A DNA stretch of 64,000 nt from positions 112,367-176,366 of the forward strand of contig JACPGB010000047.1 of assembly GCA_016182655.1 (NCBI GenBank), given 5' to 3'. The DNA comes from Deltaproteobacteria bacterium. GTDB lineage: Bacteria > Desulfobacterota > GWC2-55-46. Position 1 is the stretch's first letter. Each line of letters begins with the position of its first letter. This document shows, one piece after another, positions 1 through 64,000 of this stretch. The position numbers were made by a program, and so were the translations under genes. The notes under the pieces were generated by a model. The model made no database searches, was not told the origin of the DNA, and saw nothing but the letters and a program-made list of their open reading frames with translations.

Positions 1-2
1 GG

Positions 3-1031
3 GAGGTGATGAAAGGGACCAAACCCTTTTTCGAGGTGACCAAGGCCATACACAATTCCCTTCAGGGGAAGGGCGTCCACATCACCAAGGACATGTGGGA
101 CGAGTATGTCGCGGTAAACCGGGAGAACGCCGAAAGGATAAAGCCCGACGCCGACTTCGTCGTCATACACGACCCCCAGCCCGCGCTCTTTATCGACTAC
201 AAGAAGCGCGGTATCTGGCTCTGGAGGTGCCACATAGACATATCCGGGCCGGACCGGGTGACCTGGTATTTTCTCAAAAACATAGTCGAGAGGTACGACG
301 GCTCGATATTCTCGGTATCGAACTTCGCGCAGTCGGTCTCGATACCGCAGTTCATGATGCAGCCCTCCATAGACCCTTTGGCAGACAAGAACATCGAGCT
401 CTCGGAAGAGGAGGTCAGACGGGTCTTCGAGAGGTACAATGTCCCCACGGACAAACCCATATTACTGCAGGTATCGAGGTTCGACCCGTTCAAGGACCCG
501 CTCGGCGTGATAGATGCGTACAGGCTCGTGAAGAAATACCACGACTGCCGCCTTGTGCTGGCAGGCGGCACGGCGACCGACGACCCCGAGGGCGAACGGG
601 TCTTGAAGGAGGTCCAGGAAAGGGCCGGGGACGACCCGGACATACACCTGCTCCTCCTGCCTCCGTTCAGCGACCGCGAGATAAACGCATTGCAGAGGGG
701 CTCGACGATAGTCCTCCAGAAGTCCACCAGAGAGGGCTTCGGGCTTGTCGTCGCGGAGGCGCTCTGGAAGAAAAAACCCGTCATAGGCGGCGACGTCGGC
801 GGCATACCGCTCCAGATCGTGGAAGGCGCCACGGGCTTTCTCGTCCACTCGGTCGAGGGCGCGGCCTACAGGATACGCCAGCTCCTCATGAACCCCGACG
901 ACGCGAAAAGGATGGGAGAGGCCGCAAAGGAACACATCAGGAAGAACTTCCTCGTCACGAGGAACATCCGCAACTACCTCGCCATCTGGCTCTCCATGGA
1001 GCATAGGGACGAAAAGGTCATTTACATTTAG
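3..1031 (+). CDS. treT: TreT-like GT4 glycosyltransferase, 5' end outside window
   Basis: This GT-B fold retaining glycosyltransferase resembles trehalose glycosyltransferring synthase TreT, which joins an NDP-glucose to glucose. The visible part matches TreT through the N-terminal segment with VNRENAE and HDPQPA, then WLWRCHID, the QVSRFDPFKDP linker, and the C-terminal donor-site block REGFGLVVAEALWKKKPVIGG. The frame is open to the window edge without a stop, and TreT proteins are usually about 400 residues, so roughly 60 residues are missing upstream. GTG at 6 and ATG at 9 are therefore probably internal. It is followed 3 bases later by otsB, which suggests one transcript. Pairing with a phosphatase raises the alternative that this enzyme makes trehalose 6-phosphate rather than free trehalose. 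Confidence 0.82.
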   Translation, partial: EVMKGTKPFFEVTKAIHNSLQGKGVHITKDMWDEYVAVNRENAERIKPDADFVVIHDPQPALFIDYKKRGIWLWRCHIDISGPDRVTWYFLKNIVERYDGSIFSVSNFAQSVSIPQFMMQPSIDPLADKNIELSEEEVRRVFERYNVPTDKPILLQVSRFDPFKDPLGVIDAYRLVKKYHDCRLVLAGGTATDDPEGERVLKEVQERAGDDPDIHLLLLPPFSDREINALQRGSTIVLQKSTREGFGLVVAEALWKKKPVIGGDVGGIPLQIVEGATGFLVHSVEGAAYRIRQLLMNPDDAKRMGEAAKEHIRKNFLVTRNIRNYLAIWLSMEHRDEKVIYI

Positions 1032-1034
1032 ACC

Positions 1035-1793
1035 ATGGCCCGCCACCTCCTCAAAAACCTGGAGGAGATAAAAAAGGTCCTCAAAGGCCGAAGGCCGTCC
1101 CTCTTTCTCGATTATGACGGCACGCTCATCCCGGCCGGCGGAGGCCCTGAAGACTCCGGGCGGGCGACGGCCCTCCTCGAAAAACTCAGCAAAAAATACC
1201 CCGTCGCAATCGTGAGCGGAAGAAGGCTCTCAAACCTTGTGAGGGATGTCGGGGTCGCGGGTGTCGCCTCTGCCGGGACCCACGGTTTCGAGGTCTTTCA
1301 CGAAGACTTCTCGATGGTCTTCGACACCGGGAAAATGGCTAAGGCCCGGCTCGGCATCCTTAAAAAGAAATTCGAAGAGATATCAGCGAGGTATCCGTGG
1401 TCGCAGGTCGAGGACAAGGGCCTCGCCATAACCGTCCATTACGGCTGGATGGACAGGACAAAGATACCGGCGTTGAGAGCCGATATTAAGGAAGCCGCGC
1501 GCGAACCCGTGTCCGAGGGCGTGATAAGGCTCCGTAACAGCAAAATGGCCTTGGAGGTCCAGCCCGCAGTGGACTGGGACAAGGGAAGGGCCGTCCTCTG
1601 GATGCTTGACCGCCCGTTTTTCAAGTGCACCCTCCCCATATACATAGGCGACGACCAGTCCGACAAGTACGCCTGCAAGGCGCTTAAGGGCAGGTCCATT
1701 ACCGTCTATGTAGGGTGCATCGTTGAAGAAGCCTGCTTTTACCTGAAAGAGCAGGCCGAAGTGCTCGCCTTTCTCGACTTCCTCGCGGCATGA
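1035..1793 (+). CDS. otsB: Trehalose-6-phosphate phosphatase
   Basis: This HAD-superfamily phosphatase should remove phosphate from trehalose 6-phosphate in the cytoplasm. Motif I is LFLDYDGTLIP (residues about 23-33), with the nucleophile and general acid aspartates. IVSGR follows near residue 60, and the late GDDQSDKYACKAL supplies the metal-binding aspartates. The 252-residue length is normal for OtsB. The ATG at 1035 comes directly after the stop of the TreT-like gene, so the two are almost certainly co-transcribed. No GT20 OtsA is present in the window. The N-terminal acidic GGPEDSG stretch matches the DxxP loop region of the family. Confidence 0.88.
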   Translation: MARHLLKNLEEIKKVLKGRRPSLFLDYDGTLIPAGGGPEDSGRATALLEKLSKKYPVAIVSGRRLSNLVRDVGVAGVASAGTHGFEVFHEDFSMVFDTGKMAKARLGILKKKFEEISARYPWSQVEDKGLAITVHYGWMDRTKIPALRADIKEAAREPVSEGVIRLRNSKMALEVQPAVDWDKGRAVLWMLDRPFFKCTLPIYIGDDQSDKYACKALKGRSITVYVGCIVEEACFYLKEQAEVLAFLDFLAA

Positions 1794-2028
1794 TCCAGCC
1801 CCATGCTTTATTTCACTTTTCCACTTTGCCAGCCGATATAAATGGATACCCATGGGTGCAGGACAGGTCAATCCTTGCCGGAGTATGCGGCTCTCCTGGC
1901 GGAGTTCCGTCGTAAGATGTCTTTCGCTTGTAATTTTAAGGGCTTTGAGATAAGTTGTCTTGGAAACTCGCCATGCGGCATCGGTCAGTATGGATTTGCG
2001 GATTTTCGAAGAACGGGACGGCTTTCGC

Positions 2029-2487
2029 ATGAATGGCCCCAGAGAACTTCTTATTTTCAGTCTTGACGCGCTTAAGTGCGCCCTCTCCCTCCCTGTCGTT
2101 GAACGGGTGATCCCGGCCGTCAAGGTCTCGCCTCTTCCGAACGCGCCCGGAGCCGTACTCGGCATCGTCAACATCCGCGGCAGGCTCATCCCGGTATACG
2201 ACATAAGGCTCCGTTTCAATCTCATTAAAAAAGCGGTCAGTCCCTCCGATTGCCTGATATTCGTAAAGGCCGGGGGCAGGACCGCCGCGCTCATGGCCGA
2301 CGGGGTCGACGGCGTCGTTGCCTGCGCAGAGGAAGACATCGTCGGGCCCGGAGAGATAGTCCCCGGGATAACGCAAATCGAAGGTGTAGCAAAGCTCAAG
2401 GACGGGGTCGCGCTCATACACGATGTCGCGAAATTTCTCTCGATAGAAGAAGAAAAAGCCCTTGATGAAGCCTTGGGCGGAAAGTAA
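2029..2487 (+). CDS. cheW: CheW-type coupling protein (WspB position)
   Basis: This is an SH3-like CheW adaptor that links a chemoreceptor to the CheA kinase. It shows the family pattern: LLIFSLDALKCALSL at the start, then VLGIVNIRGRLIPVYDIR in the middle and VALIHDVAKFL at the end. The frame is open upstream to a TTG at 1960 and an ATG at 1990. I prefer ATG 2029 because it leaves the usual five-residue lead before the domain and has a GGGACGG stretch about 8 bases upstream; the upstream codons look less like the rest of the gene. It is the first gene of a Wsp-like cluster, 8 bases before cheR. Confidence 0.85.
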   Translation: MNGPRELLIFSLDALKCALSLPVVERVIPAVKVSPLPNAPGAVLGIVNIRGRLIPVYDIRLRFNLIKKAVSPSDCLIFVKAGGRTAALMADGVDGVVACAEEDIVGPGEIVPGITQIEGVAKLKDGVALIHDVAKFLSIEEEKALDEALGGK

Positions 2488-2495
2488 AATGCCCT

Positions 2496-4022
2496 ATGTC
2501 CAGCAAGCTTTCTAACGAGGCCCTCTCCTCTTTAAGCGCCCTTATCTCTTCGCTCATGGGCCTCCACTTCCCGGAACACCGGTACTCGGACCTCGAAAGG
2601 GGTATAGTTGCCGCGGCCCGGGACTTCGGCTTTTCCGACACGCTCGAATTCATATATTGGCTGAACACGGCGACACTCTCGAAACATCATGTCGAGGCCC
2701 TTGCCGCGAACCTCACGGTCGGCGAGACCTACTTTTTCAGAGACACGGACAGCTTCAAGGCCCTTGAGGAGTCCATTCTCCCCGATATCGTCTCCGCAAG
2801 AAGGGAGGTCTCGAGGCTCCGCATCTGGTCAGCCGGGTGCTCTACCGGCGAGGAGCCCTACTCCATCGCGATACTCCTTAAAAGGATGCATCACCTCTTC
2901 AAGGACTGGAACATCACCATAATAGGCACGGACATCAACGCGAAGGCTCTTAAAAAAGCCTCCGACGGCGTATACACGGAATGGTCCTTCAGAGGGACTC
3001 CGCAGTGGCTCAAGGACGGGTACTTCAGGAAAAAGGACGGCTTCTACGAGATAATCCCCGAGATAAGGCAGATGGTCTCTTTCTCCTTCCTGAACCTCGC
3101 GGAGGACGCCTACCCGTCGCTCCTCAACAACACAAACGCCATGGACATGATACTTTGCAGGAACGTACTCATGTATTTTTCACCGGAAGTCGCGGGCCGG
3201 GTAATAAACGGATTCCATAACTCTCTGCTCGACGGAGGATACCTGTTTCTGAGCCCGACCGAGGGGATCCGGATGATCTCCTATCCGTTCAAGGTAATGA
3301 GCCTCGAAAACACTACCGTCTACAGGAAGGGGTGCGCGGAGGCCCCGAAAGACGCGTTTGAGCGCGCGTCGAGCCCGCCCCTGTGGCAGGTCAGGCAAAG
3401 CGCGGAAAATGGAGGGCTGGCCCTCGGGTCCGTTGGACCGGCGATAATGGAAAAGGCGAAAGAGCCTCCACTCCCCGGAAATGAGACCGCGCCCCGGCCT
3501 CTGTCGGCCGGACCTTCCGTGCAGTCGTCATCCACAACAGAAGCCGAGAAACTACTCAAGGAAGGGCGATATGCCGAGGCGGCCCGCGTACTCGAATCCG
3601 TCGTCTCCGCCAAAGGCGCGGATGAATCGACGACCGGGCTCCTTGCCAGGGCCTACGCCAACCAGGGCAGTCTCGATCTCGCGGCCGAGTGGTGCGAGAA
3701 GGCGATAGCCGCAAACACACTGAATCCCATGAAGCACTACCTCCTTGCCACAATATTGCAGGAACAGGGCCGGGCCGAGGACGCCGTAAAATCCTTAAGG
3801 AGGGCCCTCTACCTCGACCATGACTTCGTCCTCGCGCACTTCGTCCTCGGGAACCTCCTCGTCAGGCTCGGGGACCGCGACGGCGCTACAAGGCAGTACA
3901 GGAACGCGCTCCGGCTCACCTCGCGGATGGGCCCGGACGACGTCATACCTGAGTCCGACGGCGTCACCGCCGGGAGGCTCTCCGAGATAATAAGCTCGAT
4001 AACCAGGGAGAAGGCGTTTTGA
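2496..4022 (+). CDS. cheR: CheR methyltransferase with C-terminal TPRs (WspC-like)
   Basis: This S-adenosylmethionine-dependent methyltransferase methylates glutamates of chemoreceptors. The N-terminal helical domain (about 1-80) carries LTVGETYFFRD, and the Rossmann domain (about 90-270) has the SAM loop WSAGCSTGEEPYSIA, TDINAKAL and DMILCRNVLMYF. After a Pro/Ser-rich linker (about 280-355) come three TPR-like repeats (about 360-480), including LARAYANQGSLDLAAEW and AHFVLGNLLVRLGDRDGA. CheR fused to TPRs is the arrangement of WspC and FrzF. Its stop overlaps the TTG start of the next gene (TTGA), indicating translational coupling. The 508-residue length fits the TPR-bearing subclass. Confidence 0.92.
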   Translation: MSSKLSNEALSSLSALISSLMGLHFPEHRYSDLERGIVAAARDFGFSDTLEFIYWLNTATLSKHHVEALAANLTVGETYFFRDTDSFKALEESILPDIVSARREVSRLRIWSAGCSTGEEPYSIAILLKRMHHLFKDWNITIIGTDINAKALKKASDGVYTEWSFRGTPQWLKDGYFRKKDGFYEIIPEIRQMVSFSFLNLAEDAYPSLLNNTNAMDMILCRNVLMYFSPEVAGRVINGFHNSLLDGGYLFLSPTEGIRMISYPFKVMSLENTTVYRKGCAEAPKDAFERASSPPLWQVRQSAENGGLALGSVGPAIMEKAKEPPLPGNETAPRPLSAGPSVQSSSTTEAEKLLKEGRYAEAARVLESVVSAKGADESTTGLLARAYANQGSLDLAAEWCEKAIAANTLNPMKHYLLATILQEQGRAEDAVKSLRRALYLDHDFVLAHFVLGNLLVRLGDRDGATRQYRNALRLTSRMGPDDVIPESDGVTAGRLSEIISSITREKAF

Positions 4023-4648
4023 GCGGCCCGAAAAAAGAAGACATAAAAAACCGGAAGCCCGAGATAGACTGGGACGCGGTGAGGAGAACGGTCGAGGAGG
4101 CCGGCGAGAGGCTCGCAAAGGGCCGCAGGCTCGACAGAGAAGAGGCCGAGGCGCTCCTTTTAAAAAGGGCGGAGGCCTTTTCCGCAGTTGCCGGGGAGGC
4201 GATCGAGGAGGGTTTTATCGAGGTCGTCGAGTTCAGGCTCGCCGCCGAACGGTATGCCTTTGAATCCTCGATGGTCAGGGAGGTCGTACCCATAAGCGAG
4301 CTTACGCCAATGCCATGCACCCCGCCATTTGTCCTCGGGATAATAAACTTAAGAGGGCAGATACTCTCGGTCATCGACATCAAAAAGCTCTTCGGGCTCC
4401 CGGAAAAGGGGATAACGCAACTCAACAAGGTCATCGTATTGAGCTCCGATGAAATGGAGTTCGGCGTATTGGCGGACGAGGTCTCGGGCTCGGGCAGGGT
4501 GCGCCCCGATGCATTGAAGAGACTGCCTACGCTGACAGGCATAAGGGAGGAGTTTCTGAAGGGCGTCACCGGAGAGGGGCTCGTCGTCCTCGACGCCGGC
4601 AGGCTCCTGGCAGACAAGTCCATAGTGGTCCACGAAGCCGTGGAATAA
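4019..4648 (+). CDS. cheW: CheW with N-terminal helical extension (WspD-like)
   Basis: This second CheW adaptor has 209 residues, about 60 more than a minimal CheW. The extra N-terminal part (about 1-70) is charged and helical, including EEAEALLLKRAEAFSA. The CheW core follows: VVEFRLAAERYAFES, then FVLGIINLRGQILSVIDIKKLF, and LVVLDAGRLLAD near the end. A long CheW in this position matches WspD. The start is the TTG overlapping the cheR stop, preceded by AGGGAG at a suitable distance. It probably connects the receptor at 4671 to the CheA at 6386. Confidence 0.88.
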   Translation: MSGPKKEDIKNRKPEIDWDAVRRTVEEAGERLAKGRRLDREEAEALLLKRAEAFSAVAGEAIEEGFIEVVEFRLAAERYAFESSMVREVVPISELTPMPCTPPFVLGIINLRGQILSVIDIKKLFGLPEKGITQLNKVIVLSSDEMEFGVLADEVSGSGRVRPDALKRLPTLTGIREEFLKGVTGEGLVVLDAGRLLADKSIVVHEAVE

Positions 4649-4670
4649 AACAAATTTTCAGGAGGCGGGC

Positions 4671-6308
4671 ATGAACTGGTTTCAAAATCTCTCTACGCGC
4701 GCGAAGCTCATACTGGGCTTCGGCGTGGTGATACTCTTGCTCATCATCGTTATAATAACGGCGATACGGAATATCTCCGTCATGCAGGGGTCCCAGAGGC
4801 AGATAGTCAGGGCTGATTATTCGAACAGCGTGGATATACTCACGCTCGAGAACAGGGGGGACGAGGTGAGGGTCGCGCTCCTCACCATGATGGGGTCGGG
4901 GTCACGCGCCGACAAGGAGCTATGGCACCAGGTCATAAAGCAGAGCACCACCGAGTTCGATGCGATATTCAACCGGCTGCTTGAGAGGAACAGGGACAAC
5001 CCCGCGATCCTCGCAAGGCTCGATGAGCTCGGCAAGATCAACTCGGCCTTCAGGGAGACGCGCGACTCTCAAATAATACCGCTTATCTACGACGGCAAGC
5101 TCGCGGAGGCCAAGAGGCTCGCGCTCGGGGTCCAGGCCGCGAGGCACGATAACATGAACAGAATAGCGCTCGAGCTCGGCAGGAACGCCGTTGAGCGGGC
5201 CAACTCCAACCTCCAGTCCTCCGAGAAGAGCGCAAGGGACTCGGTGACCATATTCATTCTCCTCGGCATTGTCGCGGTATTCGCAAGCGCCCTCATAGCC
5301 GCGTTTTTCAACTCCATCATAGCCAGGCCCCTCAAGGAGGTCTCCGAGATGGCAGGCAGGGTCTCCTCGGGCGACCTTACCGTCTCCATACCGGGCGGCG
5401 AAAGGAACGACGAGGTCGGCGTGCTTCAAAGGACCTTCCGTTCGATGGTAGACAGGCTCAAAAAGCAGACCAGGGAGATTTCCGAGGCCGTAAACGTCCT
5501 CGCCACCTCCTCCAACGAGATAGCGGCTACGACCGCCGAGCTCGCCTCGGGCACCGAGCAGACCGCCATAGCCGTATCCGAGACGACCACGACCGTCGAG
5601 GAGGTAAAGCAGACGGCGACGGTATCTTCCCAGAAGGCGCGGCACGTCTCCGAGATATCCCAGAACGCGGTCCAGGTCTCGCAGACCGGCTCCAAGCTCG
5701 TCGGAGAGACGATAGACGGCATAGGCAGGATAAAGGAGCAGATGGAGTACATCGCGGAGACGATAGTCCGGCTCTCCGAGCACAACCAGGCGATAAGCGA
5801 GATAATAGCCAGCGTCGACGACCTCGCCGAGCAGTCCAACCTCCTCGCCGTCAACGCCTCGATAGAGGCCTCCAAGGCCGGGGAGCACGGCAAGGGCTTC
5901 ATCGTGGTCGCGCAGGAGATAAAGAGCCTGTCCGAGCAGTCGAAGCAGGCGACAAAGCAGGTGCGGGCTATCTTGAACGACATTCAGAAGTCGAGCGGCG
6001 CGGCCGTGATGGCCACGGAGCGCGGGAGCAAATCCGTCGATTCGACCGTCCGCCAGTCAGCCGGGACCGGGGACACGATAAGCGCGCTCTCTTCGTCCAT
6101 AGGCGAGGCCTCGCAGGCGGTCATGCAGATAGCCGCGTCAAGCCAGCAACAACTCGTGGGCATGGACCAGGTGGCCCTTGCCATGAACAACATAAAACAG
6201 GCGACGACGCAAAACGCCACAAGCACGAAACAGGTCGAGCTCACTGTCCGTAACCTCCAGGAGGTCGGCCAGAGGTTGAAAACGCTCCTTGAGCACTACA
6301 GGATTTAG
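4671..6308 (+). CDS. Methyl-accepting chemotaxis protein (WspA-like)
   Basis: This is a membrane chemoreceptor of 545 residues. TM1 is near residues 13-33 (a run of Leu/Ile/Val), a four-helix-bundle periplasmic domain spans about 34-190, and TM2 is near 192-215. A HAMP domain (about 212-265) and a long coiled-coil signalling domain follow. The conserved hairpin tip reads AEQSNLLAVNASIEASKAGE, close to the family consensus. No C-terminal CheR-docking pentapeptide is seen; the protein ends LLEHYRI. A strong AGGAGG sits before the ATG. In Wsp systems the receptor is the first gene, but here it is fourth, between the long CheW and CheA. Confidence 0.93.
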   Translation: MNWFQNLSTRAKLILGFGVVILLLIIVIITAIRNISVMQGSQRQIVRADYSNSVDILTLENRGDEVRVALLTMMGSGSRADKELWHQVIKQSTTEFDAIFNRLLERNRDNPAILARLDELGKINSAFRETRDSQIIPLIYDGKLAEAKRLALGVQAARHDNMNRIALELGRNAVERANSNLQSSEKSARDSVTIFILLGIVAVFASALIAAFFNSIIARPLKEVSEMAGRVSSGDLTVSIPGGERNDEVGVLQRTFRSMVDRLKKQTREISEAVNVLATSSNEIAATTAELASGTEQTAIAVSETTTTVEEVKQTATVSSQKARHVSEISQNAVQVSQTGSKLVGETIDGIGRIKEQMEYIAETIVRLSEHNQAISEIIASVDDLAEQSNLLAVNASIEASKAGEHGKGFIVVAQEIKSLSEQSKQATKQVRAILNDIQKSSGAAVMATERGSKSVDSTVRQSAGTGDTISALSSSIGEASQAVMQIAASSQQQLVGMDQVALAMNNIKQATTQNATSTKQVELTVRNLQEVGQRLKTLLEHYRI

Positions 6309-6385
6309 CGGACTGCAAAAAGTCCGGCAAGGCTCGGTTACGGGTCCGACTGACGGCAGATAACGATCCACTACTTAAGGGACGC

Positions 6386-8773
6386 ATGGACGGCAAGGAA
6401 ATAGAGTTCAGGAAAAGGCTCCTCCAGACCTTCAAGACAGAGGCCGCCGAGCACCTCGCTACGATTTCGGCGGGGCTCGTCGAGCTTGAGCGCATGCCGC
6501 CCATCGAGGTACAGATGGAGGTGGTGGAGACCGTCTACAGGGAGTCGCACAGCCTGAAAGGCGCCGCCAGGGCCGTGAATGTCCCGGGAATAGAGTCGGT
6601 CTGCCAGGCCCTCGAGAGCGTATTCGCGGCGTGGAAGCAGAGGAGAGTCGGGTATTCGAGGGAACTCTTCGATACGCTTTATCTCGCGGCAGACACGATC
6701 CGCTCCATGCTGCTCGCCATGGAAGGCGCCGCGCCAACGGACTTCGGAGAGCTCTCAAGGCTCGTGCGCGAGCTTGGCAGGTTCGAAGCCGGCGGCCCGA
6801 GCGTAAGGATACTCTCAGGCAGGTTCGACAAGCTCGACAAGGAAAGGTCCGCGGAAGGGCCGGGTGGAGACGCCTTGTCGGCCCCCGTTGCGGAGAAGCC
6901 CGGACATGATCCGCAAAAAGGGGAACGGGACAGCGATCCTGCCCGGACAACTCCGGCCCAGGCCACGCCAGCCGCGCCCCGGAGAAGGATTCCAAGGGAG
7001 AGAAACATCGGCGCGGAGACGGTCCGCATCTCCACGGATAAGCTCGGCGCGCTCCTCCTTGAGGCCGAGGAGATGATACCTGTGAAGCTCGCCGCGAGAA
7101 AGGAGGCGGGCGGCTTGAACGAACTCGCCTCCATGGTCGAGGAGCTCAGATCCAGATGCGCCACGGCCGCAAGGGACGTGCCTCCGGCGCACCTTCTTGC
7201 CTTCGCCGCAAAAGACTCTGTCCCGGCCCACTTATCTTCAAGGCTCCACGAGTTCTTCAACTGGGCCGAGACTCACATAAGGCAGATAGAAAAGAAAGCG
7301 CGCGATTCCCAGAAGCGCGCCTCCGCCAACTCGAAGGCGCTTGAGCGGCGCGTGGACTCCATCCTCGGGGACATGAAGGACGCGATGATGCTCCCGTTCT
7401 CGACGCTCCTCGAGAGCTTCCCCCTGCTTGTACGGGAGATGGCCTCTTCCGAAGGCAAGGAGGCGGACTTCATCGCGGAAGGGGAGACGGTCGAGATAGA
7501 CAGGAGGATCCTCGAGGAGATGAAGGACGCGCTCATCCATCTCGTCAGGAACTCCGTAGGCCACGGGATAGAGAGGGCGGCCGAGCGCGAGGTCTTCAAA
7601 AAGCCGAGACGGGCGACTATAAAGATAAGTGTGGCGCACCTCGACGGGAACAGGGCCGAGATCACCGTATCAGACGACGGCGCGGGCATAGACGCGCAGA
7701 AGGTAAGGGAGGCCGCCTTGAAGTCCGGCCTCGTCACCGGGGAAGAGGCCGGGGCGCTGACTAATGAGGAGGCTCTCCCGCTCATATACGCCTCGGGCGT
7801 ATCGACGTCCCCGATAATAACCGACATCTCCGGCAGGGGCCTCGGGCTCGCGATAGTAAGGGAGAAGGTCGAGAGGCTCGGCGGGTCGATAGCGCTCGAG
7901 ACCGCAAAGGGCGCGGGCACTGCCTTCAGGATGATCCTCCCGCTGACGGTCGCGACGTTCCGCGGGGTGCTCGTGGAGACAGAGGGGCATACGCTCATAA
8001 TACCCACGGGCTCGATCGACCGGACGCTGCGGGTCCGCCGGAGCGAGATAAAGACCGTCGAGGGCAAGGAGACGATCACCGCCAAGGGCGAGCCGCTCTC
8101 TTTCGCCTGGCTCGGCGCCGCTCTCGACCTGCCCCGCAAGAAAAAGAAGACCGACCCCGGCGCGTTTGCGGCCGTGATAGTCATATCCTCCGGGGAAAGG
8201 ACCGTAGCATTCGGGGTGGACTCCCTGATTGATGAGCAGGAGGTCCTCGTAAAGGGGCTCGGAAAACAGCTCTCCAGGGTAAGGAACATCTCCGGCGCCG
8301 CCATACTCGGCTCCGGGAGACCGGTCCCGATAATAAATGTCCCGGACCTCATGAGGTCCGCGGTGAGGGCAGGGGCGGAAGCCCCGGCGCCGACGTTCGA
8401 ATCCGAAAGGACGCGGTCTGTGCTCGTAGTCGAGGACTCCATCACATCGAGGATGCTCCTCAAGAACATCCTCGAAGGGTCCGGCTACATCGTAAAGACC
8501 GCGGTCGACGGGCTCGACGCCGTCTCGCTTCTCAAGACCGAGGCCTTCGACATAGTGATATCCGACATAGAGATGCCGAGGATGAACGGGTTCGAGCTGA
8601 CGGCGAGGATAAGGGCGATGAAGGAGCTCTCTTCGCTCCCGGTTGTGCTCGTTACCGCCCTTGAGTCCCGCGAGGACAGAGAGCGGGGGATAGAAGCCGG
8701 GGCGAACGCCTACATAGTGAAGAGCAGTTTCAACCAGTCCAATCTCCTTGAGGTAGTCGCCAGGCTCGTATGA
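6386..8773 (+). CDS. cheA: CheA histidine kinase with C-terminal receiver (WspE-like)
   Basis: This hybrid CheA has 795 residues. An N-terminal HPt domain carries RESHSLKGAARA with the phospho-acceptor His55. A long low-complexity linker (about 135-215) has no clear P2 domain. Dimerisation helices come next, then the HATPase with LVRNSVGHGIE (N box near 389), VSDDGAGID and GRGLGLAIVRE. A CheW-like domain (about 525-660) precedes a C-terminal receiver whose VVEDS and SDIEMPRMNG place the phospho-acceptor at Asp727. The CheA-REC layout is that of WspE and FrzE, which serve non-flagellar outputs. It starts 77 bases after the receptor gene. Confidence 0.93.
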   Translation: MDGKEIEFRKRLLQTFKTEAAEHLATISAGLVELERMPPIEVQMEVVETVYRESHSLKGAARAVNVPGIESVCQALESVFAAWKQRRVGYSRELFDTLYLAADTIRSMLLAMEGAAPTDFGELSRLVRELGRFEAGGPSVRILSGRFDKLDKERSAEGPGGDALSAPVAEKPGHDPQKGERDSDPARTTPAQATPAAPRRRIPRERNIGAETVRISTDKLGALLLEAEEMIPVKLAARKEAGGLNELASMVEELRSRCATAARDVPPAHLLAFAAKDSVPAHLSSRLHEFFNWAETHIRQIEKKARDSQKRASANSKALERRVDSILGDMKDAMMLPFSTLLESFPLLVREMASSEGKEADFIAEGETVEIDRRILEEMKDALIHLVRNSVGHGIERAAEREVFKKPRRATIKISVAHLDGNRAEITVSDDGAGIDAQKVREAALKSGLVTGEEAGALTNEEALPLIYASGVSTSPIITDISGRGLGLAIVREKVERLGGSIALETAKGAGTAFRMILPLTVATFRGVLVETEGHTLIIPTGSIDRTLRVRRSEIKTVEGKETITAKGEPLSFAWLGAALDLPRKKKKTDPGAFAAVIVISSGERTVAFGVDSLIDEQEVLVKGLGKQLSRVRNISGAAILGSGRPVPIINVPDLMRSAVRAGAEAPAPTFESERTRSVLVVEDSITSRMLLKNILEGSGYIVKTAVDGLDAVSLLKTEAFDIVISDIEMPRMNGFELTARIRAMKELSSLPVVLVTALESREDRERGIEAGANAYIVKSSFNQSNLLEVVARLV

Positions 8774-8834
8774 GGTCCGGAGCGCCGGCATTTATTTCCA
8801 GTTTAATATTTTTTCCATATTCATGTATTTTCTA

Positions 8835-8863
8835 TTGACAACAGGCGTCCCGAAATGGACAAT
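8835..8863 (+). promoter_or_regulatory. Putative sigma70 promoter upstream of cheB
   Basis: TTGACA at 8835-8840 is followed after 17 bases by GACAAT at 8858-8863. It lies in the AT-rich 119-bp gap between cheA and cheB, in an otherwise GC-rich and tightly packed cluster. This suggests cheB and the hybrid kinase can be transcribed separately. The match is by eye only; the -10 fits 4 of 6 positions. Confidence 0.45.
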
Positions 8864-8892
8864 CCAGCTTTTATTTAAATCAGGATTCACCT

Positions 8893-9936
8893 TTGATAAC
8901 GGTTTTGATAGTCGACGACTCCGCGGTCGCGCGGCAGTACATAAGGCACATACTCGAGTCTGACTCGGAGGTGCAGGTAATAGGCACGGCGAGCGACGGC
9001 GAGGACGCCGTCGAGTTTCTCAAGGAGCGCACCCCGGACGTCGTCACGATGGACATAAACATGCCCGGCATGAACGGCCACGAGGCGACGCGGATGATCA
9101 TGGAGACGAACCCGGTCCCCATAGTCATCGTCAGCGCGAGCTACGACCGCTCGGACGTCGAGAAGTCGTTCCGCGCCATGGAGGCCGGGGCGGTCGCGAT
9201 ACTTGAAAAACCGGCCGGCCCGGGCCACCCCGACTTCGAGTCGACGTCGAGAGACCTCTTGAAGACCGTAAAGCTCATGAGCGAGGTCAGGGTCGTAAGG
9301 AGATGGCCGCGGGGTAAACTCCGGGAGGCGCGCTCCGACTCCGAAACCGCGGTCAAGTGTCCGAGGCTCATAGTCATAGGCGCCTCCACGGGCGGGCCTC
9401 CCGTGATACAAACGATACTCTTGGGGCTGAAGCCCGGCTTCAGGGCCCCCGTGATGATAGTCCAGCACATAGCCAAGGGCTTCATAGAAGGCATGGCCGA
9501 GTGGCTCGCTAACGAGACCGGCCTGTCCATTGGCATAGCGGCCGACGGCGAGACGCTCCGGCCCGGCCGCATATACTTCGCCCCCGACGATTGCCACATG
9601 GGTGTCGTGAACGGCGGGAGGGTCGCTCTCAGCAAGGCCCCTCCGGAGAACGGCATAAGGCCCTCCGTAGCGCACCTCTTCCGCTCGGCGATAGCCTCTT
9701 ACGGCGGGGAGGCGGTCGGCATACTCCTGACCGGCATGGGCAGGGACGGCGCGGCGGAGCTCAAGCAGATGCGCGACTGCGGCGCGCTCACCATAGCGCA
9801 AGACAAGGAAAGCTCGGTAATCTACGGGATGCCGGGCGAGGCTATAAGACTCGACGGGGCGACCCTCGTGCTCCCGCCCGAGAGGATCGCCTCCAGGCTC
9901 GCTTCCCTGATCGGGGCGAACGGTCAGTCAAAATGA
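8893..9936 (+). CDS. cheB: CheB receptor methylesterase (WspF-like)
   Basis: This protein-glutamate methylesterase and glutamine deamidase counteracts CheR. The N-terminal receiver has VDDSA and VVTMDINMPGMNG with phospho-acceptor Asp54. The C-terminal catalytic domain holds the triad: Ser165 in GASTGGP, His192 in QHIAKGF and Asp285 in TGMGRDGA. The length of 347 residues is standard. The start is TTG at 8893, with a weak AGGA about 7 bases upstream; no in-frame ATG is closer to the domain boundary. It is followed 13 bases later by the hybrid kinase. Confidence 0.93.
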   Translation: MITVLIVDDSAVARQYIRHILESDSEVQVIGTASDGEDAVEFLKERTPDVVTMDINMPGMNGHEATRMIMETNPVPIVIVSASYDRSDVEKSFRAMEAGAVAILEKPAGPGHPDFESTSRDLLKTVKLMSEVRVVRRWPRGKLREARSDSETAVKCPRLIVIGASTGGPPVIQTILLGLKPGFRAPVMIVQHIAKGFIEGMAEWLANETGLSIGIAADGETLRPGRIYFAPDDCHMGVVNGGRVALSKAPPENGIRPSVAHLFRSAIASYGGEAVGILLTGMGRDGAAELKQMRDCGALTIAQDKESSVIYGMPGEAIRLDGATLVLPPERIASRLASLIGANGQSK

Positions 9937-9949
9937 AAGGCATCATGCG

Positions 9950-12754
9950 ATGAACGAAACAGGGTACATACTCGTTGTCGAAGATTCGAAGACGCAGGCC
10001 AGACAGCTCGAGGAATCCTTAAGATCGCTCGGGCGCAGGGTCTCTCTCGCATATAACGGCAAGGAGGCGCTCGACCTCATGAGGCAGGAGAGGCCGATCC
10101 TCGTTATCGCGGACATACTCATGCCGGAGCTCGACGGATATCAGCTCTGCAAGATAGTGAAGGCTGACGACAAGCTCAAGGAAGTCCCGGTCGTCCTCAT
10201 CACCCAGCTCTCGGACCCTCACGAGATAGTGCGCGGCATGGAGTGCGGCGCCGACGACTTCATCGTGAAGCCGTATAACGAAGACTTTCTCCTCACGAGG
10301 GTCCAGACGATCCTCAAGATAAAGACGGAAGAGCACGAGGCGGCGAAAGAGATCGTCATCCTCGTAGTCGAGGACAGCCCCACGCAGGCCGAACAGATGA
10401 AGTTCATGCTCGAGGAGAACGGCTACACCGTCCACCTCGCCTCGAACGGGAGGGAGGGGCTCGACGCGGCCAGAAGGGTCAGGCCCACCGTCATCATAAG
10501 CGACATACTCATGCCCGTGATGGACGGGTACGAATTCGCTTACGAGCTAAAACGCGACCCCGAGCTTAAAAAAATCCCGTTAATACTCGTCACCTCGCTC
10601 CTTGACAGGAAGGACATCGTCCGCAAGGCCTCGGTCGTCGCCGACGGCTACTTCACGAAGCCCTTTGACGACAGGTATCTCGTATCGAAGGTCGAGTCCC
10701 TCCTCGACTCCTCCAGGCGGGGGGCCGAGGGTGACGGCGACAAGATAGAGGTCGCGTTCGCCGGAGAGCGTTACGCCATATCCTCGGGCAGGAGGCAGAT
10801 CCTCACCTTCCTCCTTTCCATTTACGAGAACGCGGTGCTTCAGAACAGGGACCTCGTCCTGATGCAGAGGGAGCTCCAGCTCCTGAACGAACAGCTCGAG
10901 GAACGCGTCATAGAGAGGACCCGCCAGCTCAAGGCCTCGGAGGCCAAGTACCGCACCCTCCTTGAGACGAGCGCCGACGCGATAGTCGTCGCCGGGCTCT
11001 CCGGCACCGTCTATTTCGCGAACAAGGCCGCGGAATCCCTCTTCGGGCTAAGATCCGAGGAGCTCGTCGACAAGCCCTTCCTCGTCCCGGTGGTAGAGAG
11101 CGGCATAAGGGACATAGAGATCATCAGGAAGAACGGGGAGAAGGCCATAGCGGAGATGCGCGCGGTAAAGACCACCTGGGGCGTCGAAGAAGCGTATCTC
11201 GCCACCTTCAGGGAGATAACCTCGAGGAAGCGCATGGAGGAAGAGCTCAGAGAGAGCGAGGAGAACTTCAGGGCCCTTGCGGACAACGCCAACGACGGCA
11301 TCATCATAACGGCCGGCGCCTCGGGCGCGATAGCCTACGCCAACAGGCGTTTCGCGGAGATGTCCGGGCACACGGTCGACGAGCTCCACAATTTCAGCAT
11401 AAGCGGGCTCTTAAGCCCTAACGATACCGGGGACAACGACGGCTTTTTCAAGGACCTGCTCGAAGGGGCGCACTACCTCGACCAGAAAGAAGTCAGGATA
11501 CGGAGGAAGAACGGACAGCTCCCGGTGGAGCTCGTCGCCTCCCGAACGCTCTGGCACGGCCACAGCGCCCTTATCATAATACTACGCGATATCGCCGAGA
11601 GGAAAAAGAGGGAGGAGGAGCTCCTTAAGGCCTCCAAGCTCGAATCCCTGGGGACGCTTGCGGGCGGGATAGCGCACGACTTCAACAACCTCCTTACGGG
11701 CATCATAGGGAACCTCTCCATTGCGCGCCTCCTCGCCGGGCCCGATGACAGGATAGTCAAGGCCCTCACTGACGCCGAGAACGCCTCGATCAGGGCAAAG
11801 GACCTGACCTTTCAGCTCCTTACGTTCGCGCGCGGCGGCGCCCCTGTAAAGAAGCTCGCTTCCGTCGCGCAGGTAATAAAGGAATCCGCCGCGTTTTCCG
11901 TGCGCGGCTCGAAAATACGCTGCGACCTGAACGTCCCGGACGACATCTATCCCATCGAGATAGACGAGGGGCAGATAAGCCAGGTCGTCCACAACATCAT
12001 CATCAACTCCGAGCAGGCGATGCCTAACGGCGGCGTCATCGGCGTAAAGGCGGAAAACGTCATTGTCGGCCTTGCCGACAACCTGCCCCTGGCGCCGGGC
12101 CGGTTCGTCAAGATCACGGTCAGCGACACCGGCGTCGGGATCCCGCCGGAGGTCATATCAAAGATATTCGACCCTTACTTCACCACAAAGGAGGAGGGCT
12201 CGGGGTTGGGGCTTGCGACCGTATACTCCATAATAAAAAACCACGGCGGCTACATCACCCTTGAGTCCACGGTAGGGGCCGGCACGTCCTTTTACATATA
12301 CCTCCCCGCAACCGAGGGCAAGTACCAACCCGCTGAAAAGGGGGCCGAGAAGACAGGCACGGTCTCCGGCTCGGGCAGGATACTTATCATGGACGACGAA
12401 GAAATAGTCCGCGACGCGGCAGGCGCCATACTTACCGAGCTCGGCTACGAGGTCGCCTTCGCCGGCGACGGCAAGGATGCGATAGAGGCTTACCAGAAGG
12501 CGATGGACTCGGGCAAGCCCTATGACATCGTCATAATGGACCTCACCATCCCCGCCGGTATGGGCGGGAAAGAGGCTATAAAGAAGCTTCTCGATATAGA
12601 CCCCGGCGCAAAGGCAATCGTCTCGAGCGGGTACTCGAACGATTCCATCATGTCCGAGTTCGCAAAATACGGCTTTGCGGCAGTCATCGCCAAGCCGTAC
12701 CGGATATCCGACTTGAGCCAGACCGTGCACAGGGTCATCTGCTCCAGGAAGTGA
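9950..12754 (+). CDS. Hybrid sensor kinase REC-REC-PAS-PAS-HisKA-HATPase-REC
   Basis: This 934-residue soluble hybrid kinase has no membrane segment. Receiver 1 (about 5-120) has Asp55 in IADILMPELDG, and receiver 2 (about 135-250) has Asp185 in ISDILMPVMDG. A coiled coil (about 290-330) leads to two PAS domains (about 330-440 and 445-560). The kinase core has GGIAHDFNNLL with phospho-acceptor His576, a HATPase with VSDTGVGIP and GSGLGLATVY, and a C-terminal receiver with Asp864 in VIMDLTIPAG. The double N-terminal receiver is well placed to be phosphorylated by the CheA upstream, and the protein sits where wspR lies in Pseudomonas. The output target is unknown. Confidence 0.9.
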   Translation: MNETGYILVVEDSKTQARQLEESLRSLGRRVSLAYNGKEALDLMRQERPILVIADILMPELDGYQLCKIVKADDKLKEVPVVLITQLSDPHEIVRGMECGADDFIVKPYNEDFLLTRVQTILKIKTEEHEAAKEIVILVVEDSPTQAEQMKFMLEENGYTVHLASNGREGLDAARRVRPTVIISDILMPVMDGYEFAYELKRDPELKKIPLILVTSLLDRKDIVRKASVVADGYFTKPFDDRYLVSKVESLLDSSRRGAEGDGDKIEVAFAGERYAISSGRRQILTFLLSIYENAVLQNRDLVLMQRELQLLNEQLEERVIERTRQLKASEAKYRTLLETSADAIVVAGLSGTVYFANKAAESLFGLRSEELVDKPFLVPVVESGIRDIEIIRKNGEKAIAEMRAVKTTWGVEEAYLATFREITSRKRMEEELRESEENFRALADNANDGIIITAGASGAIAYANRRFAEMSGHTVDELHNFSISGLLSPNDTGDNDGFFKDLLEGAHYLDQKEVRIRRKNGQLPVELVASRTLWHGHSALIIILRDIAERKKREEELLKASKLESLGTLAGGIAHDFNNLLTGIIGNLSIARLLAGPDDRIVKALTDAENASIRAKDLTFQLLTFARGGAPVKKLASVAQVIKESAAFSVRGSKIRCDLNVPDDIYPIEIDEGQISQVVHNIIINSEQAMPNGGVIGVKAENVIVGLADNLPLAPGRFVKITVSDTGVGIPPEVISKIFDPYFTTKEEGSGLGLATVYSIIKNHGGYITLESTVGAGTSFYIYLPATEGKYQPAEKGAEKTGTVSGSGRILIMDDEEIVRDAAGAILTELGYEVAFAGDGKDAIEAYQKAMDSGKPYDIVIMDLTIPAGMGGKEAIKKLLDIDPGAKAIVSSGYSNDSIMSEFAKYGFAAVIAKPYRISDLSQTVHRVICSRK

Positions 12755-12933
12755 GTAGCCAGCTCCCTCGCTCATGATCCGCGCTACTGCGTAACCTTTT
12801 CACCTACCCTGAGGCCCGGAAAGGACCAGGCGCGCAACAGCGGCCCAATTTTCCCCTTGATACCCCTCCCCGGAATGGTTATCATATCGTATTAACGGCA
12901 GAGCAATGCATCATCGATATAAGGAGCGCAAGA

Positions 12934-13575
12934 ATGGACAGTCTGGATTATCAGGTAATGGATCAGGATTACAAGCAACACCTTCTTGAGATCATGTACG
13001 TGAGGTCGTTCAAGCATGATCCCGAGAACGGGTTTCTGCTTACGAGCGGCAAGAAGAGCGACGTATACATCGACGCCAAGAAGACGGTCTTGAGCGCGGA
13101 GGGCATGGAGCTCGTGGGTTACACGTTTTTCCACGAACTCAAGCTCGTGCCCATAGACGGAGTCGGCGGCCTTACGCTCGGCGCGGACCCGATAGCGTAC
13201 GCGGCGGCGCTCATATCCACCATGAACGGCAAGTCGCTCGACGTCTTTATCGTCCGGAAGGAGCCGAAGAAGCACGGGACCATGCAGTTCATCGAGACGA
13301 ACCTCCAGAGCGGCGCGGACCTCTGCATCATAGACGACGTCGTCACCACCGGCGGCTCTACGATCCAGGCTATCAAGCGGGTGCGCGAGGCCGGGTTCAA
13401 TGTGGTGAAGGTCCTTGCGCTCGTGGACAGGGAAGAAGGGGCGGCCGAAAATATCGAGAAGGAGACCGGTTGCAAGCTCCGTTCGATATTCACCAAGTCC
13501 GACTTCCTCGAACTCCACAAGAAGATGACCGAGAAAGACAAGAAGCCCAAGGAATCTGAAAAGCCGGTGTTCTAA
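12934..13575 (+). CDS. pyrE: Orotate phosphoribosyltransferase
   Basis: This enzyme converts orotate and PRPP to orotidine 5'-monophosphate in pyrimidine synthesis. The PRPP-binding loop IIDDVVTTGGSTIQAI (about residues 130-145) and the early LTSGKKSDVYIDAKK segment are diagnostic of type I PRTases of the PyrE class. The length of 213 residues is normal. ATG 12934 has AAGGAG about 7 bases upstream. The Lys-rich tail (about 190-213) is longer than in many homologues. It is the first gene of a pair with pyrF, although a terminator-like hairpin lies between them. Confidence 0.92.
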   Translation: MDSLDYQVMDQDYKQHLLEIMYVRSFKHDPENGFLLTSGKKSDVYIDAKKTVLSAEGMELVGYTFFHELKLVPIDGVGGLTLGADPIAYAAALISTMNGKSLDVFIVRKEPKKHGTMQFIETNLQSGADLCIIDDVVTTGGSTIQAIKRVREAGFNVVKVLALVDREEGAAENIEKETGCKLRSIFTKSDFLELHKKMTEKDKKPKESEKPVF

Positions 13576-13590
13576 AGAAGAATTATTCGA

Positions 13591-13622
13591 GGGGAAGCCC
13601 TTTTCGGGCTTCCCCTTTTTTG
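13591..13622 (+). terminator. Rho-independent terminator after pyrE
   Basis: A perfect 10-bp stem GGGGAAGCCC/GGGCTTCCCC (13591-13600 and 13606-13615) with a TTTTC loop is followed by a run of T. It ends about 24 bases before the pyrF start, so pyrF needs read-through or its own promoter. Confidence 0.85.
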
Positions 13623-13645
13623 TATCTTTTCTCGAGGATTTGAGG

Positions 13646-14368
13646 ATGGAAGCCAAAAAAAGAATAATCTTCGCGCTCGACGTGCAGACTCTCAAAGAGG
13701 CCGAGGCCTTCGCGGCCCTTTTAAAGGACCACGTCGGGGTCTTCAAGATAGGCCTTGAGCTCTTCATCGCGTGCGGGCCGTCTGTTGTCGAGGCCGTAAG
13801 GAGGAAGGCGCCGGGGTGCGGGATCTTCCTTGACCTTAAGCTCCACGACATACCAGAGACGATCAAGGGCGCGATGAAGTCGGCGTCCTCTCTCGGCGCG
13901 ACGTTCGTGACCGTGCACACTAACGACGGGTCTTCTCTCTTAAAGGCCGCCGTTGAGGCTGGAGGAAGTTCGAAGATACTCGGCGTGACGGTGTTGACGA
14001 GCCTTTCCGCCGAGGCCCTTAATGAGGCCGGGATAGATATGGCCAGATACAAAGACCCTTCGGACCTCGTGCTCCAGAGGGCGAGTGTGGCTAAAATGGC
14101 CGGGTGCGCGGGTATCGTCTGCTCGGCTGAGGAGGCGGCCCTCGTTAGGAAGGAGTTCGGCCCGGACTTCCTCATAGTGACGCCCGGGATAAGGTCAGAG
14201 GGCGACGCCGTGGGGGACCAGAAACGGGTGGCTACCCCCTACGAGGCTATACGGAGCGGCGCGGATTACATCGTGGTGGGCAGGCCCATCAGAAAGGCCC
14301 CGGACCCTGTGAAGGCGGCGGAGAGGATAGCGGCAGATATCGAGAGGGCGTTATGGGAGAGGGGTTAG
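13646..14368 (+). CDS. pyrF: Orotidine 5'-phosphate decarboxylase
   Basis: This enzyme decarboxylates OMP to UMP, the last step of the pathway begun by the neighbouring pyrE. The start IIFALDV, the catalytic FLDLKLHDIPETI with its K-H-D motif, TVHTNDG, and the phosphate-binding TPGIRSEGDAVGDQKRVATP and ADYIVVGRPI all fit group I OMP decarboxylase. I chose ATG 13646 over TTG 13640 because GAGGA lies 7 bases upstream. At 240 residues it is of usual length. Confidence 0.94.
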   Translation: MEAKKRIIFALDVQTLKEAEAFAALLKDHVGVFKIGLELFIACGPSVVEAVRRKAPGCGIFLDLKLHDIPETIKGAMKSASSLGATFVTVHTNDGSSLLKAAVEAGGSSKILGVTVLTSLSAEALNEAGIDMARYKDPSDLVLQRASVAKMAGCAGIVCSAEEAALVRKEFGPDFLIVTPGIRSEGDAVGDQKRVATPYEAIRSGADYIVVGRPIRKAPDPVKAAERIAADIERALWERG

Positions 14369-14392
14369 GCTTATTCGGATATTGAAATTACG

Positions 14393-14423
14393 AAAGGCGG
14401 GGTGAAAGCCCCGCCTTTTTTTT
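14393..14423 (+). terminator. Rho-independent terminator after pyrF
   Basis: The stem AAAGGCGGGG/CCCCGCCTTT (14393-14402 and 14409-14418) with loop TGAAAG is followed by a T-run. It is placed 25 bases after the pyrF stop. Confidence 0.88.
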
Positions 14424-14427
14424 ATTT

Positions 14428-14560
14428 TGCCCCCTCTCCCCCTGGGAGAGGGCTGGGGTGAGGGGTTCTTATTTACCCCTCCTTGACAAGGAGGGGCCAG
14501 GGGAGGTCGCCTTTAGAAACGACCCCTCCCCACCTCCCCTTGTTAAGGGGAGGAGTATAC
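14428..14560. repeat. Three adjacent short palindromic repeats (CCCTC/GAGGG type)
   Basis: There are three back-to-back imperfect palindromes. The first is CCCCTCTCCCCCTGGGAGAG and the bases that follow, the second is CCCCTCCTTGACAAGGAGGGG, and the third is CTCCCCTTGTTAAGGGGAG. Each has complementary C-rich and G-rich arms of 7-10 bp around a short centre. Related copies lie at about 15672, 18868, 21839, 26745, 29360, 41073 and 59440, all intergenic or at gene ends. They resemble the short repeats common in deltaproteobacterial and Nitrospirae genomes. Confidence 0.8.
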
Positions 14561-14836
14561 AATCCTTTGCGGGTTCAGGCTTGCAACCTGAACCCAAATA
14601 ATTTTGTAACCCGACTTACGCCTGCATCTGTTATCCGAACCTTTTGCAAAAACCTTATTGCGCGTCAGCGTACACATGTGGCTTTACCCAGCGTACTGTG
14701 CCTTTTTCTTTTTTGCCCTGCCGGGCTTTTTTTCGGCATGGGGCTTCACTCCCTGCTCCTCCCCCTCCCATTCGCTCGCCCCTTAGGGCGCTCCGCGCCT
14801 TTTTACTTCCCCGGCTCGCTCATAAGGCTTCCTCCC
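14561..14836. other. Non-coding stretch with odd composition next to ubiG
   Basis: I see no gene here. The stretch 14737-14858 is bounded by GGCATGGGG and CCCCATGCC, an inverted repeat about 120 bp apart whose right arm runs into the last codons of ubiG. Between the arms the plus strand is almost purely pyrimidine-rich and contains a small palindrome (GGGGCGAGCG type). It could be a further repeat family. Read on the minus strand it continues the ubiG tail. Confidence 0.4.
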
Positions 14837-15616
14837 TTAAGGTCGCTCACCCCATGCCTGGGGAGTTTTGAAAAACAAAAAAGAATTTGGATGCAGTGGT
14901 TTGAACCTGAACACTCTCGCGCCAGACATCATTCCCGCTTCCGCAAATCCGAGGTAATTTACCGTCGTGTCGTTCGAGATCTTGAACTCCAGCTTCAGAG
15001 GGTCGTAGGTCATGCCCTTCAACTCCTCTATCTCGACCCCGTTCTCTTCGAGTATCTGCTTCAATATCGACGGCCGGACAAACCTGTTGTAGTCGTGCGT
15101 GCCTTTCGGCACCATGTTGAGGAGGTCTTCGGCGACGAATATGGCGAAGAGGCGCGCCTTCATCGTCTTATTGATGGTGCCGAAGAAGAAGAGGCCGCCG
15201 GGCTTTAGCATGGAGAGAGCGTCACGGAGAAACCCCTTTAAATCGTCTACATGCTCAAGCACCTCTGCGCAGACGATGATATCAAAGGGGGCTGGCGCGT
15301 CCTGTATGAGCCTCTCGGGTGACGACACTTTATAATCGATTGAGAGGCCGGACTCTGCCGCGTGCCTCTTTGCCGCATCTATCGCAACGGGCGACAGGTC
15401 GATGCCCGTGACCCGCGCCCCTGCGCCTGCGAATTTCTCTGATAAAAGCCCGCCTCCGCAACCGATGTCGAGGACGGTCTTCCCCGAGAGGTCGCCGGAG
15501 CGCGATGAGAAGTAATCGAAGCGGAGCGGGTTTATCCTGTGGAGGGAAAAGAGCTTCCCCGTAGGGTTCCACCACTCCTGCCCGAATTTTTCAAACTTTT
15601 CAGATTCGGTAGTCAT
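14837..15616 (-). CDS. ubiG: UbiG-like ubiquinone O-methyltransferase
   Basis: This is a class I SAM-dependent methyltransferase of 259 residues. WWNPTGKLFSLHRINPLRFDY near the N-terminus, the SAM loop VLDIGCGGGLLSE, and VCAEVLEHVDD are hallmarks of UbiG, which performs both O-methylations in ubiquinone synthesis. The usual family end is near TVNYLGFAEA. About 30 further residues follow, ending KTPQAWGERP, and these appear to be encoded by a repeat-like sequence rather than by ancestral ubiG. It is the last gene of the ubiC-ubiA-ubiD-ubiG run on the minus strand, 128 bases after ubiD, with a short palindromic repeat between. Confidence 0.88.
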   Translation of the reverse strand: MTTESEKFEKFGQEWWNPTGKLFSLHRINPLRFDYFSSRSGDLSGKTVLDIGCGGGLLSEKFAGAGARVTGIDLSPVAIDAAKRHAAESGLSIDYKVSSPERLIQDAPAPFDIIVCAEVLEHVDDLKGFLRDALSMLKPGGLFFFGTINKTMKARLFAIFVAEDLLNMVPKGTHDYNRFVRPSILKQILEENGVEIEELKGMTYDPLKLEFKISNDTTVNYLGFAEAGMMSGARVFRFKPLHPNSFLFFKTPQAWGERP

Positions 15617-15671
15617 TTATTCTCTTATCAGCGTCCTGATTATTTTTTCCTGCCTACTTTCAGGGTGGGAT

Positions 15672-15720
15672 GAAAATTTCACCCTCCCCTCAATCCCCTC
15701 CCGTCAAGGGAGGGGAAGTT
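15672..15720. repeat. Short palindromic repeat between ubiD and ubiG
   Basis: The core CCCCTCCCGTCAAGGGAGGGG is flanked by CACCCTCCCCTCAA, the same type as the group at 14428-14560. It separates ubiD from ubiG. Confidence 0.65.
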
Positions 15721-15744
15721 TAAAGACAAATGCTGTGGAATAAT

Positions 15745-17202
15745 CTATTCTATCCCGTAGTCCTTCCACTTCCTGTCAACAAGCTCGACGATGAGTTTCT
15801 CCATCTCCATCTTCTCGCCCCACTTGCGCGTCACCTCTGGCGGGTACTTGTTGGTGGCATCAATCCCCATCTTCGACCCGAGGTTCTCAAGGGGCGATGA
15901 GAAGTCCAGATAGTCTATCGGCGTGTTCTCGATGATGATGGTGTCCCGCTTCGGGTCGACCCTCGTAGAGACAGCCCATATCACATCCGCCCAGTTGTGG
16001 ACGTCGATGTCGTCGTCCACGACGATTATGTACTTCACATACATAAACTGCTTCAATACGCCCCAAATGCCCATCATGAGGCGTCTCGCGTGGCCGGGGT
16101 ATTCTTTTTTTATCGAGACGACGGCTATCCTGTACGAGACCGCCTCCATCGGGAGGCAGAAGTCCACGACCTCCGGGAACTGGAGCTTAAGAGACGGGAG
16201 GTAGATGTTATTGAGGACCGTCCCGATTACGGCGTCCTCCTTGGGGGGCCTCCCGGTGATCGTCGTAAGATAGTGCGCGTCTTTTCTGCGTGTGATGGCC
16301 TTAAGGTGAAATACCGGGAAAGGCTCTGCCGCGTTATAGTAGCCGGTGTGGTCTCCGAACGGCCCTTCAGGCTCGGTGTCCCCGTGGCGTATCTCTCCTT
16401 CAAGTATTATCTCGGCGGAGGCCGGGACTTTAAGCGGCACGGTCTTGCACTCGACGAGCTCTATCGCCTTCTTCCTCAATATCCCCGCGAAGTGGAACTC
16501 TCCGACATCCTCGGGCACTGGTGTCACGCCGGCGATGATGGTAGCGGGCTCGGCTCCGATGGCCACGGCCACGGGCATGGGTCTTCCGGTCTTTTCCCAC
16601 TCCCGATGGTGCTTGGCCCCGCCCCTGTGCGCGAGCCAGCGCATGATGGCGCGGTGCCTGTCCAGATACTGCATCCTGTAGACGCCGACATTAAACGGGC
16701 CGCCATCAGGCGACTGCGTGACGACGAGCGGCCACGTGATGAGCGGCCCCGCGTCCTTTGGCCAGCACTTTATGATAGGGATAGTGGAAAGGTCGGCGTC
16801 GTCTCCCAACTCGACGACCTCCTGGCACTCGCCCGACCTTACGGTCTTTGGGCCGAGGGTGAGCACCTTTCCGAAGAAGGGTATCTTCTTTACCGCGTCC
16901 CAGAGGCCTTCCGGAGGCTCGGGCCTCTGGAGTAGCGCGATGAACTCGCCTATCTCCCGTAGCTCCGCCTCTTCTACTCCCAAGCCAAGCGCCACCCGCT
17001 CGCGCGTCCCGAAGAGGTTCCCGACTACAGGGAGCCTGTGGCCCTTGACCTTCTCGAATATGACGGCAGGGCCGCCGGTGCGGACGAGCCTGTCCTGCAC
17101 TTCGGCTATTTCGAGGTTGGGGTCGACCTCTGTCTTTATCCTTTTGAGGAGCCCTTTTTTTTCAAGGGTGGATAGAAAGTCCCTTAAGTCGTTGTACGCC
17201 AT
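15745..17202 (-). CDS. ubiD: UbiD-family decarboxylase
   Basis: This prenylated-FMN-dependent decarboxylase removes the carboxyl group of 4-hydroxy-3-polyprenylbenzoate. Supporting motifs are the N-terminal DLRDFLSTLEKKGLLKRI, the central NVGVYRMQYLDRHRAIMRW, the E-x5-E region around PEGPFGDHTGYYNAAEPFP, and the C-terminal DDDIDVHNWADVIWAVSTR. The length of 486 residues is typical. Start ATG 17202 lies 7 bases after the ubiA stop, with GAGGT upstream. Flanking ubiA and ubiG favour a ubiquinone role over the menaquinone decarboxylase homologue. The flavin prenyltransferase UbiX is not in the window. Confidence 0.9.
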   Translation of the reverse strand: MAYNDLRDFLSTLEKKGLLKRIKTEVDPNLEIAEVQDRLVRTGGPAVIFEKVKGHRLPVVGNLFGTRERVALGLGVEEAELREIGEFIALLQRPEPPEGLWDAVKKIPFFGKVLTLGPKTVRSGECQEVVELGDDADLSTIPIIKCWPKDAGPLITWPLVVTQSPDGGPFNVGVYRMQYLDRHRAIMRWLAHRGGAKHHREWEKTGRPMPVAVAIGAEPATIIAGVTPVPEDVGEFHFAGILRKKAIELVECKTVPLKVPASAEIILEGEIRHGDTEPEGPFGDHTGYYNAAEPFPVFHLKAITRRKDAHYLTTITGRPPKEDAVIGTVLNNIYLPSLKLQFPEVVDFCLPMEAVSYRIAVVSIKKEYPGHARRLMMGIWGVLKQFMYVKYIIVVDDDIDVHNWADVIWAVSTRVDPKRDTIIIENTPIDYLDFSSPLENLGSKMGIDATNKYPPEVTRKWGEKMEMEKLIVELVDRKWKDYGIE

Positions 17203-17209
17203 CAAGACC

Positions 17210-18088
17210 TCAGAAGTGAAAGTCGAGCAATATGAATACGAGCACGAGCCCGCCGAGAAGCGCGTTTGCCGTAAACGACCTGAACGCCGCCTCTCTCGTG
17301 GGGGTTTTCTTCACAGAATTGACCGAAGAGAGAAACGACAGAAGCGCAATGACAACACCCGCAAAGAAGAAGACGCCCATGCCCTTCAAGTACCCTGCTA
17401 CCGAGAGCGCGATTGCCATGCAGACATATAAAAGATAGAGCGCCTTGTAGACGGATTCCCCAAAGAGGAGCGCGGTCGATTTCACGCCAATCTTTATGTC
17501 GTCGTCCTTGTCCATAAGCGCGTAGATGGTGTCGTAGGCTATGGACCAGAAGATGTTAGCCACGAAAATGAGGAGCGGGACAAACCCGAGCTCGTTCTCG
17601 ATGGCGGCCCAGGCCATGATCGCGCCCCACCCGAAGGCCATTCCGAGGACGGCCTGAGGCCAGTGGCTTATGCGCTTCACGAACGGATAGACTGAGGCGA
17701 GCGCTATCCCGATAAACGATAGTACGATGGTAAAGGGGTTCAGGAAGAGCACGAGCACGAAGGCGAGGAGCGAGAGCGCCGCGAATACAAATAGGGCCTC
17801 CCTGACTTTCAACCTGCCGCTCGCTATGGGGCGCGACCTGGTGCGCTCCACGTGCGGGTCAAAGTTCCTGTCCGCGATGTCGTTTATGGCGCACCCGGCG
17901 CTACGCATGAGAAAAGTGCCTATGACGAATATGACGAGCACCTTGACGGGCGGCCTTCCGCCTGAAGCGAGGAAGAGCGACCAGAGTGTGGGCCAGAGGA
18001 CGAGAAGCGTGCCCTGCTGTCTCGGGAGCCTTATGAGGTCAGAGACTGCCGAGAGCTTGTCTATTGTAAGTGTCCCGGTCCGCATCAT
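17210..18088 (-). CDS. ubiA: 4-hydroxybenzoate polyprenyltransferase
   Basis: This integral membrane prenyltransferase attaches a polyprenyl chain to 4-hydroxybenzoate. The two Asp-rich motifs for Mg-diphosphate binding are visible: CAINDIADRNFDPHVERT (about residues 70-85) and DTIYALMDKDDDIKIGVKS (about 190-210). LWPTLWSLFLASGG in the first helix is typical of UbiA. About eight hydrophobic segments are present over 292 residues. The ATG at 18088 overlaps the chorismate lyase stop (ATGA), so the two are translationally coupled. Confidence 0.92.
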   Translation of the reverse strand: MMRTGTLTIDKLSAVSDLIRLPRQQGTLLVLWPTLWSLFLASGGRPPVKVLVIFVIGTFLMRSAGCAINDIADRNFDPHVERTRSRPIASGRLKVREALFVFAALSLLAFVLVLFLNPFTIVLSFIGIALASVYPFVKRISHWPQAVLGMAFGWGAIMAWAAIENELGFVPLLIFVANIFWSIAYDTIYALMDKDDDIKIGVKSTALLFGESVYKALYLLYVCMAIALSVAGYLKGMGVFFFAGVVIALLSFLSSVNSVKKTPTREAAFRSFTANALLGGLVLVFILLDFHF

Positions 18089-18684
18089 CTTTCCTTGAAG
18101 AACCTGCTCGATATTATCTCGGGGCTGAATATCTCTGTAACGCTCGCCTTTATCACCCACTGCGTGGGTGATGAGTTGTTATATAAGACGTACCGTCTGG
18201 CTATGAGCGGGGTGTTGGCGTCGATACCCAGGTCCGTTGCCGCGCTCTCGCACGAGACCACCCCCACTTCGAGCTTTTTCTTGGCGAAAAAGACCTTCCG
18301 TGTGGTAAGAACCCTGCCTAAAGGCTCGGAGCTGTTCGCGAGTATGTCGTTAAGTATAGAGTCCTCGATCCTGTCGAGCGGTATGACCGAGTTGGCGTAG
18401 ACGAGCTTTTTATCCTCTACCGTCAGCCAGACCTCCCTTTCAAGAGCGTCCTTGCCTTGTTTTTCTTCAAGATAACGGGCGGCTTCAATCCCAAGCTTCG
18501 AGATGCCCTGGAACTTCACCTCCACCTCGACCATCGACCTCCAGAGCAATTCGAGATCGAGCGTCATCGAGCCGTCGGAGAGGAGAAGAAGCTTCTGATG
18601 GGGCAGGAGCCCCGTGAGCTCAGGCCTGTCTTTCTCTACCTCGGCGTTGAACCAGTCCTTGAGGATAGTGTAATTGAAGGGCAT
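18085..18684 (-). CDS. Chorismate lyase family protein (UbiC-like, DUF98 type)
   Basis: This protein of about 199 residues is probably a chorismate pyruvate-lyase that supplies 4-hydroxybenzoate to UbiA. Support comes from LTGLLPHQKLLLLSDGSMTLDLE near the N-terminus, the central EREVWLT and ANSVIPLDR, and EPLGRVL, all typical of the UbiC/DUF98 fold. It also relates to UbiC-like ligand domains of transcription factors, but no DNA-binding domain is present. I chose ATG 18684; a GTG at 18702 in the same frame is possible and neither has a good ribosome site. It is the first gene of the ubi run and overlaps ubiA by 4 bases. Confidence 0.78.
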   Translation of the reverse strand: MPFNYTILKDWFNAEVEKDRPELTGLLPHQKLLLLSDGSMTLDLELLWRSMVEVEVKFQGISKLGIEAARYLEEKQGKDALEREVWLTVEDKKLVYANSVIPLDRIEDSILNDILANSSEPLGRVLTTRKVFFAKKKLEVGVVSCESAATDLGIDANTPLIARRYVLYNNSSPTQWVIKASVTEIFSPEIISSRFFKER

Positions 18685-18867
18685 AAGGTGTGAAATTACC
18701 ACATAGAGGGACTTTGGTCAACAACCCCGAAAAACGGGTGAATCAGGCGTGTATTGAAAAAAACGAAGTCCCGACTTTTAGAACAGCGATAGCGCGGAGA
18801 TCCCCGCTCAAGGCACGCGGTAGTGACGGTATTGCTCGTCATTGCCGAGATTTTATGTCCTTTTTTG

Positions 18868-18985
18868 AGGATCTCCCCCAACCCCTCTTTAGAAAAGAGG
18901 GGGGAATAGCCCGGTTATTCTCTTATGGTTTATAAAGCGCGGCTTGCCGCTTCTCCCCTCGCCATCGCCCGCAAGGGGAGAAGGG
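18868..18985. repeat. Short palindromic repeats between ubi genes and the HTH gene
   Basis: CCCCCAACCCCTCTTTAGAAAAGAGGGGGG (split over 18875-18904) and TTCTCCCCTCGCCATCGCCCGCAAGGGGAGAAGGG (18952-18985) are two more CCCTC/GAGGG palindromes. The rest of 18703-19001 shows no convincing gene. Confidence 0.6.
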
Positions 18986-19001
18986 TTTTTTTCGAATAAA
19001 A

Positions 19002-19035
19002 AAAAGGCCGCCGGATCTTGATCCGGCGGCCTTTT
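19002..19035 (-). terminator. Strong terminator after the HTH regulator
   Basis: A 16-bp perfect stem, AAAAGGCCGCCGGATC paired with GATCCGGCGGCCTTTT, has only a TT loop. On the minus strand it is followed by a long U-run (A-run at 18998-19005), 38 bases past the 19074 stop. The T-run on the other side would let it work in both directions. Confidence 0.85.
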
Positions 19036-19073
19036 CAGGTTTCTCATAAAAGCCCGGTGAACGTCCGAGGCCC

Positions 19074-19571
19074 TTAGTTCTTTGCGGGGGCGGCCTCTTT
19101 TTCCGGCTCGGTGTACGGGGGCTCAGGCTGTTCGGCGGCCTTTAAAAAGGCGTCGACGCTGTACTTTATAGCCGCGGCCGTCGACTTGTTCTGTCCGCGG
19201 AGGATCTTCAAGAGCTTTCCGACATAGATTATCTCGTCGGCGGAGAGCGCCGCGACGTCCGGCATCCTGTAACCTTCTTTCGCTTCCTTTCCGTAGGCCG
19301 AGGTCTCTTCTGCCGCGATCATGTAAGTCTTGAAATCGCCGCCCTTTGCCGAGGCCTTGTACATCTCGCCCTCGCCGGAAATGAGCCAGTCGACCGAGAG
19401 GCCGTAGATGTTGGCGAATCTTAGGACCAGGTCTGTCGGCATCTCGCCGCGCTTCTTGTAATTTGAGAGCGCCTGGGGCGTAACGCCAAGGACCCTGGCG
19501 ACCGCAGAGTCATTCTTGAGCTTTCCTGCCCAGCGCATCCTCTCTATGATATCTGAATAGCTGACGCCCAT
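19074..19571 (-). CDS. CI-repressor-like helix-turn-helix protein
   Basis: This 165-residue protein has an N-terminal phage CI-type HTH domain. It begins YSDIIERMRWAGKLKNDS, continues VARVLGVTPQALSNYKKRGE as the recognition helix-turn-helix, and ends the domain with IYGLSVDWLISGEGEM. The middle and C-terminal part (about 75-165) contains LSADEIIYVGKLLKILRG and an acidic Pro/Ala-rich tail. It has no S24 peptidase domain, so it is not a self-cleaving LexA-type repressor. ATG 19571 has AAGGAG about 8 bases upstream. No phage genes surround it, so it is probably a domesticated chromosomal regulator. Confidence 0.82.
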   Translation of the reverse strand: MGVSYSDIIERMRWAGKLKNDSAVARVLGVTPQALSNYKKRGEMPTDLVLRFANIYGLSVDWLISGEGEMYKASAKGGDFKTYMIAAEETSAYGKEAKEGYRMPDVAALSADEIIYVGKLLKILRGQNKSTAAAIKYSVDAFLKAAEQPEPPYTEPEKEAAPAKN

Positions 19572-20202
19572 ATTACTTCTCCTTTGGCTGTGAATTAATC
19601 TCCAGATGAATAAAAATTTTGTAACTCGTACCGGTTATAAGGCACCACGCCCTATGCATGCCATTCAAAACCCGGTTAAGGAGTGAGTAGGAGGCTTAAA
19701 CCGAAAGGTCCAGCTCAAAAAGCGTGAGAAGTCGGCCTGCAAACAGAATGCGGTAGTTACCAGGAATTGCCGAGCGTCACTGCTCACCCGTAATGACCAA
19801 GCTATCACTGCTTAATCATTGATATTTTCTTGATTATAAACCTTTTGAAAACCTCTGTCAATAGGCATTATAAATATTATTTAGGAGTTGTTCCAAACAT
19901 GAATAATTAATGGAGCGTCCCTGGAAAAATTCATAGGAGATGGAAGGGCGGAGAGGTTCAGCCTCTCTCGCAAGGGGCGGACTTCCATTAGACTTTAAAA
20001 TCCGGCGGTTTAGAACCCCCGTTTTTGTGAAGTCCGGTTTTAATCTCCCGTGTTCCCTATCGCTTCCCGTCCTCACGCCTGCTTCAGTTGAAAAAGCCGG
20101 GGAGTATCTTTCATGGGATCCGGAACGGGAACGGGATTCAAAATTCTTTTAAAAAAAGAGGGTGCGCGGTCTCTGGAGAGCATGGGCTTTAACGCGATGA
20201 AA
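19572..20202. other. 630-bp stretch without a recognised gene
   Basis: I find no convincing coding sequence. An inverted pair ATGGAAG/CTTCCAT (about 19939-19988) encloses a small hairpin GGAGAGGTTCAGCCTCTCT, which could be a structured RNA or a repeat. The region 19800-19920 is AT-rich and could hold the promoter of the HTH gene. Confidence 0.3.
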
Positions 20203-20277
20203 TGGTGGGCGGTACTGGGATTGAACCAGTGACTTCCACCGTGTGAAGGTGGCACTCTGCCGCTGAGTTAACCGCCC
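20203..20277 (-). tRNA. tRNA-Val (anticodon CAC)
   Basis: On the minus strand the cloverleaf reads as follows: acceptor GGGCGGT/ACCGCCC, D-arm ACTC/GAGT, anticodon stem CCACC/GGTGG with loop TTCACAC, and T-arm ACTGG-TTCAATC-CCAGT. Discriminator A and an encoded CCA sit at 20203-20206. The anticodon CAC reads the valine codon GUG. No integrase gene or attachment-site duplication was seen beside it. Confidence 0.95.
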
Positions 20278-20376
20278 GTGTCTGGATGGGGAAATCTATT
20301 CGATATTATAGTATAGGTTTTTTGTTGTCAAGAAATACCTTGAACAGAAGGCCCTTAAAAGGTTATATTTTTTTCG

Positions 20377-20799
20377 ATGAGGATCATGGGCCTGGACGTC
20401 GGGAAGAAGACGATAGGTGTAGCCATAAGCGATGAAAATTCGATAACCGCCCAGCCATTGAAGACCATCATGAGGGCCTCCAGGGACAAGGACACGGAGG
20501 AGCTCAAGAGGATCATCCGGGAGTTCGAAATAGAGTCTATCGTCGTCGGCCTCCCCGTTAACATGGACGGGACATATGGGCCCCAGTCGCAACTCGTATT
20601 GAAGTTCATAGAGACCGTCAAGGCAGAGACCGGCCTCCCTGTGGAGCCCTGGGACGAGCGCCTCTCGACCATCGCCGTCACCAAGGTCCTTATCGAGGGC
20701 GATATAAGCAGGAAAAAGAGAAAAGAGGTGGTGGACAAGATGGCCGCCTCGTACATCCTTCAGGGATACCTCGACAGCAAAAGAAGGCCCTGCTCTTAA
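20377..20799 (+). CDS. ruvX: YqgF/RuvX family putative Holliday junction resolvase
   Basis: This RNase H-fold protein of 140 residues is implicated in Holliday junction resolution or pre-16S rRNA processing. It starts with the signature MGLDVGKKTIGVAISDE, and IVVGLPVNMDGTYGPQS and PVEPWDERLSTIAV carry the other acidic active-site positions. It lies 18 bases upstream of mltG on the same strand, a frequently conserved pairing. The ATG at 20377 directly precedes the core domain. Confidence 0.93.
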   Translation: MRIMGLDVGKKTIGVAISDENSITAQPLKTIMRASRDKDTEELKRIIREFEIESIVVGLPVNMDGTYGPQSQLVLKFIETVKAETGLPVEPWDERLSTIAVTKVLIEGDISRKKRKEVVDKMAASYILQGYLDSKRRPCS

Positions 20800-20817
20800 A
20801 GGCCTCCCCTCACCACC

Positions 20818-21831
20818 ATGCGCAAGCGCCTCGAAACCATAGCACTCATCCTCGTAATGGCCGCAAGCCTCCTCGCGGTACACGTTTATATCACTTTCTT
20901 TACTCCGGCGTCCCACGACTCATCCGTCAAGGTCGTCTATGTCCAGAAGGGGACGAGCTTCAGGGTCGTAGCGTCGAACCTCGAGAAGGCCGGGGTCGTG
21001 AAGGACTCGGACAGCCTCGTGTGGGCGGCCTCCCTCCTCGGGGCCTACAAGAAGATAAAGGCAGGGGAGTACGAGTTCATGGCCACGATGACCCCGATGG
21101 AGGTCCTCGAGGTACTTATAAAGGGCAGAGTCAAAAGGCACCTCGTGACCATACCCGAGGGGTACAACATCAGGGAAGTAGCGCTCGTCATGGGCGCGGC
21201 AGGGCTCGCGGACCCGGATGAGTTCGTAAAAAGGGCTTATGACGCAAAACTTGTGGCGTCCCTGGGGCTTGAGGGCGAGACGCTCGAAGGCTATCTCTTC
21301 CCGGACACCTACGAGTTCACAAAGGGCATGTCGACAGATGAGATGATAGGGAGGATGGTCGAAAAGTTCAAGGCCGTCTACTTCCCCGATTATAACGAGC
21401 AGGCTAAAAAGGACGGACTCTCCATGAGGAAGGTCCTGACGCTCGCCTCCATCATCGAAAAAGAGACCGGCGCGCCGGAAGAGCGTCCGCTCATCTCGGC
21501 GGTATTCAGGAACAGGCTTAAGAAGGGTATAAAGCTACAGAGCGACCCGACCGTCATATACGGCATAAAAGGCTTTGACGGGAACCTCACGAGGGCGCAC
21601 CTTGTTGCAAAGACCCCTTATAACACTTACGCCGTTTACGGCCTCCCGCCCGGACCGATAGCCAACCCCGGGAAAGAGTCTATCGCGGCGGCGTTAAACC
21701 CGGCGAACGAGGATTACCTCTACTTCGTCTCAAGAAATGACGGTACGCACTTCTTCTCGAAGAGCCTGAAGGAACACAATAACGCGGTGAACCGGTTCCA
21801 GAGGTCGGCAAAGAACCTGGGAAGGAGTTAG
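20818..21831 (+). CDS. mltG: Endolytic murein transglycosylase MltG
   Basis: This membrane-anchored YceG/MltG cleaves nascent peptidoglycan strands. A single N-terminal membrane segment (about residues 6-28) is followed by a LysM-like periplasmic part. The catalytic domain has LEGYLFPDTYEF, LASIIEKETGAPEERP with the catalytic glutamate, QSDPTVIYGI, YNTYAVYGLPPGPIANPG and YFVSRNDGTHFFS. At 337 residues it has the family length. ATG 20818 comes shortly after ruvX, in the same transcript. Confidence 0.95.
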   Translation: MRKRLETIALILVMAASLLAVHVYITFFTPASHDSSVKVVYVQKGTSFRVVASNLEKAGVVKDSDSLVWAASLLGAYKKIKAGEYEFMATMTPMEVLEVLIKGRVKRHLVTIPEGYNIREVALVMGAAGLADPDEFVKRAYDAKLVASLGLEGETLEGYLFPDTYEFTKGMSTDEMIGRMVEKFKAVYFPDYNEQAKKDGLSMRKVLTLASIIEKETGAPEERPLISAVFRNRLKKGIKLQSDPTVIYGIKGFDGNLTRAHLVAKTPYNTYAVYGLPPGPIANPGKESIAAALNPANEDYLYFVSRNDGTHFFSKSLKEHNNAVNRFQRSAKNLGRS

Positions 21832-21838
21832 GCCTTTT

Positions 21839-21932
21839 TAAACCCTCGCCTCTCAAAGAGAAAGAGGTGGGGGAGAGTATCTTCAAAAAAGTTTTTTAAT
21901 CCCCCTCAATCCCCCTTTAGAAAAGGGGGAAG
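21839..21932. repeat. Short palindromic repeats after mltG
   Basis: There are two palindromes. One is CCCTCGCCTCTCAAAGAGAA continuing through GAGGTGGGGGAG (21843-21876). The other is CCCCCTTTAGAAAAGGGGG (21912-21930). The second type also occurs at 18883, 29380 and elsewhere. Confidence 0.6.
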
Positions 21933-21955
21933 TCTGGCGCTGAAAATTAGTTTGT

Positions 21956-22043
21956 TGTCATTGCGAGGGGCTCTAGCCCCGAAGCAATCTCCTGAGGATG
22001 AAAAATAAAAAGACGGGATTGCTTCGCTCCGCTCGCAATGACA
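21956..22043. repeat. TGTCATTGCGAGG-type inverted repeat
   Basis: TGTCATTGCGAGG with GAAGCAATCTC forms one half, and GGATTGCTTCGCTCCGCTCGCAATGACA the inverted other half. A related single copy lies at 29233-29330. This motif is widespread in deltaproteobacterial and Nitrospirae genomes as a dispersed repeat. Confidence 0.75.
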
Positions 22044-22159
22044 GACTTGTTTTCAGGCTACCTCTAAAAATTAGGAATTTTTTCTGAGGTCAAGGAAGGG
22101 CGGAAATAAAAAGCGGAGCATATATGTTAATATGTGAGCACTTTTATTTCCGACCTGAC

Positions 22160-22250
22160 GCCGTCCTGCCGGACGGGCAAATCCGTATCAAACGGCTGGA
22201 GAATTGATGCACCCAAAGGCTCCTTAGAGACTTTGGCCCTGCGCCGAGCA
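22160..22250 (-). repeat. 91-bp inverted-arm element, single copy
   Basis: Read on the minus strand it runs from TGCTCGGCGCAGGGCCAAAG to GATACGGATTTGCCCGTCC plus GGCAGGACGGC. The immediate flanks are CCTGAC and GTCAGG, complementary to each other, so the element sits within an inverted repeat. The length equals that of the copy at 58477-58567. The rest of 22044-22282 shows no gene. Confidence 0.75.
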
Positions 22251-22282
22251 GTCAGGAAAAATAACAATTTTTAGAGTAGCCT

Positions 22283-23287
22283 TTAGTATACCTCCCCCTT
22301 GAACCCGCCCGATCTTGTCACCCTGCCCTCTGAGTCGACTACCACCCCTTCGACGTCCGGCAATCTTTCTATCAACTCCATCCCTTTTTGAGGCCCCATT
22401 ACAAAGACCGCGGTCGAGAGCGCGTCGGCGAGCGTCGGGTCCTTTGCGACGATCGTCGCGGACTCCGTGCCTTCCGCTGGAAAGCCCGTCCTCGGGTCGA
22501 GGATGTGGTGGAACCTTTTTCCGTCTATCTCAAAGAACCTCTCGTAGTCGCCGGAGGTCGCTACAGCGCCGTTGTAGACGAGCGCCTTTCCGAGGAGCTT
22601 CTTTTCCCTCGGGTGCTGGATGCCTACTGAGAAGGGCTCTTTTTCATCTTTCTGGAAGACGACCATGTCGCCGCCCGCGTGTATTATGCCGCGCGTGACA
22701 CCCTCTCTTTTAAGCCCCTCGACGGCCTTGTTTACAATGTACCCTTTGGCAACGCCGCCCAGGTTCAACGACATCCCTTTTCTCTTAAGACCTGCTGTTG
22801 AAGCGGCCTCAAGTATTTCGACATCCCTGTAGTCGACAAGCGCGAGCGCCTTCCCTATCTCTTCCCTTGAAGGCACGACCCCTTTTTCGCCTGAGTATCC
22901 CCACGCCTTCCCGAGAACGCCGACTGTCGGGTCGAACGCGCCGTTCGAAAGCTCCGCGACACGGATGGCGGTCTTGAGCACCTCGATAGTCTCGGGCGAG
23001 ACCTGAATAAGAGTGCCCGCGTTCTTCGAGATCCTCGCGACATCGCTACTGCCCTTGTACGCGCTCAATATCTCCTCAAGCCTCTGTATCTCGGCAAAGG
23101 CCGCCTCTGCGGCGCTGTCTAACCTGTCCTCAGGCCCCTCCATGATGGTCACCTGCACGATAGTCCCCATGAGGGCGCGGCTGTAGGTGACGGATTCTTT
23201 TTGTCGGCTCTTGAAAAGAGATACGGCGAGGATGGAGAGTACGGAGAGGACGATGAGCGCGTAGGTTATCTTCTTTTTGAGGTCCAT
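22283..23287 (-). CDS. apbE: FAD:protein FMN transferase (ApbE)
   Basis: ApbE covalently attaches FMN to threonines of target proteins such as RnfG or NqrC. The N-terminal membrane anchor (about residues 6-24) lacks a lipobox cysteine. The catalytic domain has LMGTIVQVTI, LEEILSAYKGSSDVARIS, LNLGGVAKGYIVNKAVEGL, the GGDMVVF segment, and HHILDPRTGFPAEG followed by ATIVAKDPTLADALSTAVFV, which holds the metal-binding Asp/Thr. The length of 334 residues is typical. No obvious target such as an rnf operon lies in the window. Confidence 0.94.
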   Translation of the reverse strand: MDLKKKITYALIVLSVLSILAVSLFKSRQKESVTYSRALMGTIVQVTIMEGPEDRLDSAAEAAFAEIQRLEEILSAYKGSSDVARISKNAGTLIQVSPETIEVLKTAIRVAELSNGAFDPTVGVLGKAWGYSGEKGVVPSREEIGKALALVDYRDVEILEAASTAGLKRKGMSLNLGGVAKGYIVNKAVEGLKREGVTRGIIHAGGDMVVFQKDEKEPFSVGIQHPREKKLLGKALVYNGAVATSGDYERFFEIDGKRFHHILDPRTGFPAEGTESATIVAKDPTLADALSTAVFVMGPQKGMELIERLPDVEGVVVDSEGRVTRSGGFKGEVY

Positions 23288-23301
23288 GGCGAACGCAAAT
23301 T

Positions 23302-23340
23302 AAAAAAGGCCGGGTTTTCAATAGAACCCCGGCCTTTATC
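23302..23340 (-). terminator. Terminator between the DksA-like gene and apbE
   Basis: AAAGGCCGGG (23305-23314) pairs with CCCGGCCTTT (23328-23337). On the minus strand this is followed by a U-rich run, 30 bases after the 23368 stop. Confidence 0.78.
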
Positions 23341-23367
23341 TTTTATTTATGACTGACCTTGATTCGG

Positions 23368-23952
23368 TCAGAACTCCTCTTCGTCGGACTCGGACCTCTC
23401 CATGATGCCGAGACCCGACTCTTCCTCGTACCTGCCACCCTTGATCTTGAGCTCCCGCTCGTTCTTTGACTGGCATTCGACACATACGCGGGTAAACGGC
23501 AGGGCGCGGAGCCTGTCTTCGGCTATGGGCTCTCCGCACTCCTCGCAGGCACCATAGGAAGCGTCCTTGATGCGCTCAAGGGCGTCTTCTATCTCGGAGA
23601 GCTTGTCGCGGTCGCGGTCGCCGAGCATGAGCGTAAGCTCCCTCTCCCTTTCAATCGAGGCGATGTCGTATATATCCCCTATCTCATGCTTGAGGACGTT
23701 CGATTCGCTCTTTACCTTCTGGGTGACCTCCTGGAGTATCTTGGACTTGGCATCCAGGAGCTTCTGGGTTATTTCTTTCTTGAACGGGACCTTTGACTTC
23801 GGCTTCTCTGCTGTCTTTGCCTTGGGTGCTGTTTTGCTCATGACCTTTTCTGAAGAGGGTTTCTTTACAGATACCTTCTCGGACTTTGGGGTTGTCTCCC
23901 TTTTTGCGGGGGAAGTTGCGGTTTTCTTTGTCTTATTAGTTGTCTTCGGCAT
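23368..23952 (-). CDS. DksA/TraR-type zinc-finger protein with long basic N-terminus
   Basis: The C-terminal half (about 110-180) is a DksA/TraR zinc finger with CEECGEPI and VCVECQ. The coiled-coil stretch before it includes RDRDKLSEIEDALERIKDASYG, as in proteins that insert into the RNA polymerase secondary channel. The N-terminal 65 residues are Lys/Thr/Ser/Ala-rich, an extension absent from classical 150-residue DksA. Such a tail could contact DNA or RNA. The frame opens at TTG 23961, but ATG 23952 (MPKTTNKTKK) is the likelier start. Whether it responds to ppGpp cannot be told from sequence. Confidence 0.85.
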   Translation of the reverse strand: MPKTTNKTKKTATSPAKRETTPKSEKVSVKKPSSEKVMSKTAPKAKTAEKPKSKVPFKKEITQKLLDAKSKILQEVTQKVKSESNVLKHEIGDIYDIASIERERELTLMLGDRDRDKLSEIEDALERIKDASYGACEECGEPIAEDRLRALPFTRVCVECQSKNERELKIKGGRYEEESGLGIMERSESDEEEF

Positions 23953-24091
23953 AAGAAGCAAGTATACAGTTTTTTAAACTGATGTCAATATTTTTGTCAT
24001 TATGCCATTAAAACAGGCACTTAATCGATTAACGGGCCCGCTCATTTAAAATCCATAGTAAAATCAGGCCCTTTAGCTCCAAATAGGCCTG

Positions 24092-24119
24092 TTGACAGGG
24101 TCTCCCCCGTTAATATAGA
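24092..24119 (+). promoter_or_regulatory. sigma70-type promoter for mnmG-rsmG
   Basis: TTGACA at 24092-24097 and TATAGA at 24114-24119 are separated by 16 bases. They end about 24 bases before the mnmG start region. This is one of the best consensus matches in the window. Confidence 0.65.
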
Positions 24120-24142
24120 ATATCGGTTTCGTTCTTAACCCT

Positions 24143-26023
24143 TTGGAGGGCGTTATCAGATACGATTGCATCGTGATAGGCGGCGGGCACGCCGGATGCG
24201 AGGCGGCCCTGGCCTCGGCACGGATGGGGCTATCCGCCCTCCTCGTCACCATGAACCTCGACACCATCGGCCAGATGTCCTGCAACCCGGCTATCGGCGG
24301 TATCGCAAAAGGCCACCTGGTCAAAGAGATAGACGCGCTCGGCGGAGAGATGGCAAAGGCGATAGATGACTCCGCCATACAGTTCAGGACGCTGAACGAT
24401 TCCAAGGGCCCGGCTGTGCGCGCCACGCGCGCGCAGGCAGACAGGATTGCCTACAGGCAGAGGATGAAGTCCGTTGTCGAGAAGACGGAAGGGCTCCACC
24501 TTAGACAAGGGGTTGTGGAATCCCTCATAGTGGAGGCAGGCCGCACGACTGGCCTTAAGCTCAATGACGGAGAGGTCATCACCGCGAGGGCCGTCATCGT
24601 CACGACAGGCACATTTTTAAAGGGGCTCATCCACATCGGCCTGCTTAACTACCCCGGCGGCAGGGCCGGGGATTCAGCAAGTACGGCCCTCTCGGATTCC
24701 TTGAGGTCGCTCGGCCTCTCGATGGGGCGTCTCAAGACCGGCACATGCCCGAGGCTCGACGGAAGGACTGTCGACTACTCTAAAGTAGAGGAACAGGCCC
24801 TCCAGCCGATCGAAGAGCTCAAGCCTTTTTCATTCACCTCGCCGCCGATTTCCCGTAGACAGGTACCCTGCCATATAACCTATACGAACGACGAGACCCA
24901 CAGGGTGATCCGCGAAAACCTCGAAAGGTCTCCGCTCTATAGCGGCGTCATAGAAGGCATCGGGCCGAGGTATTGCCCGTCGATAGAGGACAAGGTAATA
25001 AAGTTCCCCCAGAGACCCCGACACCAGGTCTTTCTCGAACCTGAGGGCTTTGACACCTTCGAGGTCTACCCGAACGGGCTTTCGACCTCGCTTCCCATAG
25101 ATGTCCAGTACAAATTCCTTAAAACTATCAATGGGTTAGAGAATATCGAGATACTGCGCCCCGGTTACGCCATAGAGTACGACTTCGTAGACCCGCAAGA
25201 GCTCAAGCTCACGCTCGAAACGAAGAAGATCGAAGGCCTTTACCTCGCCGGCCAGATAAACGGCACCTCGGGCTATGAAGAAGCGGCGGCGCAGGGTTTG
25301 ATGGCCGGGATGAACGCGGCGCTTAAACTAAAGTCCAGGCCACCCCTCGTCCTCGACAGGAGTGAGGCCTACATAGGGGTCATGATAGACGACCTCGTCA
25401 CAAAGGGCACCAGAGAGCCCTACCGTATGTTCACCTCCCGCGCCGAGTACCGCCTGATATTGAGGGAAGACAACGCCGAGGCAAGGCTCCGCGAAAAGGG
25501 GTTTGAGGCCGGGCTCGTAAAAGAAGATATTTTCAACACATTCCTCCAAAGGAAAGCGGCCCTCGAGTCCGTTCTGCGCCTCCTTGAGACCGAACGCATA
25601 AACCCGACCCAGGAGGTGAACTCCGCCCTCATCAATCTCGGCTCGACGGAATTAAAGAAGTCCACCACCCTGAAAGAACTTCTCCGTAGGCCAGGGATGG
25701 ACCTTAAGACCGTCCTCTCCCTCAAAAATCTACCCAATACCGCCTCACCTTCCGTTGCCGAGGCGATTGAGATAGAAGTAAAATACGAAGGCTACATCAA
25801 GAGACAGAACGAGGAGACCGGGAGGTTCAAGCGCATAGAAGGCTTGCGGATACCTCAGTCCATCATTTTCGACGAGGTCTCGGGGCTCTCCACGGAGATA
25901 AGGGAAAAATTAAAGAAGACCAGACCCGAATCCATAGGACAGGCATCGAGGATATCAGGCGTGACCCCGGCCGCCATCTCCATGCTCATGGTCCACCTTA
26001 AGAAAATAGGCACTCGCGGTTGA
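24143..26023 (+). CDS. mnmG: tRNA uridine-5-carboxymethylaminomethyl modification enzyme MnmG
   Basis: MnmG (GidA) works with MnmE to modify the wobble uridine of several tRNAs. The FAD-binding [19 protein letters not shown], then [22 protein letters not shown] and the late [20 protein letters not shown] are diagnostic; the 626-residue length is right. The start is uncertain. TTG 24143 opens the frame but has no ribosome site, while GGAGGG at 24145-24150 lies 4-5 bases before an ATC at 24155. The partner mnmE is at the other end of the window. Confidence 0.96.
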
Positions 26024-26024
26024 A

Positions 26025-26040
26025 TGTTCCACGTGGAACA
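26025..26040. promoter_or_regulatory. parS centromere site 1
   Basis: The perfect 16-bp palindrome TGTTCCACGTGGAACA lies directly after the mnmG stop codon. It is a one-step variant of the known bacterial parS consensus (TGTTtCACGTGaAACA) bound by ParB/Spo0J, whose gene is 1.6 kb downstream. Confidence 0.9.
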
Positions 26041-26061
26041 TTCATGCTGGACCCAAAGGAT

Positions 26062-26077
26062 TGTTCCACGTGGAACA
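26062..26077. promoter_or_regulatory. parS centromere site 2, overlapping rsmG start
   Basis: This is identical to site 1, 21 bases further on. It contains the GTG at 26070 that is the best start codon for rsmG, so ParB binding and rsmG translation initiation share sequence. Confidence 0.9.
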
Positions 26078-26744
26078 TAATCTAAAAATAAGCGAAGCTG
26101 AGTTAAAAACCCTTTTGAGGCGCGGAGCCGAGGCGCTTGGTGTGGTATTGCCTGAAGAGGCCCAGCTAAAGTTTATCGAATACCTCAAAGAACTTAAGGC
26201 CTGGAACAAGAAGGTCAACCTTACGGCAATCGATGAGGAGCGGGAGATCGTCATAAGGCACTTTCTCGACTCTCTTACGCCCTATGCCTTTCTTGAGGGG
26301 GCAGGGAGGCTCCTGGATATAGGCGCAGGCGGGGGTTTTCCGGGCATACCCTTGAAAATTGCCTCCCCGGAGATGTATGTCTGTCTTATCGATTCGGTAT
26401 CGAAGAAGGTCCACTTTATGCGTCATATTATAAGGAAGCTCGCCCTTATCGGCATCGACGCGGAATCCGTCAGGGCAGAGGACGCGGGTTTTATAGATAA
26501 AAACCGTGGCGGGTTCGACATTGTCACCTCCCGTGCCTTTACGGAGCTAAAATGTTTTGTCGAGGTGGCCCTGCCCTACCTCAGGCCCGGCGGGCGTATC
26601 GTCGCCATCAAGGGGCCTACTGTAGCCGAGGAGACCATTGCGCTCAAAGACTTCCCGGGTATAACAGGGATCGAGACCCATGAGGTCAAGATACCCTTCT
26701 CAATGAGAGAGACGACGATAGTGGTGATAAAGAAGGCAAGTTAA
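26070..26744 (+). CDS. rsmG: 16S rRNA 7-methylguanosine methyltransferase RsmG
   Basis: RsmG (GidB) methylates G527 of 16S rRNA. The core is FIEYLKELKAWNKKVNLTAI, the helix VIRHFLDSLTPY, the SAM loop LLDIGAGGGFPGIPLKI and VTSRAFTELK. The frame opens at TTG 26061, inside a parS palindrome. I chose GTG 26070 because AAAGGA lies about 9 bases upstream, giving a protein of 224 residues. It sits between mnmG and parA, the usual origin-linked order. Confidence 0.93.
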   Translation: MEHNLKISEAELKTLLRRGAEALGVVLPEEAQLKFIEYLKELKAWNKKVNLTAIDEEREIVIRHFLDSLTPYAFLEGAGRLLDIGAGGGFPGIPLKIASPEMYVCLIDSVSKKVHFMRHIIRKLALIGIDAESVRAEDAGFIDKNRGGFDIVTSRAFTELKCFVEVALPYLRPGGRIVAIKGPTVAEETIALKDFPGITGIETHEVKIPFSMRETTIVVIKKAS

Positions 26745-26789
26745 TCCCCTTCCCCACCTTTTGCAAGGGGAGAGCATCGGCCGAACGAA

Positions 26790-26805
26790 TGTTCCACGTG
26801 GAACA
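26790..26805. promoter_or_regulatory. parS centromere site 3
   Basis: A third identical TGTTCCACGTGGAACA lies between rsmG and parA, just after a short CCCC/GGGG palindromic repeat (26745-26775). Three sites within 781 bp would form a strong ParB nucleation centre. Confidence 0.9.
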
Positions 26806-26882
26806 TTCTCAACAAACGGTACTTTTCTCTTGCAACGCCCCGAGAACTGTTCTAAACTTTTTCCGAACCTCAAAGGATGGCT

Positions 26883-27647
26883 ATGGGCCGTATAATATCG
26901 ATTGCGAACCAAAAGGGCGGCGTTGGCAAGACCACGACCGCCGTGAACCTTGCGGCCTCGCTCGCTGTCGCTGAAAAAAAGGTGCTTCTGATAGACTTCG
27001 ACCCCCAGGGCAACGCCACAAGCGGCTTAGGGGAATCGAAGAACGGCTCAAACGGCATATATAACGCCATGATAGGTGAGGCAGACCTCCGCACGATACT
27101 CAAGAACACGGAGCTACGCTTCCTTAAACTCATCCCGTCTTCCATAGACCTCATAGGAGCAGAGGTCGAGCTCGTCGACGACCCGCAGAGGGAGTACAGG
27201 CTGAAGGCCTGTCTTTCGTCTATCAGTGAGCACTTCGATTACATCATCATAGACTGCCCGCCGTCTTTGAGCCTCCTTACGGTAAACGCCCTTGTGGCGT
27301 CCAACTCAGTCCTGATACCCCTCCAGTGCGAGTATTACGCCCTCGAAGGCATAAGCCAGATAATGAGGACGATAGAGCTCATAAAGGCAAAGCTCAATCC
27401 GGCACTCGCTATAGAAGGCATACTCCTTACCATGTTCGATTCCCGCAATAACCTCGCCCACCAGGTCGAGGACGACATCAGGGAGCATTTTAAGGAAAAG
27501 GCCTTCAAGACCGTGATACCGAGGAACGTACGCCTGTCAGAGTCCCCGTCATTCGGAAAACCGGTGATACTCTACGACGTCCACTCAAGGGGCGCTGTCA
27601 GCTACATGGAGCTTGCCAAGGAGATAATCCTTGGCGAGCGCTCATAA
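26883..27647 (+). CDS. parA: Chromosome-partitioning ATPase ParA/Soj
   Basis: This is a deviant Walker ATPase that moves ParB-parS complexes over the nucleoid. IANQKGGVGKTTTAVNLAASLA carries the Walker A lysines, LLIDFDPQGNATSGL is the A' motif, and YIIIDCPPSLSLLTVNAL is Walker B. The length of about 254 residues lacks the N-terminal HTH of plasmid ParA, as expected for chromosomal Soj. ATG 26883 is preferred over ATG 26877 because AAGG then lies at 6 bases. Confidence 0.95.
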   Translation: MGRIISIANQKGGVGKTTTAVNLAASLAVAEKKVLLIDFDPQGNATSGLGESKNGSNGIYNAMIGEADLRTILKNTELRFLKLIPSSIDLIGAEVELVDDPQREYRLKACLSSISEHFDYIIIDCPPSLSLLTVNALVASNSVLIPLQCEYYALEGISQIMRTIELIKAKLNPALAIEGILLTMFDSRNNLAHQVEDDIREHFKEKAFKTVIPRNVRLSESPSFGKPVILYDVHSRGAVSYMELAKEIILGERS

Positions 27648-27686
27648 ACATAATAAATTCAAACACTTACAATCAAGAGGCAGGCC

Positions 27687-28547
27687 ATGCTCAACAAAAA
27701 GAAGGTCCTTGGAAGGGGTTTAGGCGCGCTCATCGGCGAGGCACAGCCTCCGAGGGAGCCAAAAGAAGGCAAGGAAAAGTTCTTCCTCTGCCCGATAGTA
27801 GACATAAGCCCCAACAAGACCCAGCCGAGGAAGACTTTCGACGAGGTGAAATTAAAGGAACTATGCGATTCCATTAAAGAAAAGGGGATAATAGAACCCC
27901 TTGTCGTAAGGAGAACCCCAGACGGCTACGAGCTCATCGCAGGAGAGAGGCGCTGGAGGGCCTCGCGCATGGCCGGGCTCTCAGAGGTCCCGGTAGTCGT
28001 TTTGAACGCGAACGACACTGAGGCGCTCGAGCTCGCGATTATCGAGAACATCCAGCGGGAGGACTTGAACGCCATAGAGGAGGCCGATTCGTACAAGTCC
28101 CTCATGGCCTTCGGGCTTACCCAGGACGAGGTAGCCGTAAAGGTCGGAAAAGAGCGGGCGACCGTCGCTAACTACTTAAGACTCTTGAAGCTCCCGATAG
28201 AGGTTCGTGACGAGATAGTCAAAGGCAATATCTCGATGGGTCACGCAAGGGCGCTTCTATCGATTGAGGGCCACGCCGCCCAGGTCGAGGCCTGCCGCGC
28301 TATAATCACAAAAGGTCTCTCTGTAAGAGAGGCCGAAGCCATCGCGAACCGCGGCGCCGCAAAGCCTATGAAGAAAAAAGGCGCCGCTGGACAGGGGACA
28401 GAGGTCGAGGACGAGCTACGCGGGATATTCGGCACAAAGGTAGCGCTTAAGGAACGGAGCGGCAAGGGCAGGATCGAGATAAACTACTACTCGGCCGATG
28501 AGCGCGAAAGGGTCATAGACCTGCTACGCACCGTAAGCGGCAGTTAA
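27687..28547 (+). CDS. parB: Chromosome-partitioning protein ParB/Spo0J
   Basis: This parS-binding CTP-dependent clamp has 286 residues. The N-terminal KKVLGRGLGALIGE matches the ParA-stimulating peptide. The CTPase motif region includes KPxP-type PNKTQPRKTF, ELIAGERRWRASRMAGL and ENIQREDLNAIEEA. A central HTH (GLTQDEVAVKVGKERATVANYLRLL) reads parS, and the C-terminal dimerisation part follows. It lies 39 bases after parA and next to three parS sites. Confidence 0.96.
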   Translation: MLNKKKVLGRGLGALIGEAQPPREPKEGKEKFFLCPIVDISPNKTQPRKTFDEVKLKELCDSIKEKGIIEPLVVRRTPDGYELIAGERRWRASRMAGLSEVPVVVLNANDTEALELAIIENIQREDLNAIEEADSYKSLMAFGLTQDEVAVKVGKERATVANYLRLLKLPIEVRDEIVKGNISMGHARALLSIEGHAAQVEACRAIITKGLSVREAEAIANRGAAKPMKKKGAAGQGTEVEDELRGIFGTKVALKERSGKGRIEINYYSADERERVIDLLRTVSGS

Positions 28548-28568
28548 TGCTTTTCTGATAGAGGTATC

Positions 28569-28982
28569 ATGTTCGGAAAAGACGGCAAGAGAAAAGACGG
28601 CGAAGTCGTAGGCTACATCGGACGCGGCGTATTGATAGAAGGGAGGCTCTCCTTCGCTTCGACCGTCCGCGTCGACGGGACCGTCCGTGGAGATATAGAG
28701 ACGACCGGCACGCTCATCATAGGAGATAGTGGTTGCGTCGAAGGGACGATAAAGGTCGGCTCTACGATAATCACAGGAGAAGTGCGCGGGTCTGTCGAGG
28801 CCTCCGCAAGGGTCGAGCTCAAGTCCCCCTGCAAACTCTACGGAGATATAAAGACGCCTTCCCTCTTGATAGGCGAAGGCGCGATATTCGAAGGCAACTG
28901 CACCATGACCGGTGCAGGCGGGAGAGAGACCTTCAGATACGGGCTTAAAATCGACGAGCCGGGGGAGGGGTTGTTGCAGTAA
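28569..28982 (+). CDS. Bactofilin cytoskeletal protein
   Basis: This small beta-helical polymer-forming protein has 137 residues. The short charged N-terminus precedes GYIGRGVLIEGRLSFASTVRVDG, and then the repetitive VRGDIETTGTLIIGD, VEGTIKVGSTIITGEVRGSVEA pattern of the DUF583/bactofilin fold. It starts 21 bases after parB, the same linkage as in Myxococcus, where BacNOP bactofilins scaffold ParAB. A role in chromosome-segregation scaffolding is inferred from position. Confidence 0.9.
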   Translation: MFGKDGKRKDGEVVGYIGRGVLIEGRLSFASTVRVDGTVRGDIETTGTLIIGDSGCVEGTIKVGSTIITGEVRGSVEASARVELKSPCKLYGDIKTPSLLIGEGAIFEGNCTMTGAGGRETFRYGLKIDEPGEGLLQ

Positions 28983-29040
28983 AAAAGTTTTTCTACTTTA
29001 CCAAACCATCAAGGCCCGTTCTGAAAGAGCCTTCCCTATA

Positions 29041-29221
29041 GTAATGAAGAACCCCGCAGCAAGCTGCGGGGTATCCTTCTTATACTTCCCCTCCCTCGAT
29101 GGGAGGGGAGTGAGGGGAGGGTGAAATCGTTGTCACCCCCACCCTAACCCTCCCCCATCAAGGGGGAGGGGATTAAAAACGCGGCAAGCCGCGGGGTATT
29201 AGACCCTAAGAGAGTAATAAA
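29041..29221 (+). repeat. 180-bp hairpin-ended element, copy A
   Basis: It begins with hairpin CCCCGCAGCAAGCTGCGGGG, continues through CTCCCTCGATGGGAGGGG and a GGGTGA...TCACCC palindrome, and ends with GCGGCAAGCCGCGGGGTATT and CCCTAAGAGAG. Nearly the same order recurs at 51644-51821 and 58403-58655. All three begin within 60 bases after a plus-strand stop codon, here that of bactofilin. Confidence 0.8.
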
Positions 29222-29232
29222 AGTCTCTTGCC

Positions 29233-29402
29233 TGTCATTGCGAGGAGCGTAGCGACGCGGCAATCTCACTTCGATGCAGTCATGAATGGTTTCAGGATAA
29301 GCCAGTACCTGAGATCGCTTCGAGACATAAAGAGGTCAGGTAGATTTATTTAAAAAAGATTTTGTAATCCCCCTCAGTCCCCCTTTAGAAAAGGGGGAAG
29401 TT
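29233..29402. repeat. TGTCATTGCGAGG-type repeat and a CCCCC/GGGGG palindrome
   Basis: TGTCATTGCGAGGAGCGTAG with GGCAATCTC (29233-29267) and a degenerate inverted half near 29311-29326 match the repeat at 21956. A CCCCCTTTAGAAAAGGGGGA palindrome follows at 29381-29400. No gene is seen in 28983-29523. Confidence 0.65.
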
Positions 29403-29421
29403 CGATACCGTCAAATGGGTT

Positions 29422-29513
29422 TGTTTGGCGCAGGGCCAATGTTCAAACCCTAGCTCTTAAGGTAGATTCAAGCATAGTCATTCGATACGAACTTTGCCCG
29501 TCCGGCCAGGACC
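29422..29513 (+). repeat. 91-bp inverted-arm element, single copy before the ClC gene
   Basis: It runs from TGTTTGGCGCAGGGCCAATG to CGATACGAACTTTGCCCG and TCCGGCCAGGAC. The right arm leads straight into CCGGCGAGGAC before the ATG at 29524, so the repeat edge lies at the ribosome-binding site of the ClC gene. Confidence 0.78.
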
Positions 29514-29523
29514 CGGCGAGGAC

Positions 29524-30876
29524 ATGAAAAAAAGGATCAAGGAAGAAACGATAATCTTCATAAGCGTCTTCAAGTGGATCGTCCTCGCTACGGCCGTGGG
29601 CATCATCACCGGCGTATCGACAACGGTCTTCGTAAGCGCACTTAACTTCGGCTCCCTCCTCGGAAATAAATACCCCTATTACTACTTCCTCATGCCGCTC
29701 GGGCTACTCCTCTCCGCAATCATCATAAAATACATATTTCCATCCGCCGAAGGCCACGGCGCGGACAAGGCGATAGAGGCGATACACAAGCGCTCGGGCA
29801 AGATTAGTCCGCTTGAAGTCCCGGTCGAGTTCATAAGGACCTTCCTCACCCTCACCTTCGGCGGCTCGGCCGGTAAGGAAGGGCCGAGCGCGCAGATAGG
29901 CGCGGGACTCGCCTCCCTCTTTGCCGATGCGCTCCGCTTCGAGGGCGCGGACAGGAGAAAGCTCGTCATCTGCGGCATAAGCGGCGCGTTCGCCTCAGTC
30001 TTCGGCACTCCTTTGGCGGGCGCGATATTCGGAATGGAGGTTCTATTCGTAGGCTCGATACTCTACGATGTGTTGCTCCCGTCATTTGTCGCCGGGATCA
30101 TCAGCTACCAGGTCTCTTCGTGGCTCGGGCTCACCTATTTTTATAACCCGCTCACATTCGTCCCTGTATTCAGCGAGGCGTTTTTTTTCAAGATCATAAT
30201 CGCTGGCGTCTTCTTTGGAATAGTGTCTTTGATATTCGTCGAGACCCTCAAGCTCGGAAAAAAACTCTCCACAGCCATAAAGGCCCCGCTTGAGCTCAAG
30301 GCCGTGCTCGCCGGAGCGGTCATGGCCGCTATCACCTATGTCCTCGGGCGCGAGTACCTTGGGCTCGGCCTCGAGACATTGCAGTCGGCCCTTGAAGGGA
30401 ACGAAGTCCCCTGGTACGCCTTCCTAATGAAGTCTCTATTTACCGGCGCGACCCTCGGCTTCGGGGGCCACGGCGGCATTGGGACTCCGATCTTCTACGT
30501 CGGCGCAACCGCCGGCGCGGCTCTCTCAAAGATCCTATCCGTGGACCCCTCGGTCCTCGCCGCCATCGGGTTCGTAAGCCTCCTTGCGGGCGCAGCGAAT
30601 ACGCCGATAGCGGCGTCCATAATGGCGGTCGAGCTCTTCGGGCCCGAGGTCGCGCCTTACGCGGCGGTCGCATCCGTCATAAGCTTCATCGTCACGGGCC
30701 ACAGATCGGCCTACCCATCGCAGGTGCTCGCAATAAAAAAATCATCCTCATTGGATGTAGAGCTCGGGGCCGAGCTCAAGGAGGTCGTTCCGCAATACCG
30801 GCAGAGGGAGGGGAGCCTCATCTCGACCTTCCTCACCATCCTGGGGCTCGCCGGAAAAACAAAATCAAAAAAATAA
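29524..30876 (+). CDS. ClC-family chloride channel or transporter
   Basis: This polytopic membrane protein has 450 residues and about ten hydrophobic segments. The selectivity-filter region reads GGSAGKEGPSAQIG (the family GKxGPxxH-like loop), preceded by AEGHGADKAIEAI and followed by FGTPLAGAIFGMEVL. TPIAASIMAVELFGPE lies late. The canonical GSGIP motif is replaced by an EGHGAD variant. No CBS domains follow. ATG 29524 is chosen over in-frame TTG 29494, which lies within the repeat. The stop is followed after one base by endonuclease V, suggesting co-transcription. Confidence 0.85.
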   Translation: MKKRIKEETIIFISVFKWIVLATAVGIITGVSTTVFVSALNFGSLLGNKYPYYYFLMPLGLLLSAIIIKYIFPSAEGHGADKAIEAIHKRSGKISPLEVPVEFIRTFLTLTFGGSAGKEGPSAQIGAGLASLFADALRFEGADRRKLVICGISGAFASVFGTPLAGAIFGMEVLFVGSILYDVLLPSFVAGIISYQVSSWLGLTYFYNPLTFVPVFSEAFFFKIIIAGVFFGIVSLIFVETLKLGKKLSTAIKAPLELKAVLAGAVMAAITYVLGREYLGLGLETLQSALEGNEVPWYAFLMKSLFTGATLGFGGHGGIGTPIFYVGATAGAALSKILSVDPSVLAAIGFVSLLAGAANTPIAASIMAVELFGPEVAPYAAVASVISFIVTGHRSAYPSQVLAIKKSSSLDVELGAELKEVVPQYRQREGSLISTFLTILGLAGKTKSKK

Positions 30877-30877
30877 C

Positions 30878-31579
30878 ATGGACAAGACCCTCTTCAAACG
30901 CCTCAAGAAAGACGGGCTCTCATGGCCGGAAGACAAGGACCTCGCCAGAAAAGTCCAAAGAGAGCTAGCCGATAAAGTCGCGCTCTCTCCCCTTGCAAAG
31001 GCCCCGGCCCTCATTGCCGGAGTTGACTCGGCCTTTTTCGACGACAGGGTAATAAGCACGGCGTGCCTGTTTTCATTCCCGTCGCTCGAACTCATCGAGG
31101 AGACCTTTGCGATAAAGGAGGTGAGATTTCCCTACATACCCGGCCTACTCTCATTCAGGGAAGGGACTTCGACCATAGAGGCAATAGAAAAACTCAAAAA
31201 AAAGCCCGACCTCATCATATTCGACGGCCAGGGCATCGCGCACCCGAGGGGGCTTGGCATCGCCTCCTACGCGGGCGTCCTCCTCGATATCCCCTCTGTC
31301 GGGTGCGCAAAATCGAGGCTCGTAGGCGAATACGATGAACCCGGAAAGACCAAAGGCTCGTGGTCTCCGCTTAAAATCCTCGATAAAACAGTCGGCGCGG
31401 TCCTCCGTACTCGTGCAAACGTAGAGCCCGTATTCGTATCACCGGGCCACAAGATAGACATCAAAGGCTCTTTAAGACTCGTACTTGCTTGTGCCACGGC
31501 CTACAGACTCCCCGAACCCACCCGCCGCGCCGACGCCCTGTCAAAAACCCTTGCCAGAAAACATGCCAGTCGGGCTTGA
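30878..31579 (+). CDS. nfi: Endonuclease V
   Basis: This deoxyinosine 3' endonuclease repairs deaminated bases. ALIAGVDSAFFDD carries the first catalytic Asp, PYIPGLLSFREG is the family wedge motif, LIIFDGQGIAHPRGLGIASYAG gives the second Asp and the His, and the later GCAKSRL and KPVFVSPGHKID-like VFVSPGHKID complete the fold. At 233 residues it is of normal length. The start ATG lies one base after the ClC stop. Confidence 0.94.
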   Translation: MDKTLFKRLKKDGLSWPEDKDLARKVQRELADKVALSPLAKAPALIAGVDSAFFDDRVISTACLFSFPSLELIEETFAIKEVRFPYIPGLLSFREGTSTIEAIEKLKKKPDLIIFDGQGIAHPRGLGIASYAGVLLDIPSVGCAKSRLVGEYDEPGKTKGSWSPLKILDKTVGAVLRTRANVEPVFVSPGHKIDIKGSLRLVLACATAYRLPEPTRRADALSKTLARKHASRA

Positions 31580-31610
31580 GCCATTGCCTGAAATACTTGA
31601 GAGAACCTTT

Positions 31611-31737
31611 TTATAAAAAGGTGCTTGCGCACGCTAATGCTCAAATCGAAATTTTTTGAGTAGGTAAAGGAATAGCCGAGCGATACGATTTCGCCAGTCC
31701 GGGACGGACCTCTCAAACTCTCTCCAAAAATTTTAGA
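31611..31737. repeat. GAGAGAACC-type palindrome interrupted by a 91-bp-family element
   Basis: GAGAGAACCTTTTTATAAAAAGGT (31609-31622) starts a palindrome like those near 45135 and 63673, but its right arm is broken. The expected continuation TCTCAAACTCTCTCCAAAAA resumes at 31711. The 88 bp between begin TGCTTGCGCACGCTAATGC and end GATACGATTTCGCCAGTCCG, a divergent copy of the inverted-arm element (31621-31708). Confidence 0.6.
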
Positions 31738-31744
31738 TAATGAC

Positions 31745-34700
31745 TCACACCCGGCTGACGGGTGTCCGGGTGAGGGTTTCGGCTGGGAAGGCGACTTCCG
31801 GGGGTGCGGGTTTGCCGATAAGGTAGCCCTGGGCGAAGTCGACGCCGAAGGTCTTGAGGAGTTCGAGGGTCTCTTTATTTTCTACGAACTCGGCGATGGA
31901 TTTTATTTTAAGTCCCTTGGCGACGTCGGTTATGGCTTTGACGAAGACCTGGTCATTGGGGCTGACGTTCAGTTTTCTGATGAACGAGCCGTCTATTTTG
32001 ATGTAGTCGACCTGCATCTCTCTTAAGTAGGTGAAGGAGGTGAACCCGACGCCGAAGTCGTCGAGGGCGAAGTGACAGCCGATTGTCTTGAGGGCCTTTA
32101 TGAACTTTATGGCCCTGTCGAGGTCTCCTATGGCGGCGGTCTCGGTTATCTCGAATACGAGTTTATCCGGGTCCGCGCCTGTCTCGACCATCTTGGTCTT
32201 GAGGAAGGAGAGGAGGTCGTCGTCGCCGAGGTCCTTGCCCGAGAGGTTCATGCCGAAGGAAATGTGCTTGCCGTCTTTCCGAAGCCTTGACTGCATGAGC
32301 ATCGATTTTTCGATTATCATCCTGTCTATGGAGCCGATAAGGCCGAACCGTTCGGCGATGTCTATAAACGCCCCGGGTAGCATTATGGAGCCGTCCTCGG
32401 ACTTGAGTCTTGCGAGCGATTCGTAGTGGTGGATGGTGTTGGTGGAGAGGTCGAGGATGGGCTGGAACCACGGCTCGAACCTGTTTTCCCTGAGGGACTT
32501 AAGTATCCTCTCCTTCCACGCGACCCTCGAGTGCATCTTTTCAAGGTCCTGGTCTTCCGGTATGAAGAGATGGAAGCGGTTTCTTCCGAGCTCCTTTGCC
32601 CTGTACATGGCGGCGTCTGCCCGGGTGAAGAGCTCCTTGGCGTTCCTGCCGTGTGCCGGGAAGAGGACAATACCTATGCTTACGGTGATGGCAATGGGCG
32701 CCTCCTGGAACCTGAAGTCCTCTATGTCCTTACGCAGGGTCTCGGCTATTGAGAGCGCCTCCCTTACGGCGACGCCTGGGATAAAGACCGCGAACTCGTC
32801 CCCGCTCAGGCGGCCGAGGATAGGTTCCTTGGATATCTTTTCAGGGCGGATGCGCCCGACGGCCGCGGAGAGGATGCGCGAGGCCCTCCTTAAAAACTCG
32901 TCGCCTGCGCCATGTCCGTAGGTGTCGTTCAAGAACTTGAAATCGTCCATGTCGAGGAGGTAGAACGCCCCGATGTCGCCCGAGGCGGCCGCACAGTAAA
33001 TCCACTCGTCGAGGAGCTCTATGAAGCGGGTGCGGTTGACGAGGCCGGTAAGCTCGTCGTAGCGGGCGAGGTATTGTATGCGCTCCTCGGAGACCATCTT
33101 CTCGGTTATGTCTTCCTGGACCGCGAGGAAGTTGGTTATCTCGCCATTTTCGTTCTTTATGGGGGATATTACCGAGTTGGACCAGTAGTATCCGCCGGTC
33201 TTTTTTTTGTTCTTATAGACGTTCCTCCAGGTCTTGCCCGCAGTTATCGTCTTCCAGAGGCTCTCGTAATCCTGATTGGTAACCTCGCCGGAGGAGAGTA
33301 TCCTCGGGTTCTGGCCTATAGCCTCTTCCTTTGAGTAACCCGTCACCTGCTCGAACATCGGGTTGACATACTCTATGTTGCCTTTAATGTCGGTTATAAA
33401 GACGACATTGACCGACTGCTCCATGGCCATGGAGAGTTTCTTGAGCTCGAACTCGGTCTTTTTCCGGTCGGTTATGTCGCGTCCGTATATGTTCACGTAT
33501 TTCTCGCCCCTTATAGGGGTGAGGATGAGTGAGAATATCCTGTCCTCGCTTGCAAGCTCTATTTCCAGGCCCTTTCCGGAGGCGTAGACGTCGCCGACGA
33601 GGCTGGCATAGCCATCATGGAGCCTCCCGCCGATGTCCGAGCCTAAAACGGCGAGTACGGGCCTTGCCGCGGCATTCGTATAGAGCACAATGCCGTCTTC
33701 GGAGACCCTCAGCACAGGGTTTGGGTTTTCGGAGGGGAATTTTGCGATGCCCTCGATAGCCTGTTCGGCCCTCCTGTGCTCGGTCACGTCCTGTACGGTG
33801 CCGACCATGCGCGTTGGATGGCCCGCCTCATCGAAGCTTACAACGGCCTGCTCGTGGACTATCTTTTGCATCGTCCCGTCCAGCAGAAGGACGCGGTGGT
33901 CTATCGAGTAAGGCTCTCGCTCGAAAAGCGCCTTGCGCACGGACTCCTTAACAAACTCCCTGTCGTCTGGGTGGACCGAGTTGAGAAACGCCTCATATGT
34001 CGCGCCGAACTCCTGGGGCTTGAGCCCGAATATGCGGTATATCTCGTCGGACCAGTGGAGCGAGTTGTTAGCTATGTCCCATACCCATGAGCCGACCCGG
34101 GAGATGTGCTGGGCCTCATTGAGGCGCTCCTCACTTTCAGAAAGGGCGAAGAGCGCGGTCTTGATATCAACGGCCATCTCGTTGAACGCAAGGGAGATGC
34201 GGCCTATCTCGTCGCCGGAGGAGACCGGCACCCTTACGTCGTAGTCTCCCCCGGAGATCGATTTCGCCGCGTCGAATATCTTCCGGAGCTGAAGGACCAC
34301 GCTCCTGTAGAATATGATAAAAAGGAGCGCGATCAGGCCCGCAACAATCACCCAGGCGACAACGATATTCCGCCTCATCTCGGACAAGGGCGCGAACGCC
34401 TCGTCCGCATCGAGCTCGACCAGGAGCGTCCATCCGAGGGGATCTATGCACCTTGAAGAACCCGCCACCGCGACACCCCTGTAATCCGCATAAAAACCGT
34501 TCATCTCTTCCCCGGACTTGACGCAGGAGCGGACCGGGTCAATCGCGACTTTGGTCCTGAGGATGCTTTCCTTTACGAACCTTGAGCCGGTTATCATGAA
34601 CTCTTCCCTGTTCACGAGATAGGCCTCAAGGCTGGCTTTACCGCTCCCCCATCGCTTCCTCTTTTTCTCGCGGTCGATCTCCCCTGTCAAGAGCCTGTCC

Positions 34701-35260
34701 AGGTCTGAAAGCCGAATAAGCGCGACAAGCGAGCCGGATGGCGCGCCCGTGGCCCTGTCTTTAACGGGCGCGGAGACCGCGAGCGCGGGCTTGTTGTCTA
34801 TCCGGGTCTCAACCGCACTGACCGCGCCGTCGACCGTAAAGAACGGCTCCTTAGAGAAGTCCAGCTCCAGTGCCGAAGGGTCCGTCGAGGCCCTTACGCG
34901 GCCGTCGAGGCCGAGCACATGGACGGCCTCGATGTGCTCGTCGAGCGGGAGCTTGTTTTTAAGGAGGTGCTCGCTTAAGGAACGCGAGGCGGACGCCTCG
35001 CCTTTCGAGATTTTTCTGAGGGATTCGCTTATGAAGCCATCGCTCGCGAAGTCCTCGACCCGCCTTTTGGAGCGGTCGAGGAAATTGAAGACCTGGACCT
35101 CGAAGGTCTCGGCTATGACGGAGAGTTCCTCGAGTATGTGCCGCTCGAAGAGGTCCCTGTTTTTCAAAAAAAGGTAATTGAAAGTAACGAATATGGGCAG
35201 GAGTATTATGACGATCGCAAGGAGCGCCTTCTTTGGCAGGGAAAAACCGGAACCTTTCAA
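31745..35260 (-). CDS. Membrane sensor with dCache, HAMP, PAS, GGDEF and EAL domains
   Basis: This is a c-di-GMP turnover protein of about 1171 residues. TM1 (about 8-30), a periplasmic dCache-like domain (about 35-300), TM2 (about 305-327) and HAMP lead to three PAS domains. PAS 1 contains SRVGSWVWDIANNSLHWSDE and PAS 3 contains EYVNPMFEQVTGYSKEEAIG. The GGDEF site reads LSGDEF, with Ser for the first Gly. The EAL domain starts HYESLARL instead of EAL, but keeps NLSG, FEITET, ALDDFGVGF, KIDGSFI and AEFVENKE, so phosphodiesterase activity looks possible. I chose TTG 35260 (AAGGGG 7 bases upstream); GTG 35284 is an alternative. Confidence 0.88.
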   Translation of the reverse strand: MKGSGFSLPKKALLAIVIILLPIFVTFNYLFLKNRDLFERHILEELSVIAETFEVQVFNFLDRSKRRVEDFASDGFISESLRKISKGEASASRSLSEHLLKNKLPLDEHIEAVHVLGLDGRVRASTDPSALELDFSKEPFFTVDGAVSAVETRIDNKPALAVSAPVKDRATGAPSGSLVALIRLSDLDRLLTGEIDREKKRKRWGSGKASLEAYLVNREEFMITGSRFVKESILRTKVAIDPVRSCVKSGEEMNGFYADYRGVAVAGSSRCIDPLGWTLLVELDADEAFAPLSEMRRNIVVAWVIVAGLIALLFIIFYRSVVLQLRKIFDAAKSISGGDYDVRVPVSSGDEIGRISLAFNEMAVDIKTALFALSESEERLNEAQHISRVGSWVWDIANNSLHWSDEIYRIFGLKPQEFGATYEAFLNSVHPDDREFVKESVRKALFEREPYSIDHRVLLLDGTMQKIVHEQAVVSFDEAGHPTRMVGTVQDVTEHRRAEQAIEGIAKFPSENPNPVLRVSEDGIVLYTNAAARPVLAVLGSDIGGRLHDGYASLVGDVYASGKGLEIELASEDRIFSLILTPIRGEKYVNIYGRDITDRKKTEFELKKLSMAMEQSVNVVFITDIKGNIEYVNPMFEQVTGYSKEEAIGQNPRILSSGEVTNQDYESLWKTITAGKTWRNVYKNKKKTGGYYWSNSVISPIKNENGEITNFLAVQEDITEKMVSEERIQYLARYDELTGLVNRTRFIELLDEWIYCAAASGDIGAFYLLDMDDFKFLNDTYGHGAGDEFLRRASRILSAAVGRIRPEKISKEPILGRLSGDEFAVFIPGVAVREALSIAETLRKDIEDFRFQEAPIAITVSIGIVLFPAHGRNAKELFTRADAAMYRAKELGRNRFHLFIPEDQDLEKMHSRVAWKERILKSLRENRFEPWFQPILDLSTNTIHHYESLARLKSEDGSIMLPGAFIDIAERFGLIGSIDRMIIEKSMLMQSRLRKDGKHISFGMNLSGKDLGDDDLLSFLKTKMVETGADPDKLVFEITETAAIGDLDRAIKFIKALKTIGCHFALDDFGVGFTSFTYLREMQVDYIKIDGSFIRKLNVSPNDQVFVKAITDVAKGLKIKSIAEFVENKETLELLKTFGVDFAQGYLIGKPAPPEVAFPAETLTRTPVSRV

Positions 35261-35451
35261 GACATACCCCTTAGTGGGACACACGCCTGAAAAAAACGGG
35301 ACAGAAGGGCCTTGGATGAGCGGGGGGTCCGTGAAGCCTCAAGCCCTTGAAAGGCGGTTGAAAAAGCATCTCCGGCTTTTTCACGCCGCCTTTCAACTTT
35401 ACTATCTTTTCGGAAAAAAATCAAATGGCTTTAGGGGTTTTGGATAGATAG

Positions 35452-35782
35452 GCAAAGCGGATCGGGCCGCGCAACCCGGCCTCTATAAGACGATTTGAAC
35501 TTCGGCCCCGCGCCGAGCGGGTGCTCGCCGCACAGGCAAATCCGTATCGAAGCGGCTGTGCCTTGGCACCCTTAACGACTCGATTTGAACTTTGGCCCCG
35601 CGCCAAGCGGGTGCTCGCCGCACGGGCAAAGCGGATCGGGCCGCTCTGTGCAACCCCGCCTCTGTAAGACGATTTGAACTTTGGCCCCGCGCCGAGCGGG
35701 TGCTCGCCGCACAGGCAAACCCGTATCAATGCGGCTGTGCCTCGGTGGTCTTGAGCGGCTCGATTTGAAATCGACCCAGCGA
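35452..35782 (-). repeat. Tandem array of 84-90-bp inverted-arm units (3.8 copies)
   Basis: Units start at 35452, 35536, 35626 and 35715, each opening GCAAA followed by GCGGATC, TCCGTATC or CCCGTATC. The junctions CGATTTGAACTTTGGCCCC...GAGCGGGTGCTC...GGCAAATCCGTATCG form about 60-bp imperfect palindromes. Units differ mainly in their centres. The array ends at the typA stop codon. The rest of 35285-35451 shows no gene, only a short GAAAGGCGGTTGAAAAAGC inverted repeat. Confidence 0.88.
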
Positions 35783-37597
35783 CTAGCTGTCCCTGTTCTT
35801 CTGCTTCGGCCTTTTTCCGGCTTCCAGCACCTTTTTCCTGAGCCTTATGGACTGGGGCGTTACCTCGACGAGCTCGTCCTCTATTATGAACTCGAGCGCC
35901 TGCTCAAGGTTCATGATATTGGGGGGGAATAGAAACATCGTCTCATCGGACCCCGAGGCGCGCATGTTCGTGAGCTTCTTCTCCTTTACCGCGTTCACGT
36001 CCATGTCGTTTTCTCTGGCGTTTTCGCCGATTATCATCCCCTCGTAGACCGGGGTGTTCTCCTTCACATGGAGGGTGCCGCGGGGCTGGAGATGGAAGAG
36101 GGCGTATACGTTAGTGACGCCGGTCCTGTCGGCGACGAGCGCGCCTGCCTGGCGCTTCGATATGGGCCCGCACCAGGGCTCGTACCCTTCGAAGAGGTGA
36201 TTAAGGAGGCCGGTGCCGCGCGTGTCGGTCAGGAACTGGGACCTGAAGCCTATGAGCCCCCTCGAAGGTATGCGGAACTCGAGCCTGACCCTGCCGTGGC
36301 CGTTGTTCTGCATTTTCAGCATCTTGCCCTTCCTCATGCCTACCTGCTGGGTGACGACGCCTATGAAGTCCTCGGGGACGTCTATGACGAGGAGCTCGAC
36401 GGGCTCATGCAGCTTGCCGTCTATGGTCTTTGTGATCGTCTCAGGCATCGCGACGGAGAGCTCGTAACCCTCTCTCCTCATCATCTCTATGAGGATCGCG
36501 AGCTGGAGCTCGCCCCTGCCCATGACCTTGAACTGGTAGGCCTTCTCAAACTCCACCTTGATGGAGACGTTGTAGAGGAGCTCCTTCTCAAGGCGCTCCC
36601 GGAGGTTCCTGGAGGTTACGAACTTGCCCTCTTTCCCGGCAAAAGGCGAGGTGTTGGGAGAAAACACCATCGATATCGTCGGCTCGTCTACCTTTATCCT
36701 CGGCAGCTCCTTCGGGTTCTCGGCGTCGGTTATGGTGTCCCCGATGCCTATGCCTTCGAGGCCCGCAAGGGCTACGATGTCGCCCGCCGAGGCCTCCTTG
36801 GAGTCCGCACGCTCAAGACCCTGGAAGACATACTGGGCGGTTACCTTTGTCTTTATAAGCTTTCCCTCGGCGTTGATGAAGGCGACGGAGTCGCCGTAGC
36901 GGATGGTGCCGGAGAAGATCCTCCCGATGGCGAGCCTTCCGACATAGTCGTTGTAGTCGATGTTGGTGACGAGGATCTGCAATACCGCGGAGGGGTCTCC
37001 TACCGGCGGCGGTATGGTCTTTACGATAAGCTCGAAGAGGGGTTTCAAGTCCGGGGAGTCGGCGTCAAGGTCGACGGTGGCCGTCCCCTTCCTCGCGTTC
37101 GTGTAGACGATAGGGAAGTCGAGCTGGTCTTCGTGGGCGTCGAGGTCGATGAACAAGTCGTATATCTCGTTCAAGACTTCCTTTATACGTGCGTCCGGCC
37201 TGTCTATCTTGTTTATTATGATAAGGGGCGTGAGCTTGAGTTCAAGGGCCTTACGGAGCACGAACCTCGTCTGTGGCAGAGGGCCCTCGGAGGCGTCCAC
37301 GAGGAGGAGCACGCCGTCGACCATCTTCAAGGTGCGCTCGACCTCTCCGCCGAAGTCGGCGTGACCCGGGGTGTCTACTATGTTTATCTTGACCCCGTTA
37401 AACTCGACCGCGGTGTTCTTGGCCATGATGGTTATGCCGCGCTCTCTCTCGAGGTCTATGTTGTCCATGACGCGGTCTACGACGCGCTCGTTAGTGCGGA
37501 AGATGCCCGCCTGCTTGAGCATCGCGTCAACGAGGGTCGTCTTTCCGTGGTCGACGTGGGCTATTATCGCGATATTCCTTATGTCCTTCGGGTTCAT
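35783..37597 (-). CDS. typA: Ribosome-associated GTPase TypA/BipA
   Basis: This translational GTPase of the EF-G class has 604 residues. G1 [15 protein letters not shown], the switch [13 protein letters not shown]3 [16 protein letters not shown] and G4 NKIDRPDAR are intact. TypA-specific features are [21 protein letters not shown] and the C-terminal [22 protein letters not shown] 37597 has AAGGAGC about 8 bases upstream. The antisense strand contains a 519-residue open frame, which is a codon-bias artefact. Confidence 0.97.
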
Positions 37598-37639
37598 ACA
37601 AAGCTCCTTATATTCTTGTCCATCTGAATGGAATCAATC

Positions 37640-37669
37640 ATTTTACAATACTATTCTCGTCATAGTAAA
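37640..37669 (-). promoter_or_regulatory. Putative promoter for typA
   Basis: On the minus strand TTTACT (37664-37669) and TAAAAT (37640-37645) are spaced by 18 bases, about 43 bases before the typA ATG. The match is moderate. Confidence 0.4.
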
Positions 37670-37701
37670 GGATTTTATGCGTCATTCAGGCCTGGTAAAG
37701 G

Positions 37702-37735
37702 AAAAGGCCCGCGAAGCGAACCTCGCGGGCCTTTT
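37702..37735 (-). terminator. Terminator between the cytochrome gene and typA
   Basis: AAAAGGCCCGCGA (37702-37714) pairs perfectly with TCGCGGGCCTTTT (37723-37735). The run of T on both strands allows bidirectional use. It lies 44 bases after the 37779 stop. Confidence 0.82.
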
Positions 37736-37778
37736 TATTGGAGCAGGTCTCCTTGACCTTCAGCGTCCTTAAATACCC

Positions 37779-38243
37779 TTATTTCCTGAACTCCCCGTGG
37801 CACATGACGCACCCGTCGATGAGCCTCTTTGTGAACGAGGCCATCATCTTCCCGTCGTCCCTTTCGGCGGCCTTGGCAAGGGCCTCGAGCTCCCCGTGGA
37901 ACTCTTTGTCGAACTTCTCGAATTCCTTGACTTTTTGAGGGTTCCTCGGCAATTTTATCTCGCCTGCGTGAAGGGCGTGCTGTGTCTTCTCCATCGAGCC
38001 GTGGAGCGTCTCTATCGCCGAGAGCACCCTGTGTCCGTCGCCGACCGCCACACCCGAGACGATCTCCCTGAATGCCGCGTCCAGCGCCCTCATCTCCTCT
38101 ATAAGAGGGTTGGCCGACGGCTGTGTTGCCGCCTTTTCATGGTGCTTTGAGTTCGCGTGATTGTGCTCCGCGGACCCCGCGCCCGCTGTCATAAGGCATA
38201 ACGCTACGATGACGAGTCCCGCGAGTTTAATAAGGTTTTTCAT
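37779..38243 (-). CDS. Small periplasmic cytochrome c-like protein
   Basis: This exported protein has about 154 residues. It has a signal peptide (MKNLIKLAGLVIVALCLMTA with cleavage near GSAEH), a His-rich segment (HNHANSKHHE), a helical middle and a single heme motif CVMCH at the extreme C-terminus. The helical layout with a C-terminal CxxCH recalls the cytochrome c-prime class. ATG 38243 follows a GGGGAGGGG ribosome site; the upstream in-frame ATG at 38279 would precede the signal peptide. A monoheme electron-transfer or gas-binding role is inferred only. Confidence 0.78.
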   Translation of the reverse strand: MKNLIKLAGLVIVALCLMTAGAGSAEHNHANSKHHEKAATQPSANPLIEEMRALDAAFREIVSGVAVGDGHRVLSAIETLHGSMEKTQHALHAGEIKLPRNPQKVKEFEKFDKEFHGELEALAKAAERDDGKMMASFTKRLIDGCVMCHGEFRK

Positions 38244-38325
38244 ATCCCCTCCCCTGTTGCCATCTCTTAAGCCCATCATATACCGCTCATTATACGCGCA
38301 AAATGACTATTATCAACCGCGCCGG

Positions 38326-38548
38326 AGAGCTCGACCCTTAAGGCCTTTGAGGCTGAACGAGACCGAGGTCTGGAAACCGTCGGTCTCGTCAGAATCGTTA
38401 AGCGAGGTTATGGCAAGTCGGGCGCGGCGAAGCGCTCCTATAGAAGGCGCGGCGCGGGAGAAGATACGAGCGGGCCCCTCCGACGCGTTGAGTTCGAAAA
38501 ACCTTACGGACGGGTCAACGGGCGGGTCTTGCCTCGCAACAGCTCCTC
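38326..38548 (-). pseudogene. Possible remnant of a gene downstream of the DUF2892 gene
   Basis: On the minus strand an open frame without a start codon runs from about 38548 to a TGA at 38326. It reads VDPSVRFFELN, RRARLAITSLND and DGFQTSVSFSLKGLKG. The ending is reminiscent of the C-termini of minor prepilin-like proteins, but I cannot assign it. It overlaps the end of the DUF2892 gene in another frame, so it may be a decayed 3' fragment or chance. Confidence 0.25.
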
Positions 38549-38724
38549 ACGCCGAGCGCCTTCAATATCTGCATCATGAGGCACCAATTGGTAAAAAAAG
38601 ACTGAATGAGGTTCAATCCGACGAACCCGGTAAAGAGGAGCCAGTACTCGGAGTGGTATCTCGATAAGATGAGAGAGGCTATGATGAATATGCCCGCGAT
38701 GAGCCTTAATGTTTTTTCAAGCAT
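38515..38724 (-). CDS. DUF2892 (YgaP transmembrane-type) inner membrane protein
   Basis: This small membrane protein of 69 residues has two hydrophobic segments: LRLIAGIFIIASLIL (about 6-22) and WLLFTGFVGLNLIQSFFT (about 28-46). NWCLMMQILKALGV follows, the NxCP-like region of DUF2892 proteins. The family is often paired with rhodanese or ArsR-type regulators. It lies 12 bases after the ArsR gene, so it is probably in that operon. The ATG has GGAGGA upstream. Confidence 0.85.
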   Translation of the reverse strand: MLEKTLRLIAGIFIIASLILSRYHSEYWLLFTGFVGLNLIQSFFTNWCLMMQILKALGVRSCCEARPAR

Positions 38725-38736
38725 GGTGTCCTCCTC

Positions 38737-39060
38737 CTACTTTTTGATGCGCCTGGCGAGCTTTTCGCCGTCCGCGAGCTGTTCCATGAGGACAGCCTTC
38801 ATGAGCGCGCAGGCCTCGATGATCTTGGGGTTGTTGATGCGGTAGTAGATGTTTACGCCTTCGCGGCGGGTGGCTACGACTTTCCTCTGGCGTAGCACCG
38901 CGAGGTGCTGTGAGACGTTCGCCTTGGTGATGCCGAGCCTGTCCACGAGGTCTCCGACCGAAAGCTCGCCGTCTTTAAGCGCGGCGATTATCTCGAGCCT
39001 CTTGGGGTTCGAGAGCGTCTTGCATATTTCCGCCTGAAGCTCGAATATCTCCTTTTTCAT
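38737..39060 (-). CDS. ArsR/SmtB-family transcriptional regulator
   Basis: This winged-HTH repressor has 107 residues. The core is ICKTLSNPKRLEIIAALKDG, LSVGDLVDRLGITKANVSQHLAVLRQ and the wing VVATRREGVNIYYRI. A typical metal-binding CxC in the recognition helix is absent. The only cysteines are at the start (EICKTL) and near ACALMK, so a thiol or sulfide sensor like BigR/SqrR is as likely as a metal sensor. It probably controls itself and the following DUF2892 gene. Confidence 0.92.
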   Translation of the reverse strand: MKKEIFELQAEICKTLSNPKRLEIIAALKDGELSVGDLVDRLGITKANVSQHLAVLRQRKVVATRREGVNIYYRINNPKIIEACALMKAVLMEQLADGEKLARRIKK

Positions 39061-39224
39061 ATTTGCATTATTGCGAAATATTGAAACAATGTCAAGGGGA
39101 AAGTTGGGGTGGTGAAAAATGAATGGGGTTTACAGGGACCGGCTTTTATACGGATGTTCGATAGGCGGGACTAAGCGAGCCCCGCCTCTTTTGGCGTCGG
39201 AAATGAAGTGAGCGAAAGGCTATC

Positions 39225-40076
39225 CTACACAGCCCCTTGCGCCGAGAACCGCGCCTGGACCGAGAGTATCCTCTCGACGGTCTCGGCGTCGGCCTTGTAC
39301 GGCTCTACCGGTAGCTCGGGAGCGGTAAGGAGGTGTGTGGCCGCGAAGGGGGTCGCCTCAACCTTCATGTTATAGGCCTTGACGAATAGCGGCTCGAGGT
39401 TGACGACGTCCTTGGCGTTGTAGGCAAGTAGCGTTTCAAGGGCCTTGCGGTCCTTATTTCTTCTAAAGTCCCTCCAGAGAAGCACCGCCGAGTAGCCGTC
39501 CACGCCTTTGAGGCCGCCCCGGTCGATACCGAGCGTCTTCTCACAGCCCTTGAGCCCGCCGCGAAGCCCCAGGTCTTTAAGGATAAACCTGAGATCGATG
39601 TGCGGGATGTGCGAGAGGCTTATGCGCATGTGGGACTCTATGAAGGGGATGTCGAAGCACTTGCCGTTATACGTGACGATGAGACCGAACCCTTCTATGT
39701 CCCTTTTGAAGGCGTCGAGGTTTTCGCCCCTGACGTATGAACGCACGCCAGAGCCGTCATATAATGAAATGGCGGTTATGTAGCCGCGCTCCCCTACGAA
39801 CCCGTTTGTCTCTATGTCGATGTAGGCGACGTTATTTCTAAAATCCGGAAATAGCCTCCAGTGCTCCCTCGGGGCGAGGCGATTCATAAACCATGAGAGG
39901 TCACGGGCTTCAAAGCGCTCCAGGGAGGAGGTGACCGTTTCCTTTATGTGCCGTCTTGAAAGGCACGGCTCCCTGGCGTCGAGACACGCCTCCCATGAAA
40001 GTATCCCTTTTTCCCAGAACCTGCGCTCGGATTTCGGCCCCACCCCCGGGATGTGGCAAAATGTATTTTTAAGCAC
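39225..40076 (-). CDS. YprB-like ribonuclease H-fold 3'-5' exonuclease
   Basis: This 283-residue protein has an N-terminal FCHIPGVGPKSERRFWEKGI that resembles a helix-hairpin-helix. A DEDD-type exonuclease domain follows, with YIDIETNGFVGERGYITAI as motif I, TYNGKCFDIPFIESH as motif II and LLAYNAKDVVNLEPL as motif III. This matches the YprB RNase_H_2 group. The start is GTG 40076 with only a weak ribosome site. It stands alone between the ArsR gene and the divergent peptidase gene. Confidence 0.82.
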   Translation of the reverse strand: MLKNTFCHIPGVGPKSERRFWEKGILSWEACLDAREPCLSRRHIKETVTSSLERFEARDLSWFMNRLAPREHWRLFPDFRNNVAYIDIETNGFVGERGYITAISLYDGSGVRSYVRGENLDAFKRDIEGFGLIVTYNGKCFDIPFIESHMRISLSHIPHIDLRFILKDLGLRGGLKGCEKTLGIDRGGLKGVDGYSAVLLWRDFRRNKDRKALETLLAYNAKDVVNLEPLFVKAYNMKVEATPFAATHLLTAPELPVEPYKADAETVERILSVQARFSAQGAV

Positions 40077-40188
40077 TCGAAGACCCGCCCTTCAAAATAC
40101 CTTGTTCTGGGCATTCTAACACAAAAAACCGGATAAACATACGATATAGTATATCGAAGAGCCAATTACAACAAAACCGGGGGTCTTG

Positions 40189-41067
40189 ATGTTATTGATC
40201 GCGCATGGGGGCGCGGGCGGGAGAAAGCCCACAAAAACAGCCCTTAAAAAGATAAAAGAGGCGTTGAAGGCCGGATACTCGATACTCGAAGGCAAGGGAA
40301 GCGCCCTTGCCTCGATAATCGAAACCATCGCTATCCTCGAAGACTCGGGCCTTTTCAACGCCGGCACAGGCGCAAACCTCCAGCTCGACGGGGTACGGAG
40401 GCTGGACGCCGCGGTAATGGAGGGGGCAAGGCTTGAAGCAGGCTCGGTCATCGGGCTCGAAGGCTACAAAAACCCGATACGGGCCGCCGAGATCGTGATG
40501 GAGTCTCCCCACAAGATACTCACGAACATAGGGGCAAAGGTGCTGTCTTTTGCCTACGACCTCGAACCGATGCCCGAGCTCGACGAAAAAACCCTCGCGA
40601 GGCTGAAAAGGCTAAAGGCCGGAGAGCACGAGCTCGTCGAGATATTCAAGAAACACTTCTCGACCGTGGGAGCGGTGGCGATTGACAGGGACGGGGACCT
40701 CGCCGCAGGCTCGTCAACCGGGGGTGTGGCCCTGATGCTCCCGGGCAGGGTCGGAGATACGCCCATCATAGGCGCCGGGGTTTACGCCGATAACGCGACC
40801 GGGGCCGTGGCCTGCACAGGCAAGGGGGAGGACATAATAAGGGTATGCCTCGCCAAGGAGGCCTCCATGAGGATGTGCGGCTCAGCCCCGATACCGGCCG
40901 CGCGCGGGGCGCTTAAAAAAATACTCTCCATTGGCGGCGAGGCAGGGCTCATAGCGATAAAAAGGACCGGGGCCTTTGCCATCATGCACACGACCGCGTA
41001 TATGGCCAGCGGATACACGAACGGGAAAGAGGTCGTCGTGAAAGAGGGGTTTACGATGGTGAAATGA
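40189..41067 (+). CDS. Isoaspartyl peptidase / L-asparaginase (Ntn hydrolase)
   Basis: This plant-type asparaginase has about 292 residues. LIAHGGAGGRKP opens the protein, LFNAGTGANLQLDGVRRLDAAVMEG is the conserved alpha-chain loop, and STVGAVAIDRDGDLAAGSSTGG holds the autocleavage site, with the nucleophilic Thr of TVGAVA. PGRVGDTPIIGAGVYADN gives the substrate-binding arginine and aspartate. ATG 40189 is chosen; the frame also opens at TTG 40186. Its 3' end overlaps that of the convergent DUF1992 gene by 17 bases. Confidence 0.93.
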   Translation: MLLIAHGGAGGRKPTKTALKKIKEALKAGYSILEGKGSALASIIETIAILEDSGLFNAGTGANLQLDGVRRLDAAVMEGARLEAGSVIGLEGYKNPIRAAEIVMESPHKILTNIGAKVLSFAYDLEPMPELDEKTLARLKRLKAGEHELVEIFKKHFSTVGAVAIDRDGDLAAGSSTGGVALMLPGRVGDTPIIGAGVYADNATGAVACTGKGEDIIRVCLAKEASMRMCGSAPIPAARGALKKILSIGGEAGLIAIKRTGAFAIMHTTAYMASGYTNGKEVVVKEGFTMVK

Positions 41068-41485
41068 GGCTTAGCCCCCTCTCCCCTTGCGGGAGAGGGC
41101 GGGGGTGAGGGGTAAAATTTCCGCGCGAGGTCAGTTTTTCAAAGACCTTCTCCGAATAACTCTCTTCTACGTTGATGGGCCTTTTCATCCGCATGTTGAA
41201 CTTCATGAGCTTGTAGTTGAGCTCCCGCATTTTCGCTACCTTCCCCTCGCCTTCGTCCATGACGGCTATCAGGTCCCTTAACGCCATTATCTCTTTTTTA
41301 AGCTCGAGCTCGGGCGGTATGCACCCGGCGTTCCTGAGTATCTTCATGGAGAGTCTCTGGTCCTCGGGGACGAGTGAGTCGTCCTCGAATACCAGGGGCT
41401 TTCCTCTGCCGGGAAGGTCTGTTAACTCCCCGCGCCCAAGCGCCTCTTTTATGCGCTCTTCCGCTATGCGCGCGAATATCTCCAT
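41051..41485 (-). CDS. DUF1992 (YhdN-like) protein with repeat-derived C-terminus
   Basis: This 144-residue protein belongs to the DUF1992 family, annotated as DnaJ-related, of unknown function. IAEERIKEALGRGELTDLPGRGKPL is the diagnostic opening, followed by a long helical stretch (ELELKKEIMALRDLIAVMDE). Family similarity seems to end near FEKLTSRGN. The remaining 20 or so residues (PHPRPLPQGERG onward) are encoded by a mobile palindromic repeat, so the original stop was probably displaced. Its ATG overlaps the bcp stop (TGATG). Confidence 0.85.
   Translation of the reverse strand: MEIFARIAEERIKEALGRGELTDLPGRGKPLVFEDDSLVPEDQRLSMKILRNAGCIPPELELKKEIMALRDLIAVMDEGEGKVAKMRELNYKLMKFNMRMKRPINVEESYSEKVFEKLTSRGNFTPHPRPLPQGERGLSLISPS
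41073..41115. repeat. Short palindromic repeat inside the end of the DUF1992 gene
   Basis: CCCCTCTCCCCTTGCGGGAGAGGG and GGGGGTGAGGGG form the same CCCTC/GAGGG element as at 14428. Here it is read by the DUF1992 gene and encodes PHPRPLPQGERG. Confidence 0.8.
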
Positions 41486-41961
41486 CAGATCGACCCCATT
41501 ACCTCGTCCACATGCCCGTCTACTCTTACGGACCTCCAGACCTTCTTTATAACGCCATTTTCATCGATAAGGAAAGTCGAACGGATAATCCCCTTTACGG
41601 TCTTGCCGTACATCTTCTTATCGCCATAAGCGCCGTAGTCCTCGGCCGTCTTTCTCTCCAGGTCGCTAAGGAGCGGAAAGGGTAGCCCCTCTTTTTCGCG
41701 GAACCTCTTGTGTGAGGCGATGCTGTCCGGGCTCACGCCGACTACAATTACGCCCTTCTTAAGGAGCCGCGCCATGTTGTCCCTGAAAGAGCAGGCCTCC
41801 CTGGTGCACCCGGGGGTCGAGTCCTTCGGATAAAAATAGAGGACAAGGGCCCTGCCGCGAAAGTCTTCTAACGAATACGCCCTCTCCTCGCCGTTCTCGT
41901 CAAGCCCCGGTAATCGAAAGTCGGGTGCTATATCGTCCTCTGAAGGCAATCCCTTTGACAT
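41485..41961 (-). CDS. bcp: Peroxiredoxin, BCP/PrxQ type
   Basis: This thiol peroxidase reduces hydroperoxides using thioredoxin. DFRLPGLDENGEE, VLYFYPKDSTPGCTREACSF (peroxidatic Cys, with the resolving Cys five residues later) and VGVSPDSIASHKRF are typical of PrxQ. The length of about 158 residues is normal. ATG 41961 has AGAGGTG upstream and lies right after the cupin gene; GTG 41970 is possible. It is part of a minus-strand group RCC1-cupin-bcp-DUF1992. Confidence 0.93.
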   Translation of the reverse strand: MSKGLPSEDDIAPDFRLPGLDENGEERAYSLEDFRGRALVLYFYPKDSTPGCTREACSFRDNMARLLKKGVIVVGVSPDSIASHKRFREKEGLPFPLLSDLERKTAEDYGAYGDKKMYGKTVKGIIRSTFLIDENGVIKKVWRSVRVDGHVDEVMGSI

Positions 41962-41966
41962 ATGCT

Positions 41967-42296
41967 TCACCTCTCAACGAGCATAAATAAGAGCTCTGTT
42001 TCGGAGACGACCGTTTCAATCGAGTGCGTCTCTTTGGGCTCTACCACCAGGCACGAGCCCTTTTCGAGCAAGACCTCCTCCCCCTCGACCCTGAATACTA
42101 TCTCGCCCTTTATGCAGTAGAAGACCTCGAAGGCGTCCTCATGCGAGTGCGCAAAGGCCGTGTCTCCGGGCCTGAATATTGCCTGGCTCAAGTGCTTCAT
42201 GCACGATACCGGCTCCTCGACAAGCACCTTTTTGAGGAGCGCGGGGTTGTGCCTTATGGGCGTAAGTCTTGAGGTTTTAAGGCTTGAGCGCCTCAT
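41967..42296 (-). CDS. Cupin-domain protein
   Basis: This single-domain cupin has 109 residues. The metal-binding motif 1 is FRPGDTAFAHSHEDAFEVFYCIKGE and motif 2 is LVVEPKETHSI, with His, His, Glu and His ligands visible. No catalytic specialisation can be read. It lies between the RCC1 lipoprotein gene (6 bases upstream) and bcp, which hints at a small-molecule sensing or redox role but does not establish it. Confidence 0.82.
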   Translation of the reverse strand: MRRSSLKTSRLTPIRHNPALLKKVLVEEPVSCMKHLSQAIFRPGDTAFAHSHEDAFEVFYCIKGEIVFRVEGEEVLLEKGSCLVVEPKETHSIETVVSETELLFMLVER

Positions 42297-42302
42297 TCAG
42301 AC

Positions 42303-43523
42303 CTACTCGACCTCGACGGGCGTGGGCGAGTCTATCCCTGTGCCGTCGCCGAGCTGGCCGTAGGTGTTGAGGCCCCAGCACTTCGCGCTCGCGTTCGATA
42401 TGCGCGCGCACGAATGGAAGAGCCCGGCATCCAGCGCAGTCGCGTTCGTCACCCCTGAGGCCGATACCGGAACTATCGTCGAAGTCGAGGACCCGCCTAT
42501 GCCCGGGGATGTGAAGGCGATGTTAGAACCGTTCCCGAGCTGTCCGAAGGCGTTCTCGCCCCAGCAACGGACCCTCCCGTCCGCGATGATGGCGCAGGTG
42601 TGGTCCCCGCCTGCGGCGACCGCCGTCGCCGTGGTTATAGAGGACGATGCCGCTACGACCGGGGTAGATGAGATGGTGATGTTCACAAGAGGGCTTAAGG
42701 TAATAAGCGTCCAGGAGACCCCGAGCTGTCCGCTCGTGTTGTCCCCCCAACACTTGATCGTGCCGTTTGAAATGACGGCGCATGTGTGGTTCGCGCCTGC
42801 TGAGACCTGAGTGGAACCTGTGAGGTCCTGGACGGCCACGGGCGCGTTGGTGTTGGTGATGGTCCCATTCCCGAGCTGTCCGAAGGCGTTCTCGCCCCAG
42901 CAACGCACCGTGCCGTCAATAAGATGCGCGCAGGTATGGTTGCCGCCGGCCGAAACCGTCTCGGCACTGGTTATAGACGAGACCTGTACGGGTATCGACG
43001 AATTCGTGGTCGTGGAATTACCAAGCTGGCCCGACGAGTTCGACCCCCAGCAAAAGACTGTGCCGTCTTCAAGGACCGCGCAGGTGTGGTCGCCCCCGGC
43101 AGAGACCGAGACCGCGTTCGCTACACCTATTGGCGTAACCGGGGTAGTCGAGCTCGAATTCGACGCGTTCCCGAGCTGTCCGCTCGAATTATCTCCCCAG
43201 CACCGGAGCGTGCCGTCCGATGATCTCGCGCAGGTGTGCCCACCTCCTCCGGTCATCTCGGCTACACTTGAGAGCCCCGTCACCTCCACCGGCACGAGGG
43301 ATTGTATCGGGGTAGTGTTCCCCAACTGCCCGTTATTGTTTCTCCCCCAGCACTCGGCAAGGCCGTCAGAAAGCGGAGAGCAGGAGTGCGAGTCGCCGAG
43401 GGCAATGGAAGCCGCCTTTGTCGATGTCCCGGTCTCGATGTTCGTCTGCTCTATGTCGCCGCAGGCGGCAAGAAGGCATCCAACGGCCAAGGGTACGATA
43501 AACCTCGCGAAAATAGATCTCAT
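42303..43523 (-). CDS. RCC1-repeat lipoprotein
   Basis: This exported protein of about 406 residues has a signal peptide and a lipobox (GCLLAAC, acylated Cys21). It contains seven copies of the RCC1/ATS1 repeat core CWGxNxxGQLGN at roughly 50-residue spacing, enough for a seven-bladed beta-propeller. Thr/Ser-rich loops occupy the blade edges. ATG 43523 (MRSIFARF) with GGGGG upstream is chosen over the open-frame start at 43580. Bacterial RCC1 propellers are mostly uncharacterised. Surface display is inferred from the lipobox, whose next residue is Gly followed by Asp. Confidence 0.85.
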   Translation of the reverse strand: MRSIFARFIVPLAVGCLLAACGDIEQTNIETGTSTKAASIALGDSHSCSPLSDGLAECWGRNNNGQLGNTTPIQSLVPVEVTGLSSVAEMTGGGGHTCARSSDGTLRCWGDNSSGQLGNASNSSSTTPVTPIGVANAVSVSAGGDHTCAVLEDGTVFCWGSNSSGQLGNSTTTNSSIPVQVSSITSAETVSAGGNHTCAHLIDGTVRCWGENAFGQLGNGTITNTNAPVAVQDLTGSTQVSAGANHTCAVISNGTIKCWGDNTSGQLGVSWTLITLSPLVNITISSTPVVAASSSITTATAVAAGGDHTCAIIADGRVRCWGENAFGQLGNGSNIAFTSPGIGGSSTSTIVPVSASGVTNATALDAGLFHSCARISNASAKCWGLNTYGQLGDGTGIDSPTPVEVE

Positions 43524-43654
43524 GGGGCCCCCGGAAGAGTAAATAGATGAAAGTATCGCTCTAAAAAAAAGTAATGTCAATAGACCCCTGGCCGAAAAAA
43601 ATGGCGCGTCCAGCCATATAAGGCAATATAAAGCCCGGACAAGCCCGGTTCTAT

Positions 43655-43684
43655 TTGACTTTTGGGGAGTTATTCTGTTATTTT
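43655..43684 (+). promoter_or_regulatory. Putative sigma70 promoter for the REC-GAF-GGDEF gene
   Basis: TTGACT (43655-43660) and TATTTT (43679-43684) are separated by 18 bases. They lie 34 bases upstream of the chosen ATG in the divergent region with the RCC1 gene. Confidence 0.45.
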
Positions 43685-43717
43685 AGAAATATTGAAGCCT
43701 TAGGAGCGCCTTCAGGG

Positions 43718-45118
43718 ATGAGCAAGGGCAGGGTTCTCGTAGTAGACGACGATGCATTTTTCAGGGTCCTCTGCTCGGATATACTTACGAGCGGGGGATT
43801 TTTCGTCAAGACCGCCACAACGGGGGTCGAGGCGGTGAATATCGTCGAGAACGAACCCATAGACATCGTCGTAACCGACCTCGTCATGCCGGATATGGAC
43901 GGCATGGAGGTCCTGCAACGCACAAAACAGCACAACACCCTCATTGACGTAATAGTCGTCACCGGCCACGGCTCCATAGAGACGGCCATCGCCGCCTTGA
44001 AGACCGGGGCCTTCGACTACATCAGAAAACCGCTCAACGAAGACGAGCTCCTCCACACGGTCACAAGCTGCATGGAGAAGAAAAAACTCCTTGAAGAGAA
44101 CCAGGAGATGAGGCAATCGCTCAAACTCTTCGAGGTCTCGAGGGCCGTCACCGCCACCCTCGACATAAGCAAGCTCTACAACGTAACGCTCGACGCCCTC
44201 CTCCAGATCGTCCCCGGCGAGGCAGGCATAATCTTCTTCTACGAAGAAGAGATGAAAAAACTCGAAATAAAATCGATAAGGCACCTCGGGCTCTACTCCG
44301 GAGAGCGCGTCGTCGAAGTCTTCAAGCACAAGTACGAAAGGGAACTTAAAGACCTCTCCAACATAAGCGTCATCTCCAGGGCGGAACTCAATACCGACGA
44401 AGAGGCGCTCTCCGACTTCAGCGCCTTCCTCCTCGCGCCGCTCGTGAAAGGCCAGTCCACCATAGGCTTCATCCTCATACTCAACAAGGGCGGGAAAGAT
44501 GCCTACTCGCTCCGCGAGATAAAGAACGCGACCTTCATCGTCGAGCACGCCGCCGGCGCGTTCGAAAACGCCCAGAAATACGCCGAAGCCAAGGAGATGG
44601 CCTTCATCGATTCCCTCACGAACCTCTACAACGCCAAGTACCTCGACAACGCGCTTGATAAAGAGCTCAAACGCGCTGACAGGCTCATGATGCCCGTCAC
44701 CGTCCTATTCCTCGACCTCGACAACTTCAAACGCATAAACGACCAGAACGACCACCTCATCGGAAGCCGCGTCCTCGTCGAAGTCGGGAAAATTCTCCTT
44801 AAATGCGTCCGCGAAGTCGATACGGTCATCCGGTACGGCGGCGACGAATATGTCGTGGTACTCGTCGACGCCGACTACGACGTCGCCATGCGCGTCGCCG
44901 AAAGGATCAGACTCTCCATAGAGAAACACAGGTTCATCGAGGAAGACGGTCTCGACATCCATATAACCGCGTCCATCGGCATTGCCACCTACCCCATCCA
45001 TACAAAAGACAAGAAAGAACTCTTGAAGATCGCGGATAAGGCCATGTACCGCGCAAAAGACCTCTCAAGAAATGTCGTCTACCTCGCCCCGGTCCCGGGC
45101 GCGCCTGCGAAGAAGTAG
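43718..45118 (+). CDS. Response regulator diguanylate cyclase (REC-GAF-GGDEF)
   Basis: This soluble protein has 466 residues. The receiver (about 1-125) has VVDDDAF and VVTDLVMPDMDG with phospho-acceptor Asp54. A GAF-like domain (about 135-290) contains VSRAVTATLDISKLYNVTLDAL. The cyclase domain (about 300-460) has DSLTNLYNAKYLDNAL, FLDLDNFKRINDQNDHLIG and the active-site RYGGDEYVVV. ATG 43718 (MSKGRVLVVDDD) is preferred over the upstream open frame. It is the only receiver-linked cyclase in the window, so it could be a distant equivalent of WspR for the cluster at 2-12.8 kb, although nothing in the sequence links them. Confidence 0.92.
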   Translation: MSKGRVLVVDDDAFFRVLCSDILTSGGFFVKTATTGVEAVNIVENEPIDIVVTDLVMPDMDGMEVLQRTKQHNTLIDVIVVTGHGSIETAIAALKTGAFDYIRKPLNEDELLHTVTSCMEKKKLLEENQEMRQSLKLFEVSRAVTATLDISKLYNVTLDALLQIVPGEAGIIFFYEEEMKKLEIKSIRHLGLYSGERVVEVFKHKYERELKDLSNISVISRAELNTDEEALSDFSAFLLAPLVKGQSTIGFILILNKGGKDAYSLREIKNATFIVEHAAGAFENAQKYAEAKEMAFIDSLTNLYNAKYLDNALDKELKRADRLMMPVTVLFLDLDNFKRINDQNDHLIGSRVLVEVGKILLKCVREVDTVIRYGGDEYVVVLVDADYDVAMRVAERIRLSIEKHRFIEEDGLDIHITASIGIATYPIHTKDKKELLKIADKAMYRAKDLSRNVVYLAPVPGAPAKK

Positions 45119-45134
45119 CAGGATGAAGTACCCT

Positions 45135-45340
45135 GAGAGAAACTTTTTATAAAAAGTTTCTCTCAGACTCTCTTCAAAAATTTTTGGTTCTTCCCGAACA
45201 GACCCCCCCAAATACATTCAAAGGCTCTTTAGCTGATTGATTATCTGCATTGCTTTAATTCGGATGGGGGGGGTCTGTTCGGGAACTAAAAGTCTTTGAA
45301 GGGGGTCTGGGGGAAAGCTTTCTACAGAAAGTTTCCCCCA
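45135..45340. repeat. 200-bp imperfect inverted repeat between convergent genes
   Basis: The left part contains GAGAAACTTTTTATAAAAAG then TTTCTCTCAGACTCTCTTC and TCCCGAACAGACCCCCC. The right part is its imperfect complement, GGGGGGTCTGTTCGGGA, GGGGGTCTGGGGGAAAGC and CAGAAAGTTTCCCCC. The inner 17-bp arms are perfect. Each arm also forms its own hairpin followed by T-rich sequence, so it may serve as a terminator pair for the two convergent genes. Confidence 0.8.
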
Positions 45341-45367
45341 GAATACCTCAATCCTGCTAACTCCAGG

Positions 45368-48300
45368 TCACGCCCGGGGCATTTCCATGGCGAGGGTGCG
45401 GATCCGTCTGATGTCGATCTTGCCTGTTGCTGTGGAGGGGATCTCGTCTATCTGGTAGAGGTCTTCGCGTTTGGGAAGCCAGAGTTTGGGGAGTCCTGTT
45501 GCGAGGAGTTTTTCGCGGACTTCGGCGGGTGAGACCCTTTTGGTGTAGAAGGCGACGATGCGCTCTCCGCGGTCTTCGTCGGGGAGTGTCGTTACCGCGC
45601 AGTTGCAGTCGCCGAGGACTTTGCAGATCGTCTCTTCTATCATGATATGGGGGACCATCTCCCCGCCGATCTTTGAGAAGCGCGAGAGCCTGTCGGTTAT
45701 CTTTATGAACCCGTCGTCGCCGATGGAGGCGACGTCGCCCGTCACGTACCAGCCGTCGCGCATGACCTCCCTTGTGGCATCCTCGTCGTTAAGGTAGCCC
45801 TGCATGAGATTAGGCCCTTTTATGAGGAGGAGGCCTTCCTTGCCGATTGGGACTTCGTTGCCGGTCTCGGGGTTTATTACCTTTACGGCGACCCCGGGTA
45901 TGGCGTGGCCGACGGTGCCGGGGATGTAGCCGGTCTGTTTGACGCTCTCGTGCTCGACATCGGGGATGTTTACGGAGACGACGGGCGCGAGCTCCGTGCA
46001 TCCGTAGCCTTCGAGGAGCTCTATGCCGAATTTTTCCTTGAAGGCCCATGCAATGTGTTCGCGGAGTTTTTCAGCGCCCGCGATTGCGTAGCGGAGTGTG
46101 GAGAACTCGTGCGCGTGGCATTTTCTGATGTAGGCGGAGTAGAAGGTCGGGGTGCCTATCATGACCGTGCCCTTGTATCTGGCGGAGAGTTCTCCGATGG
46201 TCCTCGCGTCCATGGGGTTCGTGTGGTAGACGGCGGCGAAGCCTGAGAGGAGCGGATACCAGAGCGTGCCCGTGAAGCCGAAGGAGTGGAAGTACGGGAG
46301 CGCTCCGATGAGGACGTCCTTGCGGGACGTGACGAAGAGCTGTGAGAAGCCCTCGATGTTCGATACGATGTTATGGTGCGTGAGCATTACGCCCTTTGGC
46401 TGGCCCGTTGAGCCGGACGTGTAGATGATGGTGGCGAGCCTCCCGGGGTCGGCCTCGCCGCTACAGTAAAGCGCCTCGAGGGCTCTTTGCGGGAGGGCGA
46501 AGGCGAGGGCGGCTGTCGCGGCCTTATCAGCTGTCGAGAACGAGGATGCGATATCCTCGATAAAGACCATGTTGCCGGTTGCCTCGATCCCGGCCTTTGA
46601 GAGGAAGGAGCGGGAGGTGATGACGGTCCTTATGCCGCTCGCTTCAATCGATGCGTTGAGCGCGTCCTTGCCGGAGAGGAAGTTGAGGTTCACCGGGACC
46701 TTGCCCGCGATGAGGGTTGCCACATTCACGAGCGCCCCGGCTACGGACGACGGGAGCATGAGCCCGACCTTTTCGTCTTCCTTGAGGTCCCTGCCTATCC
46801 ATTTAGAGAGGAGGAGCGAGGATACGAGGGTCTTTCCCCAGGAGAGCTCCTTGCCGGTGGAGTCCGCCATGCAGAACGAGAACCAGCGCGCCTTGGCCGT
46901 CTTTATGAAGCGCAGATGCAATAGGTCGCGTTTAGCTCTCCTGTGGACCACGGCCTCGCTCCCGAGCTCCATAACGGCCTGCCTGACCTCCTGCGAGGTC
47001 GCGCCGGGCTTCAGAGGCTTGCCGAAGGATACCGTCACGTGGTGCGGGAACTCGCTCGGCCACTTCCAGAAAAACCTGCCGTCCTTGAAGCTGAATACCG
47101 ACCCCCATACCCTGTCGAGGTGGACCGGGATTATCGGCACGTCGAGCCCGTCTACTATGCGCTCGAAGCCTTTCTTGAAGGGCTGGAGGTTCCCGGTCCT
47201 GCTTATCGCGCCTTCGGCGAAGATGCAGACGATGTGGCCGTCCTTGAGCTCCTCCCTCGCCTTCTCGATCGATTTAAGGACGTCCCTCCGGTTGCCGTCG
47301 GTTATGGGGATGCACTTCATTATGCGCAAGAGCCAGTTTATTACCTTTATGTCGTAGAAGTACCTGTGGATCATGAAGCGGATGAAACGCTGAACGCACG
47401 CGCCGACGAGAAATCCGTCTGCGAAAGAGAGGTGGTTGGAGACGAGAAGCGCGGGCCCCTTGAACGGGACGTTCTCCTCTCCGACGACCCTTATCTTGTA
47501 GAGCGTGTGGGTAAGGAGCCAGAGGGTGAAGCGTATGAGGAAGTCCGGGAGGTACTTCATCATGAAAAGCGTGCTGAGGAGCGTCACGACGCCGAAAATG
47601 AAGATGATGTCGTCGGCGCCGATCGCGAGCTTGTCCTTCATTATCCAGAAGACGCCCGAGGACCCGAGTATGCCCGCGACCGAGACGAAGTTGGTGGTGG
47701 CTACAAGGCGGCCTTTCTCCGTCGCCCCCGCCTTCTGCTGGAGGAGCGCGTTCATGGGGACTATGGAGAGCCCGCCGGTGAAGCCGAGCATGATGAGGGC
47801 CGCGGCCGTCTTCGGGTACGACTCCCCGGAGTAGGCGAGGAGGATCGCGAAGAGGCCCATGCCTAACGAGCCCACTGGGACGAGCCCGAGCTCGACCTTG
47901 TCGCCGGAGAGGGTCCCTGCCGCGATCGACCCTATGCCTATGCCTATGGCGAGGAAGGTGATAAGTATGCCGATCCACATGTCGTTCAGGTGCATGATCT
48001 CCTTGCCGAGAAGGAGGATGTCCATCTGGAGGAGCGCGCCGAGGAACCAGAAGTAGGCTATGCCGCCGACGGTCAGCATGAGGAGCTTGTCCTCGAAGAG
48101 CCTTTTCATCCCGGAGCCTATCTCGCCCCAGGGGTTTAGCTCGAACTTTTTCTTCGCGCCTGAGTCCGGGACCCTGGCTATGCCGAAGCTCGTAAGCGTG
48201 CCCGCTACCGCGATGGCGACGAGAAAGAAGCCGACATAGACGAGCTTGTCTTTCCAGGCTGAAAAGATTATCGCGCCCGTGGAGGTCCCGATGATTATTG

Positions 48301-48760
48301 CGAAGAAGGTCGTGAGCTCGAGTATGCCGTTGGCGCGGGAGAGATCCCGGTCAGGGAGCATCTCGGGGACTATGCCGTACTTGGCCGGGCCGAAAAAGGT
48401 AGAGTGGAGGGCCATAAGGAAGAGGGTAACGAGCATTAACTCGATCTTCCCCGTCCAGAAGGCGAAAAGGCCGAAAGTGACCGCGACTATCTCGAAGAAC
48501 TTGGCCCCGATGAGGACGGTCCTCTTGTTGTAGACGTCGGCGACATAACCGGCGTAACCCGAGAAGAAAAAGAACGGGAGGATGAAGACCGCGCCGACGA
48601 GGGAGACATAGGCGCCGGACCCCGCTGCCGCCATGTTGACCGCGATCATGGAGAGGACGATTTTAAAGACGTTGTCGTTATACGCGCCCAGGAACTGGGT
48701 CCATATATACGACTGGAAGCCTAAAGACTTGAAAAGGTCCTTGTACCTGCCGACGGTCAT
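45368..48760 (-). CDS. Fused LplT-type MFS transporter, PlsC acyltransferase and acyl-ACP synthetase
   Basis: This 1130-residue trifunctional membrane protein probably recycles lysophospholipids at the inner membrane. Residues about 10-415 form a 12-helix MFS domain like LplT. About 425-630 is a PlsC domain with LVSNHLSFADGFL (NHxxxxD) and IFAEGAISRTG. About 640-1125 is an AMP-forming synthetase with IIYTSGSTGQPKGVMLTH, YGCTELAPVVSV and DGWYVTGDVASIGDDGFIKI. In E. coli, LplT and the two-domain Aas are separate proteins. It flips and imports lysophosphatidylethanolamine (known for LplT), then reacylates it (known for Aas). It begins at ATG 48760. Confidence 0.92.
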   Translation of the reverse strand: MTVGRYKDLFKSLGFQSYIWTQFLGAYNDNVFKIVLSMIAVNMAAAGSGAYVSLVGAVFILPFFFFSGYAGYVADVYNKRTVLIGAKFFEIVAVTFGLFAFWTGKIELMLVTLFLMALHSTFFGPAKYGIVPEMLPDRDLSRANGILELTTFFAIIIGTSTGAIIFSAWKDKLVYVGFFLVAIAVAGTLTSFGIARVPDSGAKKKFELNPWGEIGSGMKRLFEDKLLMLTVGGIAYFWFLGALLQMDILLLGKEIMHLNDMWIGILITFLAIGIGIGSIAAGTLSGDKVELGLVPVGSLGMGLFAILLAYSGESYPKTAAALIMLGFTGGLSIVPMNALLQQKAGATEKGRLVATTNFVSVAGILGSSGVFWIMKDKLAIGADDIIFIFGVVTLLSTLFMMKYLPDFLIRFTLWLLTHTLYKIRVVGEENVPFKGPALLVSNHLSFADGFLVGACVQRFIRFMIHRYFYDIKVINWLLRIMKCIPITDGNRRDVLKSIEKAREELKDGHIVCIFAEGAISRTGNLQPFKKGFERIVDGLDVPIIPVHLDRVWGSVFSFKDGRFFWKWPSEFPHHVTVSFGKPLKPGATSQEVRQAVMELGSEAVVHRRAKRDLLHLRFIKTAKARWFSFCMADSTGKELSWGKTLVSSLLLSKWIGRDLKEDEKVGLMLPSSVAGALVNVATLIAGKVPVNLNFLSGKDALNASIEASGIRTVITSRSFLSKAGIEATGNMVFIEDIASSFSTADKAATAALAFALPQRALEALYCSGEADPGRLATIIYTSGSTGQPKGVMLTHHNIVSNIEGFSQLFVTSRKDVLIGALPYFHSFGFTGTLWYPLLSGFAAVYHTNPMDARTIGELSARYKGTVMIGTPTFYSAYIRKCHAHEFSTLRYAIAGAEKLREHIAWAFKEKFGIELLEGYGCTELAPVVSVNIPDVEHESVKQTGYIPGTVGHAIPGVAVKVINPETGNEVPIGKEGLLLIKGPNLMQGYLNDEDATREVMRDGWYVTGDVASIGDDGFIKITDRLSRFSKIGGEMVPHIMIEETICKVLGDCNCAVTTLPDEDRGERIVAFYTKRVSPAEVREKLLATGLPKLWLPKREDLYQIDEIPSTATGKIDIRRIRTLAMEMPRA

Positions 48761-48941
48761 CGGGGTTCGAGCTCCGAGTGCCCAAATAATGGAATTTTAA
48801 AGGGAAACAAACGCTGATTATACTACGATTCCTCTCTCATGTATATAATTATAGAGGCATAATGCCGCAGTTTTAACAGGGGCTCAAGCCCGGAGGGATG
48901 GTCCGCAAGCATGGATAAGTATCTGTAAAAAAAGCTGTTTT

Positions 48942-50591
48942 TCAGATCCCGGTGATCCTGCCTTCCGCGTCCACATCGATAAGCTCTGCCCTCGGGCTCG
49001 AAGGCAACCCGGGCATGAGGAGAATATCCCCGCACTCTATTACGAGGTATCCCGCGCCGAGCGCGGGCCTTATCCTTTTAACCTTGAGCGTGAATGAACG
49101 AGGCCTGCCGATGAGTTTGGGGTTATCCGATAGCGATCTCGGGGTCTTGGCTATGCAGACCGGGAGAGCATCGTAACCCAGGCGTTCGACGAGGGAGAGG
49201 TCGCGTTTTGCCTCGTCACACAATTCGACCTTTTCGGCGCCGTACATATTCAGGGCGACTGCGCGGATCTTCTCGATAACCGGCTCGTCTGTTTTGTACA
49301 GGAACTTGAAAGCCCCCCCTTCCCTCGCCTTTTTAACGAGCTTATCGGCGCAGTCGACGCCGCCTTCCCCGCCCCTTTCAAAGACGTCGACGACCGAAGT
49401 CTCTGCGCCCATATCAGTTATCATCGAGACGAGCGCGCCTATTTCAGAGTCCGCGTCTCCCGGATACCTGTTTATGGCAATGATGAAAGGGATGCCGAAG
49501 GAGCGGATGTTCTCGATGTGCTTACCGAGGTTGTCGAGCCCCTTTTTAATGGCACCCGTGTCCTTTTTGAGGTAATCGGCCGCGCCGCCGTGGAAACGGA
49601 GCGCCCTCAATGTGGCTATTATTACCACGGCGTCGGGCTTAAGCCCCCCTGCCCTGCACTTTATATCGAAGAATTTTTCGGCCCCGAGCTCGGTTGAGAA
49701 ACCGGCCTCGGTCAATACATAATCCGAGACCTTCAAGGCGAGCGAGGTGGCGATCAGGCTGTTGCACCCGAGCGAGATATTGCCGAAAGGCCCGCCGTGG
49801 ATAAATACCGGAGAGCCTTCGTTCGTCTGGACGAGGTTCGCATTCAACGCGTTCCTCATGAGCGCCGTAACGGCCCCTGTTATCTTGAGGTCATTGACAG
49901 TCACCGGTCTTCCGTTCTTGTCGAGCGCAAGGAGTATCCGACCCACGCGTGCCCTGAACCCGTCGAGATCCCTTACAAGACAGAGGGTCGACATTATCTC
50001 GGAAGCCGCTGAGATGTGGAACTCTTCCTCTCGCTCTTCAACTGTGCCGGGGGATACGACTACCTTTCGGAGGGCCCTGTCGCTTATGGGGGCAACGCGC
50101 CTCCAGAAGATATTCTCCTTATCTATTCCGAGCCTGTTCCCGTAATGGATGTGGTTGTCGAGGACGGATGAAATGAGGTTATGGGCGGAGATGATTGCGT
50201 AATCGTCGCCGGTGAACTGTAGCGTTATATCGTCGGAGGGAAGCACCTGCGAGTACCCTCCTCCGGTCGCCCCGCCCTTTGACCCGAAGAACGGCCCTAA
50301 GGACGGCTGCCTTATGCAGGCCGATGCTCGAAGCCCCATCGCCTTGAAGGCCTGCGCAAGGCCTATCGTCACGGTGGTCTTGCCCTCGCCCGCCGGGGTC
50401 GGGGACATGGCGGTCACAAGGATGAGCTTTCCGTCAGGGCTTTGCGCTGACTTTTTACTGAATGATGAGCGGACCTTGGCGATATAGGGGCCGTAGTGGA
50501 TGAGGTCCTCGGGTGGTATGCTTAATGAAGCGGCTATCTCCTCGATGGGTTTTAGCGTTATGCCTTCAGCAATATTGCGGTCGTTAAGCAT
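48942..50591 (-). CDS. fhs: Formate-tetrahydrofolate ligase
   Basis: This ATP-dependent synthesis of 10-formyl-THF from formate feeds one-carbon metabolism or the Wood-Ljungdahl methyl branch. LKPIEEIAASLSIPPEDLIHYGPY opens the enzyme, and TPAGEGKTTVTIGLAQAFK is the P-loop. QPSLGPFFGSKGGATGGGYSQV, VIIATLRALRFHGG and PFIIAINRYPGDADSE are all family hallmarks. I chose ATG 50591 (MLNDRNIAEG), giving 549 residues. The open frame reaches back to TTG 50645 inside a repeat array. ATG 50618 is possible, and the good GGAAGGAG site lies oddly far (17 bases) from 50591. Confidence 0.95.
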   Translation of the reverse strand: MLNDRNIAEGITLKPIEEIAASLSIPPEDLIHYGPYIAKVRSSFSKKSAQSPDGKLILVTAMSPTPAGEGKTTVTIGLAQAFKAMGLRASACIRQPSLGPFFGSKGGATGGGYSQVLPSDDITLQFTGDDYAIISAHNLISSVLDNHIHYGNRLGIDKENIFWRRVAPISDRALRKVVVSPGTVEEREEEFHISAASEIMSTLCLVRDLDGFRARVGRILLALDKNGRPVTVNDLKITGAVTALMRNALNANLVQTNEGSPVFIHGGPFGNISLGCNSLIATSLALKVSDYVLTEAGFSTELGAEKFFDIKCRAGGLKPDAVVIIATLRALRFHGGAADYLKKDTGAIKKGLDNLGKHIENIRSFGIPFIIAINRYPGDADSEIGALVSMITDMGAETSVVDVFERGGEGGVDCADKLVKKAREGGAFKFLYKTDEPVIEKIRAVALNMYGAEKVELCDEAKRDLSLVERLGYDALPVCIAKTPRSLSDNPKLIGRPRSFTLKVKRIRPALGAGYLVIECGDILLMPGLPSSPRAELIDVDAEGRITGI

Positions 50592-50626
50592 GGATAATTC
50601 GTAGCACACTCCTTCCATCGAGTCAA

Positions 50627-50870
50627 CCGCTCGGCGCGGGGCCAATGTCCTCGGATGCTATAGAGGCAAGGGTAATCAAGCCGTCTCGATATGAGCTTTG
50701 CCCGTCCGGCGAGGACCGCTCGGGTACTCGGCGTACGGCCAGATTCAAATCGGGTGGCTTTAGGCTATCAGACAACACAGACGTTGGATACGGATATGCC
50801 CGTCCGGCTCGGGGTACTCGGCGTACGGCCAATGTCACTCGGGTCACTTCAGGCTCCATTAAGCACAGCC
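50627..50870 (+). repeat. Tandem array of inverted-arm units between divergent genes
   Basis: Unit 1 runs from CGCTCGGCGCGGGGCCAATG to TTTGCCCGTCCGGCGAGGAC. Unit 2 runs from GGGTACTCGGCGTACGGCC to CGGATATGCCCGTCCGGC. A partial third unit follows. The junctions form palindromes of the same design as at 35452. The array fills most of the gap between fhs and the YkgJ-like gene and must contain or flank their promoters. Confidence 0.8.
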
Positions 50871-50915
50871 GTCAGGTATAGAACTGCTGGACTCGTCTCG
50901 CGCTAAAAAGATATA

Positions 50916-51641
50916 ATGGCCCGTATGGATACTGGCAAGGAAAAGTACGCCGCCTCTTTTGCCGAGGTCTGCACAGAGAGGTGCGGCGGGCTCTGTTGCA
51001 ACCCGTGGTGGGGGATCATCTCCTATGGAGTCGTCAAAAAAGGCGGGCTCTCCGGCCTAAGGGATTTTAAAGGCGAGCTCGCCTCCGGCATACGGGAGAG
51101 GGAGAAGAGGATAATTTACGCCTATCTCACCGCGGAGGACCATCCGAGGCCGCTCTTCGGCGCGCCTGAGAAGTACAGCGTCAAATTGACGGGCGTGAAG
51201 AGGAACGGTACATCACTGGAAATCTCTCTCCTTGCGATGTTCGCCTTCCGTTGCGGGTTTTTGTCGGAAAACAATATCTGCTCTATACACCCGTCGCTTA
51301 TGGACTCGAAGGAGATAAGGCCGCCGCACTGCGGGAACCTGGGCTCCCCTCTGGCCAAGTCCGGCGAAAAGTGGTACTGCCGGGTAATAGAGGCGGCTTC
51401 CGTCAACGATGACGCGCTCATAAAGGCCATAGAGGTCGAGAAGGCGTCGAGCGCGCGCCATTTGGCCGAAGGTGTGGCGACGGCCGATGAAGCGGCTGAA
51501 AGGATAGTCGAGGGCCTGAAGGCCTTCTGCATAAAGAACTTTCCTGACCTCCTTCCGCAGGAGAAGACGGGAACGCCAGGCAGGAACGACCCGTGCTGGT
51601 GCGGCTCAGGCGATAAGTTCAAGAGGTGCCACGGGAGATAG
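50916..51641 (+). CDS. YkgJ-like cysteine cluster protein with C-terminal SEC-C motif
   Basis: This 241-residue cytoplasmic protein has two metal-binding parts. The N-terminal and middle part has Cys-rich CTERCGGLCCNPWW, FRCGFLSENNICSIHPSL and PPHCGNL, the pattern of YkgJ (CxxCxxxCC) zinc- or iron-chelating proteins. The C-terminus is a SEC-C zinc motif, RNDPCWCGSGDKFKRCHG, as in SecA and UPF0225 proteins. The two ends are joined by a helical stretch (about 165-215). The function is unknown. ATG 50916 and ATG 50925 are both possible starts. Confidence 0.8.
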   Translation: MARMDTGKEKYAASFAEVCTERCGGLCCNPWWGIISYGVVKKGGLSGLRDFKGELASGIREREKRIIYAYLTAEDHPRPLFGAPEKYSVKLTGVKRNGTSLEISLLAMFAFRCGFLSENNICSIHPSLMDSKEIRPPHCGNLGSPLAKSGEKWYCRVIEAASVNDDALIKAIEVEKASSARHLAEGVATADEAAERIVEGLKAFCIKNFPDLLPQEKTGTPGRNDPCWCGSGDKFKRCHGR

Positions 51642-51643
51642 GA

Positions 51644-51821
51644 ATGAACTACCCCGCCGCAAGCAGCGGGGTATCTTCTAATACTTCCCCTCCCTCGATG
51701 GGAGGGGACTGAGGGGAGGGTGAAATCTTTTTCACCCCCACCCCGACCCTCCCCCATCAAGGGGGAGGGGGTGAAAAAACGCGGCAAGCCGCGGGATGTT
51801 TGACTCTAAGAGAGAATAAAA
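51644..51821 (+). repeat. 180-bp hairpin-ended element, copy B
   Basis: It starts two bases after the YkgJ-like stop with CCCCGCCGCAAGCAGCGGGG and shares the layout of copies at 29041 and 58403. In the middle it keeps the uninterrupted palindrome GGGTGAAATCTTTTTCACCC. It runs directly into the terminator at 51822. Confidence 0.82.
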
Positions 51822-51849
51822 AAAAGCCCCGCCGAATGGCGGGGCTTTT
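51822..51849 (-). terminator. Terminator for the 51877 gene
   Basis: AAAAGCCCCGCC (51822-51833) pairs with GGCGGGGCTTTT (51838-51849) around GAAT. A-rich sequence on the left gives U-rich RNA on the minus strand, 27 bases past the stop at 51877. It may also stop read-through from the plus strand. Confidence 0.82.
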
Positions 51850-51876
51850 GAGTATCGATTCAGTTGGTTCAGCGAC

Positions 51877-52635
51877 TCAGAACATCGAGCTCATCATCCT
51901 GGAGAAGTCTTCGGGTTGGGCCGGGCTCATCCCCTCTTCCTTCACGAAGTCTATGCCTTCAAGCCCGCGGTTCTCGTAATAAAAGACCTTCATCTCGTCC
52001 TTCGGCGAGTATGTGTAGTCCTTCTCTATCACAAACTTCTGGTCGCCGTGGCAGGCGAAGAACCATGGGTCCTTTCCATCTCCGGAAGAGAGGAAGTAGT
52101 TGAACGCCTCGATACCCCCGACCTTCGTAAGCCTTACGGTCCTGCCGTATCTTTTCGACACGACTATCTCAGGCGTGCCGTTGTCTATCTTGCAGAGCGC
52201 CGACATGTACTGGAGGAGGTCGATGCTCTTATACCCCTCCCTTATCTTCATTCCGTTTGCCGGGGTCTGTATCTCGTTGATCGAAGGGAGCGAGTTCCTG
52301 TAGACGAACGGCTGGGGGGCGGTATTCAATACGATGTAAAAGATCCTGTTACTGCCTTTAGGTGCTTCAAGCCTCCGCGATTCAAAGAACTCCCCGCAAA
52401 CCGTGCTGTCCCCGTCTATCTTAAGCTCTTCCGTACATATGGACTTAAGCTCCTCTTCGATCGGTCCGGCTTCCTTTCCGGAGATAACGGTCAGGTAGTC
52501 GTCTATGGAGTAGAGCGCCTCGACGCTTCTCGAGCCGAGGAGCCTGCCTCTCAGGCTCTCTTCGGAGCCGTAGGAGACTATGGGAAAGAAGACCGGGACC
52601 AGGATGAGCAGGACAAGAGACGCGAGTTTCGCCAT
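51877..52635 (-). CDS. Uncharacterised exported protein
   Basis: I do not recognise this 252-residue protein. It has a clear Sec signal peptide (LASLVLLILVPVFFPIVSYG, cleavage near SYGSEE). The mature part has five cysteines, in SICTEEL, STVCGEFF, SALCKID and FFACHGD among others, and ends in an amphipathic QPEDFSRMMSSMF. FFACHG resembles half a heme motif, but CxxCH is absent. A perfect TAAGGAGG lies 4 bases before the ATG, so it is probably well translated. It stands alone with its own terminator. A periplasmic location is likely. Confidence 0.75.
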   Translation of the reverse strand: MAKLASLVLLILVPVFFPIVSYGSEESLRGRLLGSRSVEALYSIDDYLTVISGKEAGPIEEELKSICTEELKIDGDSTVCGEFFESRRLEAPKGSNRIFYIVLNTAPQPFVYRNSLPSINEIQTPANGMKIREGYKSIDLLQYMSALCKIDNGTPEIVVSKRYGRTVRLTKVGGIEAFNYFLSSGDGKDPWFFACHGDQKFVIEKDYTYSPKDEMKVFYYENRGLEGIDFVKEEGMSPAQPEDFSRMMSSMF

Positions 52636-52907
52636 ATTACCTCCTTATCGGCGGCCATTGCAAAAGACTTTAGCCATGGCCGCAAAAAAATCCGGTGTCA
52701 AAAAATCTGTTATCGATGGTCTTGAATCTATCAAAAGTCGTCTTAAAGCCTGATCAAGAGGTGTTTTTTGGACGCCGTAAAAGCGTGGTCGCCTTTGGCG
52801 AATGACGGGGCTGATTTTAAGACATGGGGGCTTTTAATGCTGTGACTTTTGTGGGGCCGGGGGATGGGCCTGAAGAGGCCGAGAATACTGAGGTGACTTT
52901 AAGGAAA

Positions 52908-54230
52908 TTATCTCGAGGGCGTTATTACGCGGGGGCCCTCCGGGACGTTCTCCTGCACGCATACGAGGTGGGTAATATCCCCGTCGTCGGACTTTATGGG
53001 CGCTACGAGGCCCGGGCTGAAGAATACCCCTCCGTCCTTCGCGCTCGTCTTTAAACCCCCGCGCCAGGGGTTCCCCTCAAGGACCGTCATCCAGAGGTCG
53101 TCGTTGTCTTCCATCCTCGCCGTTGAGGAGATGGTCTTTATGTGACGGCCCAGTAAAGAGCCTATTTCAATGCCGGTCGCCTCCGCGAACGTCGTGTTCG
53201 CGTATTCGATAAAGCCGTTTATGTCCGTTATGGCAATGAGGCTCCCGCTGTGCTCTATGGCCGCGAGGAGGGTCTTGTGCTCGGCCCCGACGATCTTCGG
53301 AGGGTATGACGGGCTCAGCAGGAGTTGAACGGACCTCCTTCCGGCCACCTCGCAGGCGATACACCTCAATTCCGCCTTTACTATCGCCCCCCGCTTGTGC
53401 AGGAGCGGCATCTCCTTCTGAGAAAAGTCGAGGACAGGGTCTATGACCCTGCACATCTTCTCAAAGAGCAATGCCTTGTCTCCCGGCAATATCGCGCGGC
53501 AGCTCCTGCCTGAAAGCTCTCCGGCCCCGTAGCCGAGCAGGAGGGATGCCCTGGAGCTGGCGTACCGTATGTTCGCGTCGTCGCCGAGTACGATCACACC
53601 GTCGCTTACGGCATCGGCGAGTTGAGCGTATTTAAACTCGGTATCCTCGAGCGTCCTCGCGAGCGCATCCTTCAACGCGGTCTCTTCCTTAAGCCTCTCC
53701 TCGAGCGACCTTAGACCCACGGCCTGCCTGTGGAGCTTTTCCTCGAGGAGGTGCATGTATTTTATAAGCTCCTCCTCGGTCCTTTTCTTCGAGGTAATGT
53801 CCCTCGCTATCGCCATGACCCCCGCGACCGCGCCGGAATCGTCCCTCATTGGGATGCCTTTGAACTCAAAGAGGAGGCCGGAATGCTTGAATGTGAGCTC
53901 GATGATGATCTGCTCGCCCTTAAGAACGGCGGAAAAGGCCTTAGAGGCCCTTGCGAGGTCCTCATCGTCGAAGAGCGCAGGGAAGCCCTCGTCCGAGACC
54001 TCCTCGGATGTCGCTCCGGAGAGCTTCTCAACGGAGTCGTTTACGAAGATGACCTTGCCTTCCTTGTTGCAGATGATGGTCAGATCGGGAGAGTCGTAGA
54101 AGAGGGCCCTGAATTTTTTCAGGGTCTCGATGGTCTTTACGGATTCGGTCCTGTAGAGCTCAAGCTCTCCGACCTTCTGCCTGAGTTTCAGGTATTCGCG
54201 TATAAGCTGGGGGTTGAGCTTCTCCGTCAT
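52908..54230 (-). CDS. Three-PAS soluble protein without an output domain
   Basis: This 440-residue cytoplasmic protein has a short N-terminal coiled coil, then PAS 1 (about 40-155, PDLTIICNKEGKVIFVNDSV), a long coiled coil (about 155-205), PAS 2 (about 205-315, SDGVIVLGDDANIRYASS) and PAS 3 (about 325-435, LIAITDINGFIEYANTTF). PAS 3 ends VCVQENVPEG where such proteins normally run into a kinase, GGDEF or EAL domain. Here a stop follows after 7 residues. Either the output domain was lost or it is a partner or adaptor. AAGGGAG lies before the ATG. The 270 bases downstream show no gene and no obvious kinase fragment. Confidence 0.82.
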   Translation of the reverse strand: MTEKLNPQLIREYLKLRQKVGELELYRTESVKTIETLKKFRALFYDSPDLTIICNKEGKVIFVNDSVEKLSGATSEEVSDEGFPALFDDEDLARASKAFSAVLKGEQIIIELTFKHSGLLFEFKGIPMRDDSGAVAGVMAIARDITSKKRTEEELIKYMHLLEEKLHRQAVGLRSLEERLKEETALKDALARTLEDTEFKYAQLADAVSDGVIVLGDDANIRYASSRASLLLGYGAGELSGRSCRAILPGDKALLFEKMCRVIDPVLDFSQKEMPLLHKRGAIVKAELRCIACEVAGRRSVQLLLSPSYPPKIVGAEHKTLLAAIEHSGSLIAITDINGFIEYANTTFAEATGIEIGSLLGRHIKTISSTARMEDNDDLWMTVLEGNPWRGGLKTSAKDGGVFFSPGLVAPIKSDDGDITHLVCVQENVPEGPRVITPSR

Positions 54231-54324
54231 CCGGCTCCCTTAGCGGCTCCTGGTCTTATGCGGTCATGCAAACGATACGTCCTGAAGCACCCGGCCAGGA
54301 TTGGAAAAGTTTTTTCTAATATCA

Positions 54325-54354
54325 TTATTAAAGCATTAATTTCATAAATGTAAA
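54325..54354 (-). promoter_or_regulatory. Putative promoter for the PAS gene
   Basis: On the minus strand TTTACA (54349-54354) and TAATAA (54325-54330) are 18 bases apart, in AT-rich DNA. A hairpin TTTTTGCG/CGCAAAAA at about 54357-54377 lies just upstream. The rest of 54231-54530 holds no gene that I can support. Confidence 0.4.
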
Positions 54355-54530
54355 GTGATTTTTGCGTTATTGCGCAAAAAATGACCGTTGGGCCATAAAT
54401 AAGGGTCCAGACAAGATAGATAAACTTGAAGTGATGGCTTTGAGAGTAATCTTTTGCCTTAAAGGGGTTATATGGATGGCTACAGGGAAGGGTAAAATTC
54501 TTATGAGAAGCGCACAAAACAAACCGGAAA

Positions 54531-54567
54531 TAAAAACTCCCCCTCCCGTCGGACGGGAGGGGGAGTT
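54531..54567 (-). terminator. Terminator after kamA
   Basis: ACTCCCCCTCCCGTC (54536-54550) pairs with GACGGGAGGGGGAGT (54552-54566), a 15-bp perfect stem. On the minus strand it is followed by TTTTTATTT. It may be a co-opted CCCTC/GAGGG palindromic repeat. Confidence 0.85.
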
Positions 54568-54580
54568 GAGGAGGCAGGGC

Positions 54581-55753
54581 TCAAGATTCAGGCTCTATGT
54601 AGTTGAATATCCTGTTCTCGTAGTTTCTGAGGGTCACCCTCCCCTTTGCCTGGGAGAGCATGTAAGTAGGCGCTACAGGGATCTTGCCTCCGCCACCCGG
54701 GGCATCTACTACGAACGTCGGGACCGCGTAGCCTGTCGTGTGGCCTCTTAGCTCCTCGATGATGTTTATGCCGACGGAGACAGGCGTCCTGAAGTGGCTT
54801 GTGCCCATGGCCATGTCGCACTGGTAGACGTAGTAGGGGCGGACGCGCACTTTCATGAGCTCGTGCATGAGTTTTTTCATGACGGCAGGCTTGTCGTTCA
54901 CGCCTTTCAAGAGAACGGTCTGGCTCCCGAGCGGGATGCCGGCGTCGGCGAGCATGCCACAGGACTTTACGACCTCGGGGGTAATCTCCCTCGGGTGCGA
55001 GAAGTGAATGGAGAGATAGAGCGGGTGGTATTTCTTGAGCATCGAGACGAGCTCCTCGTTCACTCTCATGGGGAGCGTGACCGGGACCCTCGTGCCTATC
55101 CTTATGATCTCGAGGTGCGGGATGGAGCGGAGCTTCGAGATGTAGCTCTCGAGGACCTCCGTCTTCATCATGAGCGGGTCGCCGCCGGAGATGAGTACGT
55201 CGCGGATGGACTTCTTTGATTTGATATATTTGTATGCGTCTTCGAAGCGGTCGGTGGGCATGGGCGGGTGTTCCTCGCCGACCATCCTTTTACGGGTGCA
55301 GTACCTGCAGTACATGGCGCAGGAGTCGGTGACTATAAGGAGCGCCCTGTCAGGGTATCTGTGGACGAGGCCCGGGACCGGCGAGTGTGAGTCCTCTCCG
55401 CACGGGTCTATCATCTCGCACGAGGAGACGCTGAACTCCTCGAGGCGCGGGATCGCCTGTTTCCTTATCGGGCACCTGGGGTCGTTCCTGTCGATGAGGG
55501 AGAAGAAGTATGGGGTGATGGCCATGGCGAGCCTGCCTGTGGCCCTCTTTATCCCCTCTTCCTCTCTCCGGGTAAGCGGGATGAGGTCCCGTATCACATC
55601 AAGGGAGGTGATCCGGTTCTTAAGCTGCCATTTCCAGTCGTACCAGCACTCTGGCCGCGAGCCAGGCTCATCTATATATTCTGCTAACTCTGTCTTGTAT
55701 TTCCTCGCGGGATTACAACTGGGCGGCTCAGAGCTTATCGACAGCCCTTCCAT
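54581..55753 (-). CDS. kamA: Lysine 2,3-aminomutase family radical SAM enzyme
   Basis: This PLP- and 4Fe-4S-dependent radical SAM enzyme probably converts L-lysine to beta-lysine. The cluster motif is DSCAMYCRYCTRKRMVG (CxxxCxxC). WQLKNRITSLDVI, FSLIDRNDPRCPIRKQAIP and PTFVVDAPGGGGKIPVAP carry family-conserved residues, the last near the PLP lysine. The length of 390 residues fits the classical KamA rather than EpmB. An AGGAGGAG precedes ATG 55753. The upstream MerR-like gene, 12 bases away, is probably co-transcribed. No ablB acetyltransferase is adjacent, so N-acetyl-beta-lysine osmolyte synthesis cannot be asserted. Confidence 0.92.
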   Translation of the reverse strand: MEGLSISSEPPSCNPARKYKTELAEYIDEPGSRPECWYDWKWQLKNRITSLDVIRDLIPLTRREEEGIKRATGRLAMAITPYFFSLIDRNDPRCPIRKQAIPRLEEFSVSSCEMIDPCGEDSHSPVPGLVHRYPDRALLIVTDSCAMYCRYCTRKRMVGEEHPPMPTDRFEDAYKYIKSKKSIRDVLISGGDPLMMKTEVLESYISKLRSIPHLEIIRIGTRVPVTLPMRVNEELVSMLKKYHPLYLSIHFSHPREITPEVVKSCGMLADAGIPLGSQTVLLKGVNDKPAVMKKLMHELMKVRVRPYYVYQCDMAMGTSHFRTPVSVGINIIEELRGHTTGYAVPTFVVDAPGGGGKIPVAPTYMLSQAKGRVTLRNYENRIFNYIEPES

Positions 55754-55765
55754 TCGGATCTCCTC

Positions 55766-56041
55766 CTACCCCTGAGTGGGTTTTTCGTTTTTTGTGAAGC
55801 TCAACTGCGGGTTCGAGAGCTCTTCCATCGCTTTTTCAAACGCTATCTTGTATTTGAACCCTTTTTTCAGATACTTCCAGATGTATTCGACCTTCTTCAC
55901 ATCCTCTTCGGAGTACTCCCTGAACTCCTTTTCCCCGATGACAGTCTTCTGGGGCTTAATAAAGCCCTTCTGCTCAAGGTAGTAGAGCTTTTGCCTCGGT
56001 ATGTCTATCTTTGCCAATAGCTCTGGCGTCCTTATCCCCAC
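55766..56041 (-). CDS. Short MerR-type DNA-binding protein
   Basis: This 91-residue protein has a MerR-like winged HTH: LLAKIDIPRQKLYYLEQKGFIKP followed by EFREYSEEDVKKVEYIWKYLKKG. The C-terminal coiled coil and ligand domain of full MerR proteins are absent. It starts with GTG 56041; an AAGG lies too close to be an ideal ribosome site. It probably regulates the operon with kamA. The gene is noticeably AT-richer than kamA. Confidence 0.78.
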   Translation of the reverse strand: MGIRTPELLAKIDIPRQKLYYLEQKGFIKPQKTVIGEKEFREYSEEDVKKVEYIWKYLKKGFKYKIAFEKAMEELSNPQLSFTKNEKPTQG

Positions 56042-56549
56042 CCTTATCTAAACTCCTCTTTATTAAAAGCCTGAGCTTGTATGAAATCATTTTTAAGGTT
56101 ATTTTTATTCTTATAACAAGTTTAAATTTATTTTAGAGTTTAAATAAAAATTTGTCAAGTGAAAAAATATAGCAAAACCAAGGGGTGGAGTCTCCGGAGT
56201 CTTGGAAGTAAAAAACCCGCCTGGATTTTGCCCACTATCCTAAAAAAGCACGAAAAGAGATATTTATCAGTGACTTTGATTCCGTTTTCATTTATAAACA
56301 TATCGGTAACATGGTCAAAGACCTTAAAAAATCTCAAGTAAAGATCTGGAGGGGAGGAGGGCTGATAAGAAGTTCATCTAATGGACAGGGTTATTGATCA
56401 AAACCTGCTTGAGCCTGCACCGAAAGGCAGATGGTGGAAAAAGCCTTTTAAAACAACAGCTTGACTTTCCAGTCGGATTTGTTAATCTTTTAAGATAGCT
56501 TTTTTCCAGTGGATTTCACAAACTTAAGTCTACCGAGGAGTTTTATATT
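56042..56549. other. AT-rich intergenic region
   Basis: About 500 bases separate the divergent MerR and FmdE-like genes. The stretch 56075-56160 is strikingly AT-rich and probably contains the MerR-kamA promoter. Open frames of 60 codons exist on both strands at 56155-56341, but neither has a ribosome site or recognisable product. I see no gene here. Confidence 0.4.
56461..56488 (+). promoter_or_regulatory. Putative promoter for the FmdE-like gene
   Basis: TTGACT (56461-56466) and TAATCT (56483-56488) are separated by 16 bases, about 60 bases before the ATG at 56550. Confidence 0.4.
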
Positions 56550-57227
56550 ATGTCCAGACTCTCAACCAATTGGCGTCAGGAGTTCTTTGCGGATGTCGAG
56601 CCGATAAGGCTCATTGAGCCGCTTGCGTATGTTCTCGGCGCGCAAGATGAGGGCGAGCCTTTTGTATTCAACTACACGGATGCGGTCCTTGTGGCGGGTC
56701 ACTCATGCCCGGCGGTCTCGGGGGCGTACAAACTGACGGCCAAGGCGCTTAAGGCCCTTTACGGAAACGATCTCCCGGTAAGGGGCGAGATAAAGGTCCT
56801 TATAAAGGGCGGCCCCTCTGACCTCGCCTACGGCCCCCAGTCGCATGTCATCTCGCTCATAACCGGGGCGAGCGGCTCAACGGGCTTTAAAGGGCTCGGC
56901 GGCAACTACGGCAGGAACAACAAGCTATTCTTCGATTCAAAGGATGTCCAGTTCAACACCTTCATCTTCCAGAGGGAAGACAACGGAAAGGCCGTCCAGA
57001 TCGTCTATAACCCGCAGGCCCTTCCCGGGGACATGAGGATGAACGACCTCGTGCCGCTGGTCTTAAGGAGCCGGGCGACAAAGGAGCAGAAGGAGCTCTT
57101 CTATTCGCTCTGGCAGGGGAATGTAAAGAAGATACTCCTTGAGGACGAAAAGTACCCGGGGCTCTTTGAAGTAAAGGAGCTCAAAAATTTCTCGTTCCCC
57201 AAGGGGCTTGAGGATTCGTCTTATTAG
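56550..57227 (+). CDS. FmdE-domain-like protein
   Basis: This 225-residue soluble protein contains AGHSCPAVSGAYKLTAKALKALYG, which resembles the H-x-CPG-x-G opening of the FmdE domain found beside formylmethanofuran dehydrogenase and in other redox contexts. The zinc ribbon of full FmdE is absent. The region VISLITGASGSTGFKGLGGNYGRNN is Gly-rich and could bind a cofactor. The real substrate is unknown, and a methanogenic role should not be inferred. It stands alone with its own promoter-like sequence and terminator. AGGAG lies about 8 bases before the ATG. Confidence 0.65.
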   Translation: MSRLSTNWRQEFFADVEPIRLIEPLAYVLGAQDEGEPFVFNYTDAVLVAGHSCPAVSGAYKLTAKALKALYGNDLPVRGEIKVLIKGGPSDLAYGPQSHVISLITGASGSTGFKGLGGNYGRNNKLFFDSKDVQFNTFIFQREDNGKAVQIVYNPQALPGDMRMNDLVPLVLRSRATKEQKELFYSLWQGNVKKILLEDEKYPGLFEVKELKNFSFPKGLEDSSY

Positions 57228-57268
57228 CGCCTTGCAGGGCGGGCCCGATAGTCCCTCAAATCGAAACT

Positions 57269-57306
57269 AAAAAAGGGCGGTGTCTTTCCGGCACCGTCCT
57301 TTTTTA
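57269..57306 (+). terminator. Terminator after the FmdE-like gene
   Basis: AAAAAAGGGCGGTG pairs with CACCGTCCTTTTTT, including one G-U pair, around TCTTTCCGG. It ends in a T-run 42-80 bases after the stop. Confidence 0.85.
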
Positions 57307-57410
57307 TCTTTCGAGTGCATTTTCCATAAAATTGTGTAAAATATCCTTGTTCTCATCGCGCATCCCTTTCATCTCATTAATTCCGCCAAAAAAATATCTA
57401 AGGAGGCTGA

Positions 57411-58397
57411 ATGGCTATCGGGACACCCCTTACGAAGTTTCTTCTTGAAGAGCAGAGACGCTACCCCGAGTCGACCGGCAACTTCACTTCGCTTTTCTCC
57501 GACCTCGTCCTTGCCGCCAAGATCATATCGCGCGAAGTCAACAGGGCCGGGCTTATTGACATACTCGGCTCCACGGGCAGCCAAAACGTCCAGGGCGAGG
57601 AGGTCCAGAAGCTCGACGAGCTCGCTAACGAGATGCTCATAAAGACCATGGAGCACGGCGGCCACCTCTCGGGCATGGCGTCCGAAGAGATGGAGGAGAT
57701 AGTAAAGGTGGACGGCAGGTTCCCGCGCGGCAGTTACCTCCTCCTCTTCGACCCGCTCGACGGCTCGTCCAACATAGATGTGAACATTAGCGTCGGAACG
57801 ATATTCTCGATACTCAAGTGCCCGTCCGCCGAGACGACGACAAAGGACTTCCTCCAGCCCGGGACCCGGCAGGTCTGCGCCGGATACATACTCTACGGCT
57901 CCTCCACCATGCTCGTCTACACGACAGGCCACGGCGTCCACGGCTTCACGCTCGACCCGTCGGTAGGAGAGTTCCTCCTCTCGCACGAGGACATCAGGAT
58001 CCCGGATAAGGGCAAGACCTACAGCATAAACGAGGGGAACTCGAAGCACTGGTTCCCGGCGACCTCCATGTACATAGAAAAGCTAAAGGCGAGCGAGAAG
58101 GGCTGTAGCGCGAGATACGTCGGCTCGCTCGTCGCCGACTTTCACAGGAACCTTTTGAAGGGCGGCATATTCCTCTATCCGGCCGACAAGAAGTCGAAGA
58201 ACGGCAAGCTCAGGCTCCTGTACGAAGCGAACCCGCTGTCTTTCATAGTAGAGCAGGCAGGGGGGAAGTCATCGACAGGGGACAAGAGGATACTCGAGAT
58301 AGTCCCGGAGGAGCTCCACCAGAGGACGCCGCTCATCATCGGCTCAAAGGCCGACGTCGAGGAGGCCGAGAGCTTCTGGAAGTACCAGGAGGCGTAA
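57411..58397 (+). CDS. fbp: Fructose-1,6-bisphosphatase class I
   Basis: This gluconeogenic enzyme has 328 residues. TGSQNVQGEEVQKLDELANE, the SEEMEE metal site, LLFDPLDGSSNIDVNISVGTIFSI (class I signature) and the late GGIFLYPADKKSKNGKLRLLYE are all present. AAGGAGG lies 6 bases before ATG 57411. The terminal repeat element begins 5 bases after its stop. Confidence 0.96.
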   Translation: MAIGTPLTKFLLEEQRRYPESTGNFTSLFSDLVLAAKIISREVNRAGLIDILGSTGSQNVQGEEVQKLDELANEMLIKTMEHGGHLSGMASEEMEEIVKVDGRFPRGSYLLLFDPLDGSSNIDVNISVGTIFSILKCPSAETTTKDFLQPGTRQVCAGYILYGSSTMLVYTTGHGVHGFTLDPSVGEFLLSHEDIRIPDKGKTYSINEGNSKHWFPATSMYIEKLKASEKGCSARYVGSLVADFHRNLLKGGIFLYPADKKSKNGKLRLLYEANPLSFIVEQAGGKSSTGDKRILEIVPEELHQRTPLIIGSKADVEEAESFWKYQEA

Positions 58398-58402
58398 GAT
58401 AA

Positions 58403-58655
58403 AATGAACTACCCCGCCGAAGCAGGGGTATCTTCTAATACCTCCCCTCCCTTGATGGGGACTGAGGGGAGGGTGACTGCTCGGCGCAGGGCCAAAGACA
58501 CCCGGAGCCCCACTGGATAACATGAGCCCCGGATGTTGGTTACGGATTTGCCCGCCCGGCCAGGGCTTCACCCCCACCCCGGCCCTCCCCCATCAAGGGG
58601 GAGGGGATTAAAAACGCGGCAAGCCGGGGGGTATTAGACCCTAAGAGAGAATAAA
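58403..58655 (+). repeat. 180-bp hairpin-ended element, copy C, with nested insertion
   Basis: It has the same order as copies at 29041 and 51644: ACTACCCCGCCGAAGCAGGG, then CTCCCCTCCC and GGGTGA, ending AAAAACGCGGCAAGCCGGGG and CCCTAAGAGAGAATAAA. Between GGGTGA and TCACCC, where copy B has only AATCTTTT, 91 bp of another repeat family are inserted. A weak AAAGAGGCGGG/CCCGCCTTTCTTT hairpin follows at 58665-58697. Confidence 0.85.
58477..58567 (+). repeat. 91-bp inverted-arm element nested in copy C
   Basis: It runs from CTGCTCGGCGCAGGGCCAAAG to TACGGATTTGCCCGCCCGG plus CCAGGGCT. Comparison with copies A and B of the host element defines both ends to within a few bases, and the length is the same as the copy at 22160-22250. 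Confidence 0.88.
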
Positions 58656-58716
58656 GAACTTCCGAAAGAGGCGGGCCTTAAAACCCCGCCTTTCTTTCAT
58701 GGGGGAGGGGACTACC

Positions 58717-58745
58717 TTGACATTGAAAGTCATTTTCAATATACT
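58717..58745 (+). promoter_or_regulatory. Consensus promoter with a Fur-box-like operator in its spacer
   Basis: TTGACA (58717-58722) and TATACT (58740-58745) are exactly 17 bases apart. The spacer is the inverted repeat TTGAAAGTCATTTTCAA (58723-58739). Its core TGAAAGTCATTTTCA matches the Fur 7-1-7 pattern TGATAATnATTATCA at 12 of 14 positions. A repressor here would block RNA polymerase directly. The ATG of the transporter follows 36 bases after the -10. Confidence 0.75.
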
Positions 58746-58780
58746 GGAGCATCTTGCGCCCGTTGCCCCAAAAGGACTCA

Positions 58781-59389
58781 ATGGCTGAACTTCACAAAAA
58801 GGCGCTCTACCTCGAGTACTTCACCGTCGGGTACAATATACTCGAGGGCGTCTTCTCCATCCTTGCGGGGTATCTCGCGTCCTCTATCGCGCTTATCGGG
58901 TTCGGGCTCGACAGCGGGATCGAATCGCTCTCGGGCGCTGTTTTGATTTGGCGGCTCTCGCTCCACGGCAAGATCACGGAATGCGAAGAGGAGAGGGTGG
59001 AGAAAAAAGCGGTAAGGTTCGTGGGCGTGAGCTTCTTCGTCCTCGGGGCCTATGTACTCTTCGAGTCCGCAAGAAAACTCTATCTGCATGAACACCCGGA
59101 GCCATCGCTATTTGGCATCATAATAGCGGTCCTCTCAATTATCATAATGCCCGCGCTCTCTTATTCCAAAATGAAGATAGCAAGAGAGATAGGGTCAAGG
59201 TCGCTTGAGGCGGATTCCCGCCAGACGCTCATCTGCTCGCTCTTGTCCGTTGCGCTCATAATCGGCCTCGGGCTCAATTACCTCTTCGGCATCTGGTGGG
59301 CAGACCCTGTAGCCGCGCTCGTCATCGTTGCGTTCATAGTGAGGGAAGGGTATGAGGCGCTCTTTGAGGAGAAGGCGTGCGGGTGTTGA
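58781..59389 (+). CDS. Small cation-diffusion-facilitator-like membrane transporter
   Basis: This 202-residue membrane protein has about five or six helices: VGYNILEGVFSILAGYLASSIALIGFG (about 14-40), then segments near 45-60, 78-97, 110-130, 155-175 and 178-195. GLDSGIESLSG and SLEADSRQT occupy the places of the paired Asp metal sites in CDF helices 2 and 5. The cytoplasmic C-terminal domain of CDF proteins is missing; the tail is short and Cys-ended (EEKACGC). ATG 58781 has AAGGA 5 bases upstream. The Fur-type operator suggests regulation by metal or peroxide, so efflux of iron, zinc or manganese is a reasonable guess. Confidence 0.78.
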   Translation: MAELHKKALYLEYFTVGYNILEGVFSILAGYLASSIALIGFGLDSGIESLSGAVLIWRLSLHGKITECEEERVEKKAVRFVGVSFFVLGAYVLFESARKLYLHEHPEPSLFGIIIAVLSIIIMPALSYSKMKIAREIGSRSLEADSRQTLICSLLSVALIIGLGLNYLFGIWWADPVAALVIVAFIVREGYEALFEEKACGC

Positions 59390-59439
59390 TGAGTTCAAAA
59401 GTTATTTGGGCTGTTTGCAAAAGAGTGGTTAAAACCTTT

Positions 59440-59482
59440 CCCCTCACCCCGGCCCTCTCCCACAATGGGAGATGGTGACTAA
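59440..59482. repeat. Short palindromic repeat between convergent genes
   Basis: CCCCTCACCCCGGCCCTCTC followed by CCACAATGGGAGATGG is a degraded copy of the CCCTC/GAGGG family between the CDF-like gene and the convergent 59490 gene. Confidence 0.5.
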
Positions 59483-59489
59483 AAACTTG

Positions 59490-59870
59490 CTACAGCGTCT
59501 TTTTTATCCTGGCGAAATACTCTTCCGCGCTCTCCCTCGACTCGAAGTACGCGACAGACCCGTCGTCCTTTAACGCGATGAAGGAGTCGGCCTTGTTTAT
59601 CTTTTTATGCGTGAGCGGGTCCTTCGCGTAGCGGAGCGCCGGGTCCTGCCTGATGCGCGCCTCGCAATTTTTGCAACAGACGTAATATGTCCTGCCGTCT
59701 ATCGGGACCTCTATCGTCGGATAGCCCGGGACACGGTTGGCGACCATGCAGATATCCCTGGACGGAAGGGTCTTTACTTCGGCTTTCGCGTAAGAGAAAC
59801 AAGAGGCCCACGCCGCGACAACGACGAGCATGGTTATCAATATCCTAAGCCGCACCCTATTTCCCTTCAT
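59490..59870 (-). CDS. Exported small metal-binding protein (TRASH/YHS-like)
   Basis: This 126-residue protein has a signal peptide (LRILITMLVVVAAWASCFSY, cleavage near AKAEV). The mature part has ICMVANRVPG, then YYVCCKNCEARIRQDPALRYAKDPLTHK, a Cys-rich pattern like TRASH/YHS domains that bind copper or other soft metals. A NosL-like end (FIALKDDGSVAYFESRESAEEYFA) follows. A periplasmic metallochaperone or metal sensor role is an inference. It lies 13 bases after mnmE on the same strand, and the CDF-like transporter converges on it, so a metal-handling neighbourhood is plausible. Confidence 0.7.
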   Translation of the reverse strand: MKGNRVRLRILITMLVVVAAWASCFSYAKAEVKTLPSRDICMVANRVPGYPTIEVPIDGRTYYVCCKNCEARIRQDPALRYAKDPLTHKKINKADSFIALKDDGSVAYFESRESAEEYFARIKKTL

Positions 59871-59883
59871 CTCTCCACCGCCT

Positions 59884-61263
59884 TTATTTTCCTATGCAGA
59901 AGTTCTCGAATATTTTATCGAGTATATCCTCGGTCGTCGTCTCCCCGGTTATCTCACCGAGACTGTCGATCGCCGATCGGAGGTCCGTGGCAACGAGCTC
60001 CCGTGGGAGCCCCCTATCAATTGCTGCGCGCGCGCGATCGATCCCGTCAAGCGCGCGCTCCAGCGAGAGCTTGTGCCGTAATGACACAATGAGCTCCCCT
60101 TCGGCGGCGTCCGCTTGAGACGCCCCATGCGCATGTCCCGTTGCCTCCCTGAATATCCCGTCCTTCAGGGCCTCTATGCCGTCGGAAGTAAGCGCCGAGA
60201 TAAAAACGACGTTGAAGCCTCTCAGAGCCGGTATCTCCCTCATGCCCGCGATATCGGTCTTGTTCATAGCCACTATTATCTTCTTGTCCCGAAGGCCGTC
60301 AAGGTTCGCGAGGTCCTCGTCAAGGTTTTTCGAGGAGGCGTCGACGACATAGATGATGAGCCCGGCATCCTTGATTTTTCCACGCGCGGCCTCGACACCC
60401 ATCCTCTCGACGAAGTCGCCGGTCTCACGCAAGCCCGCCGTGTCCATTAGCCGCACGGGCAGGCCCCTTATGTTTACTACCTCCTCTATTACATCCCTCG
60501 TCGTGCCCGGGACAGGCGTCACTATGGCGCGCTCCTCCATAAGAAGGATATTCAAGAGGCTCGATTTGCCGGCGTTGGGTCTGCCGAGTATAAGCACCTT
60601 TATGCCGTCCCTTATGACCCTGCCCTCGTCAAAGGTGAGGAGGAGGCGCCTTATCGACTCTCCCTTCTCGCCAAGGACCCTTAAAGCCGCCTCCCCTGGC
60701 ATCTCGTCTATCTCGTCCTCGGGAAAATCGAGCTCGGCCTCAAGATGGGAAAGGAGGTCCAATAGCCCTTCTTTTATAAATGCGACCCTCCTCCCGAGCA
60801 TCCCCTGAAGACGATTCGAGGCCGAACTCAAGGCTGTCTCGGTCTGGGCCCTGATGATGTCGATGACCGCCTCTGCCTGCGAGAGGTCGAGCTTGCCGTT
60901 CAGGAACGCCCGTTTCGTGAACTCCCCGGGCAGGGCAAGGCGAGCCCCGCGCCTCAATAACTCTCCCAGGATCTTTTTCAAGAGAAGCGGGCCGCCGTGG
61001 CAGTGGAGCTCGACGACGTCCTCGCCTGTTGCGGACCTCGGCCCCTTCATGAAGACCATGAGGGCGGCGTCAAGCACCGCGCCCGTCGGGTCTTTTATAA
61101 GGCCGCTATGGAGATACCTCTCCCTCAAGGGGCGTGAAACGGGGTTAAAAACGCGGAGCGCGGTCTCCACGGCCTTGGGCCCGCTCAACCTTATTATCCC
61201 GATCCCGCCTTCTCCCCATGCCGTTGAAATAGCGGCTATCGTCTCTTGAACGTCGCTCGTCAT
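59884..61263 (-). CDS. mnmE: tRNA modification GTPase MnmE
   Basis: MnmE (TrmE) partners with MnmG in wobble-uridine modification. The N-terminal domain contains TIAAISTAWGEGGIGIIRLSG, and the helical domain has GEFTKRAFLNGKLDLSQAEAV. The inserted G domain has GRPNAGKSSLLN (G1), TTRDVIEE (G2), DTAGLRETGD (G3) and NKTD (G4). The protein ends with the invariant CIGK. At 459 residues it is standard. Its partner mnmG is 34 kb away in this window. It is last in the rpmH-rnpA-yidD-yidC-mnmE run, but a terminator lies just upstream. Confidence 0.97.
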   Translation of the reverse strand: MTSDVQETIAAISTAWGEGGIGIIRLSGPKAVETALRVFNPVSRPLRERYLHSGLIKDPTGAVLDAALMVFMKGPRSATGEDVVELHCHGGPLLLKKILGELLRRGARLALPGEFTKRAFLNGKLDLSQAEAVIDIIRAQTETALSSASNRLQGMLGRRVAFIKEGLLDLLSHLEAELDFPEDEIDEMPGEAALRVLGEKGESIRRLLLTFDEGRVIRDGIKVLILGRPNAGKSSLLNILLMEERAIVTPVPGTTRDVIEEVVNIRGLPVRLMDTAGLRETGDFVERMGVEAARGKIKDAGLIIYVVDASSKNLDEDLANLDGLRDKKIIVAMNKTDIAGMREIPALRGFNVVFISALTSDGIEALKDGIFREATGHAHGASQADAAEGELIVSLRHKLSLERALDGIDRARAAIDRGLPRELVATDLRSAIDSLGEITGETTTEDILDKIFENFCIGK

Positions 61264-61332
61264 ATGTAAATATTATATAAAAATAAGGTGGCCCGGGTCA
61301 ACAAATCACCTGAGCTTTCCGGAGCCACAAAA

Positions 61333-61360
61333 AAAGGCGGGGACTCAAGTCCCCGCCTTT
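61333..61360 (-). terminator. Terminator between yidC and mnmE
   Basis: AAAGGCGGGGACT (61333-61345) pairs with AGTCCCCGCCTTT (61348-61360), a 13-bp stem with a 2-base loop. The A-run at 61329-61335 gives U-rich RNA on the minus strand. It stands where jag usually lies. Confidence 0.88.
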
Positions 61361-61384
61361 GATAGTGCCGGTTTAGATCTTTTC

Positions 61385-62983
61385 CTATGCCTTCGCCTTC
61401 GCCGGGGTCCTCTGTATATAGTACTGCTGGGCGATCGATAAGACGTTGTTCACAAGCCAGTATATGACGAGTCCAGAAGGGAAACTCAGGAACATGAAGG
61501 TGAATACGACCGGCATGATGAGCATTATCTTCGCCTGCGCCGGGTCGACCGTAGTCGGCGTCATCTTCTGCTGGAGGAACATCGTCGCGCCCATGATGAT
61601 CGGCGAGATATAGTAGGGGTCCTTGTCGGACAAGTCCGTTATCCAGAAAAAGAACGGGGCGTGCCGGAGTTCTATAGCGACGTAGAGGACCTCGTAGAGG
61701 CCTATGAAGACCGGTATCTGGAGTATCATCGGCAGGCACCCGCCGACGGGGTTCACCTTGTACCTCTTGTAGAGCTCCATGAGCTCCTTGTTCAGCTTTT
61801 CCTTGTTGTCCTTGTACTTCTCCTTTATGGCCGCAAGCTGGGGCTGTATGTTCTGAAGCTCCTTCATGGATTTGAGGCTGTGCTTCGTAAGCGGATAAAA
61901 GACGACCTTCGTCATGAAGGTAAGGATGATTATGGCTATCCCGTAATTGCCCACATACCTTTCGAGGAAGTTGAGTACCACGAGGAACGGCTTGGCAATG
62001 ACCGCGAACCAGCCGAACTCGATAGCCTCCTCGAGTCCCGCCTTGTATGAAAGGAGGAGGTCGTATTCCTTCGGCCCGATAAAGGTCTTGAACGCGACTG
62101 TCTTCGTCTCCCCCGGCGCGAGCGATATCTGGGCCGAGAGCGTGGCCTTTGACGAAGCCGAGGAAGAGACCTCGGTCAACCAGTTGAGGGCGGATTCAGA
62201 CGACGGGATTATCGCGGAGAGGAAGTACTTGCTTTCGAGCCCGATCCAGCGCGGGGGTTCGGCGCCGGTCTTTTGCGCCTCGTCCGCGGCCTGCCTCAAG
62301 AGCTTTCCCTTAGTCGTGCTGACGAGGGGCCCGGTGTGATAACCGGAGGCATCCTTGCCCGCGACATTTGCCGCAAGCACCGTCTCAAGAGAGCCCTGGA
62401 ACGGAGCGCCCGTGGTATTCGTGACCGTTATCTCGGTATCGACAAGGTAGCTCTCGCCGGTGAACTTGTACTTCTTGTCCACCCTCAAGCCTTTTGCAGA
62501 GCCTGAGTACGCGAGCACCCCGGCGCCCTGGGGCTCGACGACGACGCCGGTCGAAGCCGCTTCAAGGACGACATTTTCAGCCGCGCCACCGGCGGGCCTT
62601 ATGAAGGTGGAAAGAGACCCCATCCTCGCGACCGACTCGGCGAGGTTCACGCCCCTGGACCTGTCCTTTATCGAGGCCTCGTACTTCTTGAGCTCCCACC
62701 TCTTGAGGCCGCCGCCGACACTGGAAAACGCCGCCTTTATGAGCGGGGTCTCGACGGTGGTGAGGGTCTCCTTTACGGGCTTTTCAGGGGCGGCCTTGGG
62801 CTCAGCCTGGACAGAAGGGGCAATAGTACCCGGGGCTATCTCGCTTGGTACTGCCTCGGTCTTCTTCTCTGTCGCGGCGGTCTCTGTCTTGGGCTTCGGC
62901 GGGTTTATCCAGTTGAGCACATAGGGGTAGCCTAACATCACCCCCATGGAAAGGACTATTGCATAGATGAGTCTCTTGTCCAT
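61385..62983 (-). CDS. yidC: Membrane protein insertase YidC
   Basis: YidC inserts membrane proteins alone or with SecYEG. It has 532 residues with the Gram-negative layout. TM1 is at about 5-20, followed by a Pro/Ala/Glu-rich spacer (about 30-70) and a large periplasmic beta-domain (about 70-320). The conserved five-helix core then shows NYGIAIIILTFMTKVVFYPLT, NPVGGCLPMILQIPVFIGLY and FPSGLVIYWLVNNVLSIAQQ. ATG 62983 is 12 bases after the yidD stop. Confidence 0.97.
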   Translation of the reverse strand: MDKRLIYAIVLSMGVMLGYPYVLNWINPPKPKTETAATEKKTEAVPSEIAPGTIAPSVQAEPKAAPEKPVKETLTTVETPLIKAAFSSVGGGLKRWELKKYEASIKDRSRGVNLAESVARMGSLSTFIRPAGGAAENVVLEAASTGVVVEPQGAGVLAYSGSAKGLRVDKKYKFTGESYLVDTEITVTNTTGAPFQGSLETVLAANVAGKDASGYHTGPLVSTTKGKLLRQAADEAQKTGAEPPRWIGLESKYFLSAIIPSSESALNWLTEVSSSASSKATLSAQISLAPGETKTVAFKTFIGPKEYDLLLSYKAGLEEAIEFGWFAVIAKPFLVVLNFLERYVGNYGIAIIILTFMTKVVFYPLTKHSLKSMKELQNIQPQLAAIKEKYKDNKEKLNKELMELYKRYKVNPVGGCLPMILQIPVFIGLYEVLYVAIELRHAPFFFWITDLSDKDPYYISPIIMGATMFLQQKMTPTTVDPAQAKIMLIMPVVFTFMFLSFPSGLVIYWLVNNVLSIAQQYYIQRTPAKAKA

Positions 62984-62995
62984 TTTTAAGCCTTC

Positions 62996-63259
62996 TTAAG
63001 CCTTTTCATTTTTATCGACACCCCGGAGAACGGAGCCGATGTCCGTCTCGGGGACCGGGTCAAATCCGCCGGGGTGGTAGGGATGGCACTTGAGTATTCT
63101 TTTAACGGCAAGGACGACGCCGGAGTACGCGCCGTGGCTCTCTATCGCCCTGTACGCGTAATCGGAACATGTCGGATAAAACCTGCAGGAGGGCGGGAGC
63201 ACGGGCGAGATCGCGCGCTTGTAAAAAAAGACGAGCCACATGAGCGGCCTTTTGATCAT
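62996..63259 (-). CDS. yidD: Membrane protein insertion efficiency factor YidD
   Basis: This small 87-residue protein is associated with YidC function. The signature [24 protein letters not shown], then [20 protein letters not shown], is complete with its cysteines. The ATG at 63259 overlaps the rnpA stop. Gene order rnpA-yidD-yidC is conserved across bacteria. Confidence 0.96.
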
Positions 63260-63636
63260 TATTGGCCCCGCTCCTTTGTTTCCCTTCCCTTTTGAGTTCC
63301 CTTGAAAGGGCCGATGGACTTGAACTCCGCTTCCACGTCCTTAAGGCGCTTTAACCCCTCGGCGCTCCTTGCCGTGACCAGTATGTCGGAGGACTCGGGG
63401 AAAAAACCCTTGTTCAGCCTGAAAAACTCCCGTAAGAGCCTTTTTACCCTGTTCCTTACAACGGCGTTGCCGACCTTGGCGCTCACGGAGAGGCCGAGCC
63501 TTCGTGTTCCAAGCTCGTTTGAAAAGACATTCACCTGCAGGCTTTTTGTGGAATATCTCTTTCCAAGCCTCCGGGCCCTCGTGAACTCCTCGGGCTTTAA
63601 AAGCCTCTCTGCCTTGGAAAAGGTATATTCTTTCAA
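63259..63636 (-). CDS. rnpA: Ribonuclease P protein component
   Basis: RnpA is the protein subunit of RNase P and binds the catalytic RNA. It has 125 residues. The RNR signature is [20 protein letters not shown], and [23 protein letters not shown] is the usual opening. The start is TTG 63636, without a strong ribosome site. The last 15 residues ([17 protein letters not shown] region) are a basic tail. Its stop overlaps the yidD start. Confidence 0.93.
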
Positions 63637-63672
63637 TTGCGCCCTTAAGCGAAGGTATGCAGAAGACTATTT

Positions 63673-63705
63673 GAGGGAACCTTTATATTTTAAGAAGGTT
63701 CCCTC
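63673..63705. repeat. Palindrome between rpmH and rnpA
   Basis: GAGGGAACCTT (63673-63683) and AAGGTTCCCTC (63695-63705) are perfect 11-bp arms. It is of the same type as the GAGAGAACC and GGGGGAAAC palindromes near 31610 and 45135. It could act as a processing site or attenuator in the rpmH-rnpA transcript. Confidence 0.65.
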
Positions 63706-63729
63706 CATAATAGCTCCGGCATCCGCCAA

Positions 63730-63882
63730 CTACTTGCTGGTGCTTATAGTGACGCTAAGGCGCTTTCTGCCCTTGGCCCTTCTTCTGTTGATGACGGCCC
63801 TTCCGCCCTTGGTCGCCATCCTCTCAAGGAAGCCGTGGGTCCTGAGTCTTCTTTTTTTGCTCGGCTGAAAAGTCCTTTTCAT
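63730..63882 (-). CDS. rpmH: 50S ribosomal protein L34
   Basis: This 50-residue ribosomal protein was found by reading the minus strand directly. It begins [20 protein letters not shown], continues [20 protein letters not shown] and ends [15 protein letters not shown] lies 6 bases before ATG 63882. Its place upstream of rnpA is universal near bacterial replication origins, where dnaA often follows on the other side. The C-terminal VTISTSK is slightly longer than the common RLSV ending. Confidence 0.96.
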
Positions 63883-63926
63883 TGCAGTCCTCTTTTATAG
63901 TTTTGCTTATTTATCGTCAGGATAAA

Positions 63927-63954
63927 AGGATATCCCCGTTTTCAGGGCGTGCAA
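63927..63954 (-). promoter_or_regulatory. Putative rpmH promoter
   Basis: On the minus strand TTGCAC (63949-63954) and TATCCT (63927-63932) are 16 bases apart, 45 bases before the rpmH ATG. The match is moderate. No DnaA-box cluster or dnaA gene is visible before the window ends at 64000. Confidence 0.4.
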
Positions 63955-64000
63955 CCTCGAAAACGAAACTGATATTAAGACACAAGGGCCGTATTTATGT

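Follow-up and report, generated by a model that had tools for sequence, protein, structure and literature searches.

A likely rsmG start codon inside a parS site of a chromosomal ParABS locus, and similar overlaps in other genes and lineages

Three identical parS sites lie within 0.8 kb of the window (the whole 64-kb stretch of DNA analysed here), and the second of them holds what is most likely the start codon of rsmG, the gene for the 16S rRNA guanine-527 N7-methyltransferase. It is highly probable that this is an ordinary parS cluster in which initiation of rsmG was captured by the GTG of the second palindrome, as similar captures elsewhere suggest, and not a case of regulation by ParB. The presence of a start codon within parS is regarded here as genuine and as a modest variation on a known element. 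The order on the plus strand is mnmG, parS1, parS2/rsmG, parS3, parA, parB and a bactofilin gene, with the following features:

24092 to 24121, plus strand: promoter-like site upstream of mnmG, with 11/12 consensus matches only; best plus-strand candidate for the gene run
24143 to 26023, plus strand: mnmG (gidA), matching TIGR00136 with 878 bits; start taken from the automatic ORF list, with no Shine-Dalgarno match found
26025 to 26040, no strand: parS1, one base past the mnmG stop TGA (26021-26023); palindrome extended by 4 bp on each side to 26021-26044 (24 bp)
26055 to 26060, plus strand: Shine-Dalgarno match AAAGGA, 9 nt before GTG 26070 and 0 nt before TTG 26061
26062 to 26077, no strand: parS2, holding the likely rsmG start codon
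26070 to 26744, plus strand: rsmG (TIGR00138, PF02527), with the central GTG of parS2 as probable start and TTG 26061 as alternative
26790 to 26805, no strand: parS3, 45 nt past the rsmG stop and upstream of parA; palindrome reaching 26787-26808
26883 to 27647, plus strand: parA (PF13614), started at the second ATG (MGRIISIANQKGGVGKTT) with AAAGGA 5 nt upstream; the ORF list gives 26877
27687 to 28547, plus strand: parB, with ParB_N (GERRWRA, ENIQRED), HTH_ParB and ParB_C (PF02195, PF17762, PF23552)
28569 to 28982, plus strand: bactofilin gene (PF04519), after parB

The three sites are exact copies of TGTTCCACGTGGAACA, a perfect 16-bp palindrome, and no further match with up to three mismatches was found in the window, where 100 shuffles lead one to expect 0.07; the first-pass annotation, which had reported three identical sites and none elsewhere in the window, is borne out at this looser threshold as well. 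In the assembly from which the window comes (G000; 2,909,985 bases in 60 contigs, 97.6% complete), no match with at most two mismatches exists beyond these three, and the control, the same pattern read backwards, gave one match. The parS consensus TGTTNCACGTGNAACA has three exact copies in the window against 0 expected, and exact parS copies are carried by 48 of 59 relatives.

RsmG scores 147.1 bits against TIGR00138, above the curated cut-off of 99.5, and ParA has a deviant Walker A motif (KGGVGKTT). The best solved relative of ParB by sequence is the Thermus-type Spo0J chain 1vz0, and in an alignment with 6t1f, whose chain numbering runs 10 below that of the paper, its R157 and G185 align with R173 and G201 of the Caulobacter protein, a pair described in the available part of PMC7383237 as kept in ParB and altered in Noc. 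The residue at Caulobacter position 184 is Lys, which the same part of that paper (PMC7383237) names as a permissive residue, and the Noc model TIGR04285 scored below its cut-off on the window's ParB. On the same contig of the assembly, dnaA (G000:C4:177800-179119) lies about 39 kb from the parS sites (138391-139171). Judging from sequence, an ordinary ParABS system near the origin, nearness being judged by dnaA, has its chromosomal parS cluster in these three sites. As in other members of the family, ParB would load at the three sites as a CTP clamp, and ParA and SMC would act on ParB. Elsewhere in the window, a repeat-like stretch after the bactofilin gene (29040-29330) has hairpins on both strands and is possibly a dispersed repeat, and the minus strand encodes at 23368-23961 a DksA-like zinc-finger protein that is extended at its N-terminus by a long, charged stretch and falls below the cut-offs of the DksA models.

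The open frame of rsmG begins at 26010, and its N-terminal start candidates are TTG 26061-26063, made up of one base outside parS2 and the first two bases of the site, GTG 26070-26072 at the centre of parS2, and TTG 26115-26117. The start most likely lies inside parS2, and it is placed at the central GTG rather than at the edge TTG because the Shine-Dalgarno match abuts the palindrome and fits the GTG. Such a match adjoins parS2 on its 5' side in each of the four genomes that have the overlap (AAAGGAT in G000, AAAGAGGAT in G001, CCAGAGG in G003 and AAAGAGGAT in G004), the AAAGGA of the window being weaker than the AGAGG of its relatives. Other starts are scarce: in G003 and G004 the frame has none before the conserved core, the next being TTG at +15 and GTG at +9, respectively, relative to codon 25 of the protein as aligned, and in the window and G001 a TTG and an ATG, respectively, are also present 15 and 12 codons past the GTG, without an evident Shine-Dalgarno sequence. 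From this geometry in all four genomes and the few other starts, the earlier proposal that parS2 contains the GTG best suited as the rsmG start, with AAAGGA upstream, is probably correct. A start at this GTG would place codon 2 (GAA) entirely, and two bases of codon 3 (CAT), within the palindrome, which agrees with the first-pass annotation in deriving residues 2 and 3 of RsmG from the palindrome.

It is unlikely that rsmG starts instead at the edge TTG 26061, which would give M-F-H-V-E-H and make the AAAGGA match fortuitous. The edge codon is usable as a start in all four genomes (TTG, TTG, GTG and TTG, never CTG), and in the mnmG gene of G048 and the radical-SAM genes of G137 and G080, described below, the position of the Shine-Dalgarno sequence favours an ATG at this same edge. 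However, the codons here are TTG or GTG and not ATG, the better Shine-Dalgarno sequence adjoins parS in all four genomes, and the duplex energies, calculated with an assumed anti-Shine-Dalgarno sequence that may not be this genome's own, are -5.6 for the central GTG vs -3.0 for the edge codon in the window, -5.8 vs -1.0 in both G001 and G004, and -9.6 vs none in G003. The spacing to the GTG, 8-10 nt from the GG core, is on the long side and counts against the GTG start. A similar scan of the window's 38 long ORFs showed no Shine-Dalgarno sequence for 9 and spacings scattered from 3 to 12 for the others, so that this geometry is not proof of a start.

All five examined genomes of the genus have rsmG, and in four of them (G000, G001, G003 and G004) parS2 occupies the same place and phase and the palindrome supplies the best rsmG start, so that the overlap, whose conservation in relatives had been suggested as a check, is present in four of five genomes of the genus. 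The 16 bases of parS2 are identical across these four genomes, whereas the RsmG proteins of the other three are 82, 83 and 88% identical to that of the window; this supports the earlier claim that selection on parS constrains the N-terminus of RsmG (M-E-H with the GTG as start). In G002, a sister species, translation of the frame gives M-F-H-V-E-Q-G-I-stop, and the rsmG ATG lies 10 nt after parS. On a tree of 40 RsmG sequences, the start within parS corresponds to one change (clade support 100/99); since the four genomes share one origin, their agreement counts as one event. In-frame starts in the parS sites of G002, G015 and G024, which came from a first tblastn pass, were rejected, a stop separating parS from rsmG in each.

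Of the order's 48 genomes, 40 encode an RsmG above the cut-off, with starts taken as the first ATG or else the first candidate, except for the central GTG in the four genomes of the genus and a motif in G024. A parS site with at most two mismatches occurs within 350 nt past the rsmG stop in 37 of the 40, a count in which the downstream sites of G024 (gene end misassigned) are left uncounted and a one-mismatch site at the rsmG end of G017 is dropped; the third exception, G008, has none in the stretch examined. Among these downstream sites of the order, 11 of 59 begin 0-3 nt past the rsmG stop. At the other end of the gene, where the survey also grouped the window's parS1, a parS site lies over the rsmG start or no more than 40 nt from it in 15 of 26 genomes of the window's family but in none of the 14 genomes from the rest of the order. 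Relatives often carry parS just upstream of an ATG. Among 80 named RsmG loci from several phyla, 20 had any parS-like site in the stretch examined and two had one near the rsmG start, both seemingly members of the window's family already counted as G008 and G012. Given these proportions, parS near the rsmG start appears to be a trait of the family, and start capture would be an event of the genus.

Starts inside parS do not appear to be unique to rsmG, as six further gene/lineage cases were found: mnmG twice, a Crp/Fnr regulator, a B12-radical-SAM gene, a conserved 157-codon gene and a methyltransferase of a Chloroflexi genome. A scan of 395 phylum genomes for GAGG 0-4 nt before parS gave 25 places in 22 genomes, four of which open real genes in parS, namely rsmG of G003, mnmG of G115 and the Crp/Fnr-family regulator of G121 and G277 (cNMP_binding and HTH_Crp_2, with NCBIfam equivalogs below cut-off). 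GAGG 5-14 nt before parS was found at 36 places, and the 30 examined yielded mnmG of G048, whose product opens M-F-H-V-E-H-N-T-Y-D-I-I-V-I-G. Eight places matched among 49 genomes reached through named loci (from 50 hand-chosen of the 80 RsmG loci). One of these eight, in the Chloroflexi genome UBA7937, opens a 295-codon methyltransferase frame, the first 40 codons of which have starts only in parS. A search for parS upstream of the mnmG motif found it in 0 of 390 genomes, with a pattern that is blind to the GAGHAG form and missed two known cases.

A sample not picked by Shine-Dalgarno sequence was drawn from 118 phylum genomes, at least 79 of them with exact sites, a few of its sites coming from earlier loci of the same genomes. 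Among the sites listed, 7 of 69 distinct parS sites support a gene start in parS, which is a raw count and not an enrichment. Frames of at least 100 codons opening in parS numbered 21, of which seven were accepted (L169, L208, L233, L278, L280, L281 and L282) and 14 dropped. The seven supported sites hold two mnmG genes, a B12-binding radical-SAM gene from two families and the 157-codon gene from three genomes. The radical-SAM products (L233 in G137 and L278 in G080) are 50% identical and both read M-F-H-V-K-H inside parS, and since two families are involved the overlap may be old; the truncated L278 frame matches radical SAM below its cut-off. The 157-codon gene opens with GTG in parS in three genomes of one genus (L280, L281 and L282, in G106, G069 and G141, respectively), and the two copies scanned against Pfam gave no match. 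Possible in-frame starts also lie upstream in L233 and L282.

These cases fall into two registers, one with an edge ATG (M-F-H-V-[EK]-[HQ]) and a Shine-Dalgarno sequence 5-8 nt upstream, represented by G048, G137 and G080, and one with the central GTG and a Shine-Dalgarno sequence touching parS, represented by the four rsmG genes, the crp/fnr gene, mnmG of G115 and G106; UBA7937 and G069 are compatible with either register, and the Shine-Dalgarno match of G141 is only weak. While mnmG starts in parS in G115 (L169), the same-family genome G150 (L246) has parS at that place and a later ATG, a possible intermediate. The dropped frames include a parA frame (L203/L252) whose ParA domain begins at residue 65 with later starts available, three with later ATGs (the plus strand of L244 and L246, both mnmG by eye, and L251), L276, whose domain starts near residue 100, and nine lacking support (L234, the minus strand of L244, L245, L247, L255, L258, L260, L261 and L264). 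Pfam gave no match for L245 and L260, nor did NCBIfam for the L234 frame (as L164).

Intergenic parS sites often centre longer perfect palindromes of up to 36 bp (26021-26044 in the window; L057, L056 and L066; L235, L262 and L283). Behind mnmG, the parS1 palindrome measures 36 bp in G003 (L057), 32 bp in G001 (L056) and 30 bp in G004 (L066), and G001 and G004 differ by one matched change in both arms. In statistics that throughout ignore kinship among sequences, the mean extension beyond 16 bp in the order was 3.71 vs 1.07 with re-paired flanks for 14 mnmG-rsmG sites and 1.66 vs 0.65 for 59 sites behind rsmG (0 of 5000 shuffles each; 1 of 5000 each with flank positions 3-10 only). For 16 sites by the rsmG start, a group that includes the window's parS1, the effect was weak (1.12 vs 0.66, 191 of 5000; positions 3-10, 2846 of 5000). 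In the phylum sample, extension was seen at sites outside long frames (1.43 vs 0.67, 0 of 5000), although not significantly at positions 3-10 alone (788 of 5000), and was absent inside long frames (0.60 vs 0.58). Either templated quasipalindrome mutation or hairpin selection could explain the long palindromes observed here. A role for them as intrinsic terminators was rejected, as parS1 is absent from the window scan and the 16-base flanks have no clear T-run after the arms; L262 has a T-rich stretch after its arm, and there a terminator is possible.

The first-pass annotation had raised an effect of ParB loading on rsmG translation or transcription; a direct one on translation would not be expected of a protein that acts on DNA. 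It is also distinctly improbable that the overlap is regulatory, with ParB at parS2 serving as a roadblock or gate on an mnmG-rsmG-parAB transcript and coupling synthesis of RsmG and ParAB to segregation. Such a role would suit three sites that all lie within one co-directional gene run, and there are precedents in the available parts of two papers: in P. aeruginosa, ParB represses promoters beside the intergenic parS3 and parS4 (PMC5521831), and in M. bovis BCG a parS site overlaps the -10 element of a promoter upstream of gidB (PMC2346475). However, a promoter scan of the plus strand from 25784 to 27645 gave no promoter-like site, leaving parS1-3 without one nearby, and the genes beside the intragenic parS1 and parS2 of P. 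aeruginosa are described in the same part of PMC5521831 as unaffected at native ParB level. The overlapped genes also vary by lineage (rsmG, mnmG, Crp/Fnr-like, radical SAM and methyltransferase), which argues against one regulatory logic.

Control through RNA pairing is less improbable but still rather unlikely: a parS1/parS2 duplex of 16-17 bp would bury the rsmG start until opened by ribosomes ending mnmG (translational coupling), or single hairpins would hold the GUG at the loop. The predicted fold of 26000-26110 (-36.6 kcal/mol, z -4.9) contains this duplex with the Shine-Dalgarno sequence in a loop, parS2 alone folds at -7.1 kcal/mol, the GUG lying partly within an ACGU loop and partly next to it, the mnmG stop lies one base before parS1, and the self-complementary arms of parS1 are longer in G001, G003 and G004. 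However, such pairing is expected wherever a perfect palindrome is present twice, the z-score being a by-product, and the duplex was therefore rejected as a sign of selection; moreover, the minimum-energy fold consists of separate hairpins in G004, whereas G001 and G003 give the duplex. It is very doubtful that parS has been repeatedly recruited as a dual-use element, which loads ParB as DNA and as an RNA hairpin presents the start (a loop GUG or an edge AUG), its copies pairing and setting rsmG/mnmG output; if this were true, a second regulatory code, read at the RNA level, would lie in the DNA of chromosome segregation.

The most likely reason for the overlap is that genes are closely packed round parS, and not that ParB regulates them. 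parS offers one GTG and a TG edge that would become a start codon after any A, G or T, and rsmG initiation would have been captured because the intergenic space is tight and the site contains both. In the ancestor of four of the five species of the genus, rsmG would have lost the ATG about 10 nt downstream of parS2, which serves as start in its relatives, together with the intervening stop. With the Shine-Dalgarno sequence now directly 5' of parS2, the GTG at the centre of the palindrome would serve as the rsmG start, and RsmG would thereby gain a short N-terminal extension (M-E-H...) partly written by the centromere. The same kind of capture would have occurred in other lineages, with other genes and in two registers.

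parS is usually treated as passive DNA. Where starts and parS recurrently overlap, gene callers may misplace starts beside the site, and parS mutants can alter the expression of rsmG or mnmG or the N-terminus of the product, a confounder in segregation genetics. Selection on ParB sites would also leave unrelated proteins with a recognisable signature at their N-termini (M-E-H or M-F-H-V-[EK]-[HQ]), and the overlap loci offer a simple, testable set for interference between ParB loading and translation.

No report of a start codon inside parS was found in the open full-text literature, as far as its texts were available, which is weak evidence of absence as subscription papers lie mostly outside it. 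In the available part of PMC9040568, repABC replicons resemble the present case in that the centromere site lies where a gene (repB) has its 5' end, but their parS has another consensus, and the term 'start codon' is absent from the main text. The intragenic parS sites of P. aeruginosa likewise overlap coding sequence and constrain codons, although those described in the accessible parts of PMC4368675 and PMC5521831 cover internal codons and not the initiation region. Inside ParB-like frames (named by eye) at L218 and L219, parS constrains codons as in the window, but internally. M. bovis BCG shares a parS upstream of gidB (rsmG) and the order gidB-parA-parB; there, unlike in the window, the site overlaps a promoter -10 element, a second copy lies within parA, and the gidB start is not placed in parS in the portion of PMC2346475 available. 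Overall, the locus is most like the clustered chromosomal ParABS systems near oriC of Bacillus (Spo0J/Soj), Caulobacter and Thermus, with which it shares the consensus 16-bp palindrome, parAB beside mnmG-rsmG, an ori-proximal cluster, and a ParB with the parS-specific Arg/Gly pair and CTP motifs. It differs from them in having only three sites, all within 0.8 kb, one of which holds the likely start of rsmG.

Follow-up and report, generated by a model that had tools for sequence, protein, structure and literature searches.

To our knowledge, the way in which small non-coding repeats of this kind move is unsettled even for REPINs. REPINs are doublets of REP sequences that are mobilised by RAYT/TnpA-REP (PMC3116915). 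The BOX elements of Streptococcus pneumoniae and S. suis consist of zero to several tandem modules between fixed flanks. In S. suis, the boxA/C and boxE/F flanks enclose the same boxB module, and the number of modules varies between strains (PMC3049150). Here, we analysed a candidate mobile module, non-coding and 87–92 nt long, in a window (the whole stretch of DNA under analysis) of 64,000 nucleotides and in related genomes.

The module stands at the apex of one copy, copy C, of a host repeat that we call H. The earlier note had placed copy C at 58403–58655 and described it as the same repeat as copies A and B except for an insert of 91 bp between GGGTGA and TCACCC. Its coordinates were confirmed exactly, and the homology holds on both sides of the insert. 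We looked for an alignment in which the host repeat would fail to be homologous across the junctions, and found that the arms align on both sides. The left arm of C (58403..58476, + strand, ending in GGGTGA) is 97% identical to that of B and 89% to that of A, while the right arm (58567..58655, + strand) is 95% identical to that of A and 91% to that of B; copy C is chimeric, with a B-like left arm and an A-like right arm. The empty copies A and B lie at 29043..29221 and 51643..51821 (both + strand). Between GGGTGA and TCACCC, A has AATCGTTG and B has AATCTTTT, whereas C has 91 bp at 58477–58567; the 8 nt of A and B form the tip of a long inverted repeat, and in C they are swapped for 90–91 bp. 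The module proper takes up 90 nt (58477..58566, + strand, CTGC-TCGGC-GCAG ... GCCC-GGCCA-GGGC) and matched the covariance model with 80 bits. H copies were aligned for filled and empty forms; there are dozens in the genome, many of them filled at the same apex as C. Inserts of the C type (98–100% identical) are present in at least four full-length H copies, counting C, and a fifth copy, truncated by a contig end, is 97% identical to C over the module and its flanks. One further H copy (L142, G000:C24:33500-34400) has just 15 nt at the apex (GCTTCGGTCAGGGCT), which resembles the module minus its middle. An inverted partial H arm lies at 15663–15723 of the window (reverse complement of 29080–29140, 84%).

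Copy C lies between the end of the fructose-1,6-bisphosphatase (FBPase) gene (57411–58397) and a cation-efflux gene; its nearest neighbours are the FBPase stop codon on one side and, on the other, a hairpin that resembles a terminator (58398–58700). In G001, a terminator-like hairpin directly follows the FBPase stop codon, without H. Several H copies terminate in AATAAA immediately 5' of such hairpins.

Strains with an empty site for copy C were sought, and the locus was found in three congeners (G001, G002 and G003), but what is missing there is the whole H copy and not just the module. Homology to the window ends at the FBPase gene end in all three, and in G002 it restarts in the next gene. 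Because the insert is common to at least four H copies and the whole of H is absent from three congeners, copy C is no record of a module insertion. It cannot tell a jump of the module into H from the arrival of a filled H as a composite of about 250 bp. Alternatively, H copies could have passed the module among themselves by recombining.

Five repeats that are unrelated to one another (H, S, T, U and R) hold the module with exact ends; empty copies of each are known, and 2–7 nt of the host were replaced at every host site. A filled copy of S, which has the terminal inverted repeats CTCTAAAAATT, occupies 22062..22276 (− strand). The module in it (22163..22251, − strand, by covariance model) had been taken for a single copy at 22160, equal in length to the 91-bp insert; a module is indeed there, but it is nested in S and not free-standing. 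In a first set of 43 S copies, 24 were empty (mostly CCTGATCTCTGCGTCAGG) and 19 were filled, with the form CCTGA-[CTGC...GGAC]-TGCGTCAGG; one filled copy holds two modules. The tally for the genome under study (G000) was cut to 23 empty and 18 filled, because the empty copy L104 comes from a relative (G009) and the supposedly filled copy L041 holds an empty H instead of the module. The H copy within S at L041:1360-1680 is another nested repeat in its own right.

An empty copy of T, CCTCCC-ATT-CGCTCGCC, lies near 14773, at 14700..14820 (+ strand, left limit approximate), and an empty copy of U, AGAAAGCT-TTCC-CCCAGACC, at 45286..45340 (− strand). R is the TCATTGCGAGGAGCG...CGAAGCAATCTC repeat, and its empty loop is TT or similar. 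H has a second module site, which is in the arm and distinct from the loop. One orthologous H copy carries a GCGC module at the arm site in G002 (L209/L223), and in G000 (L049/L058) a CTGC module at the loop. A strict hairpin-tip rule for the position of the module was rejected: the module is at the palindrome tip or loop in H, S and R, but the rule breaks at T, U and the second H site. Isolated modules were also found outside the named hosts, such as that at 29421..29512 (+ strand, by covariance model). A weak, diverged module lies in a U-like palindrome at 31622..31710 (+ strand).

Two orthologous S copies, with the same genes around them, hold the module in G003 (GWB2_55_19) and lack it in G000, and 383–700 bp of flank were aligned on each side. 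The sequence is CCTGA-TCTC-TGTG (or TGCG) in G000 and CCTGA-[CTGC...GGAC]-TGCG in G003. The earlier note saw no obvious target-site duplication at copy C, and there is none at these two sites either; TCTC of the host was lost instead. The exact ends in five hosts and the orthologous S sites support the claim that the family is mobile as a unit of its own, but copy C itself, which had been offered as direct evidence, does not provide it. The missing duplication also agrees with a process that may be unlike DDE transposition.

The number of modules at a site is variable. One tandem array of three modules lies at 35521..35789 (− strand, 89–90 nt period, outermost diverged) and another at 50627..50887 (+ strand), both from the covariance model. 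The latter has three modules in G000 versus two in the orthologue of G001 (NC_groundwater_1707); other arrays have 1 versus 4 and 3 versus 5, and across orthologues the number spans 1 to 5. In H and S, zero to several modules lie between fixed flanks, as in BOX. Elsewhere in the window (42523–43252), five repeats of about 150 nt stand in a row; they are coding-like and perhaps belong to a predicted beta-propeller protein.

The covariance-model search placed modules at no fewer than 150 sites in G000. The 17-base left-end signature GCTCGGCGCNNGGCCAA gave 116 matches in the genome versus 0 for the reversed-pattern control, so its count is far above chance. At least 68 modules each were found in G001, G003 and G004, and 2 in G002; the module is abundant in four of five congeners, G000 included. 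Among the matches listed, the relatives with the module are the Deltaproteobacteria MAGs GWB2_55_19 and NC_groundwater_1706, 1707 and 1708, and the spread outside this group of MAGs, from a pattern scan of named genomes, is a lower bound. Under a stricter setting of the covariance-model search, the module was absent from 25 other genomes of the same family. The module looks genus-specific. Because H is widespread across that family and an empty S is present in G009, the host repeats look older than their guest. In G032, from another family of the same order, we found a distant module family that has the same layout, different stems and loops, and tandem arrays. Its left end is CCAC-ATGC-GTGG or CTCAC-TGC-GTGAG, its middle is GGGCAAA...TTTGCCC, and its right end is GTGC-GGCRA-GCAC. 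Examples are at L224:1290-1780, L240:1-360 and L230:1498-1591.

Each module end, read inward, is N4-TSGSC-N4'-GGSCAAA (S is C or G), and the two ends are inverted, which gives terminal inverted repeats (GGSCAAA and the hairpins) that are present but imperfect. In copy C, the left terminal hairpin P1 is at 58477..58489 and the right terminal hairpin P4 at 58554..58566 (both + strand); in each, the stem varies and the pairing is kept. The 4-bp stem of P1 was perfect in 87% of 216 modules (shuffled mean 30%, maximum 37.5%), and that of P4 in 82% (shuffled 52%), with a P4 loop length that was picked to favour pairing. These 216 modules were not selected for pairing; a figure of 99% paired comes from pairing-selected rows and is not a rate. 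Perfect P1 types include CTGC/GCAG, CCGC/GCGG, GTAC/GTAC, GCGC/GCGC, GTGC/GCAC and ACGC/GCGT, and G-T cells are scarce in P1 (1.4%). The loops TSGSC and the flanking GGSCAAA are constant while the stems are variable. When pairing between guide and cleavage site of the IS200/IS605 type was examined, the outer and inner N4 were found to covary, with the right end mirrored and host bases replaced. The folding of single modules was not more stable than that of shuffled sequences (z from +1.0 to −1.8), and the fold tends to pair both ends together. Since thermodynamic folding of single modules is thus unremarkable, covariation is what carries the case for terminal hairpins. Modules with a GTAC stem often stand directly 3' of CCGCTCGG or CCGCTCGGCG (window 50717–50814; L210, L161 and L151), which gives the impression that they entered a different module at its left hairpin or were copied from that hairpin.

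We compared the similarity of arms with that of inserts among 16 filled H copies and found no association (Mantel r = 0.00, p = 0.45). Inserts 98–100% like that of C sit in H arms that are mostly 76–91% alike, with one left arm at 99%; an H copy without an insert, L035, matches C at 99% in its left arm. The two arms of the filled H copies, left and right, were likewise uncorrelated with each other (r = 0.20, p = 0.16), and H copies therefore seem to recombine freely. On the S-arm tree, filled and empty copies are mixed (19 changes versus a shuffled mean of 21.8), and at least five changes are forced by supported branches. On the module tree, host labels cluster (23 changes versus 63 shuffled), with at least three forced changes of the H-loop label; each tree was built on few columns. 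We take these results to mean that the module truly entered different hosts several times and that, within each host family, it was then copied and exchanged extensively. Gene conversion accounts for part of the spread of the module.

Y1 transposases are encoded by three genes of the genome, all of them RAYTs (NF047646 above cut-off, NCBIfam), at L031:1369-1985, L032:1418-2033 and L033:1049-2017. Each has its own palindrome (GGCGGGACTTTCCAGTCCCGCC; GTCGGGTTACGCTCCGCTAACCCGAC; GGGTTCAGGTTACAAACCTGAACCC), unlike the module, and they are ordinary REP systems. A RAYT as the partner of the module was rejected, as all three are bordered by palindromes that differ from the module ends. A module inside an R repeat is about 135 bp away from one of the RAYTs and is regarded as a chance neighbour at such module density. 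G001, which is 85% complete, gave no Y1 match though it has many modules. No TnpA or Y1 gene bearing module ends was found in the genome. The loci searched near modules showed no recurrent family of transposase-like ORFs, and the targeted loci no convincing pair of lone ends bracketing a gene; a coding element with module ends was accordingly dismissed for the loci examined. Orientation relative to GC skew was unbiased (60 of 116 loci). The module matched no plasmid or phage, and no Rfam model matched it.

Exact ends, several hosts, filled and empty orthologues, changes in array number and covarying hairpins are direct observations. The best reading, to which we give a probability of about 0.6, is that of a REPIN-like, BOX-like, non-autonomous mobile module of 87–92 bp, specific to the genus and moved in trans. 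Such a module would insert with exact ends and take the place of 2–7 host nt, with no target duplication. The loop of a palindrome would be a frequent site (H, S and R), and other sites would be used as well (T, U and the second H site). It would multiply in four ways: growth and shrinkage of 90-nt arrays, copying of filled hosts, recombination between hosts, and fresh insertions. A trans-acting enzyme would recognise the hairpin ends, perhaps on single-stranded DNA as in REPINs and IS200/IS605. A different account is that there were a few old insertions, about one per host family, followed only by copying of filled hosts, gene conversion and recombination, the module now being immobile. Every filled S does have one common junction and the P1 stem CTGC (one TTGC), and the clustering of host labels (23 versus 63), the chimeric H copies and their uncorrelated arms fit this account as well. 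However, it still needs at least one insertion for each unrelated host (S, H loop, H arm, T, U and R), and isolated modules lie outside the named hosts; we hold it to be a serious but rather unlikely account.

A MITE of the DDE type, with terminal inverted repeats that are imperfect and a short target duplication (CTGC or CCGC) blurred by later change, would explain what is seen in S, in T and at some isolated sites, where the left N4 is repeated past the right end (GGA-CTGC, GGA-CCGC). On this ground, the left N4 was tried as a target duplication; it fits S and T but mostly fails in R and U, where modules with GTGC, GCGC or ACGC stems mostly lack the repeat. The loss of TCTC from the host at both orthologous S sites and the failure of the search to find a transposase bearing module ends also make such a MITE very improbable. 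A structured regulatory RNA or terminator element retained for its function would account for the conserved structure and for modules that adjoin genes, as C does between the FBPase and cation-efflux genes. It is scarcely credible in view of the lack of an Rfam match, folding no better than shuffles, variable stems nearly without G-U pairs, and copies in many unrelated contexts and tandem arrays. Another proposal concerns the stems and not mobility. Template switching is documented to homogenise the arms of inverted repeats (PMC8604942, PMC7202029), and the covarying 4-bp stems might be its by-product rather than a sign of recognition. The rarity of G-T intermediates (1.4% of P1 cells) is as in concerted change, but the TSGSC loops and GGSCAAA stay constant while stems vary, and the same layout with other stems recurs in the distant G032 family; we think this origin unlikely. 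One may speculate, at quite long odds, that the ends of a mobile module are read by hairpin shape and loop and not by stem sequence, with the variable stem as a guide related to the host that is entered; the enzyme would then be of a kind other than Y1/RAYT and the known DDE transposases.

The module resembles REPINs in its length of about 100 bp, two inverted hairpin ends, high copy number, lineage specificity, tandem clusters and non-autonomy, and, like them, it allows two drawings: one long hairpin, or a clover whose ends each bear a small hairpin (PMC3116915). However, it is without the GTAG/GTGG 5' tag, its ends being mostly CTGC, CCGC, GTAC, GCGC and GTGC; its stems are 4 bp and variable in sequence with constant loops; and the palindromes beside the RAYTs of the genome are different ones. 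We do not file the module as a REPIN, since we looked for both the tag and a link to a RAYT and found neither. It is likened to BOX by layout, that is, by the variable number of inner modules between fixed flanks (PMC3049150), but BOX is reported with target duplications, and our module is spread over five hosts that are unrelated, and over sites beyond them.

With IS200/IS605, the module shares a possible pairing of terminal and internal tetranucleotides and the lack of target duplication (PMC6006769). In contrast to them, its ends are mirror images, host bases are replaced, and a TnpA gene with module ends is missing. IS1397 and ISPpu9, which target REP palindromes (PMC1525189, PMC8450116), likewise insert into palindromic repeats, but they are full coding elements and not a 90-bp non-coding module. 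Inspection of the alignments showed no integron attC outer core boxes (RYYYAAC/GTTRRRY) at the module ends, and a DDE-type target duplication of fixed length is lacking at the orthologous S sites and mostly at the R and U sites. The orthologous sites give before-and-after states of a mobile unit that is among the smallest in bacteria, and the hosts in this genus look older than the guest. The constant loops with variable paired stems lead to a testable prediction on what the moving enzyme reads. As a miniature repeat the module is ordinary; it is unusual in its variable paired ends, its host range and its filled and empty orthologues.
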